From positions 1 through 64,000 of the forward strand of contig CAMJBL010000006.1 in the NCBI GenBank assembly GCA_946403845.1: a stretch of 64,000 nt of DNA, given 5' to 3'. This stretch comes from an uncultured Prevotella sp. GTDB taxonomy: Bacteria; Bacteroidota; Bacteroidia; Bacteroidales; Bacteroidaceae. The translations under genes were made by a program, and so were the position numbers. Position 1 is the stretch's first letter, and each line of letters starts with the position of its first letter. The notes under the pieces were generated by a model that did no database searches, was not told where the DNA came from, and was given only the letters and a program-made list of their open reading frames with translations. Positions 1-64,000 of the stretch are shown here, in pieces.

Positions 1-52
1 GAGCACAACACTTTTAATGTTGGGGTCTTGGGTTCGAGCCCCAAACGGATCA
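1..52 (+). tRNA. tRNA-Lys(TTT), 3' part (5' end outside window)
   Basis: Anticodon stem CAACA/TGTTG around loop CTTTTAA (anticodon TTT); T-arm TTGGG-TTCGAGC-CCCAA; acceptor 3' strand ACGGATC + A discriminator; no encoded CCA. Confidence 0.85.
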
Positions 53-65
53 CTTCCTTACAACA

Positions 66-95
66 AAAAAAGGACACCGCAGTGTCCTTTTTTTA
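66..95 (+). terminator. Rho-independent terminator after tRNA
   Basis: AAGGACAC-CGCA-GTGTCCTT hairpin followed by a T run; A run on the other side, so possibly bidirectional. Confidence 0.75.
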
Positions 96-112
96 ATTCC
101 TTACAATGAGGC

Positions 113-475
113 TTATTCCCCAATATACTTCTGGATGGTCTTGATACACAGATCGCTGCTCACTGGCTTTGACAGGAAATCGTTGCATCCTGCCAGCATG
201 GCCAACTGTCGGTCGCTGTCGAATGCATTAGCCGTCAGCGCCACAATGGGGAGATCGGGATGCCTCTCCCTAATCGTTTTCGTGGCCTCCAAACCGTCCA
301 TCACAGGCATTTTGATGTCCATGAGTACCATATCATAGGCACCGTTGTCTACCAAATCCACAGCTTCCTGGCCATTTTTGGCACGCTCATACGCATAAAA
401 CCTTTTCAAGATGTAAGTCATCAGGATAAAGTTGCTGTCATTGTCTTCCGCTACTAAAATCTTCTTCATATACAC
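113..475 (-). CDS. Stand-alone response-regulator receiver domain (CheY-like)
   Basis: KKILVAEDNDSNFILM..DMVLMDIKMPVMDGLEATKTIR..PIVALTANAF..FLSKPV: receiver motifs, no output domain. Confidence 0.88.
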   Translation of the reverse strand: MYMKKILVAEDNDSNFILMTYILKRFYAYERAKNGQEAVDLVDNGAYDMVLMDIKMPVMDGLEATKTIRERHPDLPIVALTANAFDSDRQLAMLAGCNDFLSKPVSSDLCIKTIQKYIGE

Positions 476-631
476 TCTCTTTTACTTAATAGATAGTTTT
501 TTTGATTCAATATTATCTTAATAATTCACAAAATTACAACTTTAATTTGAAAAAACAAGTATTTCATCGTTTTTTTAACTAATTTTGCATCAGAAAAAGT
601 AAAAACTAATCACTTTTAAAATCAAAATGCA

Positions 632-2650
632 ATGAAATTAAGATTTTCGGTCAGTTTTCTGACACTCTTTTCAGCCCTCACTTTGTCTGCTCAGACTCAT
701 GTGATGGAAGTGAACACCAAGAAGGTCGGCGCACCCGTTCAGCCGACGATGTATGGAATCTTCTTTGAAGACATCAACTACGCTGCCGACGGTGGTCTTT
801 ATGCCGAGATGGTGAAGAACCGCTCGTTTGAATTCCCCCAGCGTCTGATGGGCTGGCGCGCCTACGGAAAGTTTGAGGTGCGCGACGACGGTCCCTTCGA
901 CCGCAACCCCCACTACGTGCGCCTTGCCTATTCCGGCCACAACGACAAATTCACAGGTCTGGAGAATGAAGGATTCTTCGGCATCGCTGTGAAGAAAGAC
1001 GCCACCTACCGCTTCTCGCTCTGGGCCCGTTGTCCTGAGGGTGGCAAGTCGACGCTTGAGGTGAGTCTCGTTGACAATGACACGATGGACGAGGACCAGC
1101 GTTTTGCAAGGGTCAAGGTAGATATCAGCGGCAAGGACTGGAAGAAATACACCGCCACGCTGAAAGCCCCTCGCACAGAGGCCAAGGGTGCCCTGCGCAT
1201 CTTCTTGACTGGCGACAAGGCGACCACCGATGTGGAGCATATCTCGCTCTTCCCCACCGACACATGGAAAGGTCGTGAGAACGGTATGCGCAAAGACCTG
1301 GCGCAGGCACTCTACGACATGCATCCCGGCGTGTTCCGCTTCCCTGGCGGCTGTATCGTAGAGGGAACGGATCTGGAGACCCGCTACCAGTGGAAGAACA
1401 GCGTGGGTCCCGTGGAGAACCGTCCACTGAACGAGAACCGCTGGCACTATACCTTCGGACATCGTTTCTTCCCCGACTACTTCCAGAGCTATGGCCTTGG
1501 CTTCTTCGAGTTCTTCCAGCTCTGCGAGGACTTCGGCTGTGAGGCACTGCCCGTGATCAGCTGCGGACTGAGCTGTCAGTTCCAGAACCCCGACCCCACG
1601 AAGCCTGGCGTACACGTGGCTGTCGACGACCTGGACAGCTATATCCAGGACGCCCTCGACCTGGTGGAGTTTGCCAATGGTCCCGTCGACTCGAAATGGG
1701 GTAAGGTACGTGCCGACATGGGCCATCCCGAGCCCTTCAACCTGAAGTTCCTCGCCGTTGGTAATGAGCAGTGGGACTACGATGAGCAGCACGGTGGCTA
1801 TGGTCCTGTGTTCACCGAGCGTCTGAAGAAGTTCAATGCTGCCCTGCGTGCCAAGTATCCCTATCTGAAACTCATCGGCACCACAGGCCCCAACTCCGAG
1901 GGCTGGGACTTCGACCTGCTGCAGCCCCGCATGAAGGAGCTGAAGGTGGACCTCTACGACGAGCATTACTATCGCAACGAGGCATGGTTCCTCTCACATG
2001 GTCTGCGCTACGACAGCTACGACCGCAAGGGTCCGAAAGTGTTTGCTGGCGAGTATGCCTGCCACGGCAGCAACAACCACAAGTGGAACCACTATTATAC
2101 CTCTTTATTAGAGGCTGCCCATATGACGGGTATCGAGCGCAATGCCGACATCGTCCACATGGCCACCTATGCCCCGCTCTTCGCCCACGTCGAGGGCTGG
2201 CAGTGGCGTCCGGATGCCATCTGGTTCGACAATCTCCGCATGTTCAAGTCGGTGAGCTACTACGTGCAGCAGCTATATGCCATGAACAAGGGTACCAACG
2301 TGCTGTCGCTGACGATGAATAAGAAGCCTGTGGCCGGACAGGAAGGTCAGGACGGTCTCTTCGCCTCAGCTGTCTTCGACAAGAACAGCGGTGAGGTGAT
2401 CATCAAGGTGGTCAACACTTCAAAGACGGCGCAGCCCATCAGCATCCAGCTGACAGGTATGAAGGGCGGGCGTACTGCCGAGACCATCACCCTCTCGCAT
2501 AACGGGATGGACGATGAGAACACGCTCGACAATCCTGAGAAGATTACCCCGAAGAACGGTTCGCTGACACTCGATGCCGGCAAGGGCGCTACCCTATTGC
2601 TCGACGATATTCCCGCGCTGACATTCCGACTTTATAAGGTGAAGAAATAA
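632..2650 (+). CDS. GH51 family alpha-L-arabinofuranosidase, secreted
   Basis: Signal peptide; GVFRFPGGCIVEGTDLETRYQWKNSVGP, AVGNEQWDYDEQHGGYGPVFTERLKKF, FAGEYACHGSNN typical of GH51. Confidence 0.88.
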   Translation: MKLRFSVSFLTLFSALTLSAQTHVMEVNTKKVGAPVQPTMYGIFFEDINYAADGGLYAEMVKNRSFEFPQRLMGWRAYGKFEVRDDGPFDRNPHYVRLAYSGHNDKFTGLENEGFFGIAVKKDATYRFSLWARCPEGGKSTLEVSLVDNDTMDEDQRFARVKVDISGKDWKKYTATLKAPRTEAKGALRIFLTGDKATTDVEHISLFPTDTWKGRENGMRKDLAQALYDMHPGVFRFPGGCIVEGTDLETRYQWKNSVGPVENRPLNENRWHYTFGHRFFPDYFQSYGLGFFEFFQLCEDFGCEALPVISCGLSCQFQNPDPTKPGVHVAVDDLDSYIQDALDLVEFANGPVDSKWGKVRADMGHPEPFNLKFLAVGNEQWDYDEQHGGYGPVFTERLKKFNAALRAKYPYLKLIGTTGPNSEGWDFDLLQPRMKELKVDLYDEHYYRNEAWFLSHGLRYDSYDRKGPKVFAGEYACHGSNNHKWNHYYTSLLEAAHMTGIERNADIVHMATYAPLFAHVEGWQWRPDAIWFDNLRMFKSVSYYVQQLYAMNKGTNVLSLTMNKKPVAGQEGQDGLFASAVFDKNSGEVIIKVVNTSKTAQPISIQLTGMKGGRTAETITLSHNGMDDENTLDNPEKITPKNGSLTLDAGKGATLLLDDIPALTFRLYKVKK

Positions 2651-2670
2651 GTGTTTCAGCGGTTTTTCTT

Positions 2671-2709
2671 AAAAAATACGGCAAGTCTGATGATTTGCCG
2701 TATTTTTTT
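2671..2709. terminator. Hairpin terminator between GH51 gene and metF
   Basis: AAAAAATACGGCAA..TTTGCCGTATTTTTT inverted repeat with A/T tracts on both sides. Confidence 0.75.
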
Positions 2710-2728
2710 ATTAATTTTGCAGCGGATT

Positions 2729-3676
2729 ATGAGCATACTGAACTTAGATAAAGACCACAGGCGATTCTCCTTCGAGGTGCTGCCCCCGCTGAAAGGGACG
2801 GGCACCGATAAGCTTTTTGCCGACATCGACAGGCTGAAGGAGTTTGATCCTGCCTATATCAACATTACGACCCACCACTCCGAGTTCGTGTATCGCGAAC
2901 TGGAGAACGGGCAGTTTGAACGGCAGCGCATCCGTCGCCGTCCTGGTACCATCGCCATTGCCGCTGCCATCCAGCAGAGATACCATATCCCCGTGCAGCC
3001 GCATGTGATCTGCAGTGGTGCCACGATAGAGGATATCGAATACGAACTGCTTGATTTGCAGTTTCTGGGCATCAGCGACCTGCTCCTGCTCCGTGGCGAC
3101 AAGGCCAAGGAGGACAGCCGGTTTGTACCCACGCCAGGCGGTCATGCCCACACCACGGAACTGATTCAGCAGGTAAAACGGTTCAACGAGGGGTTCTTTG
3201 CCGACGGCACGCCCATCAAGCACCCAGGCAAACCCTTCGACTTTGGCGTGGCCTGCTATCCGGAGAAACATGAGGAAGCGCCCAACCTGGAGCGCGACAT
3301 GGAGTATCTGAAACAGAAACAGGATCTTGGCGCACAATATGGCGTGACACAGTTATTCTTTGACAACGAAAAGTATTTCTCTTTCGTAGAGAAGGCACGG
3401 GCAATGGGTATCACCATTCCCATCATCCCAGGTATCAAGCCATTGGCCAAATTGTCGCAACTGACAGTCGTTCCCAAGACCTTCCACTGCGATATCCCTG
3501 AGCCGCTGGCCAAGGAAATCGTGAAATGCAAGACCGATGAGGATGCCAGACAGCTGGGCATCGAATGGACTACGGCCCAATGTCGCGAGCTCTATGCGCA
3601 TGGGGTCAACAACATCCATTTCTATACCGTCTCGGCAGTGGACAGCGTTGCAGAAGTCGCCAGAAGACTATTGTAG
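2729..3676 (+). CDS. metF: 5,10-methylenetetrahydrofolate reductase
   Basis: RRFSFEVLPPLKGTGTDKLFADIDRL, AYINITTHHS, DLLLLRGDKA, TQLFFDNEKYF, IPIIPGIKPL. ORF track starts at 2651 (GTG); ATG at 2729 matches the family N-terminus. Confidence 0.9.
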   Translation: MSILNLDKDHRRFSFEVLPPLKGTGTDKLFADIDRLKEFDPAYINITTHHSEFVYRELENGQFERQRIRRRPGTIAIAAAIQQRYHIPVQPHVICSGATIEDIEYELLDLQFLGISDLLLLRGDKAKEDSRFVPTPGGHAHTTELIQQVKRFNEGFFADGTPIKHPGKPFDFGVACYPEKHEEAPNLERDMEYLKQKQDLGAQYGVTQLFFDNEKYFSFVEKARAMGITIPIIPGIKPLAKLSQLTVVPKTFHCDIPEPLAKEIVKCKTDEDARQLGIEWTTAQCRELYAHGVNNIHFYTVSAVDSVAEVARRLL

Positions 3677-3695
3677 AAAACTCTACAATTCTGTA

Positions 3696-3724
3696 GTAAT
3701 CATAAAGTTTAAAGTTCAAAGTTG
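3696..3724 (+). repeat. Heptad array (AAAGTTT AAAGTTC AAAGTTG) at metF-holB junction
   Basis: TAATCATAAAGTTTAAAGTTCAAAGTTG read directly; overlaps the predicted TTG start of holB. Confidence 0.85.
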
Positions 3725-4834
3725 AATTGGAGTGAGGTGATAGGACAGAAAGAGGCGCAACAGCGTTTGTTGCAGATGGCCCATGAAGACCGTCTGCCCC
3801 ACGCCCTGATGCTCTGCGGACCTATGGGCGCTGGGAAGATGGCCCTGGCCATAGCCTTCGGCTGTTCGCTCCTGGATGACGGCAAGGCCTCGTCGAAGGC
3901 CATGCTCGACAAGCTGGAGCATCCCGACCTCCACTTCACCTACCCCACCATCAAACTGTCCTCGATGAGTGCGGACCACAAGCCCGTGAGCGATGACTTT
4001 GCCAAAGAGTGGCATGAGCTCCTCATGGACGGCCCTTACTTCACCATGGACCAGTGGATGCAGGCGATGGGCGGTGAAAACCAGCAAGCCATCATCACAG
4101 CGGGCGAAAGCGACGACCTGGTGCGGAAGCTATCGCTCAAATCCAGTCAGGGCGGTTATAAGGTCAGCATCATCTGGTTGCCAGAGCGCATGAACATTGA
4201 ATGTGCCAACAAGCTGTTGAAACTCATCGAGGAACCGCCTCAGCAGACGGTCTTCATCATGGTCTGCGAAGAACCCGACAAATTGTTGGAAACCATCCGC
4301 AGCCGTGTCCAGCGCATCGACATCAAGAAGATTGATGATGAGAGCCTCGCCCAGGCTCTCGTGGAGAAGCGAGGTATCGGCGAGGAGGACGCACGACGCA
4401 TCAGCCGTCTGGCAAACGGCAACTGGCAGAGGGCACTCGAAGAACTGCAGATAGGTTCCGAGAGCGAGCTGTTTCTCGACATGTATATCTCCTTGATGCG
4501 TCTGGCTTACCAGCGAAAGATCAAAGACCTGCGCAAATGGAGTGAGACGATGGCTGGCTACGGACGCGAAAAACAGAAACGATGGCTGACCTATTTCCTC
4601 AGAATGAGCCGGGAGAATTTCATGTACAACTTCCATCAGGAGGAACTCACCTACATGACGCAAAAGGAAAAGGACTTTGCCAAGAACTTCGCCCGTTTCA
4701 TCAATGAGAACAATATCCTGGCCATTTCAGAATTGGCCAATCGTGATATCCGCGACATCGGGCAGAATGCCAATGCGAAGATGGTATTCTTCGACCTGGC
4801 CCTGCAGATGATCGTGCTGCTGTTGCAGAAGTGA
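3722..4834 (+). CDS. holB: DNA polymerase III delta' subunit-like AAA+ ATPase
   Basis: VIGQKEAQQRLLQMAHEDRLPHALMLCGPMGAGKMALA; NKLLKLIEEPPQQTVFIMVCEEPDKLLETIRSRVQRI. Confidence 0.85.
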   Translation: MNWSEVIGQKEAQQRLLQMAHEDRLPHALMLCGPMGAGKMALAIAFGCSLLDDGKASSKAMLDKLEHPDLHFTYPTIKLSSMSADHKPVSDDFAKEWHELLMDGPYFTMDQWMQAMGGENQQAIITAGESDDLVRKLSLKSSQGGYKVSIIWLPERMNIECANKLLKLIEEPPQQTVFIMVCEEPDKLLETIRSRVQRIDIKKIDDESLAQALVEKRGIGEEDARRISRLANGNWQRALEELQIGSESELFLDMYISLMRLAYQRKIKDLRKWSETMAGYGREKQKRWLTYFLRMSRENFMYNFHQEELTYMTQKEKDFAKNFARFINENNILAISELANRDIRDIGQNANAKMVFFDLALQMIVLLLQK

Positions 4835-4853
4835 GGAAGAAGAAGAAGTAGTA

Positions 4854-4952
4854 GTTTACAGTTAACGGTTTACAGTTTACAGATGATATGACTGGAGACC
4901 GAAACATCCGCAGATGTAATCAACTGTAAACCGTAAACAGTAAACAGTAAAC
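4854..4952. repeat. Inverted pair of heptad arrays (GTTTACA x4 / CTGTAAA-CAGTAAA x4)
   Basis: 4854-4882 GTTTACAGTTAACGGTTTACAGTTTACAG pairs with 4924-4952 CTGTAAACCGTAAACAGTAAACAGTAAAC at 25 of 29 positions; about 41-nt loop. Confidence 0.85.
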
Positions 4953-4966
4953 AAAAATATATAGGA

Positions 4967-6112
4967 ATGAACGAGAAGACAAAGGAATTACCGATACGCG
5001 TAGGCTGTGACAGAGGACTCTGCCATCAGGCAGTAGGCCGGCAGGACCGACAGCTGAACACCTACGACTGGCTGGCTGACGTACCAGGCAATGCTGAAGA
5101 CACCGACCTGGTAGAGGTGCAGTTTAAGCATACCCGCAAGGGCTACTATCACAATGTCAACAACCTGCCCTTGAAGAAGGGTGACATCGTGGCCGTAGAG
5201 GCCAGTCCTGGTCATGACATCGGTGTGGTGACCCTGACAGGCCGTCTGGTGAAGCTCCAGATCAAGAAAGCCAACCTGAAATCGGCTGACGATATCAAGC
5301 GTGTCTACCGCATCGCCCGTGAGCTTGACATGCAGAAATTCCGTGAAGCGAAGGCGCGTGAGCATTCAACCATGATTGAGAGCCGCGTCATCGCGAAGGG
5401 ATTGGGACTTGACATGAAAATCGGAGATGTGGAGTATCAGGGTGATGGCAACAAGGCTATCTTCTACTACATCGCCGACGAGCGTGTAGACTTCCGCCAA
5501 CTCATCAAGGACCTGGCAGCAGCCTTCCACGTTCGCATTGAGATGAAGCAGATAGGTGCCCGTCAGGAAGCTGGCCGTATCGGCGGAACAGGTCCCTGTG
5601 GCCGTGAGCTCTGCTGTGCCACCTGGATGAAGAACTTCGTTTCGGTCTCTACCAATGCCGCCCGTTTTCAGGATATCTCCCTGAATCCCCAGAAACTTGC
5701 CGGTATGTGCGCCAAACTGAAGTGCTGTCTGAACTACGAGGTGGATGATTATATGGAAGCCGGTCGTCAGTTGCCAGGCAAGGAAGTGGTCCTGCAGACC
5801 CTCGACGCTGATTACTATCTCTTCAAGAGCGATATCCTCGCAGGGATAGTCACCTACTCGACGGACAAGAACATCGCCGCCAATCTGGAGACCATCTCTG
5901 CAGCACGTGCCAAGGAGATTATCGAGATGAACAAGAAGGGAGAGAAACCCGCCTCCCTGCAGGAAGACGGACACGTGAAACCCGTCAAACAGCATGTTGA
6001 CTTGGCAGGAGGTGATATCAGCCGCTTTGACAAAGCTAAGAAAAAGAAGAAAAAGAAGAAAAACGGCGGTAACGCCTCACAGAAAGCAGATAACAAGAAA
6101 GATCATGCTTAA
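4967..6112 (+). CDS. PSP1 C-terminal domain protein (RicT/YaaT-like)
   Basis: GGTGPCGRELCCATWMKNFVSVSTNAARFQDISLNPQKLAGMCAKLKCCLNYE; Lys-rich tail. Confidence 0.88.
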   Translation: MNEKTKELPIRVGCDRGLCHQAVGRQDRQLNTYDWLADVPGNAEDTDLVEVQFKHTRKGYYHNVNNLPLKKGDIVAVEASPGHDIGVVTLTGRLVKLQIKKANLKSADDIKRVYRIARELDMQKFREAKAREHSTMIESRVIAKGLGLDMKIGDVEYQGDGNKAIFYYIADERVDFRQLIKDLAAAFHVRIEMKQIGARQEAGRIGGTGPCGRELCCATWMKNFVSVSTNAARFQDISLNPQKLAGMCAKLKCCLNYEVDDYMEAGRQLPGKEVVLQTLDADYYLFKSDILAGIVTYSTDKNIAANLETISAARAKEIIEMNKKGEKPASLQEDGHVKPVKQHVDLAGGDISRFDKAKKKKKKKKNGGNASQKADNKKDHA

Positions 6113-6581
6113 CACTTACAGACAGGTCATCATCGGACTGATGCTGACGGTTGCATGCGGGATCATCACCTCATGCGACCGTCTGCCTATCTATAGTCAT
6201 TACGAACCCACACCATCATCAGGCTGGGAGAAGAATGACACTGTTTGTTTCGGTATTCCACCGGTCAGCGAGGCTGGCTATTACAAAGAGGAACTTGGGC
6301 TGAGAATCAATGAGGACTTCCCGTTTCAAAGCCTGTGTCTGATTGTCCAACAAACCGTCCTGCCTTCTGGTTATTGCCATTACGACACCCTGAACTGTCA
6401 TCTGATCGACAAGAAAGGCACCATCAAAGGTACGGGCATCAATCACTACCAGTACACTTTCCATGTGAACACCATCCGACTGGCAGAAGGCGATTCCCTT
6501 CATATTCTCGTCAAGCACAATATGAAACGTGAAATTATGCCTGGCGTGACAGATATCGGCATCAGGATCGATAAGAACTGA
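6105..6581 (+). CDS. gldH: GldH-like gliding-motility/T9SS-associated lipoprotein
   Basis: Lipobox (GIITSC), WEKNDTVCFGIPP..., position after the PSP1 gene as in other Bacteroidetes; ATG at 6105 overlaps the PSP1 stop. Confidence 0.75.
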   Translation: MLNTYRQVIIGLMLTVACGIITSCDRLPIYSHYEPTPSSGWEKNDTVCFGIPPVSEAGYYKEELGLRINEDFPFQSLCLIVQQTVLPSGYCHYDTLNCHLIDKKGTIKGTGINHYQYTFHVNTIRLAEGDSLHILVKHNMKREIMPGVTDIGIRIDKN

Positions 6582-6603
6582 TGCTTCTCATATCATAAAT
6601 ATA

Positions 6604-8073
6604 TTAGGTACGGGTGAGATGCCGACTGGCATCAATACGCAAGAAGATGAACAGCAGAATGGTAAAGCCCCACAATGAGGAGCCACCATAGCTGAAGAAC
6701 GGCAAGGGAATACCAATCACTGGCGTCAGTCCCAACACCATACCCACATTGATAAACACATGGAACAAGAAAATGCTCAATACCGAATAGCCATAGACCC
6801 GTCCGAAACGATATGGTTGTCGTTCTGACAGGTATATCAGCCGCAAGATCAATGCCAAGAAGAGCAGTAATACACTTGCTGAACCAACAAAGCCCTCCTC
6901 CTCGCCTACCGTACAGAAGATAAAGTCGGTATCCTGTTCAGGCACATACTTCAACTTGGTCTGCGTGCCATTCAGAAAGCCCTTACCCTCGATACCGCCA
7001 GAGCCTATGGCAATCTGACTCTGATGCACATTATAGCCTGCACCCTTCAAGTCTTCCTCCAAGCCTAACAACACATTTATACGCACGCGCTGGTGACGTT
7101 CAAGCACGTTATTCAGTACATAGTCGGCACCATTGAAGAATGCCACTGAACCAATTGCGAAAAGGGCAATCCACAAATAATTACGCACTCGGGTAGACAC
7201 GCTTTGCCACAACAGATAACCTATCATCAGAGCCGTCGTAACCAACTGTACATAGACGATATCGAAAGGTATCACATAAAGAGAAAACAGCAGGAACACC
7301 ACCGTTATTCCCAAGCAGGCCGAGACAATACGTACGCCATCGCGTTTGCTCCCACAATAGAAAAAGACCATCAAGCCAGAAAACAGTTGTATCAGCAACA
7401 ATACCACGAATTTTCCTACTGAGGTTGGGGTATAGAGCAACATCGTATCGGCAAAACGGATGCCTATCACGAAATAGATGACCATTGCCACACCCGTAAA
7501 AAGCAGACTACCCGACATACCCTCCCTGTAAAGCATCAGGAAGAAAGCCAGATAGACCAATGCCGAACCCGTTTCCCGCTGAAGCACGATACAGATCATC
7601 GGCAGGAAAATAAAGCCCAGGGTAATGGCGAAGTCCTTCCACCGTTTGATATCATAGCCGTAGGTGCTCATCAGCTTTGCCAAGGCCAAGGCTGTCGCAA
7701 ACTTAGCGAATTCCGCCGGTTGCACACGCAAAGGACCTAACACCAGCCACGATCGCGAACCCTTGATGGTATGGGGATTGAAGATGGTCGCTATCAGCAA
7801 TAGCACCAACACGGCGAATATCAGATAGGCGAAGGTATCGTAGAATCGGTTATCCAACAACAAGATGACCAATCCCAGCACGATAGAAGTACCAATCCAG
7901 ACAATCTGCATGCCTGAACGACTGTCGAGGCTGAAGATATCCGTCTCACCATAGGTATAGCTGGCACCGCAGACGCTGACCCAACCAAAGGTGAGCAATC
8001 CTAAATAGAAAAGGATTGTCAACCAGTCGATGGAGCGTAATACACTGGGATGTTTATCTTTCTGCTGAGCCAT
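6604..8073 (-). CDS. rodA: Rod-shape SEDS protein RodA
   Basis: Polytopic; GSRSWLVLGPLRVQPAEFAKFATALALA, QSQIAIGSGGIEGKGFLNGTQTKLKYVPEQDTDFIF, PVIGIPLPFFSYGGSSL. Confidence 0.93.
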   Translation of the reverse strand: MAQQKDKHPSVLRSIDWLTILFYLGLLTFGWVSVCGASYTYGETDIFSLDSRSGMQIVWIGTSIVLGLVILLLDNRFYDTFAYLIFAVLVLLLIATIFNPHTIKGSRSWLVLGPLRVQPAEFAKFATALALAKLMSTYGYDIKRWKDFAITLGFIFLPMICIVLQRETGSALVYLAFFLMLYREGMSGSLLFTGVAMVIYFVIGIRFADTMLLYTPTSVGKFVVLLLIQLFSGLMVFFYCGSKRDGVRIVSACLGITVVFLLFSLYVIPFDIVYVQLVTTALMIGYLLWQSVSTRVRNYLWIALFAIGSVAFFNGADYVLNNVLERHQRVRINVLLGLEEDLKGAGYNVHQSQIAIGSGGIEGKGFLNGTQTKLKYVPEQDTDFIFCTVGEEEGFVGSASVLLLFLALILRLIYLSERQPYRFGRVYGYSVLSIFLFHVFINVGMVLGLTPVIGIPLPFFSYGGSSLWGFTILLFIFLRIDASRHLTRT

Positions 8074-9910
8074 ATGCGATTCGTTTGTGCTGGAACTCCG
8101 ACGCCTTCTTCTCTGAGGCTTCAGACAGTTTTCCGTTGATATACTTCTCCATAATCAGACCACCGATGGGCACACCATAGGTAGCACCCCAACCACCGTT
8201 CTCCACATACACGGCAACGGCAATCTTCGGGTTGTCCATCGGGGCAAATCCCATGAACACCGAGTGGTCGTGGCCTCGGTTCTGCGCCGTTCCGGTCTTA
8301 CCACAGGCCATAAACTCATAACGGGCCAGCGCCTTACATGTGCCGCCCAACGCAGATGAACGCATACCCTGCACCACATAGTCGTAAGCCTTGCGGTCAG
8401 CCTTCGTGAAATGGCGACGGGTAAAGGTTGTGTCAAGCGGCTCACCCTGCACCTTCCTCACCACATGGGGAACATAATAATACCCACGATTAGCAATGGT
8501 GGCAGCCAGATTGGCTATCTGCAATGGGGTGGCATTCACCTCACCCTGACCGATGGCAATGGAGATTACAGTCAGACCATTCCACGAACCCTTATAGGCC
8601 TTGTCATAGAACGTAGCATTTGGAATCAGACCGCGTTTCTCTCCAGGAAGGTCTACTCCCAAACGATAGCCAAAACCCATGCTGACCATATAGTCACGCC
8701 AGGTATCCATCGCATTCTGCACCGTTCCGTATTTGGAGATATGCGTATTGATCATGTGGTAGAGTCCCCAGCAGAAAAAACCATTGCACGAGGTACTCAA
8801 CGCTGGCACCAGAGCCAATGGGGAAGCATGACCATGACAACCCACGTGAAGTCCTTTGAAATTGAATCCATGACCACACGGATAAGGTGTCGAGGGAGTG
8901 ATGATTCCTTCCGAAAGGAAAGTCAGACCCTGCGTGGTCTTAAAAGTAGAGCCTGGCGGATACTGTCCCATGATACTACGGTTGAGCAAGGGTTTCCACT
9001 GATCCTGACTCAATAGAAGATGGTTCTTACTACGTTCACGACCAACCATCATTCGCGGGTCATAGGAGGGTGAGGAGACCATGCACAACACTTCGCCTGT
9101 AGAGGGTTCTATGGCCACGATACTGCCGATTTTTCCCTCCAACAACCGTTCACCGAGTGCCTGCAATTCGTAATCCAAGCTCAGCGTCAGGTTTTTCCCG
9201 GGCACAGGCTTACGATCCAAAGCACCATTCTGGTATCGGCCCTGGATACGTCCGTGGGCATCACGCAACAAGATCTGAATGCCTTTCACACCACGCAGCT
9301 GTTTCTCGTAGGAGCGCTCCACACCCAGTTTTCCGATATAATCACCCGGCTGGTAATAGTCGTCTTCCTCGATATCGGCAGGCGACACCTCTGCAACATC
9401 TCCCAAGACATGAGCTGCCAAGTTATACTGATACTGACGGATGCTGCGCCGTTGCACATAGAAACCTGGGAAACGGAACATCTTCTCCTGAAAGATACTG
9501 AAATCCTTATCGCTCAGCTGTGGCAGGAACAACTGTTCCGTAAAACGTGAATAGCCCGGATTCTTCGACTTATCCTTGATGGTTGCCATCCTGCGGTCAA
9601 ACTCTTCCCTCGTGATGTTCAGGGCCTTACACAAATCAAGGGTGTCCAAATGATCCTTCGCCTCATTCATCACCACCATGATGTCATAGGCAGGCTGGTT
9701 AAACACCAGCAGCTTACCATTCCGGTCGGTGATATTACCACGTGAGGGGAAATCCACCTTTTTCAGGAAGGCATTCGAATCGGCACTCTTCTTATAGTCA
9801 TCGCTGGTAATCTGGAGTGTAAAGAGACGGATGATATAAACGACCACGATGACAACAGCCACCGCAGCAATGATATATTTCCTTTCAGCAAGATCGTTTT
9901 TATCCTTCAC
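8054..9910 (-). CDS. mrdA: Penicillin-binding protein 2
   Basis: Transpeptidase motifs PPGSTFKTTQGL, STSCNGFFCW, GKTGTAQNRG; N-terminal TM; probable GTG start at 9910 overlapping mreD. Confidence 0.9.
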   Translation of the reverse strand: MKDKNDLAERKYIIAAVAVVIVVVYIIRLFTLQITSDDYKKSADSNAFLKKVDFPSRGNITDRNGKLLVFNQPAYDIMVVMNEAKDHLDTLDLCKALNITREEFDRRMATIKDKSKNPGYSRFTEQLFLPQLSDKDFSIFQEKMFRFPGFYVQRRSIRQYQYNLAAHVLGDVAEVSPADIEEDDYYQPGDYIGKLGVERSYEKQLRGVKGIQILLRDAHGRIQGRYQNGALDRKPVPGKNLTLSLDYELQALGERLLEGKIGSIVAIEPSTGEVLCMVSSPSYDPRMMVGRERSKNHLLLSQDQWKPLLNRSIMGQYPPGSTFKTTQGLTFLSEGIITPSTPYPCGHGFNFKGLHVGCHGHASPLALVPALSTSCNGFFCWGLYHMINTHISKYGTVQNAMDTWRDYMVSMGFGYRLGVDLPGEKRGLIPNATFYDKAYKGSWNGLTVISIAIGQGEVNATPLQIANLAATIANRGYYYVPHVVRKVQGEPLDTTFTRRHFTKADRKAYDYVVQGMRSSALGGTCKALARYEFMACGKTGTAQNRGHDHSVFMGFAPMDNPKIAVAVYVENGGWGATYGVPIGGLIMEKYINGKLSEASEKKASEFQHKRIAYGSAER

Positions 9911-10407
9911 TTCGCACGCACACTTTCGATAGCCATCATCAGAGCAAATGTCAGAAGCGAGCTGGCACCTGCACATGCTAACCAATACTCCCAATCGTAG
10001 AAACTGAAGGCCTCCAAGGCAAAGAATACCAGGCAATAGACCACCAGCAGAATCGCACTAAAGATCATGAATTTACTAATGCCCAAGGTTGAAACGGACA
10101 CTTCCAGATTCTCAGCAGAATCACGAGGGACAAACAATTCCAACAGATAAGGCTGGACGGCAGCAATCAAGGTCATGGAACCTGAGGCCAGTCCGGGGGT
10201 ATTAGAGAACACATCGATTGCCAGACCCAATGCGAAACTCCACAGCAGGATGATCCACTTCGGTGTTCCACGATGGAACGTAATGGCGAAATAGACATAC
10301 AACAAAGGGATGGCGATATCAAACAGATGGATATGGTTCAGAATCAATACCTGAGCCAGACAAAGGACGACAAACCATCCCAAACGCTTGAAAAAATCTA
10401 CTGACAC
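9907..10407 (-). CDS. mreD: Rod shape-determining protein MreD
   Basis: Small polytopic protein between MreC and PBP2; GTG start. Confidence 0.82.
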   Translation of the reverse strand: MSVDFFKRLGWFVVLCLAQVLILNHIHLFDIAIPLLYVYFAITFHRGTPKWIILLWSFALGLAIDVFSNTPGLASGSMTLIAAVQPYLLELFVPRDSAENLEVSVSTLGISKFMIFSAILLVVYCLVFFALEAFSFYDWEYWLACAGASSLLTFALMMAIESVRAK

Positions 10408-10410
10408 CCC

Positions 10411-10459
10411 TCTAAACTTTAAACTCTAAACTGTAAACTCTAAACTGTAAACAATAAAC
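10411..10459 (-). repeat. Seven exact-length heptads between mreC stop and mreD start
   Basis: TCTAAAC TTTAAAC TCTAAAC TGTAAAC TCTAAAC TGTAAAC AATAAAC on + strand (sense: GTTTANA). Confidence 0.92.
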
Positions 10460-10468
10460 TCACCCCCG

Positions 10469-11341
10469 TTACCTGTCTCTGTTTGTCAGCGCCATCGAGT
10501 CGCGGGCAGCTTCCAGAAGCTTGGCCTGCTCGGCAACACGCCGGTCGCTGATGACACAGACATCGCGCAAGCAACCGAAATCAGTACTCAGGCGCAACTG
10601 CAGTTTATACGACAGACCATCGGAAGAATTAAAGACCTTCTCAATCTGACCCACCAGCACACCAGAGGGAAAGATGGATGAATAGCCGCTTGTCACGACC
10701 CACTCCCCTTTCTTAAAACGGGCATGGCGAGGCACATCCTCCAGATAGGCAATGGCCGGATCTCCCCCACTCCAATGCAGATAACCGAAATAATTGCTGT
10801 TACGGATGGAGCAACTGATACGCGACATCGACGTATTCAGGGCCGGAATGACAATCGAGTAGTGATCGGAAACAAGATAGACCACCCCTACAATGCCATT
10901 GCCACAAGCCACACCCATGTTCACTTCTACGCCATCTACTGCACCCTTGTCAATCGTTATCAGATTGTCGGGCTTATGAACGGTGTTCGCCACCACCTTG
11001 GCGGGAATGAGCTTATATTGGCTGAGAAACTGCAACTCCTGACGCTCTATCACCGTGGTGTCGTGTGTAGCCTCCGTATAGAGGCGACGCAACTGATCCA
11101 CCTGTCTTTCCAGATAGAAATTGCGTAAGGTCAGTTCTTCATTGGCGCGCGTCATACTGAAAAAAGAAGTAACATCACTCTCCAGTTCATATATCTTACC
11201 CACCGCCGCATTGGCAGAAGAAAGCCATACACTGCCCTGATAACTGTTAAATTTAAACAGCAACACGACACTGACCACTTCAAGGAAGATGAAAAGGAGC
11301 CAATGATGATACTTCCTCAGGAAATCCAGCAGATTGCTCAT
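10469..11341 (-). CDS. mreC: Rod shape-determining protein MreC
   Basis: KLIPAKVVANTVHKPDNLITIDKGAVDGVEVNMGVACGNGIVGVV; adjacent to mreB and mreD. Confidence 0.9.
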   Translation of the reverse strand: MSNLLDFLRKYHHWLLFIFLEVVSVVLLFKFNSYQGSVWLSSANAAVGKIYELESDVTSFFSMTRANEELTLRNFYLERQVDQLRRLYTEATHDTTVIERQELQFLSQYKLIPAKVVANTVHKPDNLITIDKGAVDGVEVNMGVACGNGIVGVVYLVSDHYSIVIPALNTSMSRISCSIRNSNYFGYLHWSGGDPAIAYLEDVPRHARFKKGEWVVTSGYSSIFPSGVLVGQIEKVFNSSDGLSYKLQLRLSTDFGCLRDVCVISDRRVAEQAKLLEAARDSMALTNRDR

Positions 11342-11355
11342 TCCCTATGTATGAG

Positions 11356-12378
11356 TTATCGCATCAGGAAGCTGAAACGATCGATATTCTTCAGCGCGAT
11401 ACCGGCACCCTTAGCCACACTGTGGAGGGGATCCTCAGGCACATGGAACGGAATATTGATCTTTTCCTGCAGACGACGGTCGAGACCTCTGAGCAGGGCA
11501 CCGCCTCCAGAAAGATAGATACCGTTCTTTACGATATCAGCATACAACTCTGGCGGTGTATTCTCGAGTGCAGACAGCACAGCATTTTCAATCTTCGACA
11601 CGGTCTTATCCAGACAGTGGGCAATCTCCTGATAGCAGACAGGCACTTCCATAGGCAGGGCGGTGATACGGTTAGGACCATGCACCACGAAGTCCTCAGG
11701 TGCATCCTCACCCAGATCAGTCAGGGCAGAACCCACATGAATCTTAATACGCTCAGCCATACGCTCACTGACCTTCACATTATGCTGACGGCTCATATAT
11801 TCCTGAATATCGGCTGTCAGGTCATCACCGGCAGTACGGATGGAGTTGTTGCTGACAATGCCACCCAAGGAAATCACGGCAATCTCGGTAGAGCCACCGC
11901 CGATATCCACAATCATATTACCCTCAGGGGCCTCAACGTCGATACCAATACCAATGGCGGCTGCCATCGGCTCGAAAATCAAATACACATCACGGCCATC
12001 AGCATGCTCCGCAGAGTCACGGACAGCACGCAGCTCCACTTCGGTAGAACCCGAAGGCACACCAATCACCATACGCAGCGAGGGTGAGAACAGACGACTG
12101 CTGGTGTGTACCATCTTGATCAGACCGCGCATCATCTGCTCACAGGCAGAGAAGTCGGCAATCACACCATCGCGAAGCGGACGGATGGTACGAATATTAT
12201 CGTGTGTCTTCTCATACATCATCTTAGCCTGGGCACCTACGGCAATCATCTTGTCGGTACGGCGGTCAAGCGCCACTACAGAAGGCTCATCAACCACTAT
12301 CTTATCATCACTGATAATAATGGTATTGGCCGTTCCCAGGTCCATTGCTATTTCCTGAACGAAACTAAAAAATCCCAT
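11356..12378 (-). CDS. mreB: Rod shape-determining actin homologue MreB
   Basis: MDLGTANTIIISDDKIVVDEPSVVALD, MVIGVPSGSTEVELRAVRDSAEHA, IVDIGGGSTEIAVISLGGIV. Confidence 0.95.
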   Translation of the reverse strand: MGFFSFVQEIAMDLGTANTIIISDDKIVVDEPSVVALDRRTDKMIAVGAQAKMMYEKTHDNIRTIRPLRDGVIADFSACEQMMRGLIKMVHTSSRLFSPSLRMVIGVPSGSTEVELRAVRDSAEHADGRDVYLIFEPMAAAIGIGIDVEAPEGNMIVDIGGGSTEIAVISLGGIVSNNSIRTAGDDLTADIQEYMSRQHNVKVSERMAERIKIHVGSALTDLGEDAPEDFVVHGPNRITALPMEVPVCYQEIAHCLDKTVSKIENAVLSALENTPPELYADIVKNGIYLSGGGALLRGLDRRLQEKINIPFHVPEDPLHSVAKGAGIALKNIDRFSFLMR

Positions 12379-12420
12379 TTTTGACTTTGAAATTTAAACT
12401 TTGAACTTTAAACTTTATGA
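12379..12420 (-). repeat. Heptad array filling purH-mreB gap
   Basis: Minus strand: (AAG TAA)TCATAAAGTTTAAAGTTCAAAGTTTAAATTTCAAAGTCAAAAATG. Confidence 0.88.
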
Positions 12421-13014
12421 TTACTTCTTAAACCAGGCATTGATGGCGGTATCGTAGTGACTGCTCACGCCAAAGGCACGGGTGGCGAACATACGACGCT
12501 GAGCCTTAGTGGTCTCAGCACCCTGCTGGTTCAGAATATCAAGCAACACACTGTACTCAGCCTTGCTGGGCACGATGACCACATCGTTGAAATTCTTAGC
12601 ACCGGCACGAATCAGCGAAATACCGCCAATATCGATCTTCTCAATGATATCCTCCTCAGACGCACCGCTGGCCACTGTCTGCTCAAAGGGATAGAGGTCA
12701 ACAATCACCAAGTCGATTTCGGGGATCTCATACTGTTTCATCTGAGCCTGGTCACCTTCGTTGTCACGACGTCCAAGGATACCTCCGAACACCTTCGGAT
12801 GGAGTGTCTTCACACGACCGCCAAGGATAGAGGGATAAGTGGTCACATCCTCTACTTTCTGGCACTCATAGCCGAGTGACTCAATAAACTTCTGTGTACC
12901 GCCCGTTGACAGGAACTTTACGCCCTCCTCATTCAGTTTCTTGAGCAGCTCGTCAAGTCCGTCCTTGTGGAATACCGATACCAAGGCGGTCTTAATCTTC
13001 TTTGTTTCAGCCAT
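12421..13014 (-). CDS. purH: Stand-alone IMP cyclohydrolase domain (PurH N-terminal half)
   Basis: TALVSVFHKDGLDELLKKLNEEGVKFLSTGGTQKFIE, TLHPKVFGGILGRRDN, IDIGGISLIRAGAKNF; ends at ..DTAINAWFKK with no AICAR formyltransferase domain. Confidence 0.88.
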   Translation of the reverse strand: MAETKKIKTALVSVFHKDGLDELLKKLNEEGVKFLSTGGTQKFIESLGYECQKVEDVTTYPSILGGRVKTLHPKVFGGILGRRDNEGDQAQMKQYEIPEIDLVIVDLYPFEQTVASGASEEDIIEKIDIGGISLIRAGAKNFNDVVIVPSKAEYSVLLDILNQQGAETTKAQRRMFATRAFGVSSHYDTAINAWFKK

Positions 13015-13138
13015 TTTTTCTTTTATAACGTTATAAATAATGCAATTAGGGTGCAAAGTTACAAAATCCCCGGATTAATTTTGCATTCTCTTCAGAAAAA
13101 AAAAATTAATCCTTGTTAAAATTAAGATAGGTCAAGCA

Positions 13139-13456
13139 TCAGTCGAGATGAAACACCTCCTGAAGGGGTACGGTCACGGGAGAGTTGTCAGGATTCACCT
13201 CCATGATGTCAGCCATCATATCCCACCATTTCTGGGTGATGGGATCCACATTCTCCGTATCCTGTGAGTTACCTTCCCCTTCACACTCCTGATAGCCGAA
13301 CAGGATATTGGTATCCTTATCCCAGTATATACTGTAATTACGCACACCACCATCCTTAATCATTTTCACAAGTTCCGGCCAGATGGCAGCATGACGCTTC
13401 TCATATTCTTTCTCGCACCCTGGCTTGAGGTACATCTTAAAGGCAAACCGTTTCAT
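13139..13456 (-). CDS. rhaM: L-rhamnose mutarotase family protein
   Basis: MKRFAFKMYLKPGCEKEYEKRHAAIWPELVKMIKDGGVRNYSIYWD..LFGYQE. Confidence 0.88.
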   Translation of the reverse strand: MKRFAFKMYLKPGCEKEYEKRHAAIWPELVKMIKDGGVRNYSIYWDKDTNILFGYQECEGEGNSQDTENVDPITQKWWDMMADIMEVNPDNSPVTVPLQEVFHLD

Positions 13457-13467
13457 ATCATGTATGT

Positions 13468-16359
13468 TTATTTCAACTTGGGTTTCAGCTCGTCGGGTGA
13501 ATCGTTAGTAAACATGTCCACCTTAGGTGCATCCTTCGTAAAGAGATCTGAAATTACCTGTGGCTGGAGAGTCAGCGAGGGCTGGAAATCTTCACTCTGC
13601 ATATAAGCGAGGATTGCCTGACGCATCTGACGGGCCACCAAGCGATGTTCCAGATGAGAGGAAATATCCATCGTGGTCATCAACAGCTTGCCTTTCAGCA
13701 CTTTAGCCTCAACTAGCATACCCAGCTTACGACTGACGTGCCAGGTATCAATAGGCTGTATCGGCGACTGATAGTCCTTGGGGAATTCTGCCAGATTCAT
13801 CACTTGCGCACGGTTCAACAATTCCCACCAGTTCAGGTTACTCCAATCGTCAGTGGGGAAGTCGTACTTAAAGAGAGGATGCTGCTGGTCGATATAAGCA
13901 CCTGTAGTATGCGGCGGGCGCATCTTAAACCACGACGTATTCCAAAACACGGGCAAGTAATGCTGCACCACATCGCGTCCGAAGCGCACCTTCCCGGCTG
14001 CCGTTAGTAGCACCTTGCCGCCGTTCCTCAGCACCTTCATTGCCTCCGCATCCAGCGAATCCGCGATATAAATCGGATTACTCTGAGTATTCGGATCACT
14101 CTGATCACTCTGACCACTCTGATCACCCGGGTACACCCAAAAATCCCAATGATTCTTAAAGACCCCACTGAGCGTAACCGTCAATGTCAATTTCTGAGGC
14201 TTGGTAATCTTATCGAGCGGGAAGACGAGTGTGCCGAGGCTGATGTTCTTGCCTACTGGCAAAGTGCCGCTGGCAAGAGAACCGCCTGCCACCACATTCC
14301 GATCGCCATCTGTGATAAAATAGGCGCTGCGCACGGAGTCGACATAGGCACCAAAAGCGTTCATCACCTCAACGGGCACCTTCAGCGTGTCAGCCGATGA
14401 ATAGACAAACTTGGGAAACTTGGCCAAAGGCACGATTGCATTACAGAATTCCCGCCATTCCTTCGCATTGGTATAGCCTTTCTCCTGCCAATGCACATTC
14501 AGCACGCCCTCGAGAGCTGTACCCTGTCCGCTGTAGTCATTGAGGGCCAACAGCTGGAAACCGGCATAGTCGGGGGTGCGCAGATTGCGCTCGATTTCAT
14601 ATTTATAACAAAGCGTCTGCAACTTGCCGCTCGCCATTAGGAACTTCTCTGCCATCTGCTCCATCCCGTTGTCACGCAACAGGTCGCGAAAGATCTCGAA
14701 ATTCCTGGCCTTATACACACCCGTATATTGCGATATCTCCTTGAAATCGGGGAAAGCACACCACTGGCCCTGTTCGTGGGCGATGATGGGCGAGTTGTTA
14801 TCGATGGTATCCTTATAGTTCCGGGGACGGAGGATCTGGTCGAAGTAGTCATCATCCGAATGCGGGGCACGACGGTCCCAGTCGAGACCACGGGCCCCAC
14901 CCTTCACATGATACTCCGACCCGTCGTCCCAGGCCCAGCCACCACCGACGGAGGCCCCGCAATAGAGTTTCGACGGATCGTATTTCTTCATCGCCTTCAC
15001 CCAGTCATTGCAATAGCTTACCCAGTCGCCTGCGGGCTCATTACCCGCCGCCATCATCACAAACGAGGGGTGATGACCATAGGCATCGATGATGCGCTTC
15101 GACTCCTCCATCAGGTATTCGTCGATTTTCTGACCGCGACGCAGCCTGACACCGTGATTTGGCCACGACGGACCCTCGGGCTGCAGATAGAAGCCCACAC
15201 GGTCGGCAGCAGCAAAGGCCGCATCCGGTGGACAATAGCTATGGAAACGCATGTGATTCAAACCATACGACTTGCACTTCCGGAAGATTTCCGTCCACGA
15301 CTCCTCGTCCGTCGGGGGATAGCCCGTTTCCGGGAAACAGCAGTTTTCCACCGTACCGCGCAGCCAGATGGGATGGCCGTTCATATAGAATTGCCTATCA
15401 TTCACACCAATATTCCGCATGCCGAAAGTCGTCTCGTAATAGTCATCCCCGAGGGAGATGCCGATGCGATAGACGGCGGGATGGAACTCGTCCCAGAGAT
15501 AGACGGAATCCTCGAAGAAAAAGTCGTATTCGGTATGAGGTTCTATCACGTAGCGATACCGCATGATAGCCTTGCTGGCATCGTCGCCATCCTTCACCAC
15601 AGCTATCCGATAGTAATTGCTATAGTCGTTATGACTATCCGTAGACAACGGGCCGCCGGCATCAAGGCTCAAATGCACACACCCGCGACCCAGATCCGGG
15701 CGGATTCGCACCTTTTCAATATAAAGTTCCTTCGGTTGCGCCCGCAGTTCCATCGTGCCGACGATGCCGTTCCAGTTGCCTTGCGTCTGGTCGGTCACCG
15801 AATGGGAATCCTGGCCCACGCACACGTTTTCAATACCATTATACACGCAAATGGCGATGGTGTTGCGCTGGCCGAAATTCAGCCAACGGGTAATGTCGCA
15901 TGTATGGGGTGTCGAGAGCGACATTTGGTGTTGTATCTTCACGCCGTTCACAAAGATAGTCGTCTCGATATGCGGCCGCTCCAAAAAGATGGTCACCCTG
16001 CTGCGCTTCCACGAGGCCGGCACATACACGCTCTTCTTGTACCACGCATAGCCCACATAGTGCGTCTCGGGCGTCAGGAAGAAGGGGAACTTCATGTTGC
16101 CTTCCACCCGATATTTGTCCATGTAGGGGTTGAAATAGTACGACGAGTCGTAGAGCGAGCCCGTCCAAGGGGTCTTCACCGACACGGGGTTGCCCTTGCC
16201 GTTAGTCAGCAGCGAGCCTGGCAATATCACATCATCATTATAATGCAGGGAATCGCCCAAGGATAACGCCCAGGAGCCCGACAGGTTGATGGTCTCCTGG
16301 GCCCCGACAGAGAGCCCGCCCATCAACAGACCAATCAGAAACGCAACCGTCCGTCTCAT
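13468..16359 (-). CDS. Secreted GH2-family glycoside hydrolase (specificity unknown)
   Basis: Signal peptide; jelly-roll sugar-binding domain; NHMRFHSYCPPDAAFAAADRVGFYLQPEGPSW; MMAAGNEPAGDW. Confidence 0.8.
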   Translation of the reverse strand: MRRTVAFLIGLLMGGLSVGAQETINLSGSWALSLGDSLHYNDDVILPGSLLTNGKGNPVSVKTPWTGSLYDSSYYFNPYMDKYRVEGNMKFPFFLTPETHYVGYAWYKKSVYVPASWKRSRVTIFLERPHIETTIFVNGVKIQHQMSLSTPHTCDITRWLNFGQRNTIAICVYNGIENVCVGQDSHSVTDQTQGNWNGIVGTMELRAQPKELYIEKVRIRPDLGRGCVHLSLDAGGPLSTDSHNDYSNYYRIAVVKDGDDASKAIMRYRYVIEPHTEYDFFFEDSVYLWDEFHPAVYRIGISLGDDYYETTFGMRNIGVNDRQFYMNGHPIWLRGTVENCCFPETGYPPTDEESWTEIFRKCKSYGLNHMRFHSYCPPDAAFAAADRVGFYLQPEGPSWPNHGVRLRRGQKIDEYLMEESKRIIDAYGHHPSFVMMAAGNEPAGDWVSYCNDWVKAMKKYDPSKLYCGASVGGGWAWDDGSEYHVKGGARGLDWDRRAPHSDDDYFDQILRPRNYKDTIDNNSPIIAHEQGQWCAFPDFKEISQYTGVYKARNFEIFRDLLRDNGMEQMAEKFLMASGKLQTLCYKYEIERNLRTPDYAGFQLLALNDYSGQGTALEGVLNVHWQEKGYTNAKEWREFCNAIVPLAKFPKFVYSSADTLKVPVEVMNAFGAYVDSVRSAYFITDGDRNVVAGGSLASGTLPVGKNISLGTLVFPLDKITKPQKLTLTVTLSGVFKNHWDFWVYPGDQSGQSDQSDPNTQSNPIYIADSLDAEAMKVLRNGGKVLLTAAGKVRFGRDVVQHYLPVFWNTSWFKMRPPHTTGAYIDQQHPLFKYDFPTDDWSNLNWWELLNRAQVMNLAEFPKDYQSPIQPIDTWHVSRKLGMLVEAKVLKGKLLMTTMDISSHLEHRLVARQMRQAILAYMQSEDFQPSLTLQPQVISDLFTKDAPKVDMFTNDSPDELKPKLK
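14073..14130 (-). repeat. In-frame 9-bp tandem repeat (DQS/GQS) inside the GH2 CDS
   Basis: GATCACTCT GATCACTCT GACCACTCT GATCAC...; protein GDQSGQSDQSDPNTQSNP, probably an interdomain linker. Confidence 0.75.
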
Positions 16360-16369
16360 GCTTCAACGT

Positions 16370-17386
16370 TTAGAAATGTACCAGGATACGGAATACCTTA
16401 CCGGGATTCTCGGCCCACTGTTGCATCGCCTCGAGGGCACCTTCAGGTGCCACGTCGCCGCTGATCAGGCGGTCCACCGGACAAGTACCGCGCTGCAGAT
16501 AATGGATCACCGCACGGAAGTCAGAGGGCTGCGCATTGCGCGAGCCACGGATATCGAGCTCCTTCTGTACGAAATATTTCGTCTGGAAAGCCACCTCACT
16601 CTTCGCATAACCGATACAGACCACACGACCGGTGAAGGCCACCTCGTTGACGGCCATCTGATAGGTAGGCACACTACCCACAGCCTCGATCACCACATCA
16701 GGGCCGAAACCGCCGGTCAGCTCCTGCAAACGGGCATGGGCATCCTCGGTTTTGGTATTCACGGCATAGGTAGCACCCATCTCCTTGGCCAGGGCCAGTT
16801 TCTCATCGTCAATGTCGGCTGCGATGACGGTAGCACCACGCAGGGCAGCACGCACCACAGCGCCCATGCCCACCATACCACAGCCAATGACCATCACTAC
16901 GTCGATATCAGTCACTTGGGCACGGTTCACGGCATGGAAACCCACGCTCATCGGCTCGATCAGCGCACAGGTACGGGGATCGAGGCCTTCGGCGGGAATA
17001 ACCTTCTCCCAGGGGAGTACGAGCAGTTCGCGCATAGCACCCCAGCGCTGAACGCCTAGCGTCTCATTATGCTCACAGGCATTCACGCGACCGTTCCGGC
17101 ACGAGGCACACTTACCACAATTGGTATAGGGATTCACGGTAACAATCATACCAGGTTTCAGCATATCGGGCACATTCTTGCCCACGCTGACAATCTCGGC
17201 GCCCACCTCATGACCGGGTACCACGGGCATCTTCACCATCGGGTTACCACCACGGAAGGTATTCAAGTCGCTGCCGCAGAAACCCACATATCTCATTTTC
17301 AGAAGTACTTCTCCATCGCCCATCTCAGGCTCGGCCATCTCAATCACCTTCATCACCGAAGGCTCACTAATCTGAATTGCTTTCAT
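16370..17386 (-). CDS. Zn-dependent alcohol dehydrogenase (MDR; possible L-galactonate/sugar-acid dehydrogenase)
   Basis: RYVGFCGSDLNTFRGGNPMVKMPVVPGHEVGAEIV, CGKCASCRNGRVNAC, VIGCGMVGMGAVVRA. Confidence 0.85.
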   Translation of the reverse strand: MKAIQISEPSVMKVIEMAEPEMGDGEVLLKMRYVGFCGSDLNTFRGGNPMVKMPVVPGHEVGAEIVSVGKNVPDMLKPGMIVTVNPYTNCGKCASCRNGRVNACEHNETLGVQRWGAMRELLVLPWEKVIPAEGLDPRTCALIEPMSVGFHAVNRAQVTDIDVVMVIGCGMVGMGAVVRAALRGATVIAADIDDEKLALAKEMGATYAVNTKTEDAHARLQELTGGFGPDVVIEAVGSVPTYQMAVNEVAFTGRVVCIGYAKSEVAFQTKYFVQKELDIRGSRNAQPSDFRAVIHYLQRGTCPVDRLISGDVAPEGALEAMQQWAENPGKVFRILVHF

Positions 17387-17426
17387 TTATATTTGAACTT
17401 TGAACTTTGAAGTTTAAACTTTATGA
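17387..17426 (-). repeat. Heptad array filling fucP-ADH gap
   Basis: Minus strand: (ATC AAG TAA)TCATAAAGTTTAAACTTCAAAGTTCAAAGTTCAAATATAAATG. Confidence 0.88.
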
Positions 17427-18743
17427 TTACTTGATAAGTTGCTGCTTGGTATAGGAACGGTAGCCGTACCAGATGATGATCAGGAAGCAGATCAGCGGCA
17501 ACACGAACGACATGTTCACAGCCGGACGTCCCAGAATCACCTGCTGATCGATGAGCAGTCCCTGAAGCGGTGGCATCAGCGCACCACCCACAATAGCCAT
17601 CACCAGGAAGGCGGCACCCAAATGGGTATCCTTCGCATCCACATCCTCGAGGGCGATACCATAGATACTGGGGAACATGATACTCATAAACAGGCTGATA
17701 GCCACCAGCGAATAGAGGCCCAACATCCCCTCAATGCAGATAGCACCAAGCGTGAAGATGCTGGCACAAATGCCAAAGATCGTCAAGAGCATCCGAGTGT
17801 TCACCCACTTCATGCAATAGGTTCCCAAAAAGCGTCCCGTCAGGTTCAGCGACATGGCGCAGATATTAAACATCTGGGCCTTGGCCTTGTTGATACCCAG
17901 GTGGTCAGCATACTGGATGATGAAGGTCCAAACCATAATTTGGGCAGCCACGTAGCACATCTGGGCAAACACGCCCTCACGATAGATACTATTATGCCAA
18001 AGGTTCTTGAGCGTCGTTCCCACGCTATTGGTCTTGCCGGCAGCCTTCTCCTCCTCACTCTGCGTCTTGGGCATCTTGGTCAGGGCTATCACAGCCAGCA
18101 CGATAAGCACTACCAGTCCGATGGCCACATAAGGGTCACGGATCACAGCCAGGTCGTGCAGACGGATATTCGCCTTCTCGGCCTCGGAAAGCGTGCCGAA
18201 GATGATTTGTCCGGCCTCGTCACGACGGTCACTCCACAACTGTGGCAACACGATAAACGAGGCGACGGCCATACCACTCAGCGAACCCACGGGATTGAAG
18301 GCCTGCGCCATGTTCAATCGGCGGGTAGAAGTCGCTTTTTCGCCCAAAGAGAGGATAAACGGATTGGCCGTTGTTTCAAGGAAGGCCAGACCAAAGGTCA
18401 GGATATACAAAGAGATACAGAAGAAAGAGAACTGCTGGTAATTGGCGGCAGGAATAAATAGGAACGCGCCAATGGCATAGAGGGCCAGTCCGAGTAGGAT
18501 ACCACTCTTATAGGAATACCGTCTGATAAACAGGGCTGCCGGTATGGCCATCGTGGCATAACCGCCATAGAAGGCGAACTGAATCAGCGATGCCTTAGCA
18601 GCCGATAACTCCATCACAGTCTGGAAGGCTGCCACCATCGGATTGGTGATATCATTGGCAAACCCCCAGAGGGCAAATAGCGAAGTGACGAGGATAAACG
18701 TCAGCAGATACTTCTTTGGTATCAGTTTCTTTTTTTCTTCCAT
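17427..18743 (-). CDS. fucP: FucP-type MFS sugar:H+ symporter
   Basis: FALWGFANDITNPMVAAFQTVMELS, ATANPFILSLGEKATSTRRLNMAQAFNPVGSL, MFPSIYGIALED. Confidence 0.85.
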   Translation of the reverse strand: MEEKKKLIPKKYLLTFILVTSLFALWGFANDITNPMVAAFQTVMELSAAKASLIQFAFYGGYATMAIPAALFIRRYSYKSGILLGLALYAIGAFLFIPAANYQQFSFFCISLYILTFGLAFLETTANPFILSLGEKATSTRRLNMAQAFNPVGSLSGMAVASFIVLPQLWSDRRDEAGQIIFGTLSEAEKANIRLHDLAVIRDPYVAIGLVVLIVLAVIALTKMPKTQSEEEKAAGKTNSVGTTLKNLWHNSIYREGVFAQMCYVAAQIMVWTFIIQYADHLGINKAKAQMFNICAMSLNLTGRFLGTYCMKWVNTRMLLTIFGICASIFTLGAICIEGMLGLYSLVAISLFMSIMFPSIYGIALEDVDAKDTHLGAAFLVMAIVGGALMPPLQGLLIDQQVILGRPAVNMSFVLPLICFLIIIWYGYRSYTKQQLIK

Positions 18744-18767
18744 ATTCTTCTTTCCTGAAATGTCTGG

Positions 18768-18801
18768 CAAAGGTAATCATTTTATTGGGAAAGGATGCAA
18801 A
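18768..18801 (-). promoter_or_regulatory. Bacteroidetes sigma-A-type promoter for fucP operon
   Basis: Minus strand TTTG-N22-TACCTTTG; spacer slightly longer than the usual 19-21. Confidence 0.6.
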
Positions 18802-18846
18802 ATCATCATTTTTTAACAATCACAGACACTTTATTAGATATACCCC

Positions 18847-18948
18847 GACACTAAAGCCTCTTTAGTATGACACTAGAGGGGCTTTAGTATGATACTAAAG
18901 GGTGTTTAGTATGATACTAGAGGGTGTTTAGTATGATACTAAATGGCG
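18847..18948. repeat. 4.6 copies of a 22-bp tandem repeat, each containing a 17-bp palindrome
   Basis: Units at 18861, 18883, 18905 and 18927: TTTAGTATGATACTAAAGGGTG-type; core TTTAGTAT-G-ATACTAAA; half unit at 18847-18860. Confidence 0.93.
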
Positions 18949-21053
18949 ACCCTGATCAATTCAGAGCCGGTGACACCTGGTTCGGAACTAATGATTTGCA
19001 CAACATATATGCTAGATGCGCCCTGAAGAGGCAGGAAATAATCAGTAGCGGCAGTGGGCCGCAAGATGTGTTCACCCTGTAACTGACCCGAAAGGGAATA
19101 GATACGAACGGTAAAGGGCTGCGCAGGGGCATGGTCGAACTGCAGGCTGACACCTCTGTCAGCAGGCCGTATAGTCACCGAAGAGGGATGATGCTGCGAA
19201 AGACCAGCTATGGCGGAAGGCAGTCCAAGGATATTCAACAATCCGGCATAAGCATCGGCCAAACCGTAGCCATAGGTATTATTGGGAACGGCATCACCGA
19301 TGGTATGACTGGTTTCACGGATGATACGCTTCACATCATCGGGTGACAACTCGGGATTGGCCTGCAACCACAAGGCAACGACACCAGCCATCACGGGCGT
19401 AGCCATCGAGGTACCGGAGATGGCAATCCATGGGTAGTCGCGACCTTCGAAGGATGTCGTGGCAACAAGCATCCTCGAATAATCTCCTTCATAGTAACTG
19501 TTGGCAGAGGCATGGATATTCACGCCGGGCATCACGACGTCGGGCTTGATGAGCCCGTCGAAGGTAGGGCCCTGCGACGAGAATACGGCAATCGTACCCT
19601 CAGGGGTTACCCCACCCCAACTCGTAATCGTATCTCCATCGAGTGTGATATAATGATGACGCGTGTTGAAGGCGCCCACCGTCACGACACTCGGCAGGCA
19701 GCCTGGCAGATTGACGTTATGGTTATTGGTGGCACAAACGAATCGTGGTCCCAACGGATCAATGTTCTTGAAGGTTGATTCCAGATCGGCTGACATCTGC
19801 GCCACACAGTCGTCACCCTCGATCACCACACCCAGACATTGAAGATGGGTGTCATCGTCGGGGAGGTCGCAAGTAATAATGTAACAGGTATCTGCTTTCT
19901 CTATCAATATCCGTTTGCCGGCAAGCAACTTCTCAACAGAACCTTCAGAAGGCATATACACCAATGAGTCGCCCAACCAGGAGTCGTCGATGGGATCAAT
20001 CAAAATAGAGAATAGCTTCAGCGTGAAGTCATCGCGGCTCATGAGGAAGGCTGTGGCCAAAGAGTCACCATAGATGATGGTACCTGCCGCTGGCATGTCT
20101 TTTGTCTTGCTGACATAGGTTTCTCTGTAACTCTCGTTACCTGCCGCTGCCACGAGGATATGACCGGGACCGGTCATCTGGGCAAGGGCATCCTCGAAGA
20201 GCTGACAGTCGCCAGGCACGGGATTAAAACCGATGCTATAGGTAATAACACAGGGCATATGACGCTCGTCGGCATAATCGAAGACATATTTCATCAGAGC
20301 CAACTCGTTGGCCGAACCATAAGCCTCATCCCCTGCCACTTTGGAGTCGACAGCGGTAATCTCTGTTTCGTAGGCCACACCACGATAAGGCGTCGTATAG
20401 CCCGAGCCGGCAGCAATGCCCAGACAGTGGGTACCATGATAAACACGATTACTGCTACTGGAAAAGGCCTTGCCCCTGATATCGGCCTCAGTGGCATATT
20501 CGCGACCTAAGTCAACAGATTGTCCGAAAGGCTCGTCGTCGACCGCGAACTGATCGAGGAAACGGGTGATGCGCAGCCGGCTGCCATCGGATGTAAAGAA
20601 GTTAGGATGAGTTACCTCGATGCCGTCGTCGATGATGCCCAGCATGACACCCTGACCGGTGTAGGCCTGCGACAATCGGAGGTCGTCATAGATAGCAGGC
20701 GTATTGATCCATTGGGGAGTCACGTCCATCAGTATCTTTCCGCCCACATGGTTCTCAATACGCTCCACGCGCTCATCATCGGCCAAAGCACTTAGCTGAC
20801 CAAATGGGATATCAGCCACATAGATGTCGCCAATCTGCGCAATGACCTTGCAGCCGTATTCACCCATGACAGTCTCGCCATCTATGCTGTGAAAACGGAT
20901 CATGGCACGTATGGCCTCATCGTTTCTGACACTTGGCGCCCTACGTCCCTGTGCAACGACCTGTCTGAGATCGTGCGACAGTTTCTGTCGGCCCAGGGCC
21001 CATGTCCCCAGGCACATCAGTAACAGGATACATGTTAATCCTATCTTTCTCAT
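18939..21053 (-). CDS. S8 subtilisin-like serine protease, secreted, with probable C-terminal T9SS-type tail
   Basis: LGIIDDGIEVTHPNF (Asp), HGTHCLGIAAGSG (His), ISGTSMATPVMAGVVAL (Ser); C-term FTVRIYSLSGQ..YVVQI. Confidence 0.9.
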   Translation of the reverse strand: MRKIGLTCILLLMCLGTWALGRQKLSHDLRQVVAQGRRAPSVRNDEAIRAMIRFHSIDGETVMGEYGCKVIAQIGDIYVADIPFGQLSALADDERVERIENHVGGKILMDVTPQWINTPAIYDDLRLSQAYTGQGVMLGIIDDGIEVTHPNFFTSDGSRLRITRFLDQFAVDDEPFGQSVDLGREYATEADIRGKAFSSSSNRVYHGTHCLGIAAGSGYTTPYRGVAYETEITAVDSKVAGDEAYGSANELALMKYVFDYADERHMPCVITYSIGFNPVPGDCQLFEDALAQMTGPGHILVAAAGNESYRETYVSKTKDMPAAGTIIYGDSLATAFLMSRDDFTLKLFSILIDPIDDSWLGDSLVYMPSEGSVEKLLAGKRILIEKADTCYIITCDLPDDDTHLQCLGVVIEGDDCVAQMSADLESTFKNIDPLGPRFVCATNNHNVNLPGCLPSVVTVGAFNTRHHYITLDGDTITSWGGVTPEGTIAVFSSQGPTFDGLIKPDVVMPGVNIHASANSYYEGDYSRMLVATTSFEGRDYPWIAISGTSMATPVMAGVVALWLQANPELSPDDVKRIIRETSHTIGDAVPNNTYGYGLADAYAGLLNILGLPSAIAGLSQHHPSSVTIRPADRGVSLQFDHAPAQPFTVRIYSLSGQLQGEHILRPTAATDYFLPLQGASSIYVVQIISSEPGVTGSELIRVAI

Positions 21054-21057
21054 ATTC

Positions 21058-21966
21058 TTAAAAGAGCAACATGACTATTAATGGAATGGTGACGATTGAG
21101 ACGAGTGTAGTGACAAACGTCACTTCAGTGATCATCGTGGTATCCTTACCATATTTCAAGCAGAGGATGGTGCCGTAGGTGGCAACTGGCATCGCAATGA
21201 CGAGCGTGTTGATATTGTCGACCAATGGTGCAAATCCCAGAAGTTTCATCAGGAAATGGATGCCTATGGGCAGGAGGGCCAGTCGCAGCAGCGTGGTGGC
21301 GTAGACGGTGCGGTTGCCCAACATGGAACGTAATGAGAGTTGCGACATCGACGAACCGATAATCAGCAGGGCGGCGGGCACGGTGATATTACCCAGCATG
21401 GTGAGCGGCTGACTGATAGCCTCGGGGATATTGTCGATCCGGAGGGCGACGATGGCCATCGTGAGGTAAGCGGCGAACATCGGTGTGCTGTAAAGCACCT
21501 TCTTCTCGAAATGCTTCCGGTCATTGCTGCCACCGGTAATGAGGATAGTACCGACAGTAAAAACGGCGAAGGTATTGACCACGTTGAGCACGGCGGCATA
21601 GAACACGGCCTCGTGGCCGAAGATGGAGGCCACCACGGGATAGCCCATGAAGCCCACATTGCCAAAGATAAGTGCGAAGCCGACAGGTCCCTGGGCCTTC
21701 GGATCGCTGGTAAGATATCGCGGCAACAGGAAGCCTACAGCCGTGAGCAACAGATAAGTCAGGGTGCTGATGAGCAGGAGCGGTAGGATGTACTGACGGT
21801 CGGGCAACTCGCCCGTCATAGCCGACGACAAAATCAGGGCCGGACAGGTGATGTTGATGACCAGACGTGACAACTGGCGGTCGAAATCACCGCCTAAATA
21901 GCCTAATTTGCCCGCTACGAAGCCTATAACCACGAGGGCAAACAATGTCAACATCACAACAATCAT
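21058..21966 (-). CDS. AEC family (auxin-efflux-carrier-like) transporter
   Basis: About 10 TM; FGNVGFMGYPVVASIFG, MPVATYGTILCLKYG. Confidence 0.8.
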   Translation of the reverse strand: MIVVMLTLFALVVIGFVAGKLGYLGGDFDRQLSRLVINITCPALILSSAMTGELPDRQYILPLLLISTLTYLLLTAVGFLLPRYLTSDPKAQGPVGFALIFGNVGFMGYPVVASIFGHEAVFYAAVLNVVNTFAVFTVGTILITGGSNDRKHFEKKVLYSTPMFAAYLTMAIVALRIDNIPEAISQPLTMLGNITVPAALLIIGSSMSQLSLRSMLGNRTVYATTLLRLALLPIGIHFLMKLLGFAPLVDNINTLVIAMPVATYGTILCLKYGKDTTMITEVTFVTTLVSIVTIPLIVMLLF

Positions 21967-22907
21967 TCCGACATATTCTTGATGTAAGGCAGATCGGGAA
22001 GCACTTTGAAACCGTAGAAACGGCAGGCGTTCTCGCCGAGGATCAGGGCCTTTTCGGTATCGGAGAGTTCCGACGACTTAAGAATGAAGTCGTACGACAT
22101 GCGATAGGTGATGGCGGTGATGGTGCGCGGATAGTCGGAACCCCACATCAGTTTGTCGGCACCAGCGATGTCGATAACCTCGCGGATGGCACAGATGGCC
22201 GAGGGGAAGGGATAGAACTCCGCGTTGTAGAGCCATGTGATGCCGCCCATCTCAATCATGACATTCGGATTTTGCGCCAAGGCAATCTGACGACGCCAAC
22301 TGGGATTCTCCCAACAAGGCGTCTGCGGGGGATTGGCCATGCCCAGATGACCGATGGCGATGCGGAGCTGCGGACAGGCGCTGATGACCTCGCTGAGTTC
22401 AGCGACCTGACGGTCGCCGTCTTCGAGGGTGATGCTCAGCACCACGTCTTTCTGTTCCATCAAACGGAACATCTGCATCATCTCGTCGGAGGTGAGAGGC
22501 TTGCCCAACAGGCGATGTCCCGGAATGGCGATGCCCCGAAAACCGCGCTGTTCGATGAGCTGCTGCGCCTGGGCATAGAAACCAGGCTGACGATAGTCGG
22601 CCATGCCACAGCAGAAGAAACGGTCAGGATACTGCTGCTGCACCGTTTCGAGATAGTCGTTCTGCAGACCGTCGATAAACTCCTGCACCACCACGGCTGC
22701 GCCCACCTGGGCATAGTCCATGTTGGAGAGGAACACCTCGGCCGAGTTCTGACTGTCGAGAATGAAGGGCGGCATCATCTGCACCTCCTCACCAAGGAAG
22801 ATGCTACGACCGTTCTTCAGCGAGCGAATCGGCTTACCGTCCCAGCTCGTGTCCTGCTTCAGCCACAAATGCGAATGGGCATCTATAATCTTCATGAATT
22901 CTTCCAA
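21963..22907 (-). CDS. Amidohydrolase_2 family protein; probable sugar lactonase
   Basis: IIDAHSHLWLKQ, GIAIPGHRL, AIGHLGMANPP, KLMWGSDYPRT; overlaps an aldose dehydrogenase-like gene. Confidence 0.75.
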   Translation of the reverse strand: MEEFMKIIDAHSHLWLKQDTSWDGKPIRSLKNGRSIFLGEEVQMMPPFILDSQNSAEVFLSNMDYAQVGAAVVVQEFIDGLQNDYLETVQQQYPDRFFCCGMADYRQPGFYAQAQQLIEQRGFRGIAIPGHRLLGKPLTSDEMMQMFRLMEQKDVVLSITLEDGDRQVAELSEVISACPQLRIAIGHLGMANPPQTPCWENPSWRRQIALAQNPNVMIEMGGITWLYNAEFYPFPSAICAIREVIDIAGADKLMWGSDYPRTITAITYRMSYDFILKSSELSDTEKALILGENACRFYGFKVLPDLPYIKNMSE

Positions 22908-23842
22908 CGGACAAACATCTGGTCACCGATAATCTCCTGCACCTTAGCCACGAGATCCAGATCCATCGGCTCATTGACATACTCAATGTTCTTCAGCACA
23001 TTGGCGGGATTGGCGCTGCTGAAGAGCGTCGTGGCAATGCGTGGGTTCATGCTGGTAGAGAACTGAATGGCCAGTTTTTCGATGGGGTAGCCCACCTCCA
23101 TGCAATAGGCAGCAGCCCTGGCACAGGCATTCCGCAGATCCTTCGAGGCAGGATGCCACATGGGAGCGCCACGACTCGACAGCAAGCCCATGGAGAAAGG
23201 CGAGGCATTGATAACACCCACGCCGTGCTGCTCGAAGAAGCCGAGATAATCGGCCAACAAGGTATCATTGAGACTGTAGTGGCAGAAGTTGAGGATGCTC
23301 TCAACAGTACCTTCCTCACAATGCTCAATGACCCACTTGAGGTTCTCGGGCTGCAAGTCAGTGATACCCACATGTCCTACGACGCCCTTCTTCTTCAGTT
23401 CGACCAGAGCGGGCAGCGTCTCGTCGACAATCAACTGAAGACCACCTTCGCGGTCGCCCTGGAACTCGATATCATGAACGTTGATAAGGTCGATGAAGTC
23501 GATATTCAAGCGCTCCATGCTCTCGTAGACGCTGCGGGTGACACGCTCTGCGGAGTAGTCCCAGGAGTTGATACCGTCCTGACCATAGCGTCCTACCTTT
23601 GTCGAGAGATAGTACTTGTCGCGGGGGATGCCCTTCAGGGCCTTACCCAAGACGGTCTCTGCCTTATAGTGACCGTAATAGGGTGACACATCGATGAAGT
23701 TCATACCATTCTCAACGGCTGCATAGACGGCTTTGATACCCTCTTCCTCACGGATACTATGGAACACCCCACCCAGCGACGAGGCTCCGAAACTCAGGTT
23801 GGAAACCTTCATGCCGGTCTTTCCGATTTCATTATAGATCAT
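22892..23842 (-). CDS. Aldo/keto reductase, L-galactose dehydrogenase / D-threo-aldose dehydrogenase type
   Basis: LSFGASSLGGVFHSI, NFIDVSPYYGHYKAETVLGKALKGIPRDKYYLSTKVGRY, NVHDIEF, ILNFCHYSLNDTLL, GVGVINASPFSMGLL. Confidence 0.8.
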   Translation of the reverse strand: MIYNEIGKTGMKVSNLSFGASSLGGVFHSIREEEGIKAVYAAVENGMNFIDVSPYYGHYKAETVLGKALKGIPRDKYYLSTKVGRYGQDGINSWDYSAERVTRSVYESMERLNIDFIDLINVHDIEFQGDREGGLQLIVDETLPALVELKKKGVVGHVGITDLQPENLKWVIEHCEEGTVESILNFCHYSLNDTLLADYLGFFEQHGVGVINASPFSMGLLSSRGAPMWHPASKDLRNACARAAAYCMEVGYPIEKLAIQFSTSMNPRIATTLFSSANPANVLKNIEYVNEPMDLDLVAKVQEIIGDQMFVRWKNS

Positions 23843-23857
23843 AGTTATCTTATTGTT

Positions 23858-24355
23858 TTATGCTGTCTGATTAAGTTTCTTCCTTACCTTCACGAGGAAA
23901 TAGGGTTCCTTGCCCACATATGCCAATTCACCATCCACACGAACATCTGTCTGGACGGCTTTGTGGTTCTTGTCGTATAAGTGCATGACAGCCTCAACAT
24001 GATCGAAATCACGTTTCAACTTAAACGCATTCCGGATGACCACACGGATGGGACACGAGTCGCAGTTGATGCCCGTTCCACAGAGCCCCTCATCAATGGC
24101 AGTCTGACAATGAAGCACATTGCCCAACACGTATGGCTGGTCGTCGCGGATTTCCTCGTTCAACTCATAGAAGTTCGTTTCCTTCACTCTGAACTTCCGA
24201 TCGATGAGAAAGACATAACGGTCGGAATGCAGGTGTACGCGCTCACGAAGCAAGGCATAGCCGCTCCGTCTTTTGAGTAACCGACGCACCTCTAGAACGA
24301 TGATCAGCACCACCGCAACAATCGCCAACAAAAACAACCAATCAATTAGTTTCAT
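23858..24355 (-). CDS. Conserved membrane-anchored protein with PAS-like Cys-rich domain
   Basis: N-terminal TM, then CQTAIDEGLCGTGINCDSCPIRVVIRNAF; start MKLIDW at 24355. Confidence 0.6.
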   Translation of the reverse strand: MKLIDWLFLLAIVAVVLIIVLEVRRLLKRRSGYALLRERVHLHSDRYVFLIDRKFRVKETNFYELNEEIRDDQPYVLGNVLHCQTAIDEGLCGTGINCDSCPIRVVIRNAFKLKRDFDHVEAVMHLYDKNHKAVQTDVRVDGELAYVGKEPYFLVKVRKKLNQTA

Positions 24356-24359
24356 GATG

Positions 24360-24391
24360 CAAAGATAGCAAGTTTTTCCGAACCATCCAAA
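24360..24391 (-). promoter_or_regulatory. Consensus Bacteroidetes promoter; transcription start predicted at or next to the ATG
   Basis: Minus strand TTTG-N20-TATCTTTG; last G of -7 is 5 nt from the ATG at 24355-24353. Confidence 0.7.
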
Positions 24392-24420
24392 TTTTTCAGA
24401 AAAGAGTTTGTATATTCTAC

Positions 24421-24457
24421 AAAAAAACACCCCTCGCCCAAGTGAAGGCGAAGGGTG
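24421..24457 (-). terminator. Terminator of the SusCD/fasciclin operon
   Basis: Minus strand CACCCTTCGCC..GGCGAGGGGTG + TTTTTTT. Confidence 0.82.
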
Positions 24458-24481
24458 GATATGGTCGGCAAAAACATCCGA

Positions 24482-26518
24482 TTACTTATAGGGCAGATAG
24501 CAGTTCTGCGTGGTGATGCCAGATGCGTTGTTCTCGAGTTTGCGGCTGAGCCACTTGTCGCCGAAGCCGCCACCATAGATGCCTGCACGATTCTTGTGGA
24601 GCGCCAGACGACGGAGGTCGGAGAAGCGGGTGCCCTCGAAGGCGAACTCCATGGCATACTCGTCGCAGAGCAGGTCCTCCATCGCATTGATGTAGTCTTC
24701 CTTCGTGGGATTCGTCAGACCTAAGCCGAACTGCTTGCTGATGTCGGCAATCTTGGCCGAAACAACGGTGTTGTAGCGATAAGAGGAATAGAGATCCTCG
24801 ACGGCACCAGCACCATGGAAGTGGATACCGACGAACGACTTCGACGCACCATTCCTGAAGATATCGGCGTTGGCCTGAGCCAGGAACGGCAACTTCGTCG
24901 TCAGCAGTTCATAGGACTCGGGCGTGAGATAATACTTGTCGTCGACATGCGACTGCGTCATATCAAGCACTTTCTTTCCACTCTCGTCGATAGAGTCGTT
25001 GCCGGCCTGATCCTTCAGGTAGACCTCCTCATAACGGTAAGTAGCCAGCTCGCTATGCAGACCGTTCTTCAGCACGGCGAAGGCGGCATCGGGATAGCCC
25101 ATGCGGTTGACAGCCTCGGCCAGGTGGAGCCAGACGGTGGCATTGCGGTAGAGGTAGACGTAGGCCGTCGAGGGCTTGTAGGTGTAGACATAGGCGGAGT
25201 CGGCACCCTCACCCTGACAGATGATGTTAGCACGGGCATCGCCGAGCGGCTCGCTGCGGACAATCCAGTTGAAGGGCGCCACCTTCACCTGCTCGGTAAA
25301 GAAATAGTACTGCGCGCGGCGGGCGGAGTCGCAGTAGGCCTGCGACGGCACCACCTGGATATCCTGCGTCTTGGGGCAGTTGAAGATGTCCTCCATCGGG
25401 TCGTCGACATTGACAACGCTGGCATTCTCCGTGCCATAGTAGTTATAGCCGAAGGCAGCGGGGATGTCGGTCGTCTGACCCATGGTGTAGTTGACGGCCA
25501 TCGGGATGTAGGAGATGACGTCGCCAGGGGCTGCGCTGTGGACGAAGGAGTTTTCCCAGATAGGCATCTGATTGTAGAGGGAAGCGTTCTTCGCGTTGTT
25601 ATAGTCTACCGGCCACTCGGTGAAATTCTTGAAGATGGGGCTGTAGCGGCTGTAATAAGGAGACATATTATCATTGTAGTTCACAGAGATACTGCCATTC
25701 AATCCTTCATACCGCAGATACTGGAAATAGCACGTGGCGGCCTTCTCGTATTCGCCCAGCTCGAGATAGATGTCACCCAGCACGACATTGAGCGGGATGA
25801 AGCACTTGCTGGGACGGATGAACTTCTCCTCGCTGCCCCAGTTCAACATACCTACCGAGCGCGAACTTTGATTGAACGTCGGCACGGCAATCTGCTCGTC
25901 GCTGTAACGGGCCTTGAGGCTCTCAAGCATCTGGGCCTCACCCTGGAGAATACCCTCATAGGCGGTCATCGAGGTATTGGCATTGATCTGCCCGATGGTG
26001 GTTACAGGCTCTGTAATGTAAGGCACAGCGCCATACTGACGGGCGAGCTGCAGATAGGTCCATGCACGGAACGAGGCGACAGCGGCGTATTCGTTGCAGA
26101 CCACGTTACGGGCACCCGTAGCAAGCGTGGTGTCGCGATGAGCCAAATAGTAGTTACAGTTGTTGATAACCTTATAATACAGGTAAACACTATCATACTT
26201 ATTGGTAGCATCGGCCGTGAACGAAGCCAGATCACGCAGGTGGAGAGAGGCCTTGTCAGTGGGCTTTACCAGGTCGCCACGCATCTCGTTCTGGAAATAA
26301 TACTGGTCAGCCAGTTGCTGCATCGCCTGCATGATACCATAGGCATAGAAGACGGAGTCGGTCTTCTGGTCGAGGGCCGGTTCGAACAACTGACGTGAAC
26401 TGTCTGACTCGAGCATGTCGGAGCAACTGGTGAAGAGTGAAGAGGTAAGAGGTAAGAGGTAAGAGAATACTCCTGCCATGAAAAGCCTCACCCAATTCTT
26501 ATTGATTATCTTATTCAT
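24482..26518 (-). CDS. SusD/RagB-like outer-membrane lipoprotein (SusD2)
   Basis: Lipobox FTSCSD; YYLAHRDTTLATGARNVVCNEYAAVASFRAWTYLQLARQYGAVPY; FAFEGTRFSDLRRLALHK. Confidence 0.87.
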   Translation of the reverse strand: MNKIINKNWVRLFMAGVFSYLLPLTSSLFTSCSDMLESDSSRQLFEPALDQKTDSVFYAYGIMQAMQQLADQYYFQNEMRGDLVKPTDKASLHLRDLASFTADATNKYDSVYLYYKVINNCNYYLAHRDTTLATGARNVVCNEYAAVASFRAWTYLQLARQYGAVPYITEPVTTIGQINANTSMTAYEGILQGEAQMLESLKARYSDEQIAVPTFNQSSRSVGMLNWGSEEKFIRPSKCFIPLNVVLGDIYLELGEYEKAATCYFQYLRYEGLNGSISVNYNDNMSPYYSRYSPIFKNFTEWPVDYNNAKNASLYNQMPIWENSFVHSAAPGDVISYIPMAVNYTMGQTTDIPAAFGYNYYGTENASVVNVDDPMEDIFNCPKTQDIQVVPSQAYCDSARRAQYYFFTEQVKVAPFNWIVRSEPLGDARANIICQGEGADSAYVYTYKPSTAYVYLYRNATVWLHLAEAVNRMGYPDAAFAVLKNGLHSELATYRYEEVYLKDQAGNDSIDESGKKVLDMTQSHVDDKYYLTPESYELLTTKLPFLAQANADIFRNGASKSFVGIHFHGAGAVEDLYSSYRYNTVVSAKIADISKQFGLGLTNPTKEDYINAMEDLLCDEYAMEFAFEGTRFSDLRRLALHKNRAGIYGGGFGDKWLSRKLENNASGITTQNCYLPYK
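26435..26462 (-). repeat. Heptad repeat TTACCTC in SusD2 signal-peptide coding sequence
   Basis: + strand GAGTGAA GAGGTAA GAGGTAA GAGGTAA; encodes FSYLLPLTSSLFTS. Confidence 0.9.
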
Positions 26519-26520
26519 AA

Positions 26521-26570
26521 TTCTTATGTTCTTATGTTCTTATGTCTAAAAAATCATCCGTTCTTATGTC
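26521..26570 (-). repeat. 8-nt CATAAGAA array filling SusC2-SusD2 gap
   Basis: Minus strand: TAA-GACATAAGAACGGATGATTTTTTAGACATAAGAACATAAGAACATAAGAATTATG. Confidence 0.88.
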
Positions 26571-29500
26571 TTACAAGTTAATCTTCACGCCCATAGAGAA
26601 GTTGCGTCCCTGAGCGATATTGCCGCAGTCGATACCCTGATAGAGCTGATAGTTGCTGGCAGAGAACTCGGGATCACTGCCCGTATACTTGGTGAGGGTC
26701 AGGAGATTGCCGCCCTCAGCCCAAACGGAGATGCCCTGCAGCCATGACTGCCACGACTCGGGAATAGGAATCTGATAAGAGAGGCGTACATTCTTCAGAC
26801 GCAGATAGGAGCCGTCTTCGATCCAACGGTCAGAGAAACGGTTGTTGCCCATGGGATCGCCATAGCTGACACGTGGCAATGTGGTTTCCTGTCCCTCATA
26901 GCGCCAGTGGGCGATTTCTGCCACCTGCTGGTTGTAGAGCGTAGAACCGCTGTTGAGGATGGCGCGCTGATAGTTGTATACATCATTGCCCAAACTATAG
27001 TTGCAATTCACACCCAGACTGAAACGTTTCCAGTTGAGATTGAGGAAGATATTACCATAGAGGTCGGGATTTGGATCACCGATGATGGTCTTATCGTTCT
27101 CATCAATCTGTCCCGGTGCATTCGTGCCACGAGTATTGGTAGGATTGAGATCCTCGAAAATGACATCGCCGGCAGCGAAATACTGCTTGACGCCTGTCTC
27201 GTCGATGATATAGAGGTTGGCTGCCTGTGCGGCCTCAGAGGTTGAGAAGACGCCCTTGGTCTTATAGCCGTAGAAGACGCCAACAGGATTACCCACAGCC
27301 GTCAGGATATTGTCTTCGCCATAAATAGAAGAAGTGAAGTTGCCATTTGCCAAGGCCTTGACCTCGTTCTTATAATGGCCCACCGTCGCGCCAATCTCTA
27401 AGTTCAGGTCGCGAGTAGCAATGGGCTTTCCGCTAATACCCACCTCGAAACCGGTGTTACGCACCTCACCATCGTTGGTCCAATAGTTATTAATACCACC
27501 GATGGGATTCTCAAAGCTCTTGAGTGCCAACAGATCCTTCGTGCTGTGGATGAAATAGTTGGCCGTCAAGCCCAGGCGGTTGTTGAGGAAATTGGCCTGC
27601 AGGCCAACATTAAACTTCGAGGTCGTTTCCCACTTGATTTCCTCGTTACCCACATTGGTAAGCTGCATACCGATCTCGGTATAATTGTAACGCACGGTAT
27701 TGAACGAGGTGCGGGCAGCATAGTTTGAGATGCCGTCGTTACCGCTCATGTCGAAGCCGACATTCAGGCGCAGATAATCGATAGCGGAATTCCTGGGGAA
27801 CCAGTTCTCGTTGCTCAGCACCCAACCCAACTGCACGCTGGGGAAGATAGCCCATTTCACACCGGCGAATTTCACACCGCCATTGGCATTGCTACCGAAA
27901 CGGCTATTCGACTCAGCCAGCACAGAGACGGTGGCGAAGTATTTATTCATGTAATTATAGTCGCCAGAGAGGTACCATTGCATATTCTTCCAGACATCAT
28001 CAGCACCTTTGACGGAAGAATAGACATCATTACCCGTCGCAAGCTTCGGGTTCTTATCGTCCTCGAGCTTCGTGGAGTACTGCGTCGTAAGGTCGCTGTT
28101 ATCGAAAGAGAAGTAGGTATAGCGGAAGCCGCCCGTGGCTGCGACGCTGTGGGCGCCGAACATCTTGTTCCAATCCAGATGGGTGTTGCTCAACACGTTG
28201 ATTTCCTTAGAGAAGATGGAGGCCGTCTTGGAATAGACCGTTCCCAGATTCTCAATCTCGAAAGAAGGCAGACCGATGTTGGGACGATAGTAAGCCTGCG
28301 AGTTGCGGTTGAGGTAGTAACTGAAATGAGAGGTCAGTTTCCAATTGCTGTTAATCTCGTAGGTCGGGGTCAGCGTAACATTGAAGAAGGTATTCTCGTT
28401 ACGATTCTTACGCTCGCCGCTACCATTTTGCAGCAATGCCAAGGGGTTGGCCTGCGAATAGTTGCCATCCTTCAGCGTGCTGTAGAGGTCGTCGGCATCC
28501 GCCAAGAGCGAGGTGAACGCATTGATATTCTTGTTATACTGATACGGATTGAGCAGGGGGCTCTTGATCAGCGCCAGGAAGGCGGGCGAGGTGATGACAC
28601 CGGCATTCAGATCAGCAGCGATACCATCGTCCAAGAGGTTCGTATTGGAACGTGAGAACGACATATCGAACTTCGTGGTGAGATTCCACAACAGTTTGAT
28701 ATCCGTATTGAAGCGCACATTGATACGGTCGTAGCTGGTGGCCTTGAGATTCTTCATCGTCTGGATGTAAGCCACTGAGAGGTTGTACATACCAATGTCG
28801 TCACCACCTTGCACATTAATGCTGTAGTTATGTGTGAGCGCCGTGCGATACACATAGTCGCTCCAATTGGTATCGTTATGATACGTCTGGTAATAATAGC
28901 CATCCTTGGCATCGTTGAGGAAGTTGAACTGCAGGGGATTCGTCAACGAACCGATACGCTCTTTCACTTCGGGGATCGTACCAAGCTGCTCAACGGCATA
29001 GTTACGATACTGGGCCGCATTCATCATCGTGGGATAATTGGGAACAAAGGTCCACCCCACTCCAAGTTTGGCATCGATACGCGTGGCCATCGAATGACCG
29101 CGCTTGGTGTCGATGAGAATGACACCATTGGCACCGCGGGCACCATAGAGGGCGGTGGCATTCTTCAGCACCGTCACCTTGTCGATATCCTCGGGAGAGA
29201 TGGTCGACAGCATATTGAAGATGTCGCCTAAGTGCAGCGACGACCTGTTCTGCTGCATATCGAGCTCCACGCCATCGAGGATGACGAGGGGCTGTGCGTT
29301 GGCGTTGATGGAACTGATACCACGGATGAACATTGCAGCACCCTGCTCAAGGTTGCCGGAATGCATGTTCATGCGGATGTCGCCACCCAACTTCTCCGTC
29401 ATCTCCTCATCGATGGAGAGACCATTGCCGTTCGATACGAAGCTGTTCCTGGCCGTGATGGTAGTGCCGTCCTCATACATGGGAGTGAAAGCATCGCTCA

Positions 29501-29882
29501 GCATGCTGATACGCACCTGCTGTGTGGAATCACCGGCGATAATACCCACCTGCTGCGACATGTACTGTGGCGACTGCACATAAAGGGCGGTGGCGAAGGT
29601 CGGCACCTTGATGGTGAACTTACCATCGGCATCGGTCATGGCGGCATAACGGTTGTCGTTGAGGGTCTTCAGACGCACACCGGCCAAAGGTTTCTTCGAG
29701 GTGGCGTCGACCACCACGCCATGCACATTGATGGTCGGGTTCTTATCGACCACCTGCGCCCGCTTAGGAGCCTTGAAGGTGGTGGAAGTCTCTTCCTCAT
29801 CGAACTCATCCTGCGCAAAAGCCACCGGGCTTGCTGCGAGGAATGCAATCATAAATAGAAATATCTTTTTCATCATCGTCAT
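26571..29882 (-). CDS. SusC/RagA-like TonB-dependent transporter (SusC2)
   Basis: Carboxypeptidase-like N-domain; PLVILDGVELD, KVTVLKNATALYGARGANGVILIDTKRG; C-term NFSMGVKINL. Confidence 0.93.
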   Translation of the reverse strand: MTMMKKIFLFMIAFLAASPVAFAQDEFDEEETSTTFKAPKRAQVVDKNPTINVHGVVVDATSKKPLAGVRLKTLNDNRYAAMTDADGKFTIKVPTFATALYVQSPQYMSQQVGIIAGDSTQQVRISMLSDAFTPMYEDGTTITARNSFVSNGNGLSIDEEMTEKLGGDIRMNMHSGNLEQGAAMFIRGISSINANAQPLVILDGVELDMQQNRSSLHLGDIFNMLSTISPEDIDKVTVLKNATALYGARGANGVILIDTKRGHSMATRIDAKLGVGWTFVPNYPTMMNAAQYRNYAVEQLGTIPEVKERIGSLTNPLQFNFLNDAKDGYYYQTYHNDTNWSDYVYRTALTHNYSINVQGGDDIGMYNLSVAYIQTMKNLKATSYDRINVRFNTDIKLLWNLTTKFDMSFSRSNTNLLDDGIAADLNAGVITSPAFLALIKSPLLNPYQYNKNINAFTSLLADADDLYSTLKDGNYSQANPLALLQNGSGERKNRNENTFFNVTLTPTYEINSNWKLTSHFSYYLNRNSQAYYRPNIGLPSFEIENLGTVYSKTASIFSKEINVLSNTHLDWNKMFGAHSVAATGGFRYTYFSFDNSDLTTQYSTKLEDDKNPKLATGNDVYSSVKGADDVWKNMQWYLSGDYNYMNKYFATVSVLAESNSRFGSNANGGVKFAGVKWAIFPSVQLGWVLSNENWFPRNSAIDYLRLNVGFDMSGNDGISNYAARTSFNTVRYNYTEIGMQLTNVGNEEIKWETTSKFNVGLQANFLNNRLGLTANYFIHSTKDLLALKSFENPIGGINNYWTNDGEVRNTGFEVGISGKPIATRDLNLEIGATVGHYKNEVKALANGNFTSSIYGEDNILTAVGNPVGVFYGYKTKGVFSTSEAAQAANLYIIDETGVKQYFAAGDVIFEDLNPTNTRGTNAPGQIDENDKTIIGDPNPDLYGNIFLNLNWKRFSLGVNCNYSLGNDVYNYQRAILNSGSTLYNQQVAEIAHWRYEGQETTLPRVSYGDPMGNNRFSDRWIEDGSYLRLKNVRLSYQIPIPESWQSWLQGISVWAEGGNLLTLTKYTGSDPEFSASNYQLYQGIDCGNIAQGRNFSMGVKINL

Positions 29883-31711
29883 TATTCGTTTACAGAGTTA
29901 GCCCATAAGTCGTTATATTCCTTCGGAATGAGATAGACACCAGCCACACGCATCAGCTGATCGTATTTCTGACGGTTGGCCGACGAGGTGTAACTCTTGG
30001 TGTGCATCATCATCAGGCTGGGATAAGCATCCAGTCCGTAGTAACAGGCCGGGAAGGTAAACTCGCCGAGGTCGAAGACATTGACACGACCAGGATCACC
30101 CAGACAGGTCAACGAAGCGGTGCTCTCACCATTGTCTGTCGTCATCTCATACGTTGACTTGGCACCGTTCGGCAGGATGGTGTACTGCTGTTTGTTGGCA
30201 GCATCCGTCCAACTGAGATAGAAGCGCAGGTAGTATGGTTTCACAACTCTCAGAGGTTCCTCTACCTGTCCAGGAACGGTGACCACATAGATGTGATAGG
30301 TTGCGGAGCGTACCCCTTTCAGGGCAAAGTTAAACTCCGGCTTACCCGTCGTACCGTCAACATTGGCATCGTCGACTGCGACGTAAGAGAAGAAACGCGA
30401 GGTCTTGGGAAGAATCAACTGACGGATCATCTCCGGCACCTTGCTGAAGAGGCTGTCGCGTCCTGCCAGACTGTCCAGCGGGATGTTATGCGTCGTGAGC
30501 TTCGTCACCTTCATCGTATAAATCTGATCACTATAATCCCTGACAGAGGGCGACCATTCAATGATGGGATTGTACGTCTCCCAGGAACTGAAGGGGAAGG
30601 CGTCGATAGTACGCGTAATACCATTACTCATCTCATTGATGGCTGTGGTATGATCCAGAACAGGCTGCATATTGGTGAGGTGATAACCACTGGTAGAATA
30701 AGCCGTATCAGCAGGCGCATAGGAGCCATTGCCAAAAAGCGGCTGATTGCCTTTGTACCAATTCGAGAAGACGAGGTTACTAACGATATTACGGCAGGTC
30801 AATGAGTCCTGCAGTTCACCATCGGTCTCGACAGTCTTGTCAGCCTTTGCCGTGGTTGCTGTAGTGGCAGAGGCTATCGTCGTCTTCTTCTCCAGATCCA
30901 TATAGTCCATCTTCGGGATGTAGTTGTAACATGGATTGATGGCTGCATAAGCACTTTCCCACGCCTGGTCGTTTGGAACCAGCATACAGAAGGTGCTATC
31001 CTCGTCTTCAAGGTCGGCACGCATGATCTCACGGATCACATTGTTACGCTTCTTCATCACGGAGTCGAGATAGGTCTGCTTGCCATCACGAAGGGGACCG
31101 ATCACAGATGCATTGACATCGAGATAATACTCATCATATTTCTGAATATAATCCTTCATTTTGTCACACCCCAAGAGGTTATCGATATTCTCGTAGAGGT
31201 TGGGATAGAACTCTGATAAGCCATTCAACTTGTGCATCACGCCATTGGCGGCAGGGATATTAATAGCACTATAGGTAATACCATCGAAAGAATCCTGCGT
31301 AAAGGGGTGATGCTTGGAATTGAGCGAAACAATCATCGTACTTTCAAGCGCACTGGATACGGGATAGTTATACTCCGTCATATGCTGCTGCATAAACTGC
31401 TTGACGATGGTGGCACTATCACTGGCCATCAGACGGTTGTATTCTGCATCGCTAATGGCGGCATCCACAGGCGCCCAAACGGTATAGAACCGAGGACTAT
31501 TGAGAGCCTCTGAGAATTTGCTTCGCTGGGCGAGCGCAGCAAATTTAGTCAGCTGCTGGTCGCTGGATATATTCTCCCATAACGTTTTGCCGGCACTGGG
31601 CTGATCACCTGCCGACGGCACCGAGTTATAGTCGCTGTAATCAGTACATGATGAAGCTGTCAGCATGGTGACTGCCAACATCATGATTCCTATATATTTA
31701 TTTGCTTTCAT
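29882..31711 (-). CDS. Fasciclin-like domain lipoprotein (fas3)
   Basis: Lipobox TASSCTD; RSKFSEALNSPRFYTVWAPVDAAI, INIPAANGVMHKLNGLSEFYPNLYENI. Confidence 0.7.
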   Translation of the reverse strand: MKANKYIGIMMLAVTMLTASSCTDYSDYNSVPSAGDQPSAGKTLWENISSDQQLTKFAALAQRSKFSEALNSPRFYTVWAPVDAAISDAEYNRLMASDSATIVKQFMQQHMTEYNYPVSSALESTMIVSLNSKHHPFTQDSFDGITYSAINIPAANGVMHKLNGLSEFYPNLYENIDNLLGCDKMKDYIQKYDEYYLDVNASVIGPLRDGKQTYLDSVMKKRNNVIREIMRADLEDEDSTFCMLVPNDQAWESAYAAINPCYNYIPKMDYMDLEKKTTIASATTATTAKADKTVETDGELQDSLTCRNIVSNLVFSNWYKGNQPLFGNGSYAPADTAYSTSGYHLTNMQPVLDHTTAINEMSNGITRTIDAFPFSSWETYNPIIEWSPSVRDYSDQIYTMKVTKLTTHNIPLDSLAGRDSLFSKVPEMIRQLILPKTSRFFSYVAVDDANVDGTTGKPEFNFALKGVRSATYHIYVVTVPGQVEEPLRVVKPYYLRFYLSWTDAANKQQYTILPNGAKSTYEMTTDNGESTASLTCLGDPGRVNVFDLGEFTFPACYYGLDAYPSLMMMHTKSYTSSANRQKYDQLMRVAGVYLIPKEYNDLWANSVNE

Positions 31712-31712
31712 A

Positions 31713-31747
31713 ATCAATTTTCAATTATCAATTTTCAATTATCAATT
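31713..31747 (-). repeat. Five heptads (ATCAATT/TTCAATT alternating) filling fas2-fas3 gap
   Basis: ATCAATT TTCAATT ATCAATT TTCAATT ATCAATT, then GAT TTA(stop). Confidence 0.93.
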
Positions 31748-31750
31748 GAT

Positions 31751-34039
31751 TTAGTACCAGTCTTCTGTCATGGTCTGGCTATTGACGATGTCAAGCGGCA
31801 CCAGTTCAATGAAGTCGAATGACCAACCGAGGTTGGCATCGTTCACCAGGTTCTTAATGCGCAGCCAATAGTCTTTACCCTGCTCAAAACGCTGGGTGGT
31901 GATGATACGACGGAGCATCATCGTGCCATAACCTGATTCCGAGCGACAGCTGGTAGAGCCGATAATCTGGCTGGCTGCCGAATAGATATCATTCTCATTA
32001 TAGGTCAGCGGGTCAGTAACCGTATTGTACGTACCACGTGAGAAAGAAGCCGGCGCGCGCATATAGCCACGCACATGCATACGCTGGTCGCTCTCCACGC
32101 CGCAGTCAGAGGTCTCATCGTCGGCACGGTTCACGATATCCTCATAACCGATGGTAGCATCCTGATAGGGGTTAGCGCAGGCATCGAAGGGGATGCCGAT
32201 GGCTACCATATCTGACTGTTTGGACGTATTACCGAGATAGAACTGCATCAGTCCACCACGCGCCATCGGGGGATAGATGATACGCAACTCATAATCGCCA
32301 GTAGGCACATGAGGCAGTTTGACCGCGAAATCGTAGACATCCCATCCCTGGAACTGGTCGGAGTTGTGAGCTCGCCAAGCGCCCATCACGCAGAAGCGCA
32401 GCAGGGTTCCGGGATTATAGCAGACGATATTGTCGAAATAGTTATTCTGGAAAGCAATACGGTTGCCGTCACCACCACCATTCAAGGTGCTCACCTCTGC
32501 CGGTGTGGCAAAGCGCAAGCCATTATTGATAAGTTCATAGAGGAAGGTGGAAGAATCGAGGCGCAGACGCTCATGGAGCGCATCCTTTGCGTTCTGGTCG
32601 TATTTCAGAATACCCTTGATACGATGGATATAGCCGTTCAGCGTCTCAATACTCTTGTTACGGTCGATAGACACACCTTTGAAAACCAGCGAATGGTCAC
32701 CATCGTTGGGCATACCGAACATACCGAGTTTTTTGGTCAACGTATTGTTGGTCAGATAACGGTTCAACCACAAATCCTTGGTGGTCTTGGGGTTTGTTTC
32801 CCACACCTTCAGGAGGGTGTTGGGCAGCATGGTCTCGAAGTACTCCTGCGGCTCATAGCCGAAGCAGACATTCCAAGAGGCATTGGTCTGGGCATTCTTC
32901 TCATAGACAATGCGGTCGATAGGCATACCGGCACGCAGGATGTGATAAGCCACAAACATGTTCACCACATTAAACGGATTGGTATAGTCATCGCCTGTGC
33001 TGATGGTAATACCCTTCTCACCAATGTAGTCATACCAGGCACCACAGTTACCATACCACTCAGCACACTTCTTCTTCAGGTCATCGAAGTTGTTGATACC
33101 TGCAGCACGGAAAACATCGTCGGTCTCAGCAAAAACCGTCCACTTGACCATACACTCCTTAGGATAATAGATGGAGTTACCATCACGGTCGTTGTGGTTG
33201 TTACCCAAGTCGTAGGTCTTGGCCGTACCATCAGGATTGTTCTTACGTTCAATCATGAGAGTATCGGTATATCCCGTCACCTCAAGGGCTGCATAGAAGA
33301 TGCTCAGGTCTTTCTCTCCCTCCACACGCAACTGGTCGTCGGTGGTGCGGTCGGAACGTGGAATCACGTTCGAGCAGATATGCAGGATACCGTTGATGGC
33401 CTCAATATCGCCTTCAAGGATAGCTGAGATATCATTCAGGCTGGTCAAACCGATATATTCCTCTTTGTAGGCATTCTCACCAAAAGTGCCGACACGGATA
33501 CTACGTCCCGTCTTCATGGTGGTCCATGTGGTGGCAGTACCATCGAGGTCCACCTGCATGTGTTCCTCTCCGGAGAGATGGAAACGAGCGATATCATCAC
33601 ATAGAGAGTCAGACATCAGTTCTACCTTCGCCATCACGTCGAGGCTGTTCCAGCCTGCATCTTCTTTGATGCCGTTGTGCTTCAGCTTCGCCTTGGAGAT
33701 GAGATAAGACTCGTCGTTATACAGACTATCGAGGTAAGCATTCACACCATCATTAACGGGTGCGAAACAAGTATACTCACCATACGTTCCCATATACTTG
33801 TCGAAACTGCCCTTCTGCAGGATGCGGTAGAAAGCGCTCAAGTCAGAGCGGTCACGCAACATCTCTGCAATGGTCTTCTGGTCTGAGGAGAAGAGGTTTG
33901 AACCATCCGGTTCCTCATTACAGGAGGTCATCAAGAGGCAAGAGGTAAGAGGTAAGAGGTAAGAGAAGACGATAGTGAGTACTAATCGGCCCACTACCAT
34001 GAGCCTCACCCAATTCTTATTATTTATCTTCGTATTCAT
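31751..34039 (-). CDS. Fasciclin-like domain lipoprotein (fas2)
   Basis: Lipobox LMTSCNE; SDLSAFYRILQKGSFDKYMGTYGEYTCFAPVNDGVNAYLDSL, INGILHICSNVI; start MNTKINNKNWVRL at 34039. Confidence 0.75.
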   Translation of the reverse strand: MNTKINNKNWVRLMVVGRLVLTIVFSYLLPLTSCLLMTSCNEEPDGSNLFSSDQKTIAEMLRDRSDLSAFYRILQKGSFDKYMGTYGEYTCFAPVNDGVNAYLDSLYNDESYLISKAKLKHNGIKEDAGWNSLDVMAKVELMSDSLCDDIARFHLSGEEHMQVDLDGTATTWTTMKTGRSIRVGTFGENAYKEEYIGLTSLNDISAILEGDIEAINGILHICSNVIPRSDRTTDDQLRVEGEKDLSIFYAALEVTGYTDTLMIERKNNPDGTAKTYDLGNNHNDRDGNSIYYPKECMVKWTVFAETDDVFRAAGINNFDDLKKKCAEWYGNCGAWYDYIGEKGITISTGDDYTNPFNVVNMFVAYHILRAGMPIDRIVYEKNAQTNASWNVCFGYEPQEYFETMLPNTLLKVWETNPKTTKDLWLNRYLTNNTLTKKLGMFGMPNDGDHSLVFKGVSIDRNKSIETLNGYIHRIKGILKYDQNAKDALHERLRLDSSTFLYELINNGLRFATPAEVSTLNGGGDGNRIAFQNNYFDNIVCYNPGTLLRFCVMGAWRAHNSDQFQGWDVYDFAVKLPHVPTGDYELRIIYPPMARGGLMQFYLGNTSKQSDMVAIGIPFDACANPYQDATIGYEDIVNRADDETSDCGVESDQRMHVRGYMRAPASFSRGTYNTVTDPLTYNENDIYSAASQIIGSTSCRSESGYGTMMLRRIITTQRFEQGKDYWLRIKNLVNDANLGWSFDFIELVPLDIVNSQTMTEDWY
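33933..33967 (-). repeat. Heptad repeat in fas2 signal-peptide coding sequence
   Basis: + strand AAGAGGC AAGAGGT AAGAGGT AAGAGGT AAGAGAA; encodes VFSYLLPLTSCLLMTSC. Confidence 0.9.
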
Positions 34040-34066
34040 AATTCTATTTCCAATTATCAATTATTA
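34040..34066 (-). repeat. Short heptad array (CAATTAT) at SusD1-fas2 gap
   Basis: Minus strand TAT TAA TAATTGATAATTGGAAATAGAATTATG; about 2 units. Confidence 0.65.
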
Positions 34067-35830
34067 ATACTTCGAGGATGATTTGTATACAGGATTCTGT
34101 ACGAGACTGGTATTGATTTCCACCTCATCCTGATTAATCGGCATATAGAGATAGCGCTCGTCACGCATCTTTGCCTTCATAGCAGTAGGCACGGCATACT
34201 TACGCAGCGCCAGGTCAAAGAACAAATCACTATTGGTGACATAGCCCTGTGTCAGTTTCTTCGTCAGGTCGGCCTTTGTCTCTGTGTGACGGTAGTTGTA
34301 GCGCATCAGGTCGAACCAGCGTTTGCCCTCAAAGCACAACTCACGTGCACGCTCGGCCAATACCAAGTCCTCCATTTTGTCTCTGTAGACGGAATACTTC
34401 ATGGCGTAAGAACCTTTGTTGGCATCAGACAAAGCACGATCGTTAACGAACTTACAGATGGCAAAGGCCTCCTCATTGCGGGTATCACCTTCGGCCTTAC
34501 CACCCAAATTATAGAGTTGCACCAGCGCCTCAGCCTTCATCAGCATCACATCGGTCAAACGATACAGGATCCAATTCTGATAAACCGTTGAACGGGTATC
34601 GCGCTTGCTGTCGGCACTATTATTGATTCCTGCTGATGTGGTAGCCACGAACTTACGGACACCGAACTGCTCGGTATTGGTACTGGTAGCATCGTAGACA
34701 TACTCATATAGACGTTGATCCACGCTATTTGCCCAGACGCCATTACCGGTAGCATCTACCTTTCCGTAAATCGGCGCTGCCTTCAGATAGCCATAGCCAT
34801 TGCTGCTGGCATTGTTATAACGGAAGTACATCTGGTCAAGGCCGGTATTGGTGGCATTAGAGTTACGGAACTGCAACTCGAAGATGCTCTCATCAGCATT
34901 CTGGCCCGTCTGACCAAAGATGTCAGCATACATATTATTATAATCGGAGAGATAGTAGTCTTTCTCCACTTCATCGGCGCCATAACGGCGACGACGAGGG
35001 TTCTGCTCATAGGCCTCCTTCTTGGCTGCAATTACCTTATCGCAGTATTCCACGCAGGCCTCATAGTCGCTCGCATCACGATTGACAGAACCGCGCCAGA
35101 GGTAGATATCAGCCAGAATGGCATTGATACCGTCCTGATTCAGGTAGCCCTTGTCACGCCAGTCACCGTAGGTAGAACCTGAGATGGCATACTTAGAAGC
35201 CTCCTGCAGGTCGTTGATACACATGGTGAGAACAGAGTCTGGATTTGCCTGCGGCGCATTCAGATCGTCACTACTGTTCAGGTATGCGCCAGGTGTCACA
35301 GGAATGTCATGGAACACCTTTGTGAGATAGAAATAGCAGAACGAGCGCAAAGCTAACATCTGTGCCTTGTTGGCATCATAGTCACCCCGTGTATAGTCAG
35401 GGTCCACGGCAATCACGCTCTCAGCCTTCTCAAGAACCAGGTTGCAGTAGTTGATGGCCGAGTAGAAGGGATACCAGGAGGTAAACGCATTCTCTGTCTC
35501 GATATTGCAAGAATAGATCTGCGCCAATGCTGTCTTGTAGGTAGCAGAGGAAGGCAGCGTGGAGGTTACCACGAGTTCGTCGGAACGGAAGTCACCCCAG
35601 ATGATCATATTGCGGATAGCAGAAGCGTCACGCAACTGGGCGTAAGCCGTTGCTACGACGGCATCCACTTCGCTTTTCTTCTGCCAATAGTCGTCATCGA
35701 CAGTCTTGTTGTCGGGCAAGATCACAGTATCGACACAGCCAATCAAGAGGTAAGAGGTTAGAAGTAAGAGGTAAGAGCATACCCCATTCATCATCCTCAC
35801 CCGATTTTTATTATTTGTCTTCGTATTCAT
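34064..35830 (-). CDS. SusD/RagB-like outer-membrane lipoprotein (SusD1)
   Basis: INYCNLVLEKAESV..DANKAQMLALRSFCYFYLTKVFHDIPVT; ARELCFEGKRWFDLMRYN. Confidence 0.9.
   Translation of the reverse strand: MNTKTNNKNRVRMMNGVCSYLLLLTSYLLIGCVDTVILPDNKTVDDDYWQKKSEVDAVVATAYAQLRDASAIRNMIIWGDFRSDELVVTSTLPSSATYKTALAQIYSCNIETENAFTSWYPFYSAINYCNLVLEKAESVIAVDPDYTRGDYDANKAQMLALRSFCYFYLTKVFHDIPVTPGAYLNSSDDLNAPQANPDSVLTMCINDLQEASKYAISGSTYGDWRDKGYLNQDGINAILADIYLWRGSVNRDASDYEACVEYCDKVIAAKKEAYEQNPRRRRYGADEVEKDYYLSDYNNMYADIFGQTGQNADESIFELQFRNSNATNTGLDQMYFRYNNASSNGYGYLKAAPIYGKVDATGNGVWANSVDQRLYEYVYDATSTNTEQFGVRKFVATTSAGINNSADSKRDTRSTVYQNWILYRLTDVMLMKAEALVQLYNLGGKAEGDTRNEEAFAICKFVNDRALSDANKGSYAMKYSVYRDKMEDLVLAERARELCFEGKRWFDLMRYNYRHTETKADLTKKLTQGYVTNSDLFFDLALRKYAVPTAMKAKMRDERYLYMPINQDEVEINTSLVQNPVYKSSSKY
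35745..35779 (-). repeat. Heptad repeat in SusD1 signal-peptide coding sequence
   Basis: + strand AAGAGGT AAGAGGT TAGAAGT AAGAGGT AAGAGCA; encodes VCSYLLLLTSYLLIGC. Confidence 0.88.
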
Positions 35831-35884
35831 AATTCTCTTTTGTTCTTATGTTCTTATGTCTAAAAAACACTTTTGTTCTTATGT
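35831..35884 (-). repeat. 8-nt CATAAGAA array filling SusC1-SusD1 gap
   Basis: Minus strand: TAG-ACATAAGAACAAAAGTGTTTTTTAGACATAAGAACATAAGAACAAAAGAGAATTATG. Confidence 0.87.
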
Positions 35885-38800
35885 CTAGAAGCCGAAGTTA
35901 AGGCTGGCTGTGATAGACTTAGATCTCGGTGTGGTGGCCCCATCAGAGGCTGGTGTATAAGTACCGGAAGCGATTTCCGGATCAATACCCGTGTACTTCG
36001 TCCAACAGAAGATGTTGTTCATTGTCACATAAGCCGAGAGCGTATTCAGACCAAGTTTCTTGATTGATTTCTTGGGCACGCTGTAAGAGAGCTGCAGGTT
36101 GTTGAAACGCAGGAACGAGCCGTCCTCCACGAAACGTGAACTAACCTGATAGTTATAGCCCGTGCCATAGAGGGCACGCGGTATCTGTGTCACGTCGCCA
36201 TCCTTACGCCAGCGGTAGGTAACCGAAGAACACTGGTTCTCTGTGCCATACATGCTCTCCAAACCCATACGCGCCGTATTGATGATCTTGTTACCCCAAC
36301 GGAAGTTGAAGCGTGATACCAGTTTCCAGTTACCATACTGCAAGGTAAAACTGAAACCTCCTTGCATCTTAGGCAGAGAATTACCCAGATACTTGATATC
36401 GAGCTCATTGACAGTACCATCGTGATTCACATCCTCATAGATGGCGTCACCACCCTTGAACTCATACTCCGTATCACCATAATAATAAGTAAGGTGCTTG
36501 GGCACACCGGTATTCGTCATAATGACCTTACCCTCTTCATCGGTTGCCACAGGGAAGGTCTTACCATCTGCGAGCTGCTGGTTGATCCATGCCTCGTAGT
36601 TCCAGTCATAAGACTCACCACGGGCCTTCGCCTGTGACTGCAACTGGAGCTGCTTCGTGTTATAGTTGGTAAGGTAGTCGTAAGTGTACTGGAACACGCC
36701 TAAACTCTGGAATCCGTAGATAGAGCAAAGCGGGTCGCCCACCACGACGCGGCTCAGGATGGATCTGGAGCCACGATTACTCCAGCTGGGCTGTGAGTTC
36801 AGGTTGTCCAAGACACGCTGGTCCATCTCCAGCAGTTTGTTGACGTTCTGAGCCAGGTTTACACTGGCTGAGACAGAGAATTTCCCTACTTTGAGGAACC
36901 GGTTCGCATTCACCGACAGCTCCCAACCTTTGTTCTCCATCTCACCCACGTTTCCATAGGAAAGTGTGGTGGAGGTGTTCCATGTGGCTGAGGTCGGAAT
37001 GGGAATACCCTTCATAATGAGGTCTCTGGTATTCTCCTTATAGAGATTCAAATCGAATTCAAACATATCATTGAGAAGACCTAAGTTGAAACCGAGGTTC
37101 AAACCTGTCTTCTTCTGTGGGCGAAGGTCGTCGAGCTTCATTCCACTCATCGTGGTATAGTAGCTGGTGCCATAGCGTCCAGCACGCGAATTGTACTGGT
37201 TGAAATAGTTGTCAACAGCAACGCTGGAGCTACCTGTGATACCCCACGAGCCACGGATACCGAACATAGAGACGACCTTACGCAAGGGTTCAAAGAAAGC
37301 CTCTTCGCTGAGATTGTAGCGCAACGATACTGAAGGCGAGATGAACCAGGGATTCTTTGGACCGAACTTCGAGTTACCGTCAGCTCGCAGCGAGAAGCCT
37401 ACATTATAACGCGACTTATAAGAGAAGTGGGCGTTGTAGACAGCGTTCTGCCAAGCCGACTTGGTCGTAGAAGGCTGGTTATCCATACCGATCAGACTGG
37501 CATCGATCGTAGCCGACTCAATACCGTTGGGGATTGCGTTCTGGCCGATATACTGGTAGGTATTCTTCTGCGTACCTGCCTCGTAGCGTGCCAACATCGT
37601 CAGATTAAAATCTTCATTCTTGAAGGCCGGTGTAAAGATCAGTTCCAGACGGGAACCCATCTTGAACTGATTCGATTCCGTATTCGTGATAAAGTTATAA
37701 TCACTATCGGTATAACTGCCGTTTGAGAGACTTCCCGGCATATAAGTAGGCTTCGAATAAGCATAGATATCAAAATAGACTCGGCCATTAAAGGTCAGAC
37801 GGGTCTGTCCGTTACCTGTACCGAGCAGTTCGTACTTGATATTGAAGTCGGGAACGATACTATAGGTTTTTTCCTTCTGCCAAGAATTGTTGGCGTAGGC
37901 CACAGGGTTACCGATGGCCACGATGTCGGACAGCTGTTCGGAAGTGTAGTTGCCGTCATCAGGTGTCATGCCGCTCACCGTCGGGTTCATCAAGAAGTAC
38001 TCACCTGTATTGTTGCCATACTGGTCGTAGCGGTAGATGCTGGCATTCGGTGCCATTGCCAGAGCCATAGCAAGTAGCGAGTTGTTTGTACTCTTGTTGT
38101 TCTTACTACTACCATAAGTATAGTTCTTCAGGTTGTCGGTATACGTCAACGCGAAGTTGGTAGAGAAACGGATGCGGTCAGACACGTTGTAGTCGAGCAC
38201 CAGACGTGTGGTCAAACGATCCATCTTCTGTTTGATAATGGTTCCCAACTGGTGGCTATAGCTACCCGAGATACGGAAGGTAGCCTTCTGACCACCACCC
38301 GAGATATTGAAGTTAGCCTCATGCTGTTCACCGAACTGCTTGATGGCTTTCACCCAATCGGTGTTCTTGTTCCAATTGTTGGCCTCGGCCCATGACTCAG
38401 CAGGGATATAGTTGATCTCGTTGATGGTCGAAGTGGCTGAACTGCTCTGTGTGGGGTTGTAGAACTCCTCCTTGAGCATCATGGTGTAGTTGTCACCATT
38501 CAGCAGGTCATAGCCGGCAGGCATCCAGGTACCCGTAAACTTATAACCCAGCGTCACCTTTGGTTTTCCACGTGCACCGCGCTTGGTGGTAATCTGAATC
38601 ACACCGTTGGCACCCTGCGATCCCCAGATGGCCGTTGCAGCGGCATCCTTCAACACGGTGATATTGGCAATATCATCCACACTCACAGCGAGCAGCGACG
38701 AGAATGCCTCCTCGTCGATATTCTCCGGATCGAAGTCGGCCTTGTCATATTCAAAGATCTTGTCATCGACCACAATCAGGGGTTCTGCGTTACCACTCAG

Positions 38801-39340
38801 CGTCGACACGCCACGCAGACGCATGGAAGTACCGGCACCGAGGTTACCTGAGTTGCTGACAATATCCAGACCGGCAATCTCACCTTGCAGCGCCTCGTCG
38901 GCTGAGGTGAAGGCCATACCATCCACCTTGTCCATGCTGAAGGTCTGCTGAGAAACGGAAATCTCGCGCTTGTCAATATTCAGACCACCAGAACTGGTGC
39001 GACGACCCTTGACGACCACTTCAGAAACGGTAGTGTTCTCACTCTCCATTTTGATATTGAAGGTGGTCTGGTTGCCAATCGTCACGATTTTGGTCTTATT
39101 GCCTACATACGAGAAAACGAGCTTGTTCTTCGGGTTCTTTATCTCCATAGAGAAGTTACCCATCATATCAGTCTGTGTGGCGCTGACGATACGGTTGTTA
39201 GCGTCGCGCTCCACCACGTTGGCCATCATAATCGGTCCCATGGCATCTTCCACCGTACCTGATATGACCTTACCCTGTGCCCACATCGTCTGAGCGATGA
39301 CAGCAAACAGGAACGTCAATAGGAATTTATATTTCGACAT
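35885..39340 (-). CDS. SusC/RagA-like TonB-dependent transporter (SusC1)
   Basis: [71 protein letters not shown] start at 39340 (track extends to 39406). Confidence 0.93.
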   Translation of the reverse strand: [1151 protein letters not shown]

Positions 39341-39343
39341 ATC

Positions 39344-39371
39344 TATAAACTTTAAACTATAAACTATAAAC
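39344..39371 (-). repeat. Four heptads (TATAAAC/TTTAAAC) just upstream of SusC1 ATG
   Basis: TATAAAC TTTAAAC TATAAAC TATAAAC. Confidence 0.92.
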
Positions 39372-39378
39372 ATTCCTC

Positions 39379-42264
39379 CTAATACTGTCGATTGCTGTTG
39401 TAACACAGTGGTGTGTCAATACCATGAACGGTCACGAAGGCAGACGTCTCAATGATATTGTAACGACCATACGTACTGTTTGACTTCTCAGAGGTCGTGA
39501 TGTCACGGGCAATCAGGTTGGCAGTGTTTGAAGAAGCATTGATGGTCACCGCCGTATTGGAGGCATCCTTCACCGTGAGTTTGTTGTCACCGCCAGAGAC
39601 GGTCAGCGTCTGGGCAATACCGAGTGCATTCGAACAGAACGTGGAGTACACAGGCTCTGGTATCGTCAGACCTGTCTCGGGATTATAATTCTTGAAATAA
39701 CGGTCTGCGAAGAGTGAACTGTTCTGCGTATGGTAACGCACGAACTTGGCCATCTTGTCCAACTGCTGCTTGACATAGCTTGCTGCATCGCTCTGACTCT
39801 TGAAGCCATACTCATCAGCAACGCTCTCCCAATTGTTGACAATAGCCATCACCTTCTTCCAGGTAGGCAGGCCCATGGTCTGCTGTGCCTTGACCATCGC
39901 CTCGTATGTCGGTGCATAGATGGTATAGTTATAAGCACTGAGCATACCCCAGTTGTCATTATCGTCAATCACGCGATAGGCCTTCATCTTGGTTTTCTTC
40001 TGGGCCTCGGTTTCGTTCTTGTCGCCAGTAACGATGCCAGCGAAGCTGTAGATCTCCTCATTGTTGAACTGCAAGCAGAAATTGAGGAAATGGTCGTATT
40101 CAGGCGCATTATTGTCGTAGTCGGCATTCTCGTCATAGAACTCCGGACGCGACAAGGTCTCCATCACACTGGTAATCGTAGGCTGGATGGGATAGTCCAG
40201 ACGGTAAACAGTACCATTCTCAATCTTGGCATCGGCACTATTGATGTCGAAGACCTCGGTGATAGTGGACCACTGGGAGGGATCAGACAATTGCAGACCG
40301 CCAGCCACCTTGTTGTCGTCGACGACGACAACACCGCCCTGCTTCGTCTTATAATATCTGTTGCCATAAAGGGCATACTGAGGATTGCCCTGTCCAGTCT
40401 CAGTAGAATCGGCCAGCACGATGGTGCAATAGTCCAGCAAGTCCTTGATCTGACTGTTGAACATACCGGTCTCGATGTTAATATCCTGAGCACCAGCCGT
40501 TTCAACATAGGAACTGAGCTGATTGTAAGGGCCTGACTGATAAATATATCTCTTGACCAGCACGTGGAAAGAACCGTCAGCCTGAGGATCGAAGCGGAAG
40601 CGCAGTCCCTTCAGTCCGTCCTCGTCCTTCACCGAAGTAGGATCGATCACGATGAACTGTGTCTCGTTGTCCGTGGGGACGAAGAGACCGTAACGGGCCT
40701 TCATCGAGAGCAAATAGTAATACATGTCTGCACCGAGCTTCGAGCCGATACCGGCTGTTGTCTGGTGGTCGTTCAGCATCTCACCCATCGTACGCATGTC
40801 CTTATAAACTGACGCAGGACCCAGTACAGAGTTATACAACTTCGGACCGAAGAGCTTATTCATCTTATACACCACACCGTTGTTGGCTATGGTGACATCG
40901 TAGTTGCCATCACTCTTTTTAAGAATGTCGTCTCTGGTGACATTGAGGAATTCGAAGGCATCATTCTGCACCGTCGAGAAGGTGCTGGGCACCGTCTTGG
41001 TGAGATAAGGCTTCATCACGTTATTCAGGATGCTGGCAAAGATCGACGGATCGTTGTTATAGATGGCATCGAGATGCTGGTTCAGCGTAGACGAAGAGAG
41101 CTCAAGTCCGGGAACGCCCAGATTCTTGAGGATATAAGCCGACTCCTTGAGGAAATAATCTTCTACGGCCTTATCATCAGGCGCCAAGAAAGCGGCAATC
41201 TCCGCATCGTCGTCAACAGGCTGACCATTCATCGTAGGATTGTAGTAGTTCCATCCCGGGTCGAAGTCAAGCAGGCGGTTGTCGGCTACTGTCATGCCTC
41301 GAATGGGCTGCGACAGCTTGGCACGCTGCGAGTTCTTGCTCAGATAGCGGATGGCAAACACGGTATCCTGACTGCTGGAGCCCGATGTCTCATTATACTG
41401 TGCCGTCAGCGTCAGGTCGGCTTCCGGGAAACAGTAGTAGTCCAACATACGTGAGATATAACGGGTGTCGCTTCCAGAACGCAGGATCTCAGCCATGTTA
41501 CCGGGATTTACGAGCACCTCGTTAAGCTGGTGGATATAACCGTTCTGACAGACCACATCAGCCTTGATAACCTTACGATCGAAGACATAAGCGTCGCCAT
41601 CCGTATATTCCTGACCGGTAAGCACTTTGAAATCGCTATTGTCTCCAGTCACCGTCATGTTGTTGTTCAACATATATTCGCCTGTCAGATGCACCATCGG
41701 TGCTACCGTGTTGTCGAATACGGCCAACATGGAGTTGCGGCTTCCTGTCTGGAAACGTGAGAAATACTTGTTATTAGCAGGCATGTCCTGGGCACTAAAT
41801 GGTGTCACGGCGTATGAAAGACGCATATTGGTAGCGTGTTTCACCAGCTGACCCTGTAACATGTTACCGGCGCTGTTCTGCTTGTTGGAAAGGGTTCCTA
41901 CGAGGATGGCATTATCGATCATCGTAGAGAACAGCAACTCTGCCTTCTGTGAATGGGTTAGCTGTTCGTAGCTGCTAACACCAAACTTGTTGTTTCCCCC
42001 TGCAAAGAATCTTGCAAAGGCATCATCATTGGCCGGGAAGATCGTCTTACTACCAGTTTTGCTCAGCACCTCCGTATACCCTAAGTCGTCTATCAACTTA
42101 CAGTACGTATCAAACGTACCCTCCAGTTGCGAAGACTGCTGTAGCTCTTTGTAGATACTCTCGCCAAGCCAAGATGGCAATTCTCCCTCCGGCACCAAGT
42201 AGTCCTTCTTACAGGACACAAGGCCTATGCACAATAGGGATGCATACAAAAAGAGTTTTTTCAT
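39379..42264 (-). CDS. Large fasciclin-like domain lipoprotein (fas1)
   Basis: Lipobox GLVSCKK; FDTYCKLIDDLGYTEVLSKTGSKTIFPANDDAFARFFAG, VCQNGYIHQLNEVLVNPGNMAEIL. Confidence 0.78.
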   Translation of the reverse strand: MKKLFLYASLLCIGLVSCKKDYLVPEGELPSWLGESIYKELQQSSQLEGTFDTYCKLIDDLGYTEVLSKTGSKTIFPANDDAFARFFAGGNNKFGVSSYEQLTHSQKAELLFSTMIDNAILVGTLSNKQNSAGNMLQGQLVKHATNMRLSYAVTPFSAQDMPANNKYFSRFQTGSRNSMLAVFDNTVAPMVHLTGEYMLNNNMTVTGDNSDFKVLTGQEYTDGDAYVFDRKVIKADVVCQNGYIHQLNEVLVNPGNMAEILRSGSDTRYISRMLDYYCFPEADLTLTAQYNETSGSSSQDTVFAIRYLSKNSQRAKLSQPIRGMTVADNRLLDFDPGWNYYNPTMNGQPVDDDAEIAAFLAPDDKAVEDYFLKESAYILKNLGVPGLELSSSTLNQHLDAIYNNDPSIFASILNNVMKPYLTKTVPSTFSTVQNDAFEFLNVTRDDILKKSDGNYDVTIANNGVVYKMNKLFGPKLYNSVLGPASVYKDMRTMGEMLNDHQTTAGIGSKLGADMYYYLLSMKARYGLFVPTDNETQFIVIDPTSVKDEDGLKGLRFRFDPQADGSFHVLVKRYIYQSGPYNQLSSYVETAGAQDINIETGMFNSQIKDLLDYCTIVLADSTETGQGNPQYALYGNRYYKTKQGGVVVVDDNKVAGGLQLSDPSQWSTITEVFDINSADAKIENGTVYRLDYPIQPTITSVMETLSRPEFYDENADYDNNAPEYDHFLNFCLQFNNEEIYSFAGIVTGDKNETEAQKKTKMKAYRVIDDNDNWGMLSAYNYTIYAPTYEAMVKAQQTMGLPTWKKVMAIVNNWESVADEYGFKSQSDAASYVKQQLDKMAKFVRYHTQNSSLFADRYFKNYNPETGLTIPEPVYSTFCSNALGIAQTLTVSGGDNKLTVKDASNTAVTINASSNTANLIARDITTSEKSNSTYGRYNIIETSAFVTVHGIDTPLCYNSNRQY

Positions 42265-42325
42265 AAATGTTAATATTTAGTATTTATTGATTTGTCCAGT
42301 AGTATCCGTCAAGACACCATAATTC

Positions 42326-42365
42326 AAGTTGCAAAATAACTAAAAATTATCGAATCTTGCAACTT
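42326..42365 (-). promoter_or_regulatory. Inverted repeat AAGTTGCAA..TTGCAACTT in the presumptive promoter region of the SusCD operon
   Basis: 9-bp arms at 42326-42334 and 42357-42365; TTTTGC next to one arm resembles a -7 TTTG. Confidence 0.5.
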
Positions 42366-42402
42366 TTTAACTATCTATTTTTTTAAATAGGTGTCATTTC
42401 GC

Positions 42403-42486
42403 CAAATAACTAAGACTTATTGTCAAATAACCAAGACTTATTGTCAAATAACCCACCCTTATTGCAAAATAACCCTGCCTTATTTT
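42403..42486. repeat. Four 21-bp tandem repeats upstream of the SusCD/fasciclin operon
   Basis: CAAATAACTAAGACTTATTGT / CAAATAACCAAGACTTATTGT / CAAATAACCCACCCTTATTGC / AAAATAACCCTGCCTTATTTT. Confidence 0.92.
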
Positions 42487-42501
42487 CCGATAAGTGCCAC
42501 T

Positions 42502-42540
42502 TAAAAAACATTCCCCCACAGCAGGGCTGCAGGGGAATGA
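42502..42540 (-). terminator. Terminator downstream of 942-aa protein gene
   Basis: Minus strand CATTCCCCTGCAGCCCTGCTGTGGGGGAATG + TTTTTT. Confidence 0.82.
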
Positions 42541-42560
42541 ATATTGCGTAAAAGGGGAAT

Positions 42561-45389
42561 TTACTTCACTACGATCTTCTTACCATTCTGAATGTAGATG
42601 CCCTTCGCAGGAGCAGTCTTCAACCTCTGGCCGCTGAGCGTATAGATACCCTCAATCTGAACAGCTGCCTTTACTTTTTCTATAGCTGTCGGATCAAACG
42701 GTTCTGTTGCACCGGCTGTGATACGATCAATCTTCAGATTGTCGAACCATGCACGACGGTCGTTATTGTTGTAGTCACACTTCAGGACGAACTTGTTTGG
42801 AACAGCCTCCAGGACGAACTCATTAGAAGTGGTTGAGCCATTAACGCTGTTGATGGTGCAGTAAATGCTCTTTCTGCCATAGTCCATAATCACCTCGAAA
42901 TGAGTCTTCTCCAGAGGATTAGCGGTCACAGAGTCCGTAGCATCGGCAGGAGAAGCGTTAGCATAGCTACCACCCGACTTAGCCCAGATATAGTCCAAAT
43001 CAGCCTCACAGGTATTCGTGGTGTTCGTGCCATTATAGAAGTTGTGGAAAATACCGAAGATATCCACATCTTCTGCATCCTTCAGGTAGAAGCCGAGTGA
43101 TTTGCCACTGAGGCCCTGTACATAGAAGTCGCAGGCCACCTTCAGGATGTTAGTACCCATAGAGCCGTTCTCTGTCGGATCGAAGACAACGGTACCTTCA
43201 CCGCCACCAATGCGCAGATAGCCTTTCCACAGTTGCTCACCATTAGCCCAATAGCCCTTCTCGAATGGTTGAGAGGTATTGTCTTCTGGTGTGGTTTCAC
43301 TAAATCCAGAGAGTACCATTGAGCCCTTAGCTCCAGGAATCTTAATGGTATTATCACCTGTCTCAATATCTAATTCAATCACAACATCTTTCTCGAAGTC
43401 AATGTCAACAATCGAAGCGATGCAGTTGGCAGGAATCGTCGTTGTAAATACATTAACAGCCTCGTTCAGTTCGGCATTAGCAGCCACGATGGTGGCAGCA
43501 TTCTCCTCGCTGTACTGTGAAGCCTTCATCTGAGCCTGAATGCCCTTAGCCTTATCAATGGCAGCCTGCAGGGCATCCTTACCTGTAGCAGCATCGTAGA
43601 GACGCATCTTAATGGTTTTCTCTGCATTGTCAATGACGGTCTGCATGGATGCCAGCGTATCATTTTCTGCCACGAATTCACGATTTGCAGCAATGATAAG
43701 CTTCGTTGCCTGCTGATAAACCTCATACTGCAACAGACCGGTCTCCTCTGATGTGGTATTCACATAGGTATCTCTGTCGAATGTTGCAATGATATCATCC
43801 TGACTCATGCCCTCATATTGAGCAATCTTAGGCTCTACTTCGTCAGCTACAGCCTTCAAGGCAGCCTTGCCCCAGAGGTAGGAGTCATCAGCAAGATAAC
43901 CGGCAGCTGTGGTCAGGTTCTCACGACCTGTGGTAATCTGTGTGGTCACATTCTTCCAGTATCTCAGCTGCTTCTGGTTATACTTGTTATCGTTCTTACC
44001 ATAGAGACGGGCTTCTTTCACATAGACCACAGAACCATTTGTCTTGGTCTTGTACTCTTCTTTACAATAAGCCTTAAAACCTACTTCGTAGGTACCAGCC
44101 TCAGTAATAGGAGCAACAACTACAAATGGGGTATAAACACGAGAGTCCAAACCCTTGACCACTGAAACAATCGTATCAGCAGCAGCACCGTCAACCATCT
44201 TCACCACATAAGCAATACCATAGGCAGGGTTCCAGCCTTCATTATGGGTCCAAGATGTAGAAGTGGGATCTGCACGAAGCGCAGCGAGCGACTCGATGGT
44301 GAACACATAAGAACCTGGATCGAACGTCATCTGAGTATAGATACCCATCGGATCATTCGGGTTGCTGTATGCCCAGGAATTGTTACCGCCAAAGTGACCT
44401 AAGTCAGGATAGGCACCGCTGTTCCAGAAAGCACGTCCGGTAGGCAGACATGTCCAATCACCATAATTGCTGACTTTCTGCGTATTACCATCTGTTTCCT
44501 TAATACCCAGGTAGTTATCACTATTGCCATCCAGATAGTCATCCATCTTCTCATACAAGAATTCTGCAAGGACTTCATCTGCCACAGCTAACAGCTCGTC
44601 AAGTTCTGCCTGACCGCTCTCATCACCAAGAGCCTCGAGGCCTGCAATCACTTCAGGATAGCCGTCAAACTGAGCCCAGACATCGGCTGGCCAGTTATAG
44701 CAATTCTTATAAGCATTCAGTTTCTCCAGCATGGCATCACGCTGACGAAGGTCAGCATACTGCTGAGCCTGAGCAATCTGAAGATCGGCAATCTCAACGG
44801 TAGTCGACATGGTCATGAATGAGATGAACCAAGTGCGGGCTGTACCGTCACCAACGATAGCATAGTTAAAGGTCTGCCACTCTTCCGTCAATTCCTCCCA
44901 TGTGTTAACAATCACCTCATCTGCAGCTTCAGGATAGGAAAATGCGCCATCCGAGTTACCGGCTACCTTCACCAGATTGGTCGGTGTCTGGTAACCATCA
45001 CCAGGGATAAAAGTCTTCACAACGTCCACATATTCAGGAGCGCCCTTCAACTTGAAGCTAACGATATAGGTGGCATCTGCTGATGTAGGCTGGAATGTGT
45101 AGTACATACCCTCACCCTTGTTATTGTCATCGGTAGGATCATCCACACAAACCACAGAGTTAAGACCATCTGCATAGCCGTTGGCATTGGTGTTAAACTT
45201 CTCAGCCAGGGTCTTTCCTGCACTCTTTACAGTCCATCCAGTCCAGTCCTGGAATTTGCTGCCTTCAAGGACATCACTCGTAATCAGGAAACGTCCCTGC
45301 GGGGTGTAGACATACTCACCCTTTGTGAGAGCAAAACCCGAAACAGCAACGCACATTGCCATAAAGGCAAAAAGTAAACGTTTTTTCAT
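42561..45389 (-). CDS. Large secreted protein, FIVAR-like helical stretch, C-terminal sorting-type tail
   Basis: Signal peptide MKKRLLFAFMAMCVAVSGFA; C-term IEGIYTLSGQRLKTAPAKGIYIQNGKKIVVK; start at 45389 (track extends to 45455). Confidence 0.7.
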   Translation of the reverse strand: MKKRLLFAFMAMCVAVSGFALTKGEYVYTPQGRFLITSDVLEGSKFQDWTGWTVKSAGKTLAEKFNTNANGYADGLNSVVCVDDPTDDNNKGEGMYYTFQPTSADATYIVSFKLKGAPEYVDVVKTFIPGDGYQTPTNLVKVAGNSDGAFSYPEAADEVIVNTWEELTEEWQTFNYAIVGDGTARTWFISFMTMSTTVEIADLQIAQAQQYADLRQRDAMLEKLNAYKNCYNWPADVWAQFDGYPEVIAGLEALGDESGQAELDELLAVADEVLAEFLYEKMDDYLDGNSDNYLGIKETDGNTQKVSNYGDWTCLPTGRAFWNSGAYPDLGHFGGNNSWAYSNPNDPMGIYTQMTFDPGSYVFTIESLAALRADPTSTSWTHNEGWNPAYGIAYVVKMVDGAAADTIVSVVKGLDSRVYTPFVVVAPITEAGTYEVGFKAYCKEEYKTKTNGSVVYVKEARLYGKNDNKYNQKQLRYWKNVTTQITTGRENLTTAAGYLADDSYLWGKAALKAVADEVEPKIAQYEGMSQDDIIATFDRDTYVNTTSEETGLLQYEVYQQATKLIIAANREFVAENDTLASMQTVIDNAEKTIKMRLYDAATGKDALQAAIDKAKGIQAQMKASQYSEENAATIVAANAELNEAVNVFTTTIPANCIASIVDIDFEKDVVIELDIETGDNTIKIPGAKGSMVLSGFSETTPEDNTSQPFEKGYWANGEQLWKGYLRIGGGEGTVVFDPTENGSMGTNILKVACDFYVQGLSGKSLGFYLKDAEDVDIFGIFHNFYNGTNTTNTCEADLDYIWAKSGGSYANASPADATDSVTANPLEKTHFEVIMDYGRKSIYCTINSVNGSTTSNEFVLEAVPNKFVLKCDYNNNDRRAWFDNLKIDRITAGATEPFDPTAIEKVKAAVQIEGIYTLSGQRLKTAPAKGIYIQNGKKIVVK

Positions 45390-45452
45390 ACGCTTCGTTT
45401 TTAGAAAGTTATTAATTAATATAGATAATAAATGATTTGTCTTAATTCGGCG

Positions 45453-45484
45453 CAAAGTTAATCATTTTTTTCCTGTTATACAAA
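45453..45484 (-). promoter_or_regulatory. Consensus Bacteroidetes promoter for the 942-aa protein gene
   Basis: Minus strand TTTG-N20-TAACTTTG, about 60 nt upstream of the ATG. Confidence 0.75.
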
Positions 45485-45505
45485 CATTTTAGCATTTTTT
45501 GCAAT

Positions 45506-48500
45506 TTACCGCCTTAACGTCATCGAGGCTGAGGCATTCTTCTCACTTCTGATACGGAGGATATAGACGCCCTTTGGCAATGGCTGGCGATAGAAGACGG
45601 CCTGAGCCTCTGCAAGCGTCGTCACATAGCTGGCCACCACAATACCGTTTGAAGCAAAGACGTCGACTGAAACCCGCTCACCTGAAGCGATGCCCATGAT
45701 ACCTACAGAAGAACTGTAACGGATATACAGATAACCTTTTGCAAACTTGCTGGTATCCCAGTAATAATGCTCAGGCAGCACGGGCAGTTCAAACTTCACG
45801 TCACCTACAGCAACCTTCGGGAAGTTAAACACCATGAAGGAGTCAGCCTTGGCCTCGTCGGTACCTATGCCAACAGTCGGATCATAAGAGGAGTCCAAAT
45901 AAACGCTGATGGTAGCGCCATCCTTAAAGGTAATGGAACCGTTGGTCTCATCACCCCAGAGATGCGTGCAGCCTGGGGCAGAATCCGACGTGGCGCACTT
46001 CTGCACACCGACATAGAGTTTTCCCGTGGCGCCAAAGGTAAGCGGCTTAGCACCGAAATACCAATAGCCTGCTGAAGAGTTGCCGTCTGCACCAACGCGC
46101 AAAGCGCCATTGATGGTAATGCCACTATTGGTAAGGGGATGTCCCTTGGAGGTTGACCTGATAACAGAACTCATACCCGTCAGCGTAGCACCGTCAGCCA
46201 CAGTGAGCGCACCGGTGCCAAGCGTCTTGCTCTGTCCGAGAATCAGCGTGCCCTCCGAGATGGTCACCGTTCCGCTGTTCTGCCATGATCCTCCCACAGT
46301 CATCGTACAATCACCCACCTTCTCGAAGTTCGATTTATTCTTACCGCCAGCATCGTAGATAGAGCCATCAAAGGTAAAATCACCCAGGTCGGAAGAACCC
46401 ACTTTCCAGGTCACATTGCCTGATACGCTGTTTTGGTTTCCGAAGTTCATCTCCTTATGACGCAGGGTACCAGAGCCGATGAGTTTACCGATAGGATAAG
46501 TGACCGAGGCATTATCGCTGGAGGCGGCAATACCGATATTGGTGCCGGCACCCGTATTGAGCGTTGCATGGGGCATACCGCTGTTCTTCAGAGGCATGAG
46601 GATAGAGGTATTATTGTAAACAATCGTTCCCTTAAAGTTCGTCCAGTTTCCGGTAAGGGATACACGGTTCACGGTGTTTGTCGGATTGATGGTCAATTGT
46701 CCCGTACCCGTCAAGGCACCGGAATAGCCTACATAGTTGTTTTTCGTCAATGTCAGTGTCGCCTTGGCACCTTCTGCCACATAGATTGGAGAGGGCACAA
46801 AGCCAAGACCCGAGATGCTCGCTGAGCCTTGCAATTCAACAGGTTTGGTATTATTGGCACCGCTATAATCCATGCTTCCATTCTTTACGATGGTACGGGC
46901 TACGTTGAGTTTACCTGACATACTGAACAAGCCTGCACCGGTCTTCACCAGCGTATCGCCGGCAACGAAGGCCTGCTGCGTAAATGAGGCATCAGTCCTG
47001 ATGACACCCTTTCCTATCAAGCCGATTGCAGAGCCATTGGTCACAGCCGCTGTATTCTGAAGCACAGCACCGTTCTCAATCGTAAATTTGGTGCCCGAGG
47101 AGGTCACGCCTCCAAGGTTGCCATAAGCCTGTGTCGCGCTGGAGAGCGAGCTGACAACCGTCGTACCGCCAGTAAGATGGTTACCACCCGTATAGGTATT
47201 GGCATTCTTCATCGTAATGGAACCCGTACCCTGATGATAGAAAGTTCCCGAGACAATCTTTCCACCACCGTTAATCGTATAGGCCTTGGAGCCTGTATAG
47301 TAGATATTGGCAGGCTTCACCTCTACCCCATCGGGAATCGTCACCGTCGTACTCTTGGCATTATCGGTGAAATAGATATTATCGTCCTCGATGAATGTTT
47401 CTGAGGCACGCGCAGCATCGTGGGTGACAAAATTCTCCGTGGTGGCGACATCCCACACATTCGACTGTGTGCCATTCCACTCGATGTCAGCCGCATCACG
47501 TGTACCCTCTACATGGAGCACAAGACTGCCACTTTCGATGGCCAGAGCAGCCTTGACTTTGGCGATGCCCTCAATCTTGATATTGGCGACATCACCTACA
47601 ACCGTACTGGCTTTACCAAGATTATACTTTCCTGTGGCAAGTTTCTCCTCCCCCTTGGCAAAGTGACAGTTGAACTCAATGACAGGCTGCTTATACTCAG
47701 GACCATACTTCCAGTCCCTGGTCTCTACTATCAACTTGGCAGTATTAATCTGATCGGCCTTCGTGCCGTCGCTATAGAGATCCATCTTCAGACGGGAGCC
47801 AAAGCCCATCTTCAGGGAGTCCGTAGCCATGAGCGTACCGATGGCATCTGTGCCTCCAATGCTGATTTCTGCCCCATAGTCAGCTGACAACGACTTCACT
47901 TTGATCTCCTTTGCAGCTGTATTGAGAGTCGTCAGACGGTTCATCCACAGCGGAGAATTGGCGATAGAGCCATTGAGGTTCAGCGTACCTGCCCATACAT
48001 CGGTATTTCCGCTGTAAGTCATATCCTTCTCGGGATAAGCCAAGATGCCGTCACCTTGTTTCACCACACGGGTTGTCCCACTAAATCCGCCACCCTGAAG
48101 GGTATGGGTATAATAGTCATATTTGATTGTATAGGAAGCCGCCGTCGCCTCAGAGGGAGCAGAACCCTGAACCCACGAGGGCGCATTGTCTATATATATA
48201 TAAGGTGTAGCACCGTCGGTGATGTTGACCGTCATGTCGTTGGTCTCACAGGTGATGACCGCCTCGCCATTATTCGCGATAGTGCCACCATTGGCAATCT
48301 CAGTACGTCCCGCCATAGTAAGCGCAGGGGGCGCGGCGGTAATACCTTCCAGTTCGCCTAAGAAATAAGAGGTATGAGGCGGCTGGTTATAGCCGCACAT
48401 CTGCCACACCATCGCATTACGATACTGGTGGTCATACCATAAAGAATAGTTACGCCAAGGCGTTTCGATGGTGGTGGTATAAATACGGATTCTATTATTG

Positions 48501-50173
48501 CCGGTGCGCATGATAACCTCCTCACGCCAATCACCGAAGATATCACCCTGGTAACAAGGCGTACCCTTGGTATCGTTGTTGGTCATGGAACCCGTCAGCA
48601 CCCAAGTAATATTGGAACCTGGCTTCATGACGACGCCTTCCGTATTCTTACCATTTCGATAATTGAAAGTTTCTTCCTGCAGGTCGCCATCCCAATAGCA
48701 TCGGAAGTTCTGCGAGATACCAGCCGTGCTATTCAGGACATCGAGATGTTTATTTTCCACCAGACTCACAGGTGGTGTATCATGAGCAGAGAAACCCACG
48801 GCTCCGGGAATGGTATTGAGGAAATTGCCTGCTATGGCACGACCATCATCATCACCACCCTCGGAACGATAGTAGAGTTGCGATGTCGTCAGGTCACGGT
48901 AGTTATTGGATGGATGGTCTTCATTACAGAAAAAGCCCTCCTGACCATGTACATAAGGGTTGAAATCGCCATGATGCTGGGCATCGCCATGACCGAGGCC
49001 GGTGGTAGACAAGCCCTTGCCATTATCGTCGATAACCATACTACCCCATACAATCTCGTCACGACCATCCCAATCGACATCCACGATAGCATAGTTATGA
49101 TAGCCCTGACCATACCAAGGAGAACCGGCCTTATTGTTGGTCCAGCGCCAACGCTCTGTCAGCTGATGGGTCTTGGGATCCACATCGTATGCCACGAACT
49201 TATGGCGGGTATAGATGCCACGTCCCAGGAAGATGCTGGGTTTGCGACCGTCCAGGTAAGGAGCTCCGAAGAAATACTTCGATGAGCGATGGCCATAACC
49301 ATCCCCCCAAGCCGCATTGAGGTCGGTCTCACCATTCTCAAGACGCTTTAACGGATAATCCATTGTGACATAGGGCACACCCGTAGCACCGTTCATATAG
49401 ACGAGGAATTCATCGCCCTCATGCATAAACCAGTTAGTACCACCACCTGTGGCAGCACGGTAGTTCTTCGTGGCATCGCCAATGACGTAGGTCTTTCCGT
49501 CAGCAGCATGGATCGTGGTTCCATCTGCCGCACGCATAATGGCCTCTGCCTTACCGTCGAGGTCCCAGTCGTAGGCCACGATATTCTGTTCATTATTCTG
49601 GAAATCACCCATATTCGGGCCGCAGTTCACCCACCACAACACGGTACCATCGAGTTTCAGACATTCAAAGATGCTGTACTCGCCGTTGTTACCATTACGG
49701 GGAAAACTGGCGTTGATTTCACTCTGGTTGTCATACTTCAAGAGAATCTCCAGTTCACCGTCGCCATCGACATCTGCGCAACAGGCATCGTTGGGAACAA
49801 GTGTGGAGGTTATGGATTTATCATGCTTGGGCGTAATCTCCAGATAGCTATTGGCCCAAGGGGTAACAGCCGTACTCTTCGGCTGCTTCACACCACGCTT
49901 CACCGCCTCAACGGCATAACTGTCTGAGGTATTACCAGCGGCATCGGTGTAGTTGGAAATGGTCAGGTTCTCTGCAATCAGCGAACCATTGCGATATAGG
50001 TTATAAGTGACATCATAGTATTCATCGGATTGGATACGCCAGCTGACGAAGACACCACCTGTGGTCTTCACCGCCACCATGCCACGATCCAGTTTGTCAA
50101 TCACACGCTGTGCGTTAGCATCCGTAACTACCGACAGCAAAACAGTTAGAAATAGTATAAGTAGTTTGTTCAT
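45506..50173 (-). CDS. PL11-type rhamnogalacturonan lyase fused to autotransporter-like beta-strand repeats and C-terminal sorting tail
   Basis: LDRGMVAVKTTGGVFVSWRIQSDEYYDVTYNLYRNG; CCADVDGDGELEILLKYDNQ; VDWDGRDEIVWGSMVIDDNGKG; later VKQGDGILAYPEKDMTYSGNTDVWAGTLNLNG-type repeats; PKGVYILRIRSEKNASASMTLRR. Confidence 0.82.
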   Translation of the reverse strand: MNKLLILFLTVLLSVVTDANAQRVIDKLDRGMVAVKTTGGVFVSWRIQSDEYYDVTYNLYRNGSLIAENLTISNYTDAAGNTSDSYAVEAVKRGVKQPKSTAVTPWANSYLEITPKHDKSITSTLVPNDACCADVDGDGELEILLKYDNQSEINASFPRNGNNGEYSIFECLKLDGTVLWWVNCGPNMGDFQNNEQNIVAYDWDLDGKAEAIMRAADGTTIHAADGKTYVIGDATKNYRAATGGGTNWFMHEGDEFLVYMNGATGVPYVTMDYPLKRLENGETDLNAAWGDGYGHRSSKYFFGAPYLDGRKPSIFLGRGIYTRHKFVAYDVDPKTHQLTERWRWTNNKAGSPWYGQGYHNYAIVDVDWDGRDEIVWGSMVIDDNGKGLSTTGLGHGDAQHHGDFNPYVHGQEGFFCNEDHPSNNYRDLTTSQLYYRSEGGDDDGRAIAGNFLNTIPGAVGFSAHDTPPVSLVENKHLDVLNSTAGISQNFRCYWDGDLQEETFNYRNGKNTEGVVMKPGSNITWVLTGSMTNNDTKGTPCYQGDIFGDWREEVIMRTGNNRIRIYTTTIETPWRNYSLWYDHQYRNAMVWQMCGYNQPPHTSYFLGELEGITAAPPALTMAGRTEIANGGTIANNGEAVITCETNDMTVNITDGATPYIYIDNAPSWVQGSAPSEATAASYTIKYDYYTHTLQGGGFSGTTRVVKQGDGILAYPEKDMTYSGNTDVWAGTLNLNGSIANSPLWMNRLTTLNTAAKEIKVKSLSADYGAEISIGGTDAIGTLMATDSLKMGFGSRLKMDLYSDGTKADQINTAKLIVETRDWKYGPEYKQPVIEFNCHFAKGEEKLATGKYNLGKASTVVGDVANIKIEGIAKVKAALAIESGSLVLHVEGTRDAADIEWNGTQSNVWDVATTENFVTHDAARASETFIEDDNIYFTDNAKSTTVTIPDGVEVKPANIYYTGSKAYTINGGGKIVSGTFYHQGTGSITMKNANTYTGGNHLTGGTTVVSSLSSATQAYGNLGGVTSSGTKFTIENGAVLQNTAAVTNGSAIGLIGKGVIRTDASFTQQAFVAGDTLVKTGAGLFSMSGKLNVARTIVKNGSMDYSGANNTKPVELQGSASISGLGFVPSPIYVAEGAKATLTLTKNNYVGYSGALTGTGQLTINPTNTVNRVSLTGNWTNFKGTIVYNNTSILMPLKNSGMPHATLNTGAGTNIGIAASSDNASVTYPIGKLIGSGTLRHKEMNFGNQNSVSGNVTWKVGSSDLGDFTFDGSIYDAGGKNKSNFEKVGDCTMTVGGSWQNSGTVTISEGTLILGQSKTLGTGALTVADGATLTGMSSVIRSTSKGHPLTNSGITINGALRVGADGNSSAGYWYFGAKPLTFGATGKLYVGVQKCATSDSAPGCTHLWGDETNGSITFKDGATISVYLDSSYDPTVGIGTDEAKADSFMVFNFPKVAVGDVKFELPVLPEHYYWDTSKFAKGYLYIRYSSSVGIMGIASGERVSVDVFASNGIVVASYVTTLAEAQAVFYRQPLPKGVYILRIRSEKNASASMTLRR

Positions 50174-50182
50174 AATCTATAT

Positions 50183-50218
50183 TTAAAAAAGAATCAGGGG
50201 GACAACGCCCCCTGATTC
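50183..50218 (-). terminator. Terminator after 569-aa secreted protein gene or intra-operon attenuator
   Basis: GAATCAGGGGG-ACAACG-CCCCCTGATTC perfect 11-bp stem, minus-strand TTTTTT tail. Confidence 0.8.
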
Positions 50219-50226
50219 AAACTTGT

Positions 50227-51936
50227 TTATTTCATCTGAACGCCAAGAGCGTTGAAGATACCGGCTTCGGTCACAATAAGAACCTGACCGTTCTTTACGA
50301 CCTTACGAATAGCCTTCTCAGTATCGGCATTCACCTTTACAATACCATCGGAATCTTCGGTAGCAGCGTAGATCATAATCACATCGATACCCTGATTATC
50401 ACCACCGCCAGCCTTCAGCGTAATGTCGGTAGCCTCGGTGATAGTCAGCAGGTCTGACTCCCGCTCATCAAAGTTGGTAGCTGTAGCCGAAATGTAAATC
50501 TCGTTCTCCTCACCCTCACCCTTGGTCAGCGTGCAGATATAACCGGGTTCCTTGCTGGCGTCGAAGAGCACGGCACGGATCTTATAGGTGCCGGGCTGCA
50601 GCGTCACGAGCTTCAGGTCCTCTGTTACATAGCCGGCCTTGGCCATAGACGAACGGACGGCAGCATTGGGACTGGTACACTCTACAGCACCCTGAAGGTC
50701 CTCACCCTCAGACAGGAAGAGCACACCCTCAAACTCCGTCTTCTTATAACCAACGACAAATGTCGTATCGCCCTCACCGTTCTTCAGATCGAAGGCCTCG
50801 ACAAACTCATTACCCTTGGAACCATGAGTATAGGCCTTGGCATCGGCATCAAGCAGCCAATAAGGATAAGTCACCTTAACCGTTGAACCCGTTGTGCCTT
50901 GGGTCTTGGCAACAAGCTCCTTCAGAACGGTGGTATTGTTGTCCTCATCCACATAAGCAGCAACGATATTGTAGTTACGTGGCAGCTTCTCCTGAGACTC
51001 AGAAATCTCGATGGTCTTCACATAACAATTGCTGAAACGGAATGTGACGTCGCCAGCTGTCTGCACCTCAAACTTGAAATTGACATATTTCGAGTCCAAC
51101 TGCACAGAGTCCTGAAGTTCTGTAGAAGAAACAATACCCTCAGGAGCGATGGCAGCACCATTCATGGCCTGGATGCAAGTACGTTTGCTGTCGCTTGCTT
51201 TGGTAGCACGGTTGGCATTGAAGGTAATCACATCACCTTCCTGACAGTCGGGGATGACCATGAACTGATCGTTGCCATTGAAGACAATCGCATCAGCCCA
51301 ACCACCACCATGACCGCTGACATAGAATACTTTCTCACCGAACTTGAAGGTCAGATCCTCCGTAGCTGGCAGAGCCGTTCCGTCGGGAAGCATAATCTCC
51401 TGATAGTTACGGGCAGGCACATAATAGCGGGCATTGCCGCTCTTCGTGATATCGATGTAGTGCGATGCATCGCCATCAGCATTAGCAGCTGCATCATCAG
51501 CAATCTGAGCCAACGAAGCGTCGTCAATCGCAAACGACCAGCTCATCTTGCGCTCGGCACCGCGGGTCTTGAAGTTAAGCGTATATCCCTCAGCAGGCGC
51601 CAGTTCTTTACCGTCGACCTTCACAGAGGTGATCTTCAAGGTATAGTCTGTAGCAGGCTGCAGTTCGAACTCACTCAGATCCAGCGTCACACCGGATGCA
51701 AATGAACCCTCAACACCGTCGAAATCGATCGCATTGAAAGCACCGGCCAGCGTGAAATTAGTAGCGGTAGGATCAGCAACACCCGATACATTGGGGAAAG
51801 TCACGATAATCTTACCAGTTGGGCCGATCTTCTGCCCCTCCTTGAGGCTGAAGTTAATATCACCCAACACCACCTGAGCCATAGAGCCGAGGCAGAAAAA
51901 GAAAGCCATTAAGGCAAGCGTAGAAATTCTCTTCAT
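50227..51936 (-). CDS. Secreted protein of unknown function (569 aa)
   Basis: Signal peptide MKRISTLALMAFFFCLGSMAQ; C-term EAGIFNALGVQMK. Confidence 0.65.
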   Translation of the reverse strand: MKRISTLALMAFFFCLGSMAQVVLGDINFSLKEGQKIGPTGKIIVTFPNVSGVADPTATNFTLAGAFNAIDFDGVEGSFASGVTLDLSEFELQPATDYTLKITSVKVDGKELAPAEGYTLNFKTRGAERKMSWSFAIDDASLAQIADDAAANADGDASHYIDITKSGNARYYVPARNYQEIMLPDGTALPATEDLTFKFGEKVFYVSGHGGGWADAIVFNGNDQFMVIPDCQEGDVITFNANRATKASDSKRTCIQAMNGAAIAPEGIVSSTELQDSVQLDSKYVNFKFEVQTAGDVTFRFSNCYVKTIEISESQEKLPRNYNIVAAYVDEDNNTTVLKELVAKTQGTTGSTVKVTYPYWLLDADAKAYTHGSKGNEFVEAFDLKNGEGDTTFVVGYKKTEFEGVLFLSEGEDLQGAVECTSPNAAVRSSMAKAGYVTEDLKLVTLQPGTYKIRAVLFDASKEPGYICTLTKGEGEENEIYISATATNFDERESDLLTITEATDITLKAGGGDNQGIDVIMIYAATEDSDGIVKVNADTEKAIRKVVKNGQVLIVTEAGIFNALGVQMK

Positions 51937-51980
51937 ATTCTGTTATTTTAGTTACATTAAATTCTTCAAGTAGTTTAGGG

Positions 51981-52014
51981 AAAAGCCCTCACGCTTTTTG
52001 GGGCGCGAGGGCTT
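51981..52014 (-). terminator. Hairpin after lipoprotein gene
   Basis: GCCCTCACGC-loop-GCGCGAGGGC, minus-strand TTTT tail. Confidence 0.6.
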
Positions 52015-52048
52015 ATTCTATTATCGGGATGTCCCGTAGTCAATTCGA

Positions 52049-53572
52049 TTACTCTGCAGCAGGCTTAGAAATCTTGACATCGTCGAGAGATACCTGCTTA
52101 GCGGCGTCGTCGTTCTTGATAACGAGTGAAGAACCGGCAGGAATGGTCACATTCTCAACAACGCTCTCACCTGTTACAGCACCGCCCCAAGAAGCGATGG
52201 TCAGGCCCTCGAACCAAGTTACCTTGCCTTCAGCATCGCGCAGACCGAGAACGTAAGGAGGCTCAGCTGCATCGTTGGTATCGTTACGTCCGTAGATCGT
52301 TACGGTATATGTACCAGCCTCAGCAATAGGCTCAGTCCAAACGTAAGAGTCAACATCGAGACGAATACCACGGCCACCAGCGAAACGGTTGAAGATACCA
52401 CCGCTGAAGCTCCACCAGCTGTTTACAGTACCCTCGAGCTGACCAAGACCGCCCTCTTCCTTAGGCAGAGCCAGACGCTCAACATCGCTGTAGTAAACAA
52501 CATTCTCGTCCTTCTCGTAATTCAGAGTAGCGATATAGACTGTCTTGCCACCAGAAACAGTAGGAGTCAGTGAGCCAGGGAATGCAACCTCAGCACCATT
52601 GTACTTACCACCATTGTTATTGACAGCAGTGAAGTAGGCTACGCCATCCTTCATGATACCACGTGCAGGATAGATGGTGAGAGCATCACCCTCGTAGAAC
52701 CAGTACTTGTCAGCGTCATAATATCTCTGCAGCAGCGTGCTACCAGCCATACAGTTCAGCAGAGCATAGTATTTCTCAGCGTCACGGAAGACGCAAGTGA
52801 TAACGGTAGAACCATCCTTCTTAACGATATTGGTCTCGTTGCTGGCAGCTACGAATACCATACGGCCACGACCCTCAACGTCGATAGGAGCGATATCGCT
52901 GGGCAGCAGGTTAATTGACTTGCCAATCTCACCCTTGTGCTTCACGTCGTCCTTAATCTTCTTACCGCTCATGTCAACGAATCTTACAGTATACTCTGCA
53001 CCAACGAAATCCTTCACAGAAACCTTGGAAATAACGTTGTAACGAGCCAGAGTGAAGATCACGTCGCAGTCGCCACCAACATAGTATGTATAAGAACTGT
53101 CAGTCTTGTTGAACAACTCAACATTACCACTCTTAACTGTGGGCTGCTCAGTTACCTCAACGGTAATAACCTGATCCTGCTTAACGTCTAAGACACCGAA
53201 GGTACGGCCACCACCATTACCCTGATAAAGACCGGTCTTACCATGATTGGTATAGAAGAACCAGTTTGTACCAGTCTGCACACCAAACTTCGGGAAGTTC
53301 TCGCTACCAGTTGTTGAACCATCAGCTGCAGGCTCTTTCAGAGCACCGTCAACGATTGAAGTGGTACCTACATTGTCAGAAACAGCAGCTGAAATGGTAA
53401 GACCTACCTTGTCAGCATACTTCTGAGACAGAGCGAAGAAGTCGATTTCCCACTCATTAAGATTGACGTTGTCATCACTTGGAGCAACGGGAACGTCTTC
53501 TACATCACAAGAAGTGAATGCGAGTCCGCATGAAACGATGGCTGCAGCCATCCATAAAAGATTCTTTTTCAT
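52049..53572 (-). CDS. Secreted lipoprotein of unknown function
   Basis: Lipobox GLAFTSCD; start MKKNLLWM at 53572 (track extends to 53620). Confidence 0.7.
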   Translation of the reverse strand: MKKNLLWMAAAIVSCGLAFTSCDVEDVPVAPSDDNVNLNEWEIDFFALSQKYADKVGLTISAAVSDNVGTTSIVDGALKEPAADGSTTGSENFPKFGVQTGTNWFFYTNHGKTGLYQGNGGGRTFGVLDVKQDQVITVEVTEQPTVKSGNVELFNKTDSSYTYYVGGDCDVIFTLARYNVISKVSVKDFVGAEYTVRFVDMSGKKIKDDVKHKGEIGKSINLLPSDIAPIDVEGRGRMVFVAASNETNIVKKDGSTVITCVFRDAEKYYALLNCMAGSTLLQRYYDADKYWFYEGDALTIYPARGIMKDGVAYFTAVNNNGGKYNGAEVAFPGSLTPTVSGGKTVYIATLNYEKDENVVYYSDVERLALPKEEGGLGQLEGTVNSWWSFSGGIFNRFAGGRGIRLDVDSYVWTEPIAEAGTYTVTIYGRNDTNDAAEPPYVLGLRDAEGKVTWFEGLTIASWGGAVTGESVVENVTIPAGSSLVIKNDDAAKQVSLDDVKISKPAAE

Positions 53573-53762
53573 ACTGTTTTTAAATAATTTATAAATAATG
53601 ATTGAGTAATTTCTCCACAATTCGCGGCAAAATTAGGTTAATTTTTTCAAATAACCATACTTTTAGTCGAATAAAATCACAAAATTTAGTTTTTTTATCA
53701 TTTCAAGCGGTCTTTTTACCGTGTCTTTTTCATACCTTTGCACCCGGATAACGAAAAAAAAA

Positions 53763-55943
53763 ATGAACAGACTTAGACTCTACATCACATTTCTACTCTC
53801 TGTCATGCTTCTGTATAGCAAGGCACAGATCACCCCTATCAGTCAAATGGAACAGTTGAACCGAGGCGTCGTGGCGCTCCCCGTAAGCAAGGGTAACTTT
53901 GTGAGCTGGCGATTCCTCGGTACCGACAATCCCAATACCCGTTTCGACCTCGTTTGCAACGGCACAACCATCGCCACCGACCTGAAAGAGAGCAACTTTA
54001 CCGATGCCAATGGCGACAGCAATGCCGAATATCAGGTCGTCGCCAAGGTCAATGGCGAGGCTGTCAGCACCTCTGACGCTGTAAAGCCTTGGGGCAACAT
54101 CTACAAGAAACTGAAGCTCGACCGTCCGGCCAAGGGCGCACAGGGCGGCACCTATACCCCCAACGACTGTTCCGTGGGCGATGTCGACGGCGACGGGGAA
54201 TACGAGATCTTTGTGAAGTGGGACCCAAGCAACTCACAGGACAATTCCAATGGCGGCAAGACCGATAATGTCTTTATCGATTGCTACAAACTCGACGGCA
54301 CCAAACTCTGGCGCATCGACTTAGGCGTGAATATCCGTGCCGGCGCCCACTATACCCAGTTCCAAGTGTACGACTACGACGGCGACGGCAAGGCCGAGCT
54401 GATGTGCAAGACCGCCCCTGGCTCCAAAGACGGCGTTGGCAACTATGTCAACCAGGCTGCCACCGCTGATAAGATCAAAGCCGCCAACAACACCAAGGAC
54501 TGGCGCAGCAGCGCCGGACGCATCAATGGCGGACACGAGTACCTCACCGTCTTCAAAGGCGAGACGGGCGAAGCCATCCACACCATCGCCTACTACCCCA
54601 CCCGTAATGCCAAGGTTGAGTTGAGCGAGGCTGCAGGCACCTACAACTGGGATGACCGCGACGGCAAGAGCGACAAGGGCGACTACGGCAACCGCGGAGA
54701 GCGCTATCTCGCTGCTACCGCCTATCTCGACGGTCCTGACCACAACCCCAGCGGTATTTTCTGCCGAGGCTACTACACCTACGCCCATATCTGGGCTGTC
54801 GACTTCGACGGACAGCAGCTGAAGACCCGCTGGCTGCACAGCTCCGACGCAAGGACCACCTATAAGCTGAGGGATGCCGACGGCAATTCGAGAACTTACA
54901 AAGGCAACACGTGTTACTCCGGCTTGAAGCGCTACACGATGTATGCCAACGGCAACCATAACATGTCGATTGCCGATGTCGACGGTGACGGCAAAGACGA
55001 GATTATCTGGGGCTCTGCCGCCCTCGACGACGACGGCAAGATGCTCTATAGCGTCGGCTTCGGTCATGGCGACGCCATCCATCTGGCCGACCTCGACCCC
55101 GACCGTCCAGGACTGGAGCTCTTCGACGTGCATGAGGAAGGTGGCGACTATGTCTGGGACATCCACGATGCCGCCACAGGCGAGATCCTCTGGAAGGGCG
55201 GACAGAAAGGACAAGACAACGGACGAGGCATGGCAGCCGACATTGTGGCGTCCAACCGCGGTTACGAGTTCTGGTCCTCCTACGGCGGTATGGTCAGCAC
55301 CGAAAGGAATCAGAATCCCTTCAGCGCACAGACCGGCAAGCAGGTCATCAGCCAGAGAGGCTCGATGAACTTCCGCATCTACTGGGATGGCGACCTGCAG
55401 GACGAGCTGTTCGACGGCTCCTTCAACAAGGACACCAATCAGGCCAATCCCACCATCACGAAATGGGATGGCAAGAGTTTTTCTCAGCTCGTAGCCAATT
55501 TCAATACCGCCAGCTATCAGTACGGCCAGTCGTGTAACAATACCAAGGCCACGCCCTGTCTGCAGGCCGACATCTTAGGCGACTGGCGCGAGGAACTCCT
55601 GTTGTGGAACTACAAAGACCCGTCGGAGCTGATGATCTACACCACCAGCACGCCGACCACCTACCGTGTGCCGACCCTGATGCACGACCACACCTATCGC
55701 ATGGGTATCTGCTGGCAGAACACCGCCTACAACCAGCCGCCACACCTGGGCTACTACCTGCCCGACTATATCGACGGTAAGTTGACAGGCATCGAACAGA
55801 TCCTGAGCGACACGCAGACTGGAAAGACCCTCATCTTCGACCTCTCAGGCCGCCAGCTGCCCGTATCCGACGCAAACACCCTCCCGAAGGGTATCTATAT
55901 CATCAAACAAGGAACCAAAGTTATCAAATTCAACAAGCAATGA
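53763..55943 (+). CDS. PL11 rhamnogalacturonan lyase, secreted
   Basis: MEQLNRGVVALPVSKGNFVSWRFLGTDNPNTRFDLV; NDCSVGDVDGDGEYEIFVKWDPSNSQDNS; ADILGDWREELLLW; MHDHTYRMGICWQNTAYNQPPHLGYYLPDY; tail LPKGIYIIKQGTKVIKFNK. Confidence 0.9.
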   Translation: MNRLRLYITFLLSVMLLYSKAQITPISQMEQLNRGVVALPVSKGNFVSWRFLGTDNPNTRFDLVCNGTTIATDLKESNFTDANGDSNAEYQVVAKVNGEAVSTSDAVKPWGNIYKKLKLDRPAKGAQGGTYTPNDCSVGDVDGDGEYEIFVKWDPSNSQDNSNGGKTDNVFIDCYKLDGTKLWRIDLGVNIRAGAHYTQFQVYDYDGDGKAELMCKTAPGSKDGVGNYVNQAATADKIKAANNTKDWRSSAGRINGGHEYLTVFKGETGEAIHTIAYYPTRNAKVELSEAAGTYNWDDRDGKSDKGDYGNRGERYLAATAYLDGPDHNPSGIFCRGYYTYAHIWAVDFDGQQLKTRWLHSSDARTTYKLRDADGNSRTYKGNTCYSGLKRYTMYANGNHNMSIADVDGDGKDEIIWGSAALDDDGKMLYSVGFGHGDAIHLADLDPDRPGLELFDVHEEGGDYVWDIHDAATGEILWKGGQKGQDNGRGMAADIVASNRGYEFWSSYGGMVSTERNQNPFSAQTGKQVISQRGSMNFRIYWDGDLQDELFDGSFNKDTNQANPTITKWDGKSFSQLVANFNTASYQYGQSCNNTKATPCLQADILGDWREELLLWNYKDPSELMIYTTSTPTTYRVPTLMHDHTYRMGICWQNTAYNQPPHLGYYLPDYIDGKLTGIEQILSDTQTGKTLIFDLSGRQLPVSDANTLPKGIYIIKQGTKVIKFNKQ

Positions 55944-56584
55944 AGAAACTAGTTTTATCAGCTACCGTACTACTCATGGCTGCCCTTAAGGTGGCCGCCC
56001 AGGAAGTGACCCCGAAACTGACGGCCTTCCCCGAGTTCCGTCCTGCCACCGTCTATCTGGCAGATGGTAAGAAAATGGAAATTCCCTTGGCAAACATCTT
56101 CCTGAAGAACAGCTCGCTGCTCTATCTCAGCGGGGAGGTGACGAAAGAAGCCAACACCAAGAATCTCCTGCGTGTCGACTTCAAGGACCGTTCCTACATC
56201 CGCATCGACTCGGTATTGGCCTATGAGGTGGATACCGTCAGGTCAAATGCCCTCTACTGTGCCAAGGTACTCGACCTCAAGGCTTACCAGCAAATGTTGA
56301 AGAACAATTCCAACATTACCAACCTCGACCTCAACAGCCTCATGTCGATGGACATGTTCCAGTACACTACCATCGACCTTCAGGACGCCCAGGACATCCA
56401 TTTCCCCGTGATACCGCTCTATTATTACCGGATTAACGGCAAGTTCGTCCTCGTCCACGAACGTCACCTCAAACGATTCTTCGACAAGGAGGATCGCCGG
56501 CGGATGGAATCAGTAATGAACCTCCAAGGTTTCAGCTGGACTGACGAAAAATCCTTACTAAAAATCTTGGAGGTTATACAATAG
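55940..56584 (+). CDS. Small secreted protein of unknown function, coupled to PL11 gene
   Basis: ATGA overlap with upstream CDS; signal peptide MKKLVLSATVLLMAALKVAAQ. Confidence 0.65.
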   Translation: MKKLVLSATVLLMAALKVAAQEVTPKLTAFPEFRPATVYLADGKKMEIPLANIFLKNSSLLYLSGEVTKEANTKNLLRVDFKDRSYIRIDSVLAYEVDTVRSNALYCAKVLDLKAYQQMLKNNSNITNLDLNSLMSMDMFQYTTIDLQDAQDIHFPVIPLYYYRINGKFVLVHERHLKRFFDKEDRRRMESVMNLQGFSWTDEKSLLKILEVIQ

Positions 56585-56612
56585 CTCTTTATGAGACAAG
56601 ACAAAGGAACGT

Positions 56613-58196
56613 TTACGGACAGACCGCACGGATGGTGAGGCCGGCATACCGGTTTTCCCACGTCTTATAGGCCGTCCCCCAGAACGATTGGATGGAATAA
56701 CAGGTGGCACGCTGATTGGCGCCGGAAACCATGTCTGTTGTCCAACAGTATATTTCGTCCATGACTTCAGTAGACCCTGTGTGCGGGAAATAGATGCAGT
56801 TGCCGTTAGGGCCCATCGCCCTCATCACGGTCTTGCCATTCAGCGTCACATTTTCAAACGTGCAGTTATCCACAAGCTCCTGAAACTCTTCAGGCGTGGG
56901 TATGTGCCAGTCGCCACCCATGAATTCGTGGGCTGCGTCGTCCTCAAGGTCAAGCCTGGTCTTTCCATCCACCTCGCCCCATCTGCTGTCAGTCACATAT
57001 TTCGAGAACTTGCTGAAATCTCTATTGCCTTCGTATACTTCCTTGCAGAACTTATAGTTTTCCCAGTCATAACGTGTCTGCTTGGGTGCCACTTCACCCC
57101 ACGCATAGAAATAGCCGTATTCGGTCTCTGTACGTGCTCCTAAGTTGGCCGATGCCCAGCGCACAGACAGTCCCAGGTCCACAGCCTTGATGTCGCTGGC
57201 CTTGGGCAGGGGCGATAATTCAAATAAAGCCAGCGCCAGGAAGTGGGAGGCATAGTCGATTGAATCCTGCAGTTCCCTATTCACCTTATTGATGACGCCT
57301 AAATAGCTATTGTTCTTCAGTCCGTCGTTCTCAACGGCATACGCCCTCATGGCGACAGCACGCTGGTAATTGCGGTCGAGCGTCTGATAGCTTTCTGCGC
57401 TGTATTCTGCGGAATTAACAGTGCTCAGCAGCCTTTGGGCTTCGGCAATATTGCGGTCGAGGACGTTCAGTTTCAGATACACGGTATCAGGCGCTGCGCC
57501 CCGTTCTTTGACTGGACGGATGGGCAGTCCATCGCTTCTGTCAACCGAATAATAGGTCGTCACATCTATCTGGCTGATGGTGAAGACTTTCAACGCCTTA
57601 CTCTTCGCACAGTCCTTACACCACATCTTGGTATCGTTGTCCCAGGTGATCAGCTCGCTGCCCTGCATGCGACCGGTTGACGGGAAGAATACCGAGTTGC
57701 CGTTACGTCCTATCAGCATGAAGCCGAAGACGCCGTTTCTGACGGTGGGCCTCATCCTGCAACATGCTTCGTCGGTCGTATTCGTATCCTCCATGAGTTT
57801 CACTTCCTCAATGGTCGGCAGTCGCCAGCCTTGGCCCAAAATCACCGTTGCGGCATCGTCCTGCGGCTGAAGCAGCCCGTTGTCTTTATAGTAGATATAA
57901 TAGGTGGTCGAGGTCTGCAACTTGTACGTATCCCACGAATAGTCCTCCTTGGGCTCCGTCTCGCCCCAGGCAAAGAAATCGCCCGTGTCCTCGGGTCGCT
58001 TGGCACCTAAGTTCTTCGTGGCAATCATGAAATTGCCCACGCCTAAGTCCACGTAGTCGTCCGTCGTTTCATACTCGGCATACTTAATCGCGGGCTTTTC
58101 AGGCTCCGGTTTCGGTTCCTCATTCACATCCTCATCCTTCTGGCATGACGTCATCATGCACATCATGAGGCTGAGACACATCAAAATTTTCTTCAT
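56613..58196 (-). CDS. Lipoprotein with two FISUMP/DUF1566-like repeats
   Basis: Two similar blocks: VDLGVGNFMIATKNLGAKRPEDTGDFFAWGETEP and VDLGLSVRWASANLGARTETEYGYFYAWGEVAP. Confidence 0.68.
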   Translation of the reverse strand: MKKILMCLSLMMCMMTSCQKDEDVNEEPKPEPEKPAIKYAEYETTDDYVDLGVGNFMIATKNLGAKRPEDTGDFFAWGETEPKEDYSWDTYKLQTSTTYYIYYKDNGLLQPQDDAATVILGQGWRLPTIEEVKLMEDTNTTDEACCRMRPTVRNGVFGFMLIGRNGNSVFFPSTGRMQGSELITWDNDTKMWCKDCAKSKALKVFTISQIDVTTYYSVDRSDGLPIRPVKERGAAPDTVYLKLNVLDRNIAEAQRLLSTVNSAEYSAESYQTLDRNYQRAVAMRAYAVENDGLKNNSYLGVINKVNRELQDSIDYASHFLALALFELSPLPKASDIKAVDLGLSVRWASANLGARTETEYGYFYAWGEVAPKQTRYDWENYKFCKEVYEGNRDFSKFSKYVTDSRWGEVDGKTRLDLEDDAAHEFMGGDWHIPTPEEFQELVDNCTFENVTLNGKTVMRAMGPNGNCIYFPHTGSTEVMDEIYCWTTDMVSGANQRATCYSIQSFWGTAYKTWENRYAGLTIRAVCP

Positions 58197-58229
58197 TTTC
58201 GTATCAATAGCTTTTAATAATATCTTCCA

Positions 58230-59891
58230 TTACAATTTTTTGGCTTTCATCGCGGCGGCATCGAGCACCCAGACACCGTCGATACACGACACAATCAACG
58301 CGTCGGCGGCAGGCAGAAAATAGCAGTTCTTCGCCTCTTCATTGCCGATAAACCTGTGGTGCGTGCCGAAAATGCCACGACCATCCGTCATATCGTAGAG
58401 CTCCAGACAGCCGTCAAGCGAGCATACCTGATAGACGTAATCGCGCTCAGGCACATTCCAGTCCCACGCACATTTCGAATCGCGGGCCTCCTCTTCCAGC
58501 ACCTCCGAATACGACAGAGGCTCCAGCGTAAGCACACACTCGCTGCCCGGGGCCGTGCAGATAAAGGCCTTATTGGCAAAAGGCGACATCACCAAGTCCA
58601 TCAGATTACCACCGGCGGTGGGTTTGTTCGACTGGAAACTGGGATGGACATCCACTTCCACCGGCTTCTTGTGCTGCCTGTTCACCCATTCCATAGGGCT
58701 ATAGAGGTTCGGATACATGCTGGCATAGATGCGCGAGCCGTCGTAATTCACATACAGGTGTTCAAACTGATGCTCCGCCCAGTCATAGTTGCTCAGCGTG
58801 ATCTTGTCGTCGTCGGCGCTGTCGATAAAGCGCCATTCCATGCCCGTGCTACTGGGCGATATGAGTCGCAAAACGCCGAACCCGTCGTTCGTAAACGCCA
58901 CCTCGGCAGCACAGTTCTCAGGATACTGGGGATGGGCATACGGCGAGGGCTCTATCTGAACCTTCTTCACGATGCTGCCCTTCTCGGGGTCTACCACGCA
59001 GAAGTATTCCTCGTTGCCCATCACGTAGAGCAGGCCGTTATACGGATTCATGCAGAGGTGGGTCACGGCATAGGGCATTTTCACGCTCTTGATCTCCTTC
59101 ATGTCGTCAAGCGACACCTGCACCAGTCTTCTCTTCTCCGTATCCCAGTTGTCGATACCTATCCAGAAGCTCTGCTTGTCGAGTGAGAGCGTCATATAAG
59201 TGATCCACTCATTCTCTTGCGTAATCACATATTTCTTCTGATAGAAAGGAACTGAGACCCCTTTCTTATGCTCCACCCAATCGCTTGCCGACTTGTAAGC
59301 CACCACCAACTGGACATCCATTCCCTGTTTGGAGATTTTCAACGGCACTCGCCAGCGGAGCCCTTCGTCGTCCACCTTCTCTGTCTGCTCGTCAATCCCA
59401 TAAAACTCGCTATTCGACCAGACATTCAGCGCGCCTAATGGTCTGTCGAAGACAAACTCCACGGAGTCCCTTTCGCCTTTGATGCCATTTCCCGTAATGG
59501 CGCGGGTGCTCACCAGTTCAGCAGGTTTCTGGCCTTGTTTGACATACACCGTCAGTTCCTTCTGACCTTCCGAAATCGTGACCGTTGCCTCGCGGTCGGC
59601 AGCCAGAGGGTTTTCCTCCCAGGCCACGCGGAGCGAAGCACCGCCCGTGCCCGATGATGGCGAAACCGTGAGCCAGTCGGCCGACGACGTCGCCGTCCAT
59701 GTAATGGCCAGGTCGGCATAAAAGTAGAGATTCTCGTAGCCCGCGGTATACCCGGCTTTAATGCTGGTTTTCGACAGTTTGAATTCATGAGGTGCCTGAC
59801 TCGGCTTAAACCGCGTCTCTTCCTCCTTGGAGCAACTGGAAAACACCAGCAGTCCCGTCAATACGAATAAAAACAAGCGTACTTTTATCAT
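58230..59891 (-). CDS. BACON-domain lipoprotein with propeller-like C-terminal region
   Basis: Lipobox VFSSCSK; ITWTATSSADWLTVSPSSGTGGASLRVAWEENPLAADREATVTISEGQKELTVYVKQG. Confidence 0.78.
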   Translation of the reverse strand: MIKVRLFLFVLTGLLVFSSCSKEEETRFKPSQAPHEFKLSKTSIKAGYTAGYENLYFYADLAITWTATSSADWLTVSPSSGTGGASLRVAWEENPLAADREATVTISEGQKELTVYVKQGQKPAELVSTRAITGNGIKGERDSVEFVFDRPLGALNVWSNSEFYGIDEQTEKVDDEGLRWRVPLKISKQGMDVQLVVAYKSASDWVEHKKGVSVPFYQKKYVITQENEWITYMTLSLDKQSFWIGIDNWDTEKRRLVQVSLDDMKEIKSVKMPYAVTHLCMNPYNGLLYVMGNEEYFCVVDPEKGSIVKKVQIEPSPYAHPQYPENCAAEVAFTNDGFGVLRLISPSSTGMEWRFIDSADDDKITLSNYDWAEHQFEHLYVNYDGSRIYASMYPNLYSPMEWVNRQHKKPVEVDVHPSFQSNKPTAGGNLMDLVMSPFANKAFICTAPGSECVLTLEPLSYSEVLEEEARDSKCAWDWNVPERDYVYQVCSLDGCLELYDMTDGRGIFGTHHRFIGNEEAKNCYFLPAADALIVSCIDGVWVLDAAAMKAKKL

Positions 59892-60000
59892 GCTATTATC
59901 ATCTTTTCTATATTATATCCTGACTCTTTTTTTGCAAAATGAGGTGCAAAGGTACAAATAATTATCTGAAATCATGCACCATCTTGACATTTTGTTATTT

Positions 60001-62289
60001 TTAATCTGCATTTCCGCTGTTTTCACCGCCATTATTGCCGCCGCCTTTGACATCATCATTGCTGATGGAACGCTCGGCTTTCCTGACGCTGGCCTTGAGT
60101 TCGCCGATACGGTAGCTGATGCTGAGGGAGAACGACTGGTTGACGCTCTTCGACCAACTGTCTGCATGGAAGAAGGCATCCTCCGTCGTGGTATTGAAGG
60201 TCTTATATTTCTTCAGGAAGTTTGTGGCAGAGAGTGTCAGGTTAAGACGGTTCTTCAACCACGACTTCTGTATACCCAACTGGTAGTAGTTAAAGCTGCT
60301 GCTTCTGCCCTGCAGGGTAACACGAGGCGTGTAGGCATAGATATTGAATGACAAGCGCCAGTCTTTGGGAAACGTCTGCTGGGCTCCACCATAGACGAAC
60401 AAGTCCCATCCATGATTTTTCAGCGTTCCACCATTGTCCATATCGGTATAACTCAGACGGTTGTTCATGTAAACGCGGGTATTCTTCGTGGCATTCCAGT
60501 TGACGTAGGCAGTCAGGTAGGCTCCTTGAACGTGGCCGATATTCTCATAAGTGGTGTAGAGCACGTCCTTTCCCGTCGGGTTCTTCAGACCAGGAATCTG
60601 CGTGTCGGGTATCATCTTGACAACATTCTCGATGCTGTTGTTGGTGATGCCGTATCGCAGGGCGAGGTTGAGATTGAATTTCGGGGTGAAGTTGCTGTAA
60701 CTGAGGTTGAACGAATGGTTTTTCTCGCTGTCGAGATGTGAATTACCCTGATAGATATTGGTGGGCGTGGAGTCGTCGATGTAGGGATTCAGATACCAGA
60801 TGCCCGGACGATAGATACGCATGTCATAACCCAGTCGCAGGTTCGACATCTGCGTCAGCTTGTAGCCGATGCTGGCAGAGGGCACAAAGTCATTGAAGTG
60901 TTTCGTAAAGTCGTCGCCACGTCCCAGTTTGTACGCCACATCCTGCAAGGTATGCTCGAAACGCAGGCCCAGACGTCCTGACAGTTTCTTCAGTTTCAGA
61001 CCATAACCCAGATAGGCCGCAAAAATGTCGTTGCGATGCTTGTAGTGTGATGAGTGGTCTATGTCGTATTCGTAATCACCGATGTTAAAGGCCGTCTGTT
61101 CGTAACGGTCATCTTCTGATGTGTTATTACGCAGGATATACTTCAAACCGGTCTCCAAGGTGTGGATCTTGGAGAAGGGTGTAGTATAGTCAATCTGGAA
61201 GGTATGCTCCGTGGTATGCTCGTTGCCGTTGTTGTGCTGGTTCTTCAGACGTTGCAGAAAGTCCTCCCAACCGTCGGCGGCCTGCATATCAAGGTAATTG
61301 GTGTAAGAATCCGTCTTGTCGGGCTCAGCAGATATTTTATACGAGAATGTCAGCAGGCGCTCCTCAACAGAGAAACTGCGCTGATAGTCGATACCACCGT
61401 CGACGTAGCTATAGTTGTTCTTGGAATAGCGGTTGGTGGCATATCTGTAAAGCGGTGTCTGCGTCAGGGGCGAGGTGGCAAGGGTACTGCCGTCGCCATC
61501 GTTCTTGCTGCCGCCGCCATAGAGGTCGAACGAGGCGGTGAGCAGACGGAGGGTATCAATCTCGTAACTGGCCTCGAAGGAGCCGAATTGCGAGTACCCG
61601 TGTCCTTTGGACGAACTTTCGCTTTCAAGGTCGGATGATGATTCGCTTATATTTCCGATGGTCTTACGACTACTGCCTGAGTAGCTGCGGGGTGAGTCGT
61701 TGTAGCTATAATTATAGCGTCCGCTCAGCATCAGCTTACCGCTTTTAATCGTAGCGTATGTACCGCCGCCTGCACCTCGGTTGCTCACATTGCCGGTAAA
61801 GGTGGCTGTATAGCCCTCTAAGCCCTGTTTATGGGTGATGATGTTCAGAATGCCACCCACACCCTCGGCATCGTACTTCGGACCGGGATTGGTAATCACC
61901 TCAATCTTCTTGATGCTGGTGGCGGGCATGCTCTTCAGCACTTCCTTGGGATTGTTCGACATCATCTGGTTGGGCTTGTTGTTCACATAGATCTTAAACG
62001 AACTGGAGCCGTTCACCTGGATATTGTCCTCGCCATCCACCGTTACCATCGGTATCTTACGCAACATCTCAATCACAGAGTTCGACTTCGAATCAGGATC
62101 ACTCTCTATGTCGTAGGTAATCTTGTCGATATCCGACTTCACGAGTGATTTCTGTTTGACAACTTCCACGCCCTGTAACTCCAGCGATTTAAAGATGCTG
62201 TCGGCCCTGAGCGAATCGGCCTTTGTCTGAGCTGAAGATGTGATAACTGATAAACTGAAAACAATCAATAGTAAAACAAGTTTCTTCAT
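60001..62289 (-). CDS. Outer-membrane beta-barrel receptor with TonB-dependent-type plug
   Basis: VIEMLRKIPMVTVDGEDNIQVNGSSSFKIYVNNKPNQMMSNNPKEVLKSMPATSIKKIEVITNPGPKYDAEGVGGILNIITHK. Confidence 0.87.
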   Translation of the reverse strand: MKKLVLLLIVFSLSVITSSAQTKADSLRADSIFKSLELQGVEVVKQKSLVKSDIDKITYDIESDPDSKSNSVIEMLRKIPMVTVDGEDNIQVNGSSSFKIYVNNKPNQMMSNNPKEVLKSMPATSIKKIEVITNPGPKYDAEGVGGILNIITHKQGLEGYTATFTGNVSNRGAGGGTYATIKSGKLMLSGRYNYSYNDSPRSYSGSSRKTIGNISESSSDLESESSSKGHGYSQFGSFEASYEIDTLRLLTASFDLYGGGSKNDGDGSTLATSPLTQTPLYRYATNRYSKNNYSYVDGGIDYQRSFSVEERLLTFSYKISAEPDKTDSYTNYLDMQAADGWEDFLQRLKNQHNNGNEHTTEHTFQIDYTTPFSKIHTLETGLKYILRNNTSEDDRYEQTAFNIGDYEYDIDHSSHYKHRNDIFAAYLGYGLKLKKLSGRLGLRFEHTLQDVAYKLGRGDDFTKHFNDFVPSASIGYKLTQMSNLRLGYDMRIYRPGIWYLNPYIDDSTPTNIYQGNSHLDSEKNHSFNLSYSNFTPKFNLNLALRYGITNNSIENVVKMIPDTQIPGLKNPTGKDVLYTTYENIGHVQGAYLTAYVNWNATKNTRVYMNNRLSYTDMDNGGTLKNHGWDLFVYGGAQQTFPKDWRLSFNIYAYTPRVTLQGRSSSFNYYQLGIQKSWLKNRLNLTLSATNFLKKYKTFNTTTEDAFFHADSWSKSVNQSFSLSISYRIGELKASVRKAERSISNDDVKGGGNNGGENSGNAD

Positions 62290-62298
62290 AAGTTTTAT

Positions 62299-64000
62299 TT
62301 ATTTGTTTTTGATGACTCTGAATGTGAATGTTTGATAGCCTAAGAGACCTGAACCATCAATAGCTTCAACGATGCCGATAAACTCTGTATTGACATCAGA
62401 GGCCATAAAGGGTACTTCTGCATTGCCGTTCTCATCGGTCAGTACGGCGGGTTTCCATTGCAAGGTGTTTCGAGCATCGGGTGTTGGTGTCATAAGGTCG
62501 ATGGAGTCTGGCTCATAAAACTCACGTTTCGGATAATAACCCTGTGCCTTCCACATGCCATATTTCTTTAGCAATTCCTCTTCGGTATATTGAGGCCCAG
62601 AATACACAATGTTAAAGGGGTCCATTTTCAGCATCCATTTCCCATTAGGGCCGCCTGGTTCATATTTAATAAGTCTGTACGTTTCACCCCGTTTAGGCAA
62701 CCGACGTTTTAAATCTGGTTTAGGTGGGTAATAGCCTACAGGATGGTGTGAGTAACCATGATAGTCGTTAAGATAGCCACTTGTACCATCTGCGTGACAA
62801 TCACAAACCCATTCGCCGCTTGCCAGGATGGCGAGGCTATCCAATGACCCTATTACCTTATCACGATAGGGCGATTGATGCTTGGCCATCACATAGACAT
62901 CCTTCAGCACCACCGTTCCGAATCCGTTGGTGATATTGCGCTCACCGTGAGCAGTCTTAAAGATATAATGTTGAGGCAGGTATCTTGGTCTACCTTGCTG
63001 ATAGCAGTTGATGGTGTCGAACGGACTGACTAATGATAGACGGGCCTTGGGACTTTTCACCAATGGCTTCAGATAGATATTACCCCATAGATTCTTCATC
63101 AGAATAGGATTGATCTCAAATCGTCCTAAGGAATCTGTCATCACCATACAGGTATCGCTCTGTGGCGTGAATGTCTGTATATACTGCCATCTTTCTTTTA
63201 AGTCTTTTCCTTTCACGCCATCGGTGATGATTGGAGTTCCTTGTGCCAGCTCCCGATCCCAGACATAGCGTCTCCATCCTTGCGTCATCAGCAACAGGTC
63301 GAGAGCTTGCAAACGGTCTTCATTCTGATCATCGAAATAGTAGGTAGGATTGAATATATTGCCTCGTATCTCTTCAGACAGGAAACAATGCGAGAGGATA
63401 TTTTCGTGACCAGGCTGATAGAGATAGGCCTTGTCGAAGATACTAATAGCCAGTTCTGCTTTGATAGGTTGCTCAGAAGGATCGGTCACCTTTAAGGTTG
63501 TCTTACCTTCATCGCGTCGATTGTATTGTTGGCGATCGGTCTTTGCTGAAATCTTCAGTTGTTGTTGGGGATTTACATATACGAGCCTTTCTGCTATCGG
63601 TCTGTTGCCTTCCATCAGCGTTATCTCTACGATGCCCTGCATAAGAAAATTATCTATAGGCAGTTTCACTTCCTGCTGACCTCTAACGGTGCCTTTTGCA
63701 CTACAGCATAAGATGTCACGCATCTTAGCCAAGATTGTAAACTGTCGAGTCATAGTGTCAGGAGCCGATATCAGGAGGGTAATACCTGAATTGTTGTTAC
63801 GAGTGACACGAAGGGCCATTCCCTTAGGCTCGATAGCGGGAAAGGGATAGCTTCTGCCATCAGATAGCACCACCTTGTAATCCTTACCGCTATGAGGACA
63901 CAGAGTAAACAGTCCCATTCCGTCATGTATGCTGTGGATAGCGGCTTTCTCGTGGCCGTCCTCTATTACCTTGCCCGACACCTCTTCAGGCAGTCCGTTT
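62299..64000 (-). CDS. Large extracellular MG2/alpha-2-macroglobulin-like protein, 5' end outside window
   Basis: Frame stays open to the window edge upstream of the track start (..NGLPEEVSGKV); MG2-like QQLKISAKTDRQQYNRRDEGKTTLKVTDPSEQPIKAELAISIFDKAYL. Confidence 0.6.
   Translation of the reverse strand, partial: NGLPEEVSGKVIEDGHEKAAIHSIHDGMGLFTLCPHSGKDYKVVLSDGRSYPFPAIEPKGMALRVTRNNNSGITLLISAPDTMTRQFTILAKMRDILCCSAKGTVRGQQEVKLPIDNFLMQGIVEITLMEGNRPIAERLVYVNPQQQLKISAKTDRQQYNRRDEGKTTLKVTDPSEQPIKAELAISIFDKAYLYQPGHENILSHCFLSEEIRGNIFNPTYYFDDQNEDRLQALDLLLMTQGWRRYVWDRELAQGTPIITDGVKGKDLKERWQYIQTFTPQSDTCMVMTDSLGRFEINPILMKNLWGNIYLKPLVKSPKARLSLVSPFDTINCYQQGRPRYLPQHYIFKTAHGERNITNGFGTVVLKDVYVMAKHQSPYRDKVIGSLDSLAILASGEWVCDCHADGTSGYLNDYHGYSHHPVGYYPPKPDLKRRLPKRGETYRLIKYEPGGPNGKWMLKMDPFNIVYSGPQYTEEELLKKYGMWKAQGYYPKREFYEPDSIDLMTPTPDARNTLQWKPAVLTDENGNAEVPFMASDVNTEFIGIVEAIDGSGLLGYQTFTFRVIKNK

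Follow-up and report, generated by a model that had tools for sequence, protein, structure and literature searches.

The four 21-bp tandem repeats at 42403–42486 of the window, the whole 64-kb stretch of Prevotella DNA that was analysed, belong to a family of intergenic repeats that is dispersed and centred on Prevotella. As arrays of this family lie scattered between unrelated genes in many genomes of rumen Prevotella, and their mirror-image half-sites recur at an exact spacing of one turn, the array is probably a general DNA-binding or REP-like intergenic element rather than the switch of the SusC/SusD operon downstream of it. The family is dispersed, keeps a strict spacing, conserves its half-sites more than its linkers, varies in copy number and occurs independently of the SusC/D operon.

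Architecture of the array and spread of the family

The array is housed in a 296-bp gap between a gene of 964 aa and the fasciclin–SusC–SusD operon. The features of this region are as follows.

34064–35830: SusD gene, third in the operon
35885–39406: SusC gene, second in the operon
39379–42264, minus strand: gene for a fasciclin-domain protein, the first downstream of the array
42328–42341, minus strand: −7 box (GTTATTTTGCA) of the operon promoter, kept in orthologues
42356–42364, minus strand: −33 box (GTTGCAAG) of the operon promoter, kept in orthologues
42396–42409: diverged core (ATTTCGCCAAATAA) at the promoter-proximal array edge, recognized by eye and from the repeat-family listing
42403–42486, minus strand: 21-bp tandem array of four units AATAA-N7-TTATT-N4
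42417–42430: inverted core TTATT-N4-AATAA, unit 1
42438–42451: inverted core TTATT-N4-AATAA, unit 2
42459–42472: inverted core TTATT-N4-AATAA, unit 3
42480–42493: diverged core with GATAA at the distal array edge
42509–42539, minus strand: intrinsic terminator of the 964-aa gene, immediately 5′ of the array (14-bp stem and T-run; −23.6 kcal/mol, z −6.2)
42561–45455, minus strand: co-directional gene upstream of the array (964 aa), without a Pfam family

The four tandem units had been described in an earlier note made from the sequence, and self-comparison bears this out: 53 of 63 positions match at a lag of 21, against a best of 36 matches over all lags from 15 to 30 when the 64-kb window is shuffled 100 times. 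The TRF score is about 101 and the units are spaced 21, 21 and 21 bp apart. The DNA curvature predicted from wedge parameters is ordinary for a tandem repeat. CRISPR arrays are defined by repeats of 24–48 bp with unique spacers of similar length; the 21-bp units here, with linkers of 7 and 4 nt, do not fit this. A search of the window against Rfam returns a single match, to a tRNA at the edge of the window. One or two in-frame TAA codons fall inside the match in many relatives of the 964-aa gene.

Each unit consists of two inverted 5-bp half-sites and holds two dyads. The motif GTTATTTGNCAATAAG given in the earlier note does not hold as written, and AATAA-N7-TTATT-N4 describes the unit better, since linkers and centres vary freely between units. 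When 40 stretches surrounding cores were compared for the spacing x in AATAA-Nx-TTATT, there were 112 occurrences at x = 7 and 0–4 at each other value from 2 to 15. The N7 was left free by the main, single-core retrieval pattern, which set the N4, so that the N4 is not independent, and some of the 40 places recur in a two-unit search that did set the N7. Conservation was measured at 26 loci chosen without the two-unit pattern, by comparing the units next to the seed. At +21/−21, identity is 0.86/0.75 in the half-sites, 0.49/0.35 in the centres and 0.59/0.55 in the linkers, against a background of 0.25; this likeness of neighbouring units could be partly due to recent duplication. A position profile of 126 units, selected on half-sites and used for flanks and linkers only, has G/C at the linker edges with a tendency to identity (GG-N3-GG or CC-N3-CC).

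The half-site centres are alternately 12 and 9 bp apart (mean 10.5), which puts neighbouring sites roughly one turn from each other, along the same face of the helix. Together with the strict spacing and the better conservation of the half-sites, this supports the earlier suggestion of helically phased sites; the regulator or sigma-factor role attached to it is taken up below. The combination of strict spacing and free linkers points to half-site recognition by a dimer.

The family was sought in 300 Prevotella genomes with the half-site pattern AATAA-N7-TTATT-N4-AATAA-N7-TTATT, allowing up to one mismatch. This yields 546 sites in 58 genomes, with up to 74 in a single genome, against 6 for the reversed pattern, both figures being sums over per-genome counts. 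As this pattern reads the same on either strand, each site turns up twice and was counted once. Matches to the two-unit pattern are found at many loci in 12 of the 300 genomes and the reversed control gives none. Single cores are common in some genomes (35 in G226, 22 in G205) and absent from others (G267 and G016), and the half-site pattern is rare in other genera of the same family (19 sites in G358, 1 in G417). The source genome has it at five places, on contigs C6 (the window array), C13, C15, C93 and C103; the C15 copy follows a T-rich, terminator-like stretch and precedes a promoter-like TACCTTTGCC. The exact 16-mer was rejected as a regulon motif, as its four scattered two-mismatch matches outside the array in the source genome equal the control level. 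An order-wide search with a TAAGTG-based tandem pattern gave no matches, and a search of the available literature found no paper on such repeats in Prevotella.

It could be proposed that the array is a mutational satellite, a functionless slippage duplication in spacer DNA whose 21–22-bp period reflects a replication or repair process. In sampled stretches of several Prevotella genomes, intergenic tandem repeats with many different, unrelated sequences do have a peak at 21–22 bp (G267 by itself has 35 in 800 kb), and the copy number of the array differs between relatives. However, the same half-sites at N7/N4 spacing are met again at scattered loci whose linkers differ, and the half-sites are less variable than the linkers; this explanation is considered rather unlikely.

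The operon promoter and its orthologues

On the minus strand, the array sits 139–222 bp ahead of the start codon (ATG at 42264), in agreement with the earlier estimate of about 140–220 bp. It lies about 80–160 bp 5′ of the likely transcription start and 40–125 bp upstream of the −33 box. Bacteroidota promoters of the sigma-ABfr type carry a −7 element TAnnTTTG and a −33 element TTTG (PMC7366714). The operon boxes at 42328–42364 fit this promoter with one mismatch in the −7 box, and the promoter is separate from the repeat family. It also accounts for the “diverged fifth copy” AGTTATTTTGCAAC of the earlier note. This sequence lies outside the array, and the nearest unit is 70 bp from the −7 box, which is not a multiple of 21, so that the −7 and −33 boxes are out of register with the array. 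Because 19 orthologous promoters without an array have an identical GTTATTTTGCA in this position, the supposed fifth copy is the −7 box itself.

Orthologues of the first gene of the operon occur in many rumen Prevotella. The core promoter GTTAAAAAGTTGCAAG...AATTTTTTGTTATTTTGCA is widely retained upstream of 32 of them, and the exact GTTATTTTGCA was counted in 21 of the 32. The array is found upstream of only two, those of the nearest relatives (L039 with about five units, L066 with two), giving copy numbers of 2, 4 and about 5 across three close relatives. As only these two carry the array while the promoter is kept, the array does not belong to the conserved control elements of the operon. 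The L038 orthologue, with 95% protein identity, is without the array and has a different gene inserted upstream. Two genomes (G083 and G103) have no array at the operon and carry the repeat family elsewhere. Unrelated 22-bp arrays are present upstream of several orthologous operons (L048, L053, L054, L064 and L068).

These comparisons bear on the proposal that the direct repeats are bound by an activator of the SusC/SusD operon upstream of the −33 box. The position would suit an operator, the 21-bp spacing fits same-face binding and the array is retained in the two closest array-bearing relatives. It is possible that the array has a role at the promoter, where an activator could act. Nonetheless, 30 of the 32 orthologous operons, including the one with 95% identity, are without it, and the same family occurs at unrelated loci and between convergent genes. 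An operator array is therefore improbable, and the role as regulator or sigma-factor sites of a SusC/D promoter, put forward earlier, is not upheld: orthologues keep the promoter without the array, and the family is present at many loci without SusC/D. An operator of a SusC/D regulon would recur upstream of other SusC/D genes, and no such gene was seen among the 20 array-flanking genes scanned. The statement that no HTCS or ECF gene lies by the operon agrees with the Pfam scan, in which neither domain was found among the part of the window ORFs covered.

Genomic context and comparison with known repeats

Forty arrays were placed between genes called by our own ORF heuristics, by which single placements may be wrong: the flanking genes are co-directional for 21 arrays, convergent for 14 and divergent for 5. 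There is a weak excess at convergent pairs (14/40, where such pairs hold 21.6% of the intergenic bases of four genomes; p 0.036), and the divergent deficit, measured against the same intergenic bases, is not significant. The neighbours are mixed and include GH115, a release factor, an aminotransferase and DAP epimerase, among others. Several arrays start 7 nt from a stop codon whose TAA belongs to the AATAA half-site. There is no general association with adjoining terminators (2/53 against 6.8%), although one is present at the window locus. Among the 20 flanking genes scanned, two HU-HIG genes and two VapE-domain genes adjoin arrays of the family (L260, L265, L261 and L272). The abundance of HU-HIG genes was tried as a discriminator and rejected, as they are abundant in 25 of 25 genomes tested. 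Arrays that turn round between convergent genes form perfect hairpins of 17–18 bp at L269 2935–3045 and L278 2975–3055.

The nearest known kind is the REP/BIME class of Proteobacteria (PMC2817692, PMC3733652). Both are short inverted repeats that are intergenic, dispersed, clustered and species-patchy, and both have mostly co-directional or convergent neighbours, as do 35 of the 40 placed arrays. In the source genome, the repeats are dispersed, multi-copy, intergenic and inverted as REP elements are, with only five places. Unlike REP/BIME sequences (PMC2817692, PMC3733652), the family has AT half-sites of 5 bp, strictly spaced by N7 and N4, and repeats in tandem every 21 bp; it is without the GTAG/CGTC tag, and a RAYT was not found in several genomes rich in the array. 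Heptamer intergenic direct repeats such as TAACTGA (PMC4679880) and general prokaryotic heptamers (PMC6344855) are likewise tandem and intergenic and also occur in Bacteroidota. However, the array family has a period of 21 and not 7, inverted half-sites and no fixed position relative to the start codon.

The preferred reading, to which about an even chance is given, is that of a REP/BIME-like array whose inverted half-sites on one DNA face are probably bound cooperatively by a putative dimeric protein, and which is not the operator of the operon. For its binder and function, we infer the following scheme. A dimeric DNA-binding protein would recognize TTATT-N4-AATAA and could coat the array cooperatively, with its sites on one face of the DNA. 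The coated array may then serve as a chromosome-organizing or insulating element, with a role comparable to that of REP/BIME sites. By analogy with BIMEs, gyrase or a nucleoid protein might bind it.

Classical REP/BIME sequences, non-autonomous elements spread by a RAYT transposase, would share the intergenic, inverted, dispersed and species-patchy nature of the arrays, and the mirrored ones form long hairpins. This origin is very unlikely, as the array-rich G226, G222 and G205 (80–92% complete) give no match to the Y1 transposase (PF01797) and the tag is missing from the profile of 126 units. Least probable of all is an RNA-level element, with hairpins at mRNA 3′-ends acting in termination or stability: mirrored arrays do have 17–18-bp stems (L269 z −6.7, L278 z −6.1) and some arrays begin at a stop codon, but the window array folds only moderately on its transcribed strand (z −1.5), most arrays are direct with A/U-only stems, and the covariation sought in the linkers has the opposite sign, their G/C edges being identical and not complementary.

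Other repeats and the wider class

The window contains further repeats. At 18850–18943, 5′ of an MFS transporter gene, is a tandem array with a period of 22 bp, made up of a 17-bp palindrome (TTTAGTATCATACTAAA) and 5 further bp; a diverged relative lies at L101 2799–2875, and a strict pattern found no copy in the source genome. Tandem repeats of 7 and 14 bp lie near gene starts at 10410–10461, 12384–12416, 17392–17422, 31713–31747 and 39343–39371. Three ORFs of the SusD/fasciclin group have AAGAGGT heptamer arrays within their 5′ parts (26440–26465, 33933–33965 and 35745–35777), where slippage would shift the reading frame, unless the true starts are further down.

Shuffled controls are less palindromic than the units of 21–22-bp repeats in Prevotella (Stouffer Z 4.9, 59 units), although most single units are not palindromic. 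An A/T half-period did not prove to be shared by all such arrays in general. A few 21–22-bp repeats are also found in a small sample of other Bacteroidales, and the class is thus perhaps not confined to Prevotella. It is conceivable, though doubtful, that Prevotella holds a wider class of species-specific intergenic arrays of 21–22 bp (two helical turns), many palindromic and with an own half-site per family, each perhaps with a co-evolving DNA-binding protein, which together would be an undescribed chromosome-organizing system.

The finding extends beyond a single operon to a repeat family that is spread over the genome and strictly built on one-turn spacing. For Prevotella, it also brings a caution, in that tandem repeats near SusC/D promoters need not be operators. 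The half-site pattern provides both a simple search pattern and a bait DNA for seeking the array-binding protein.
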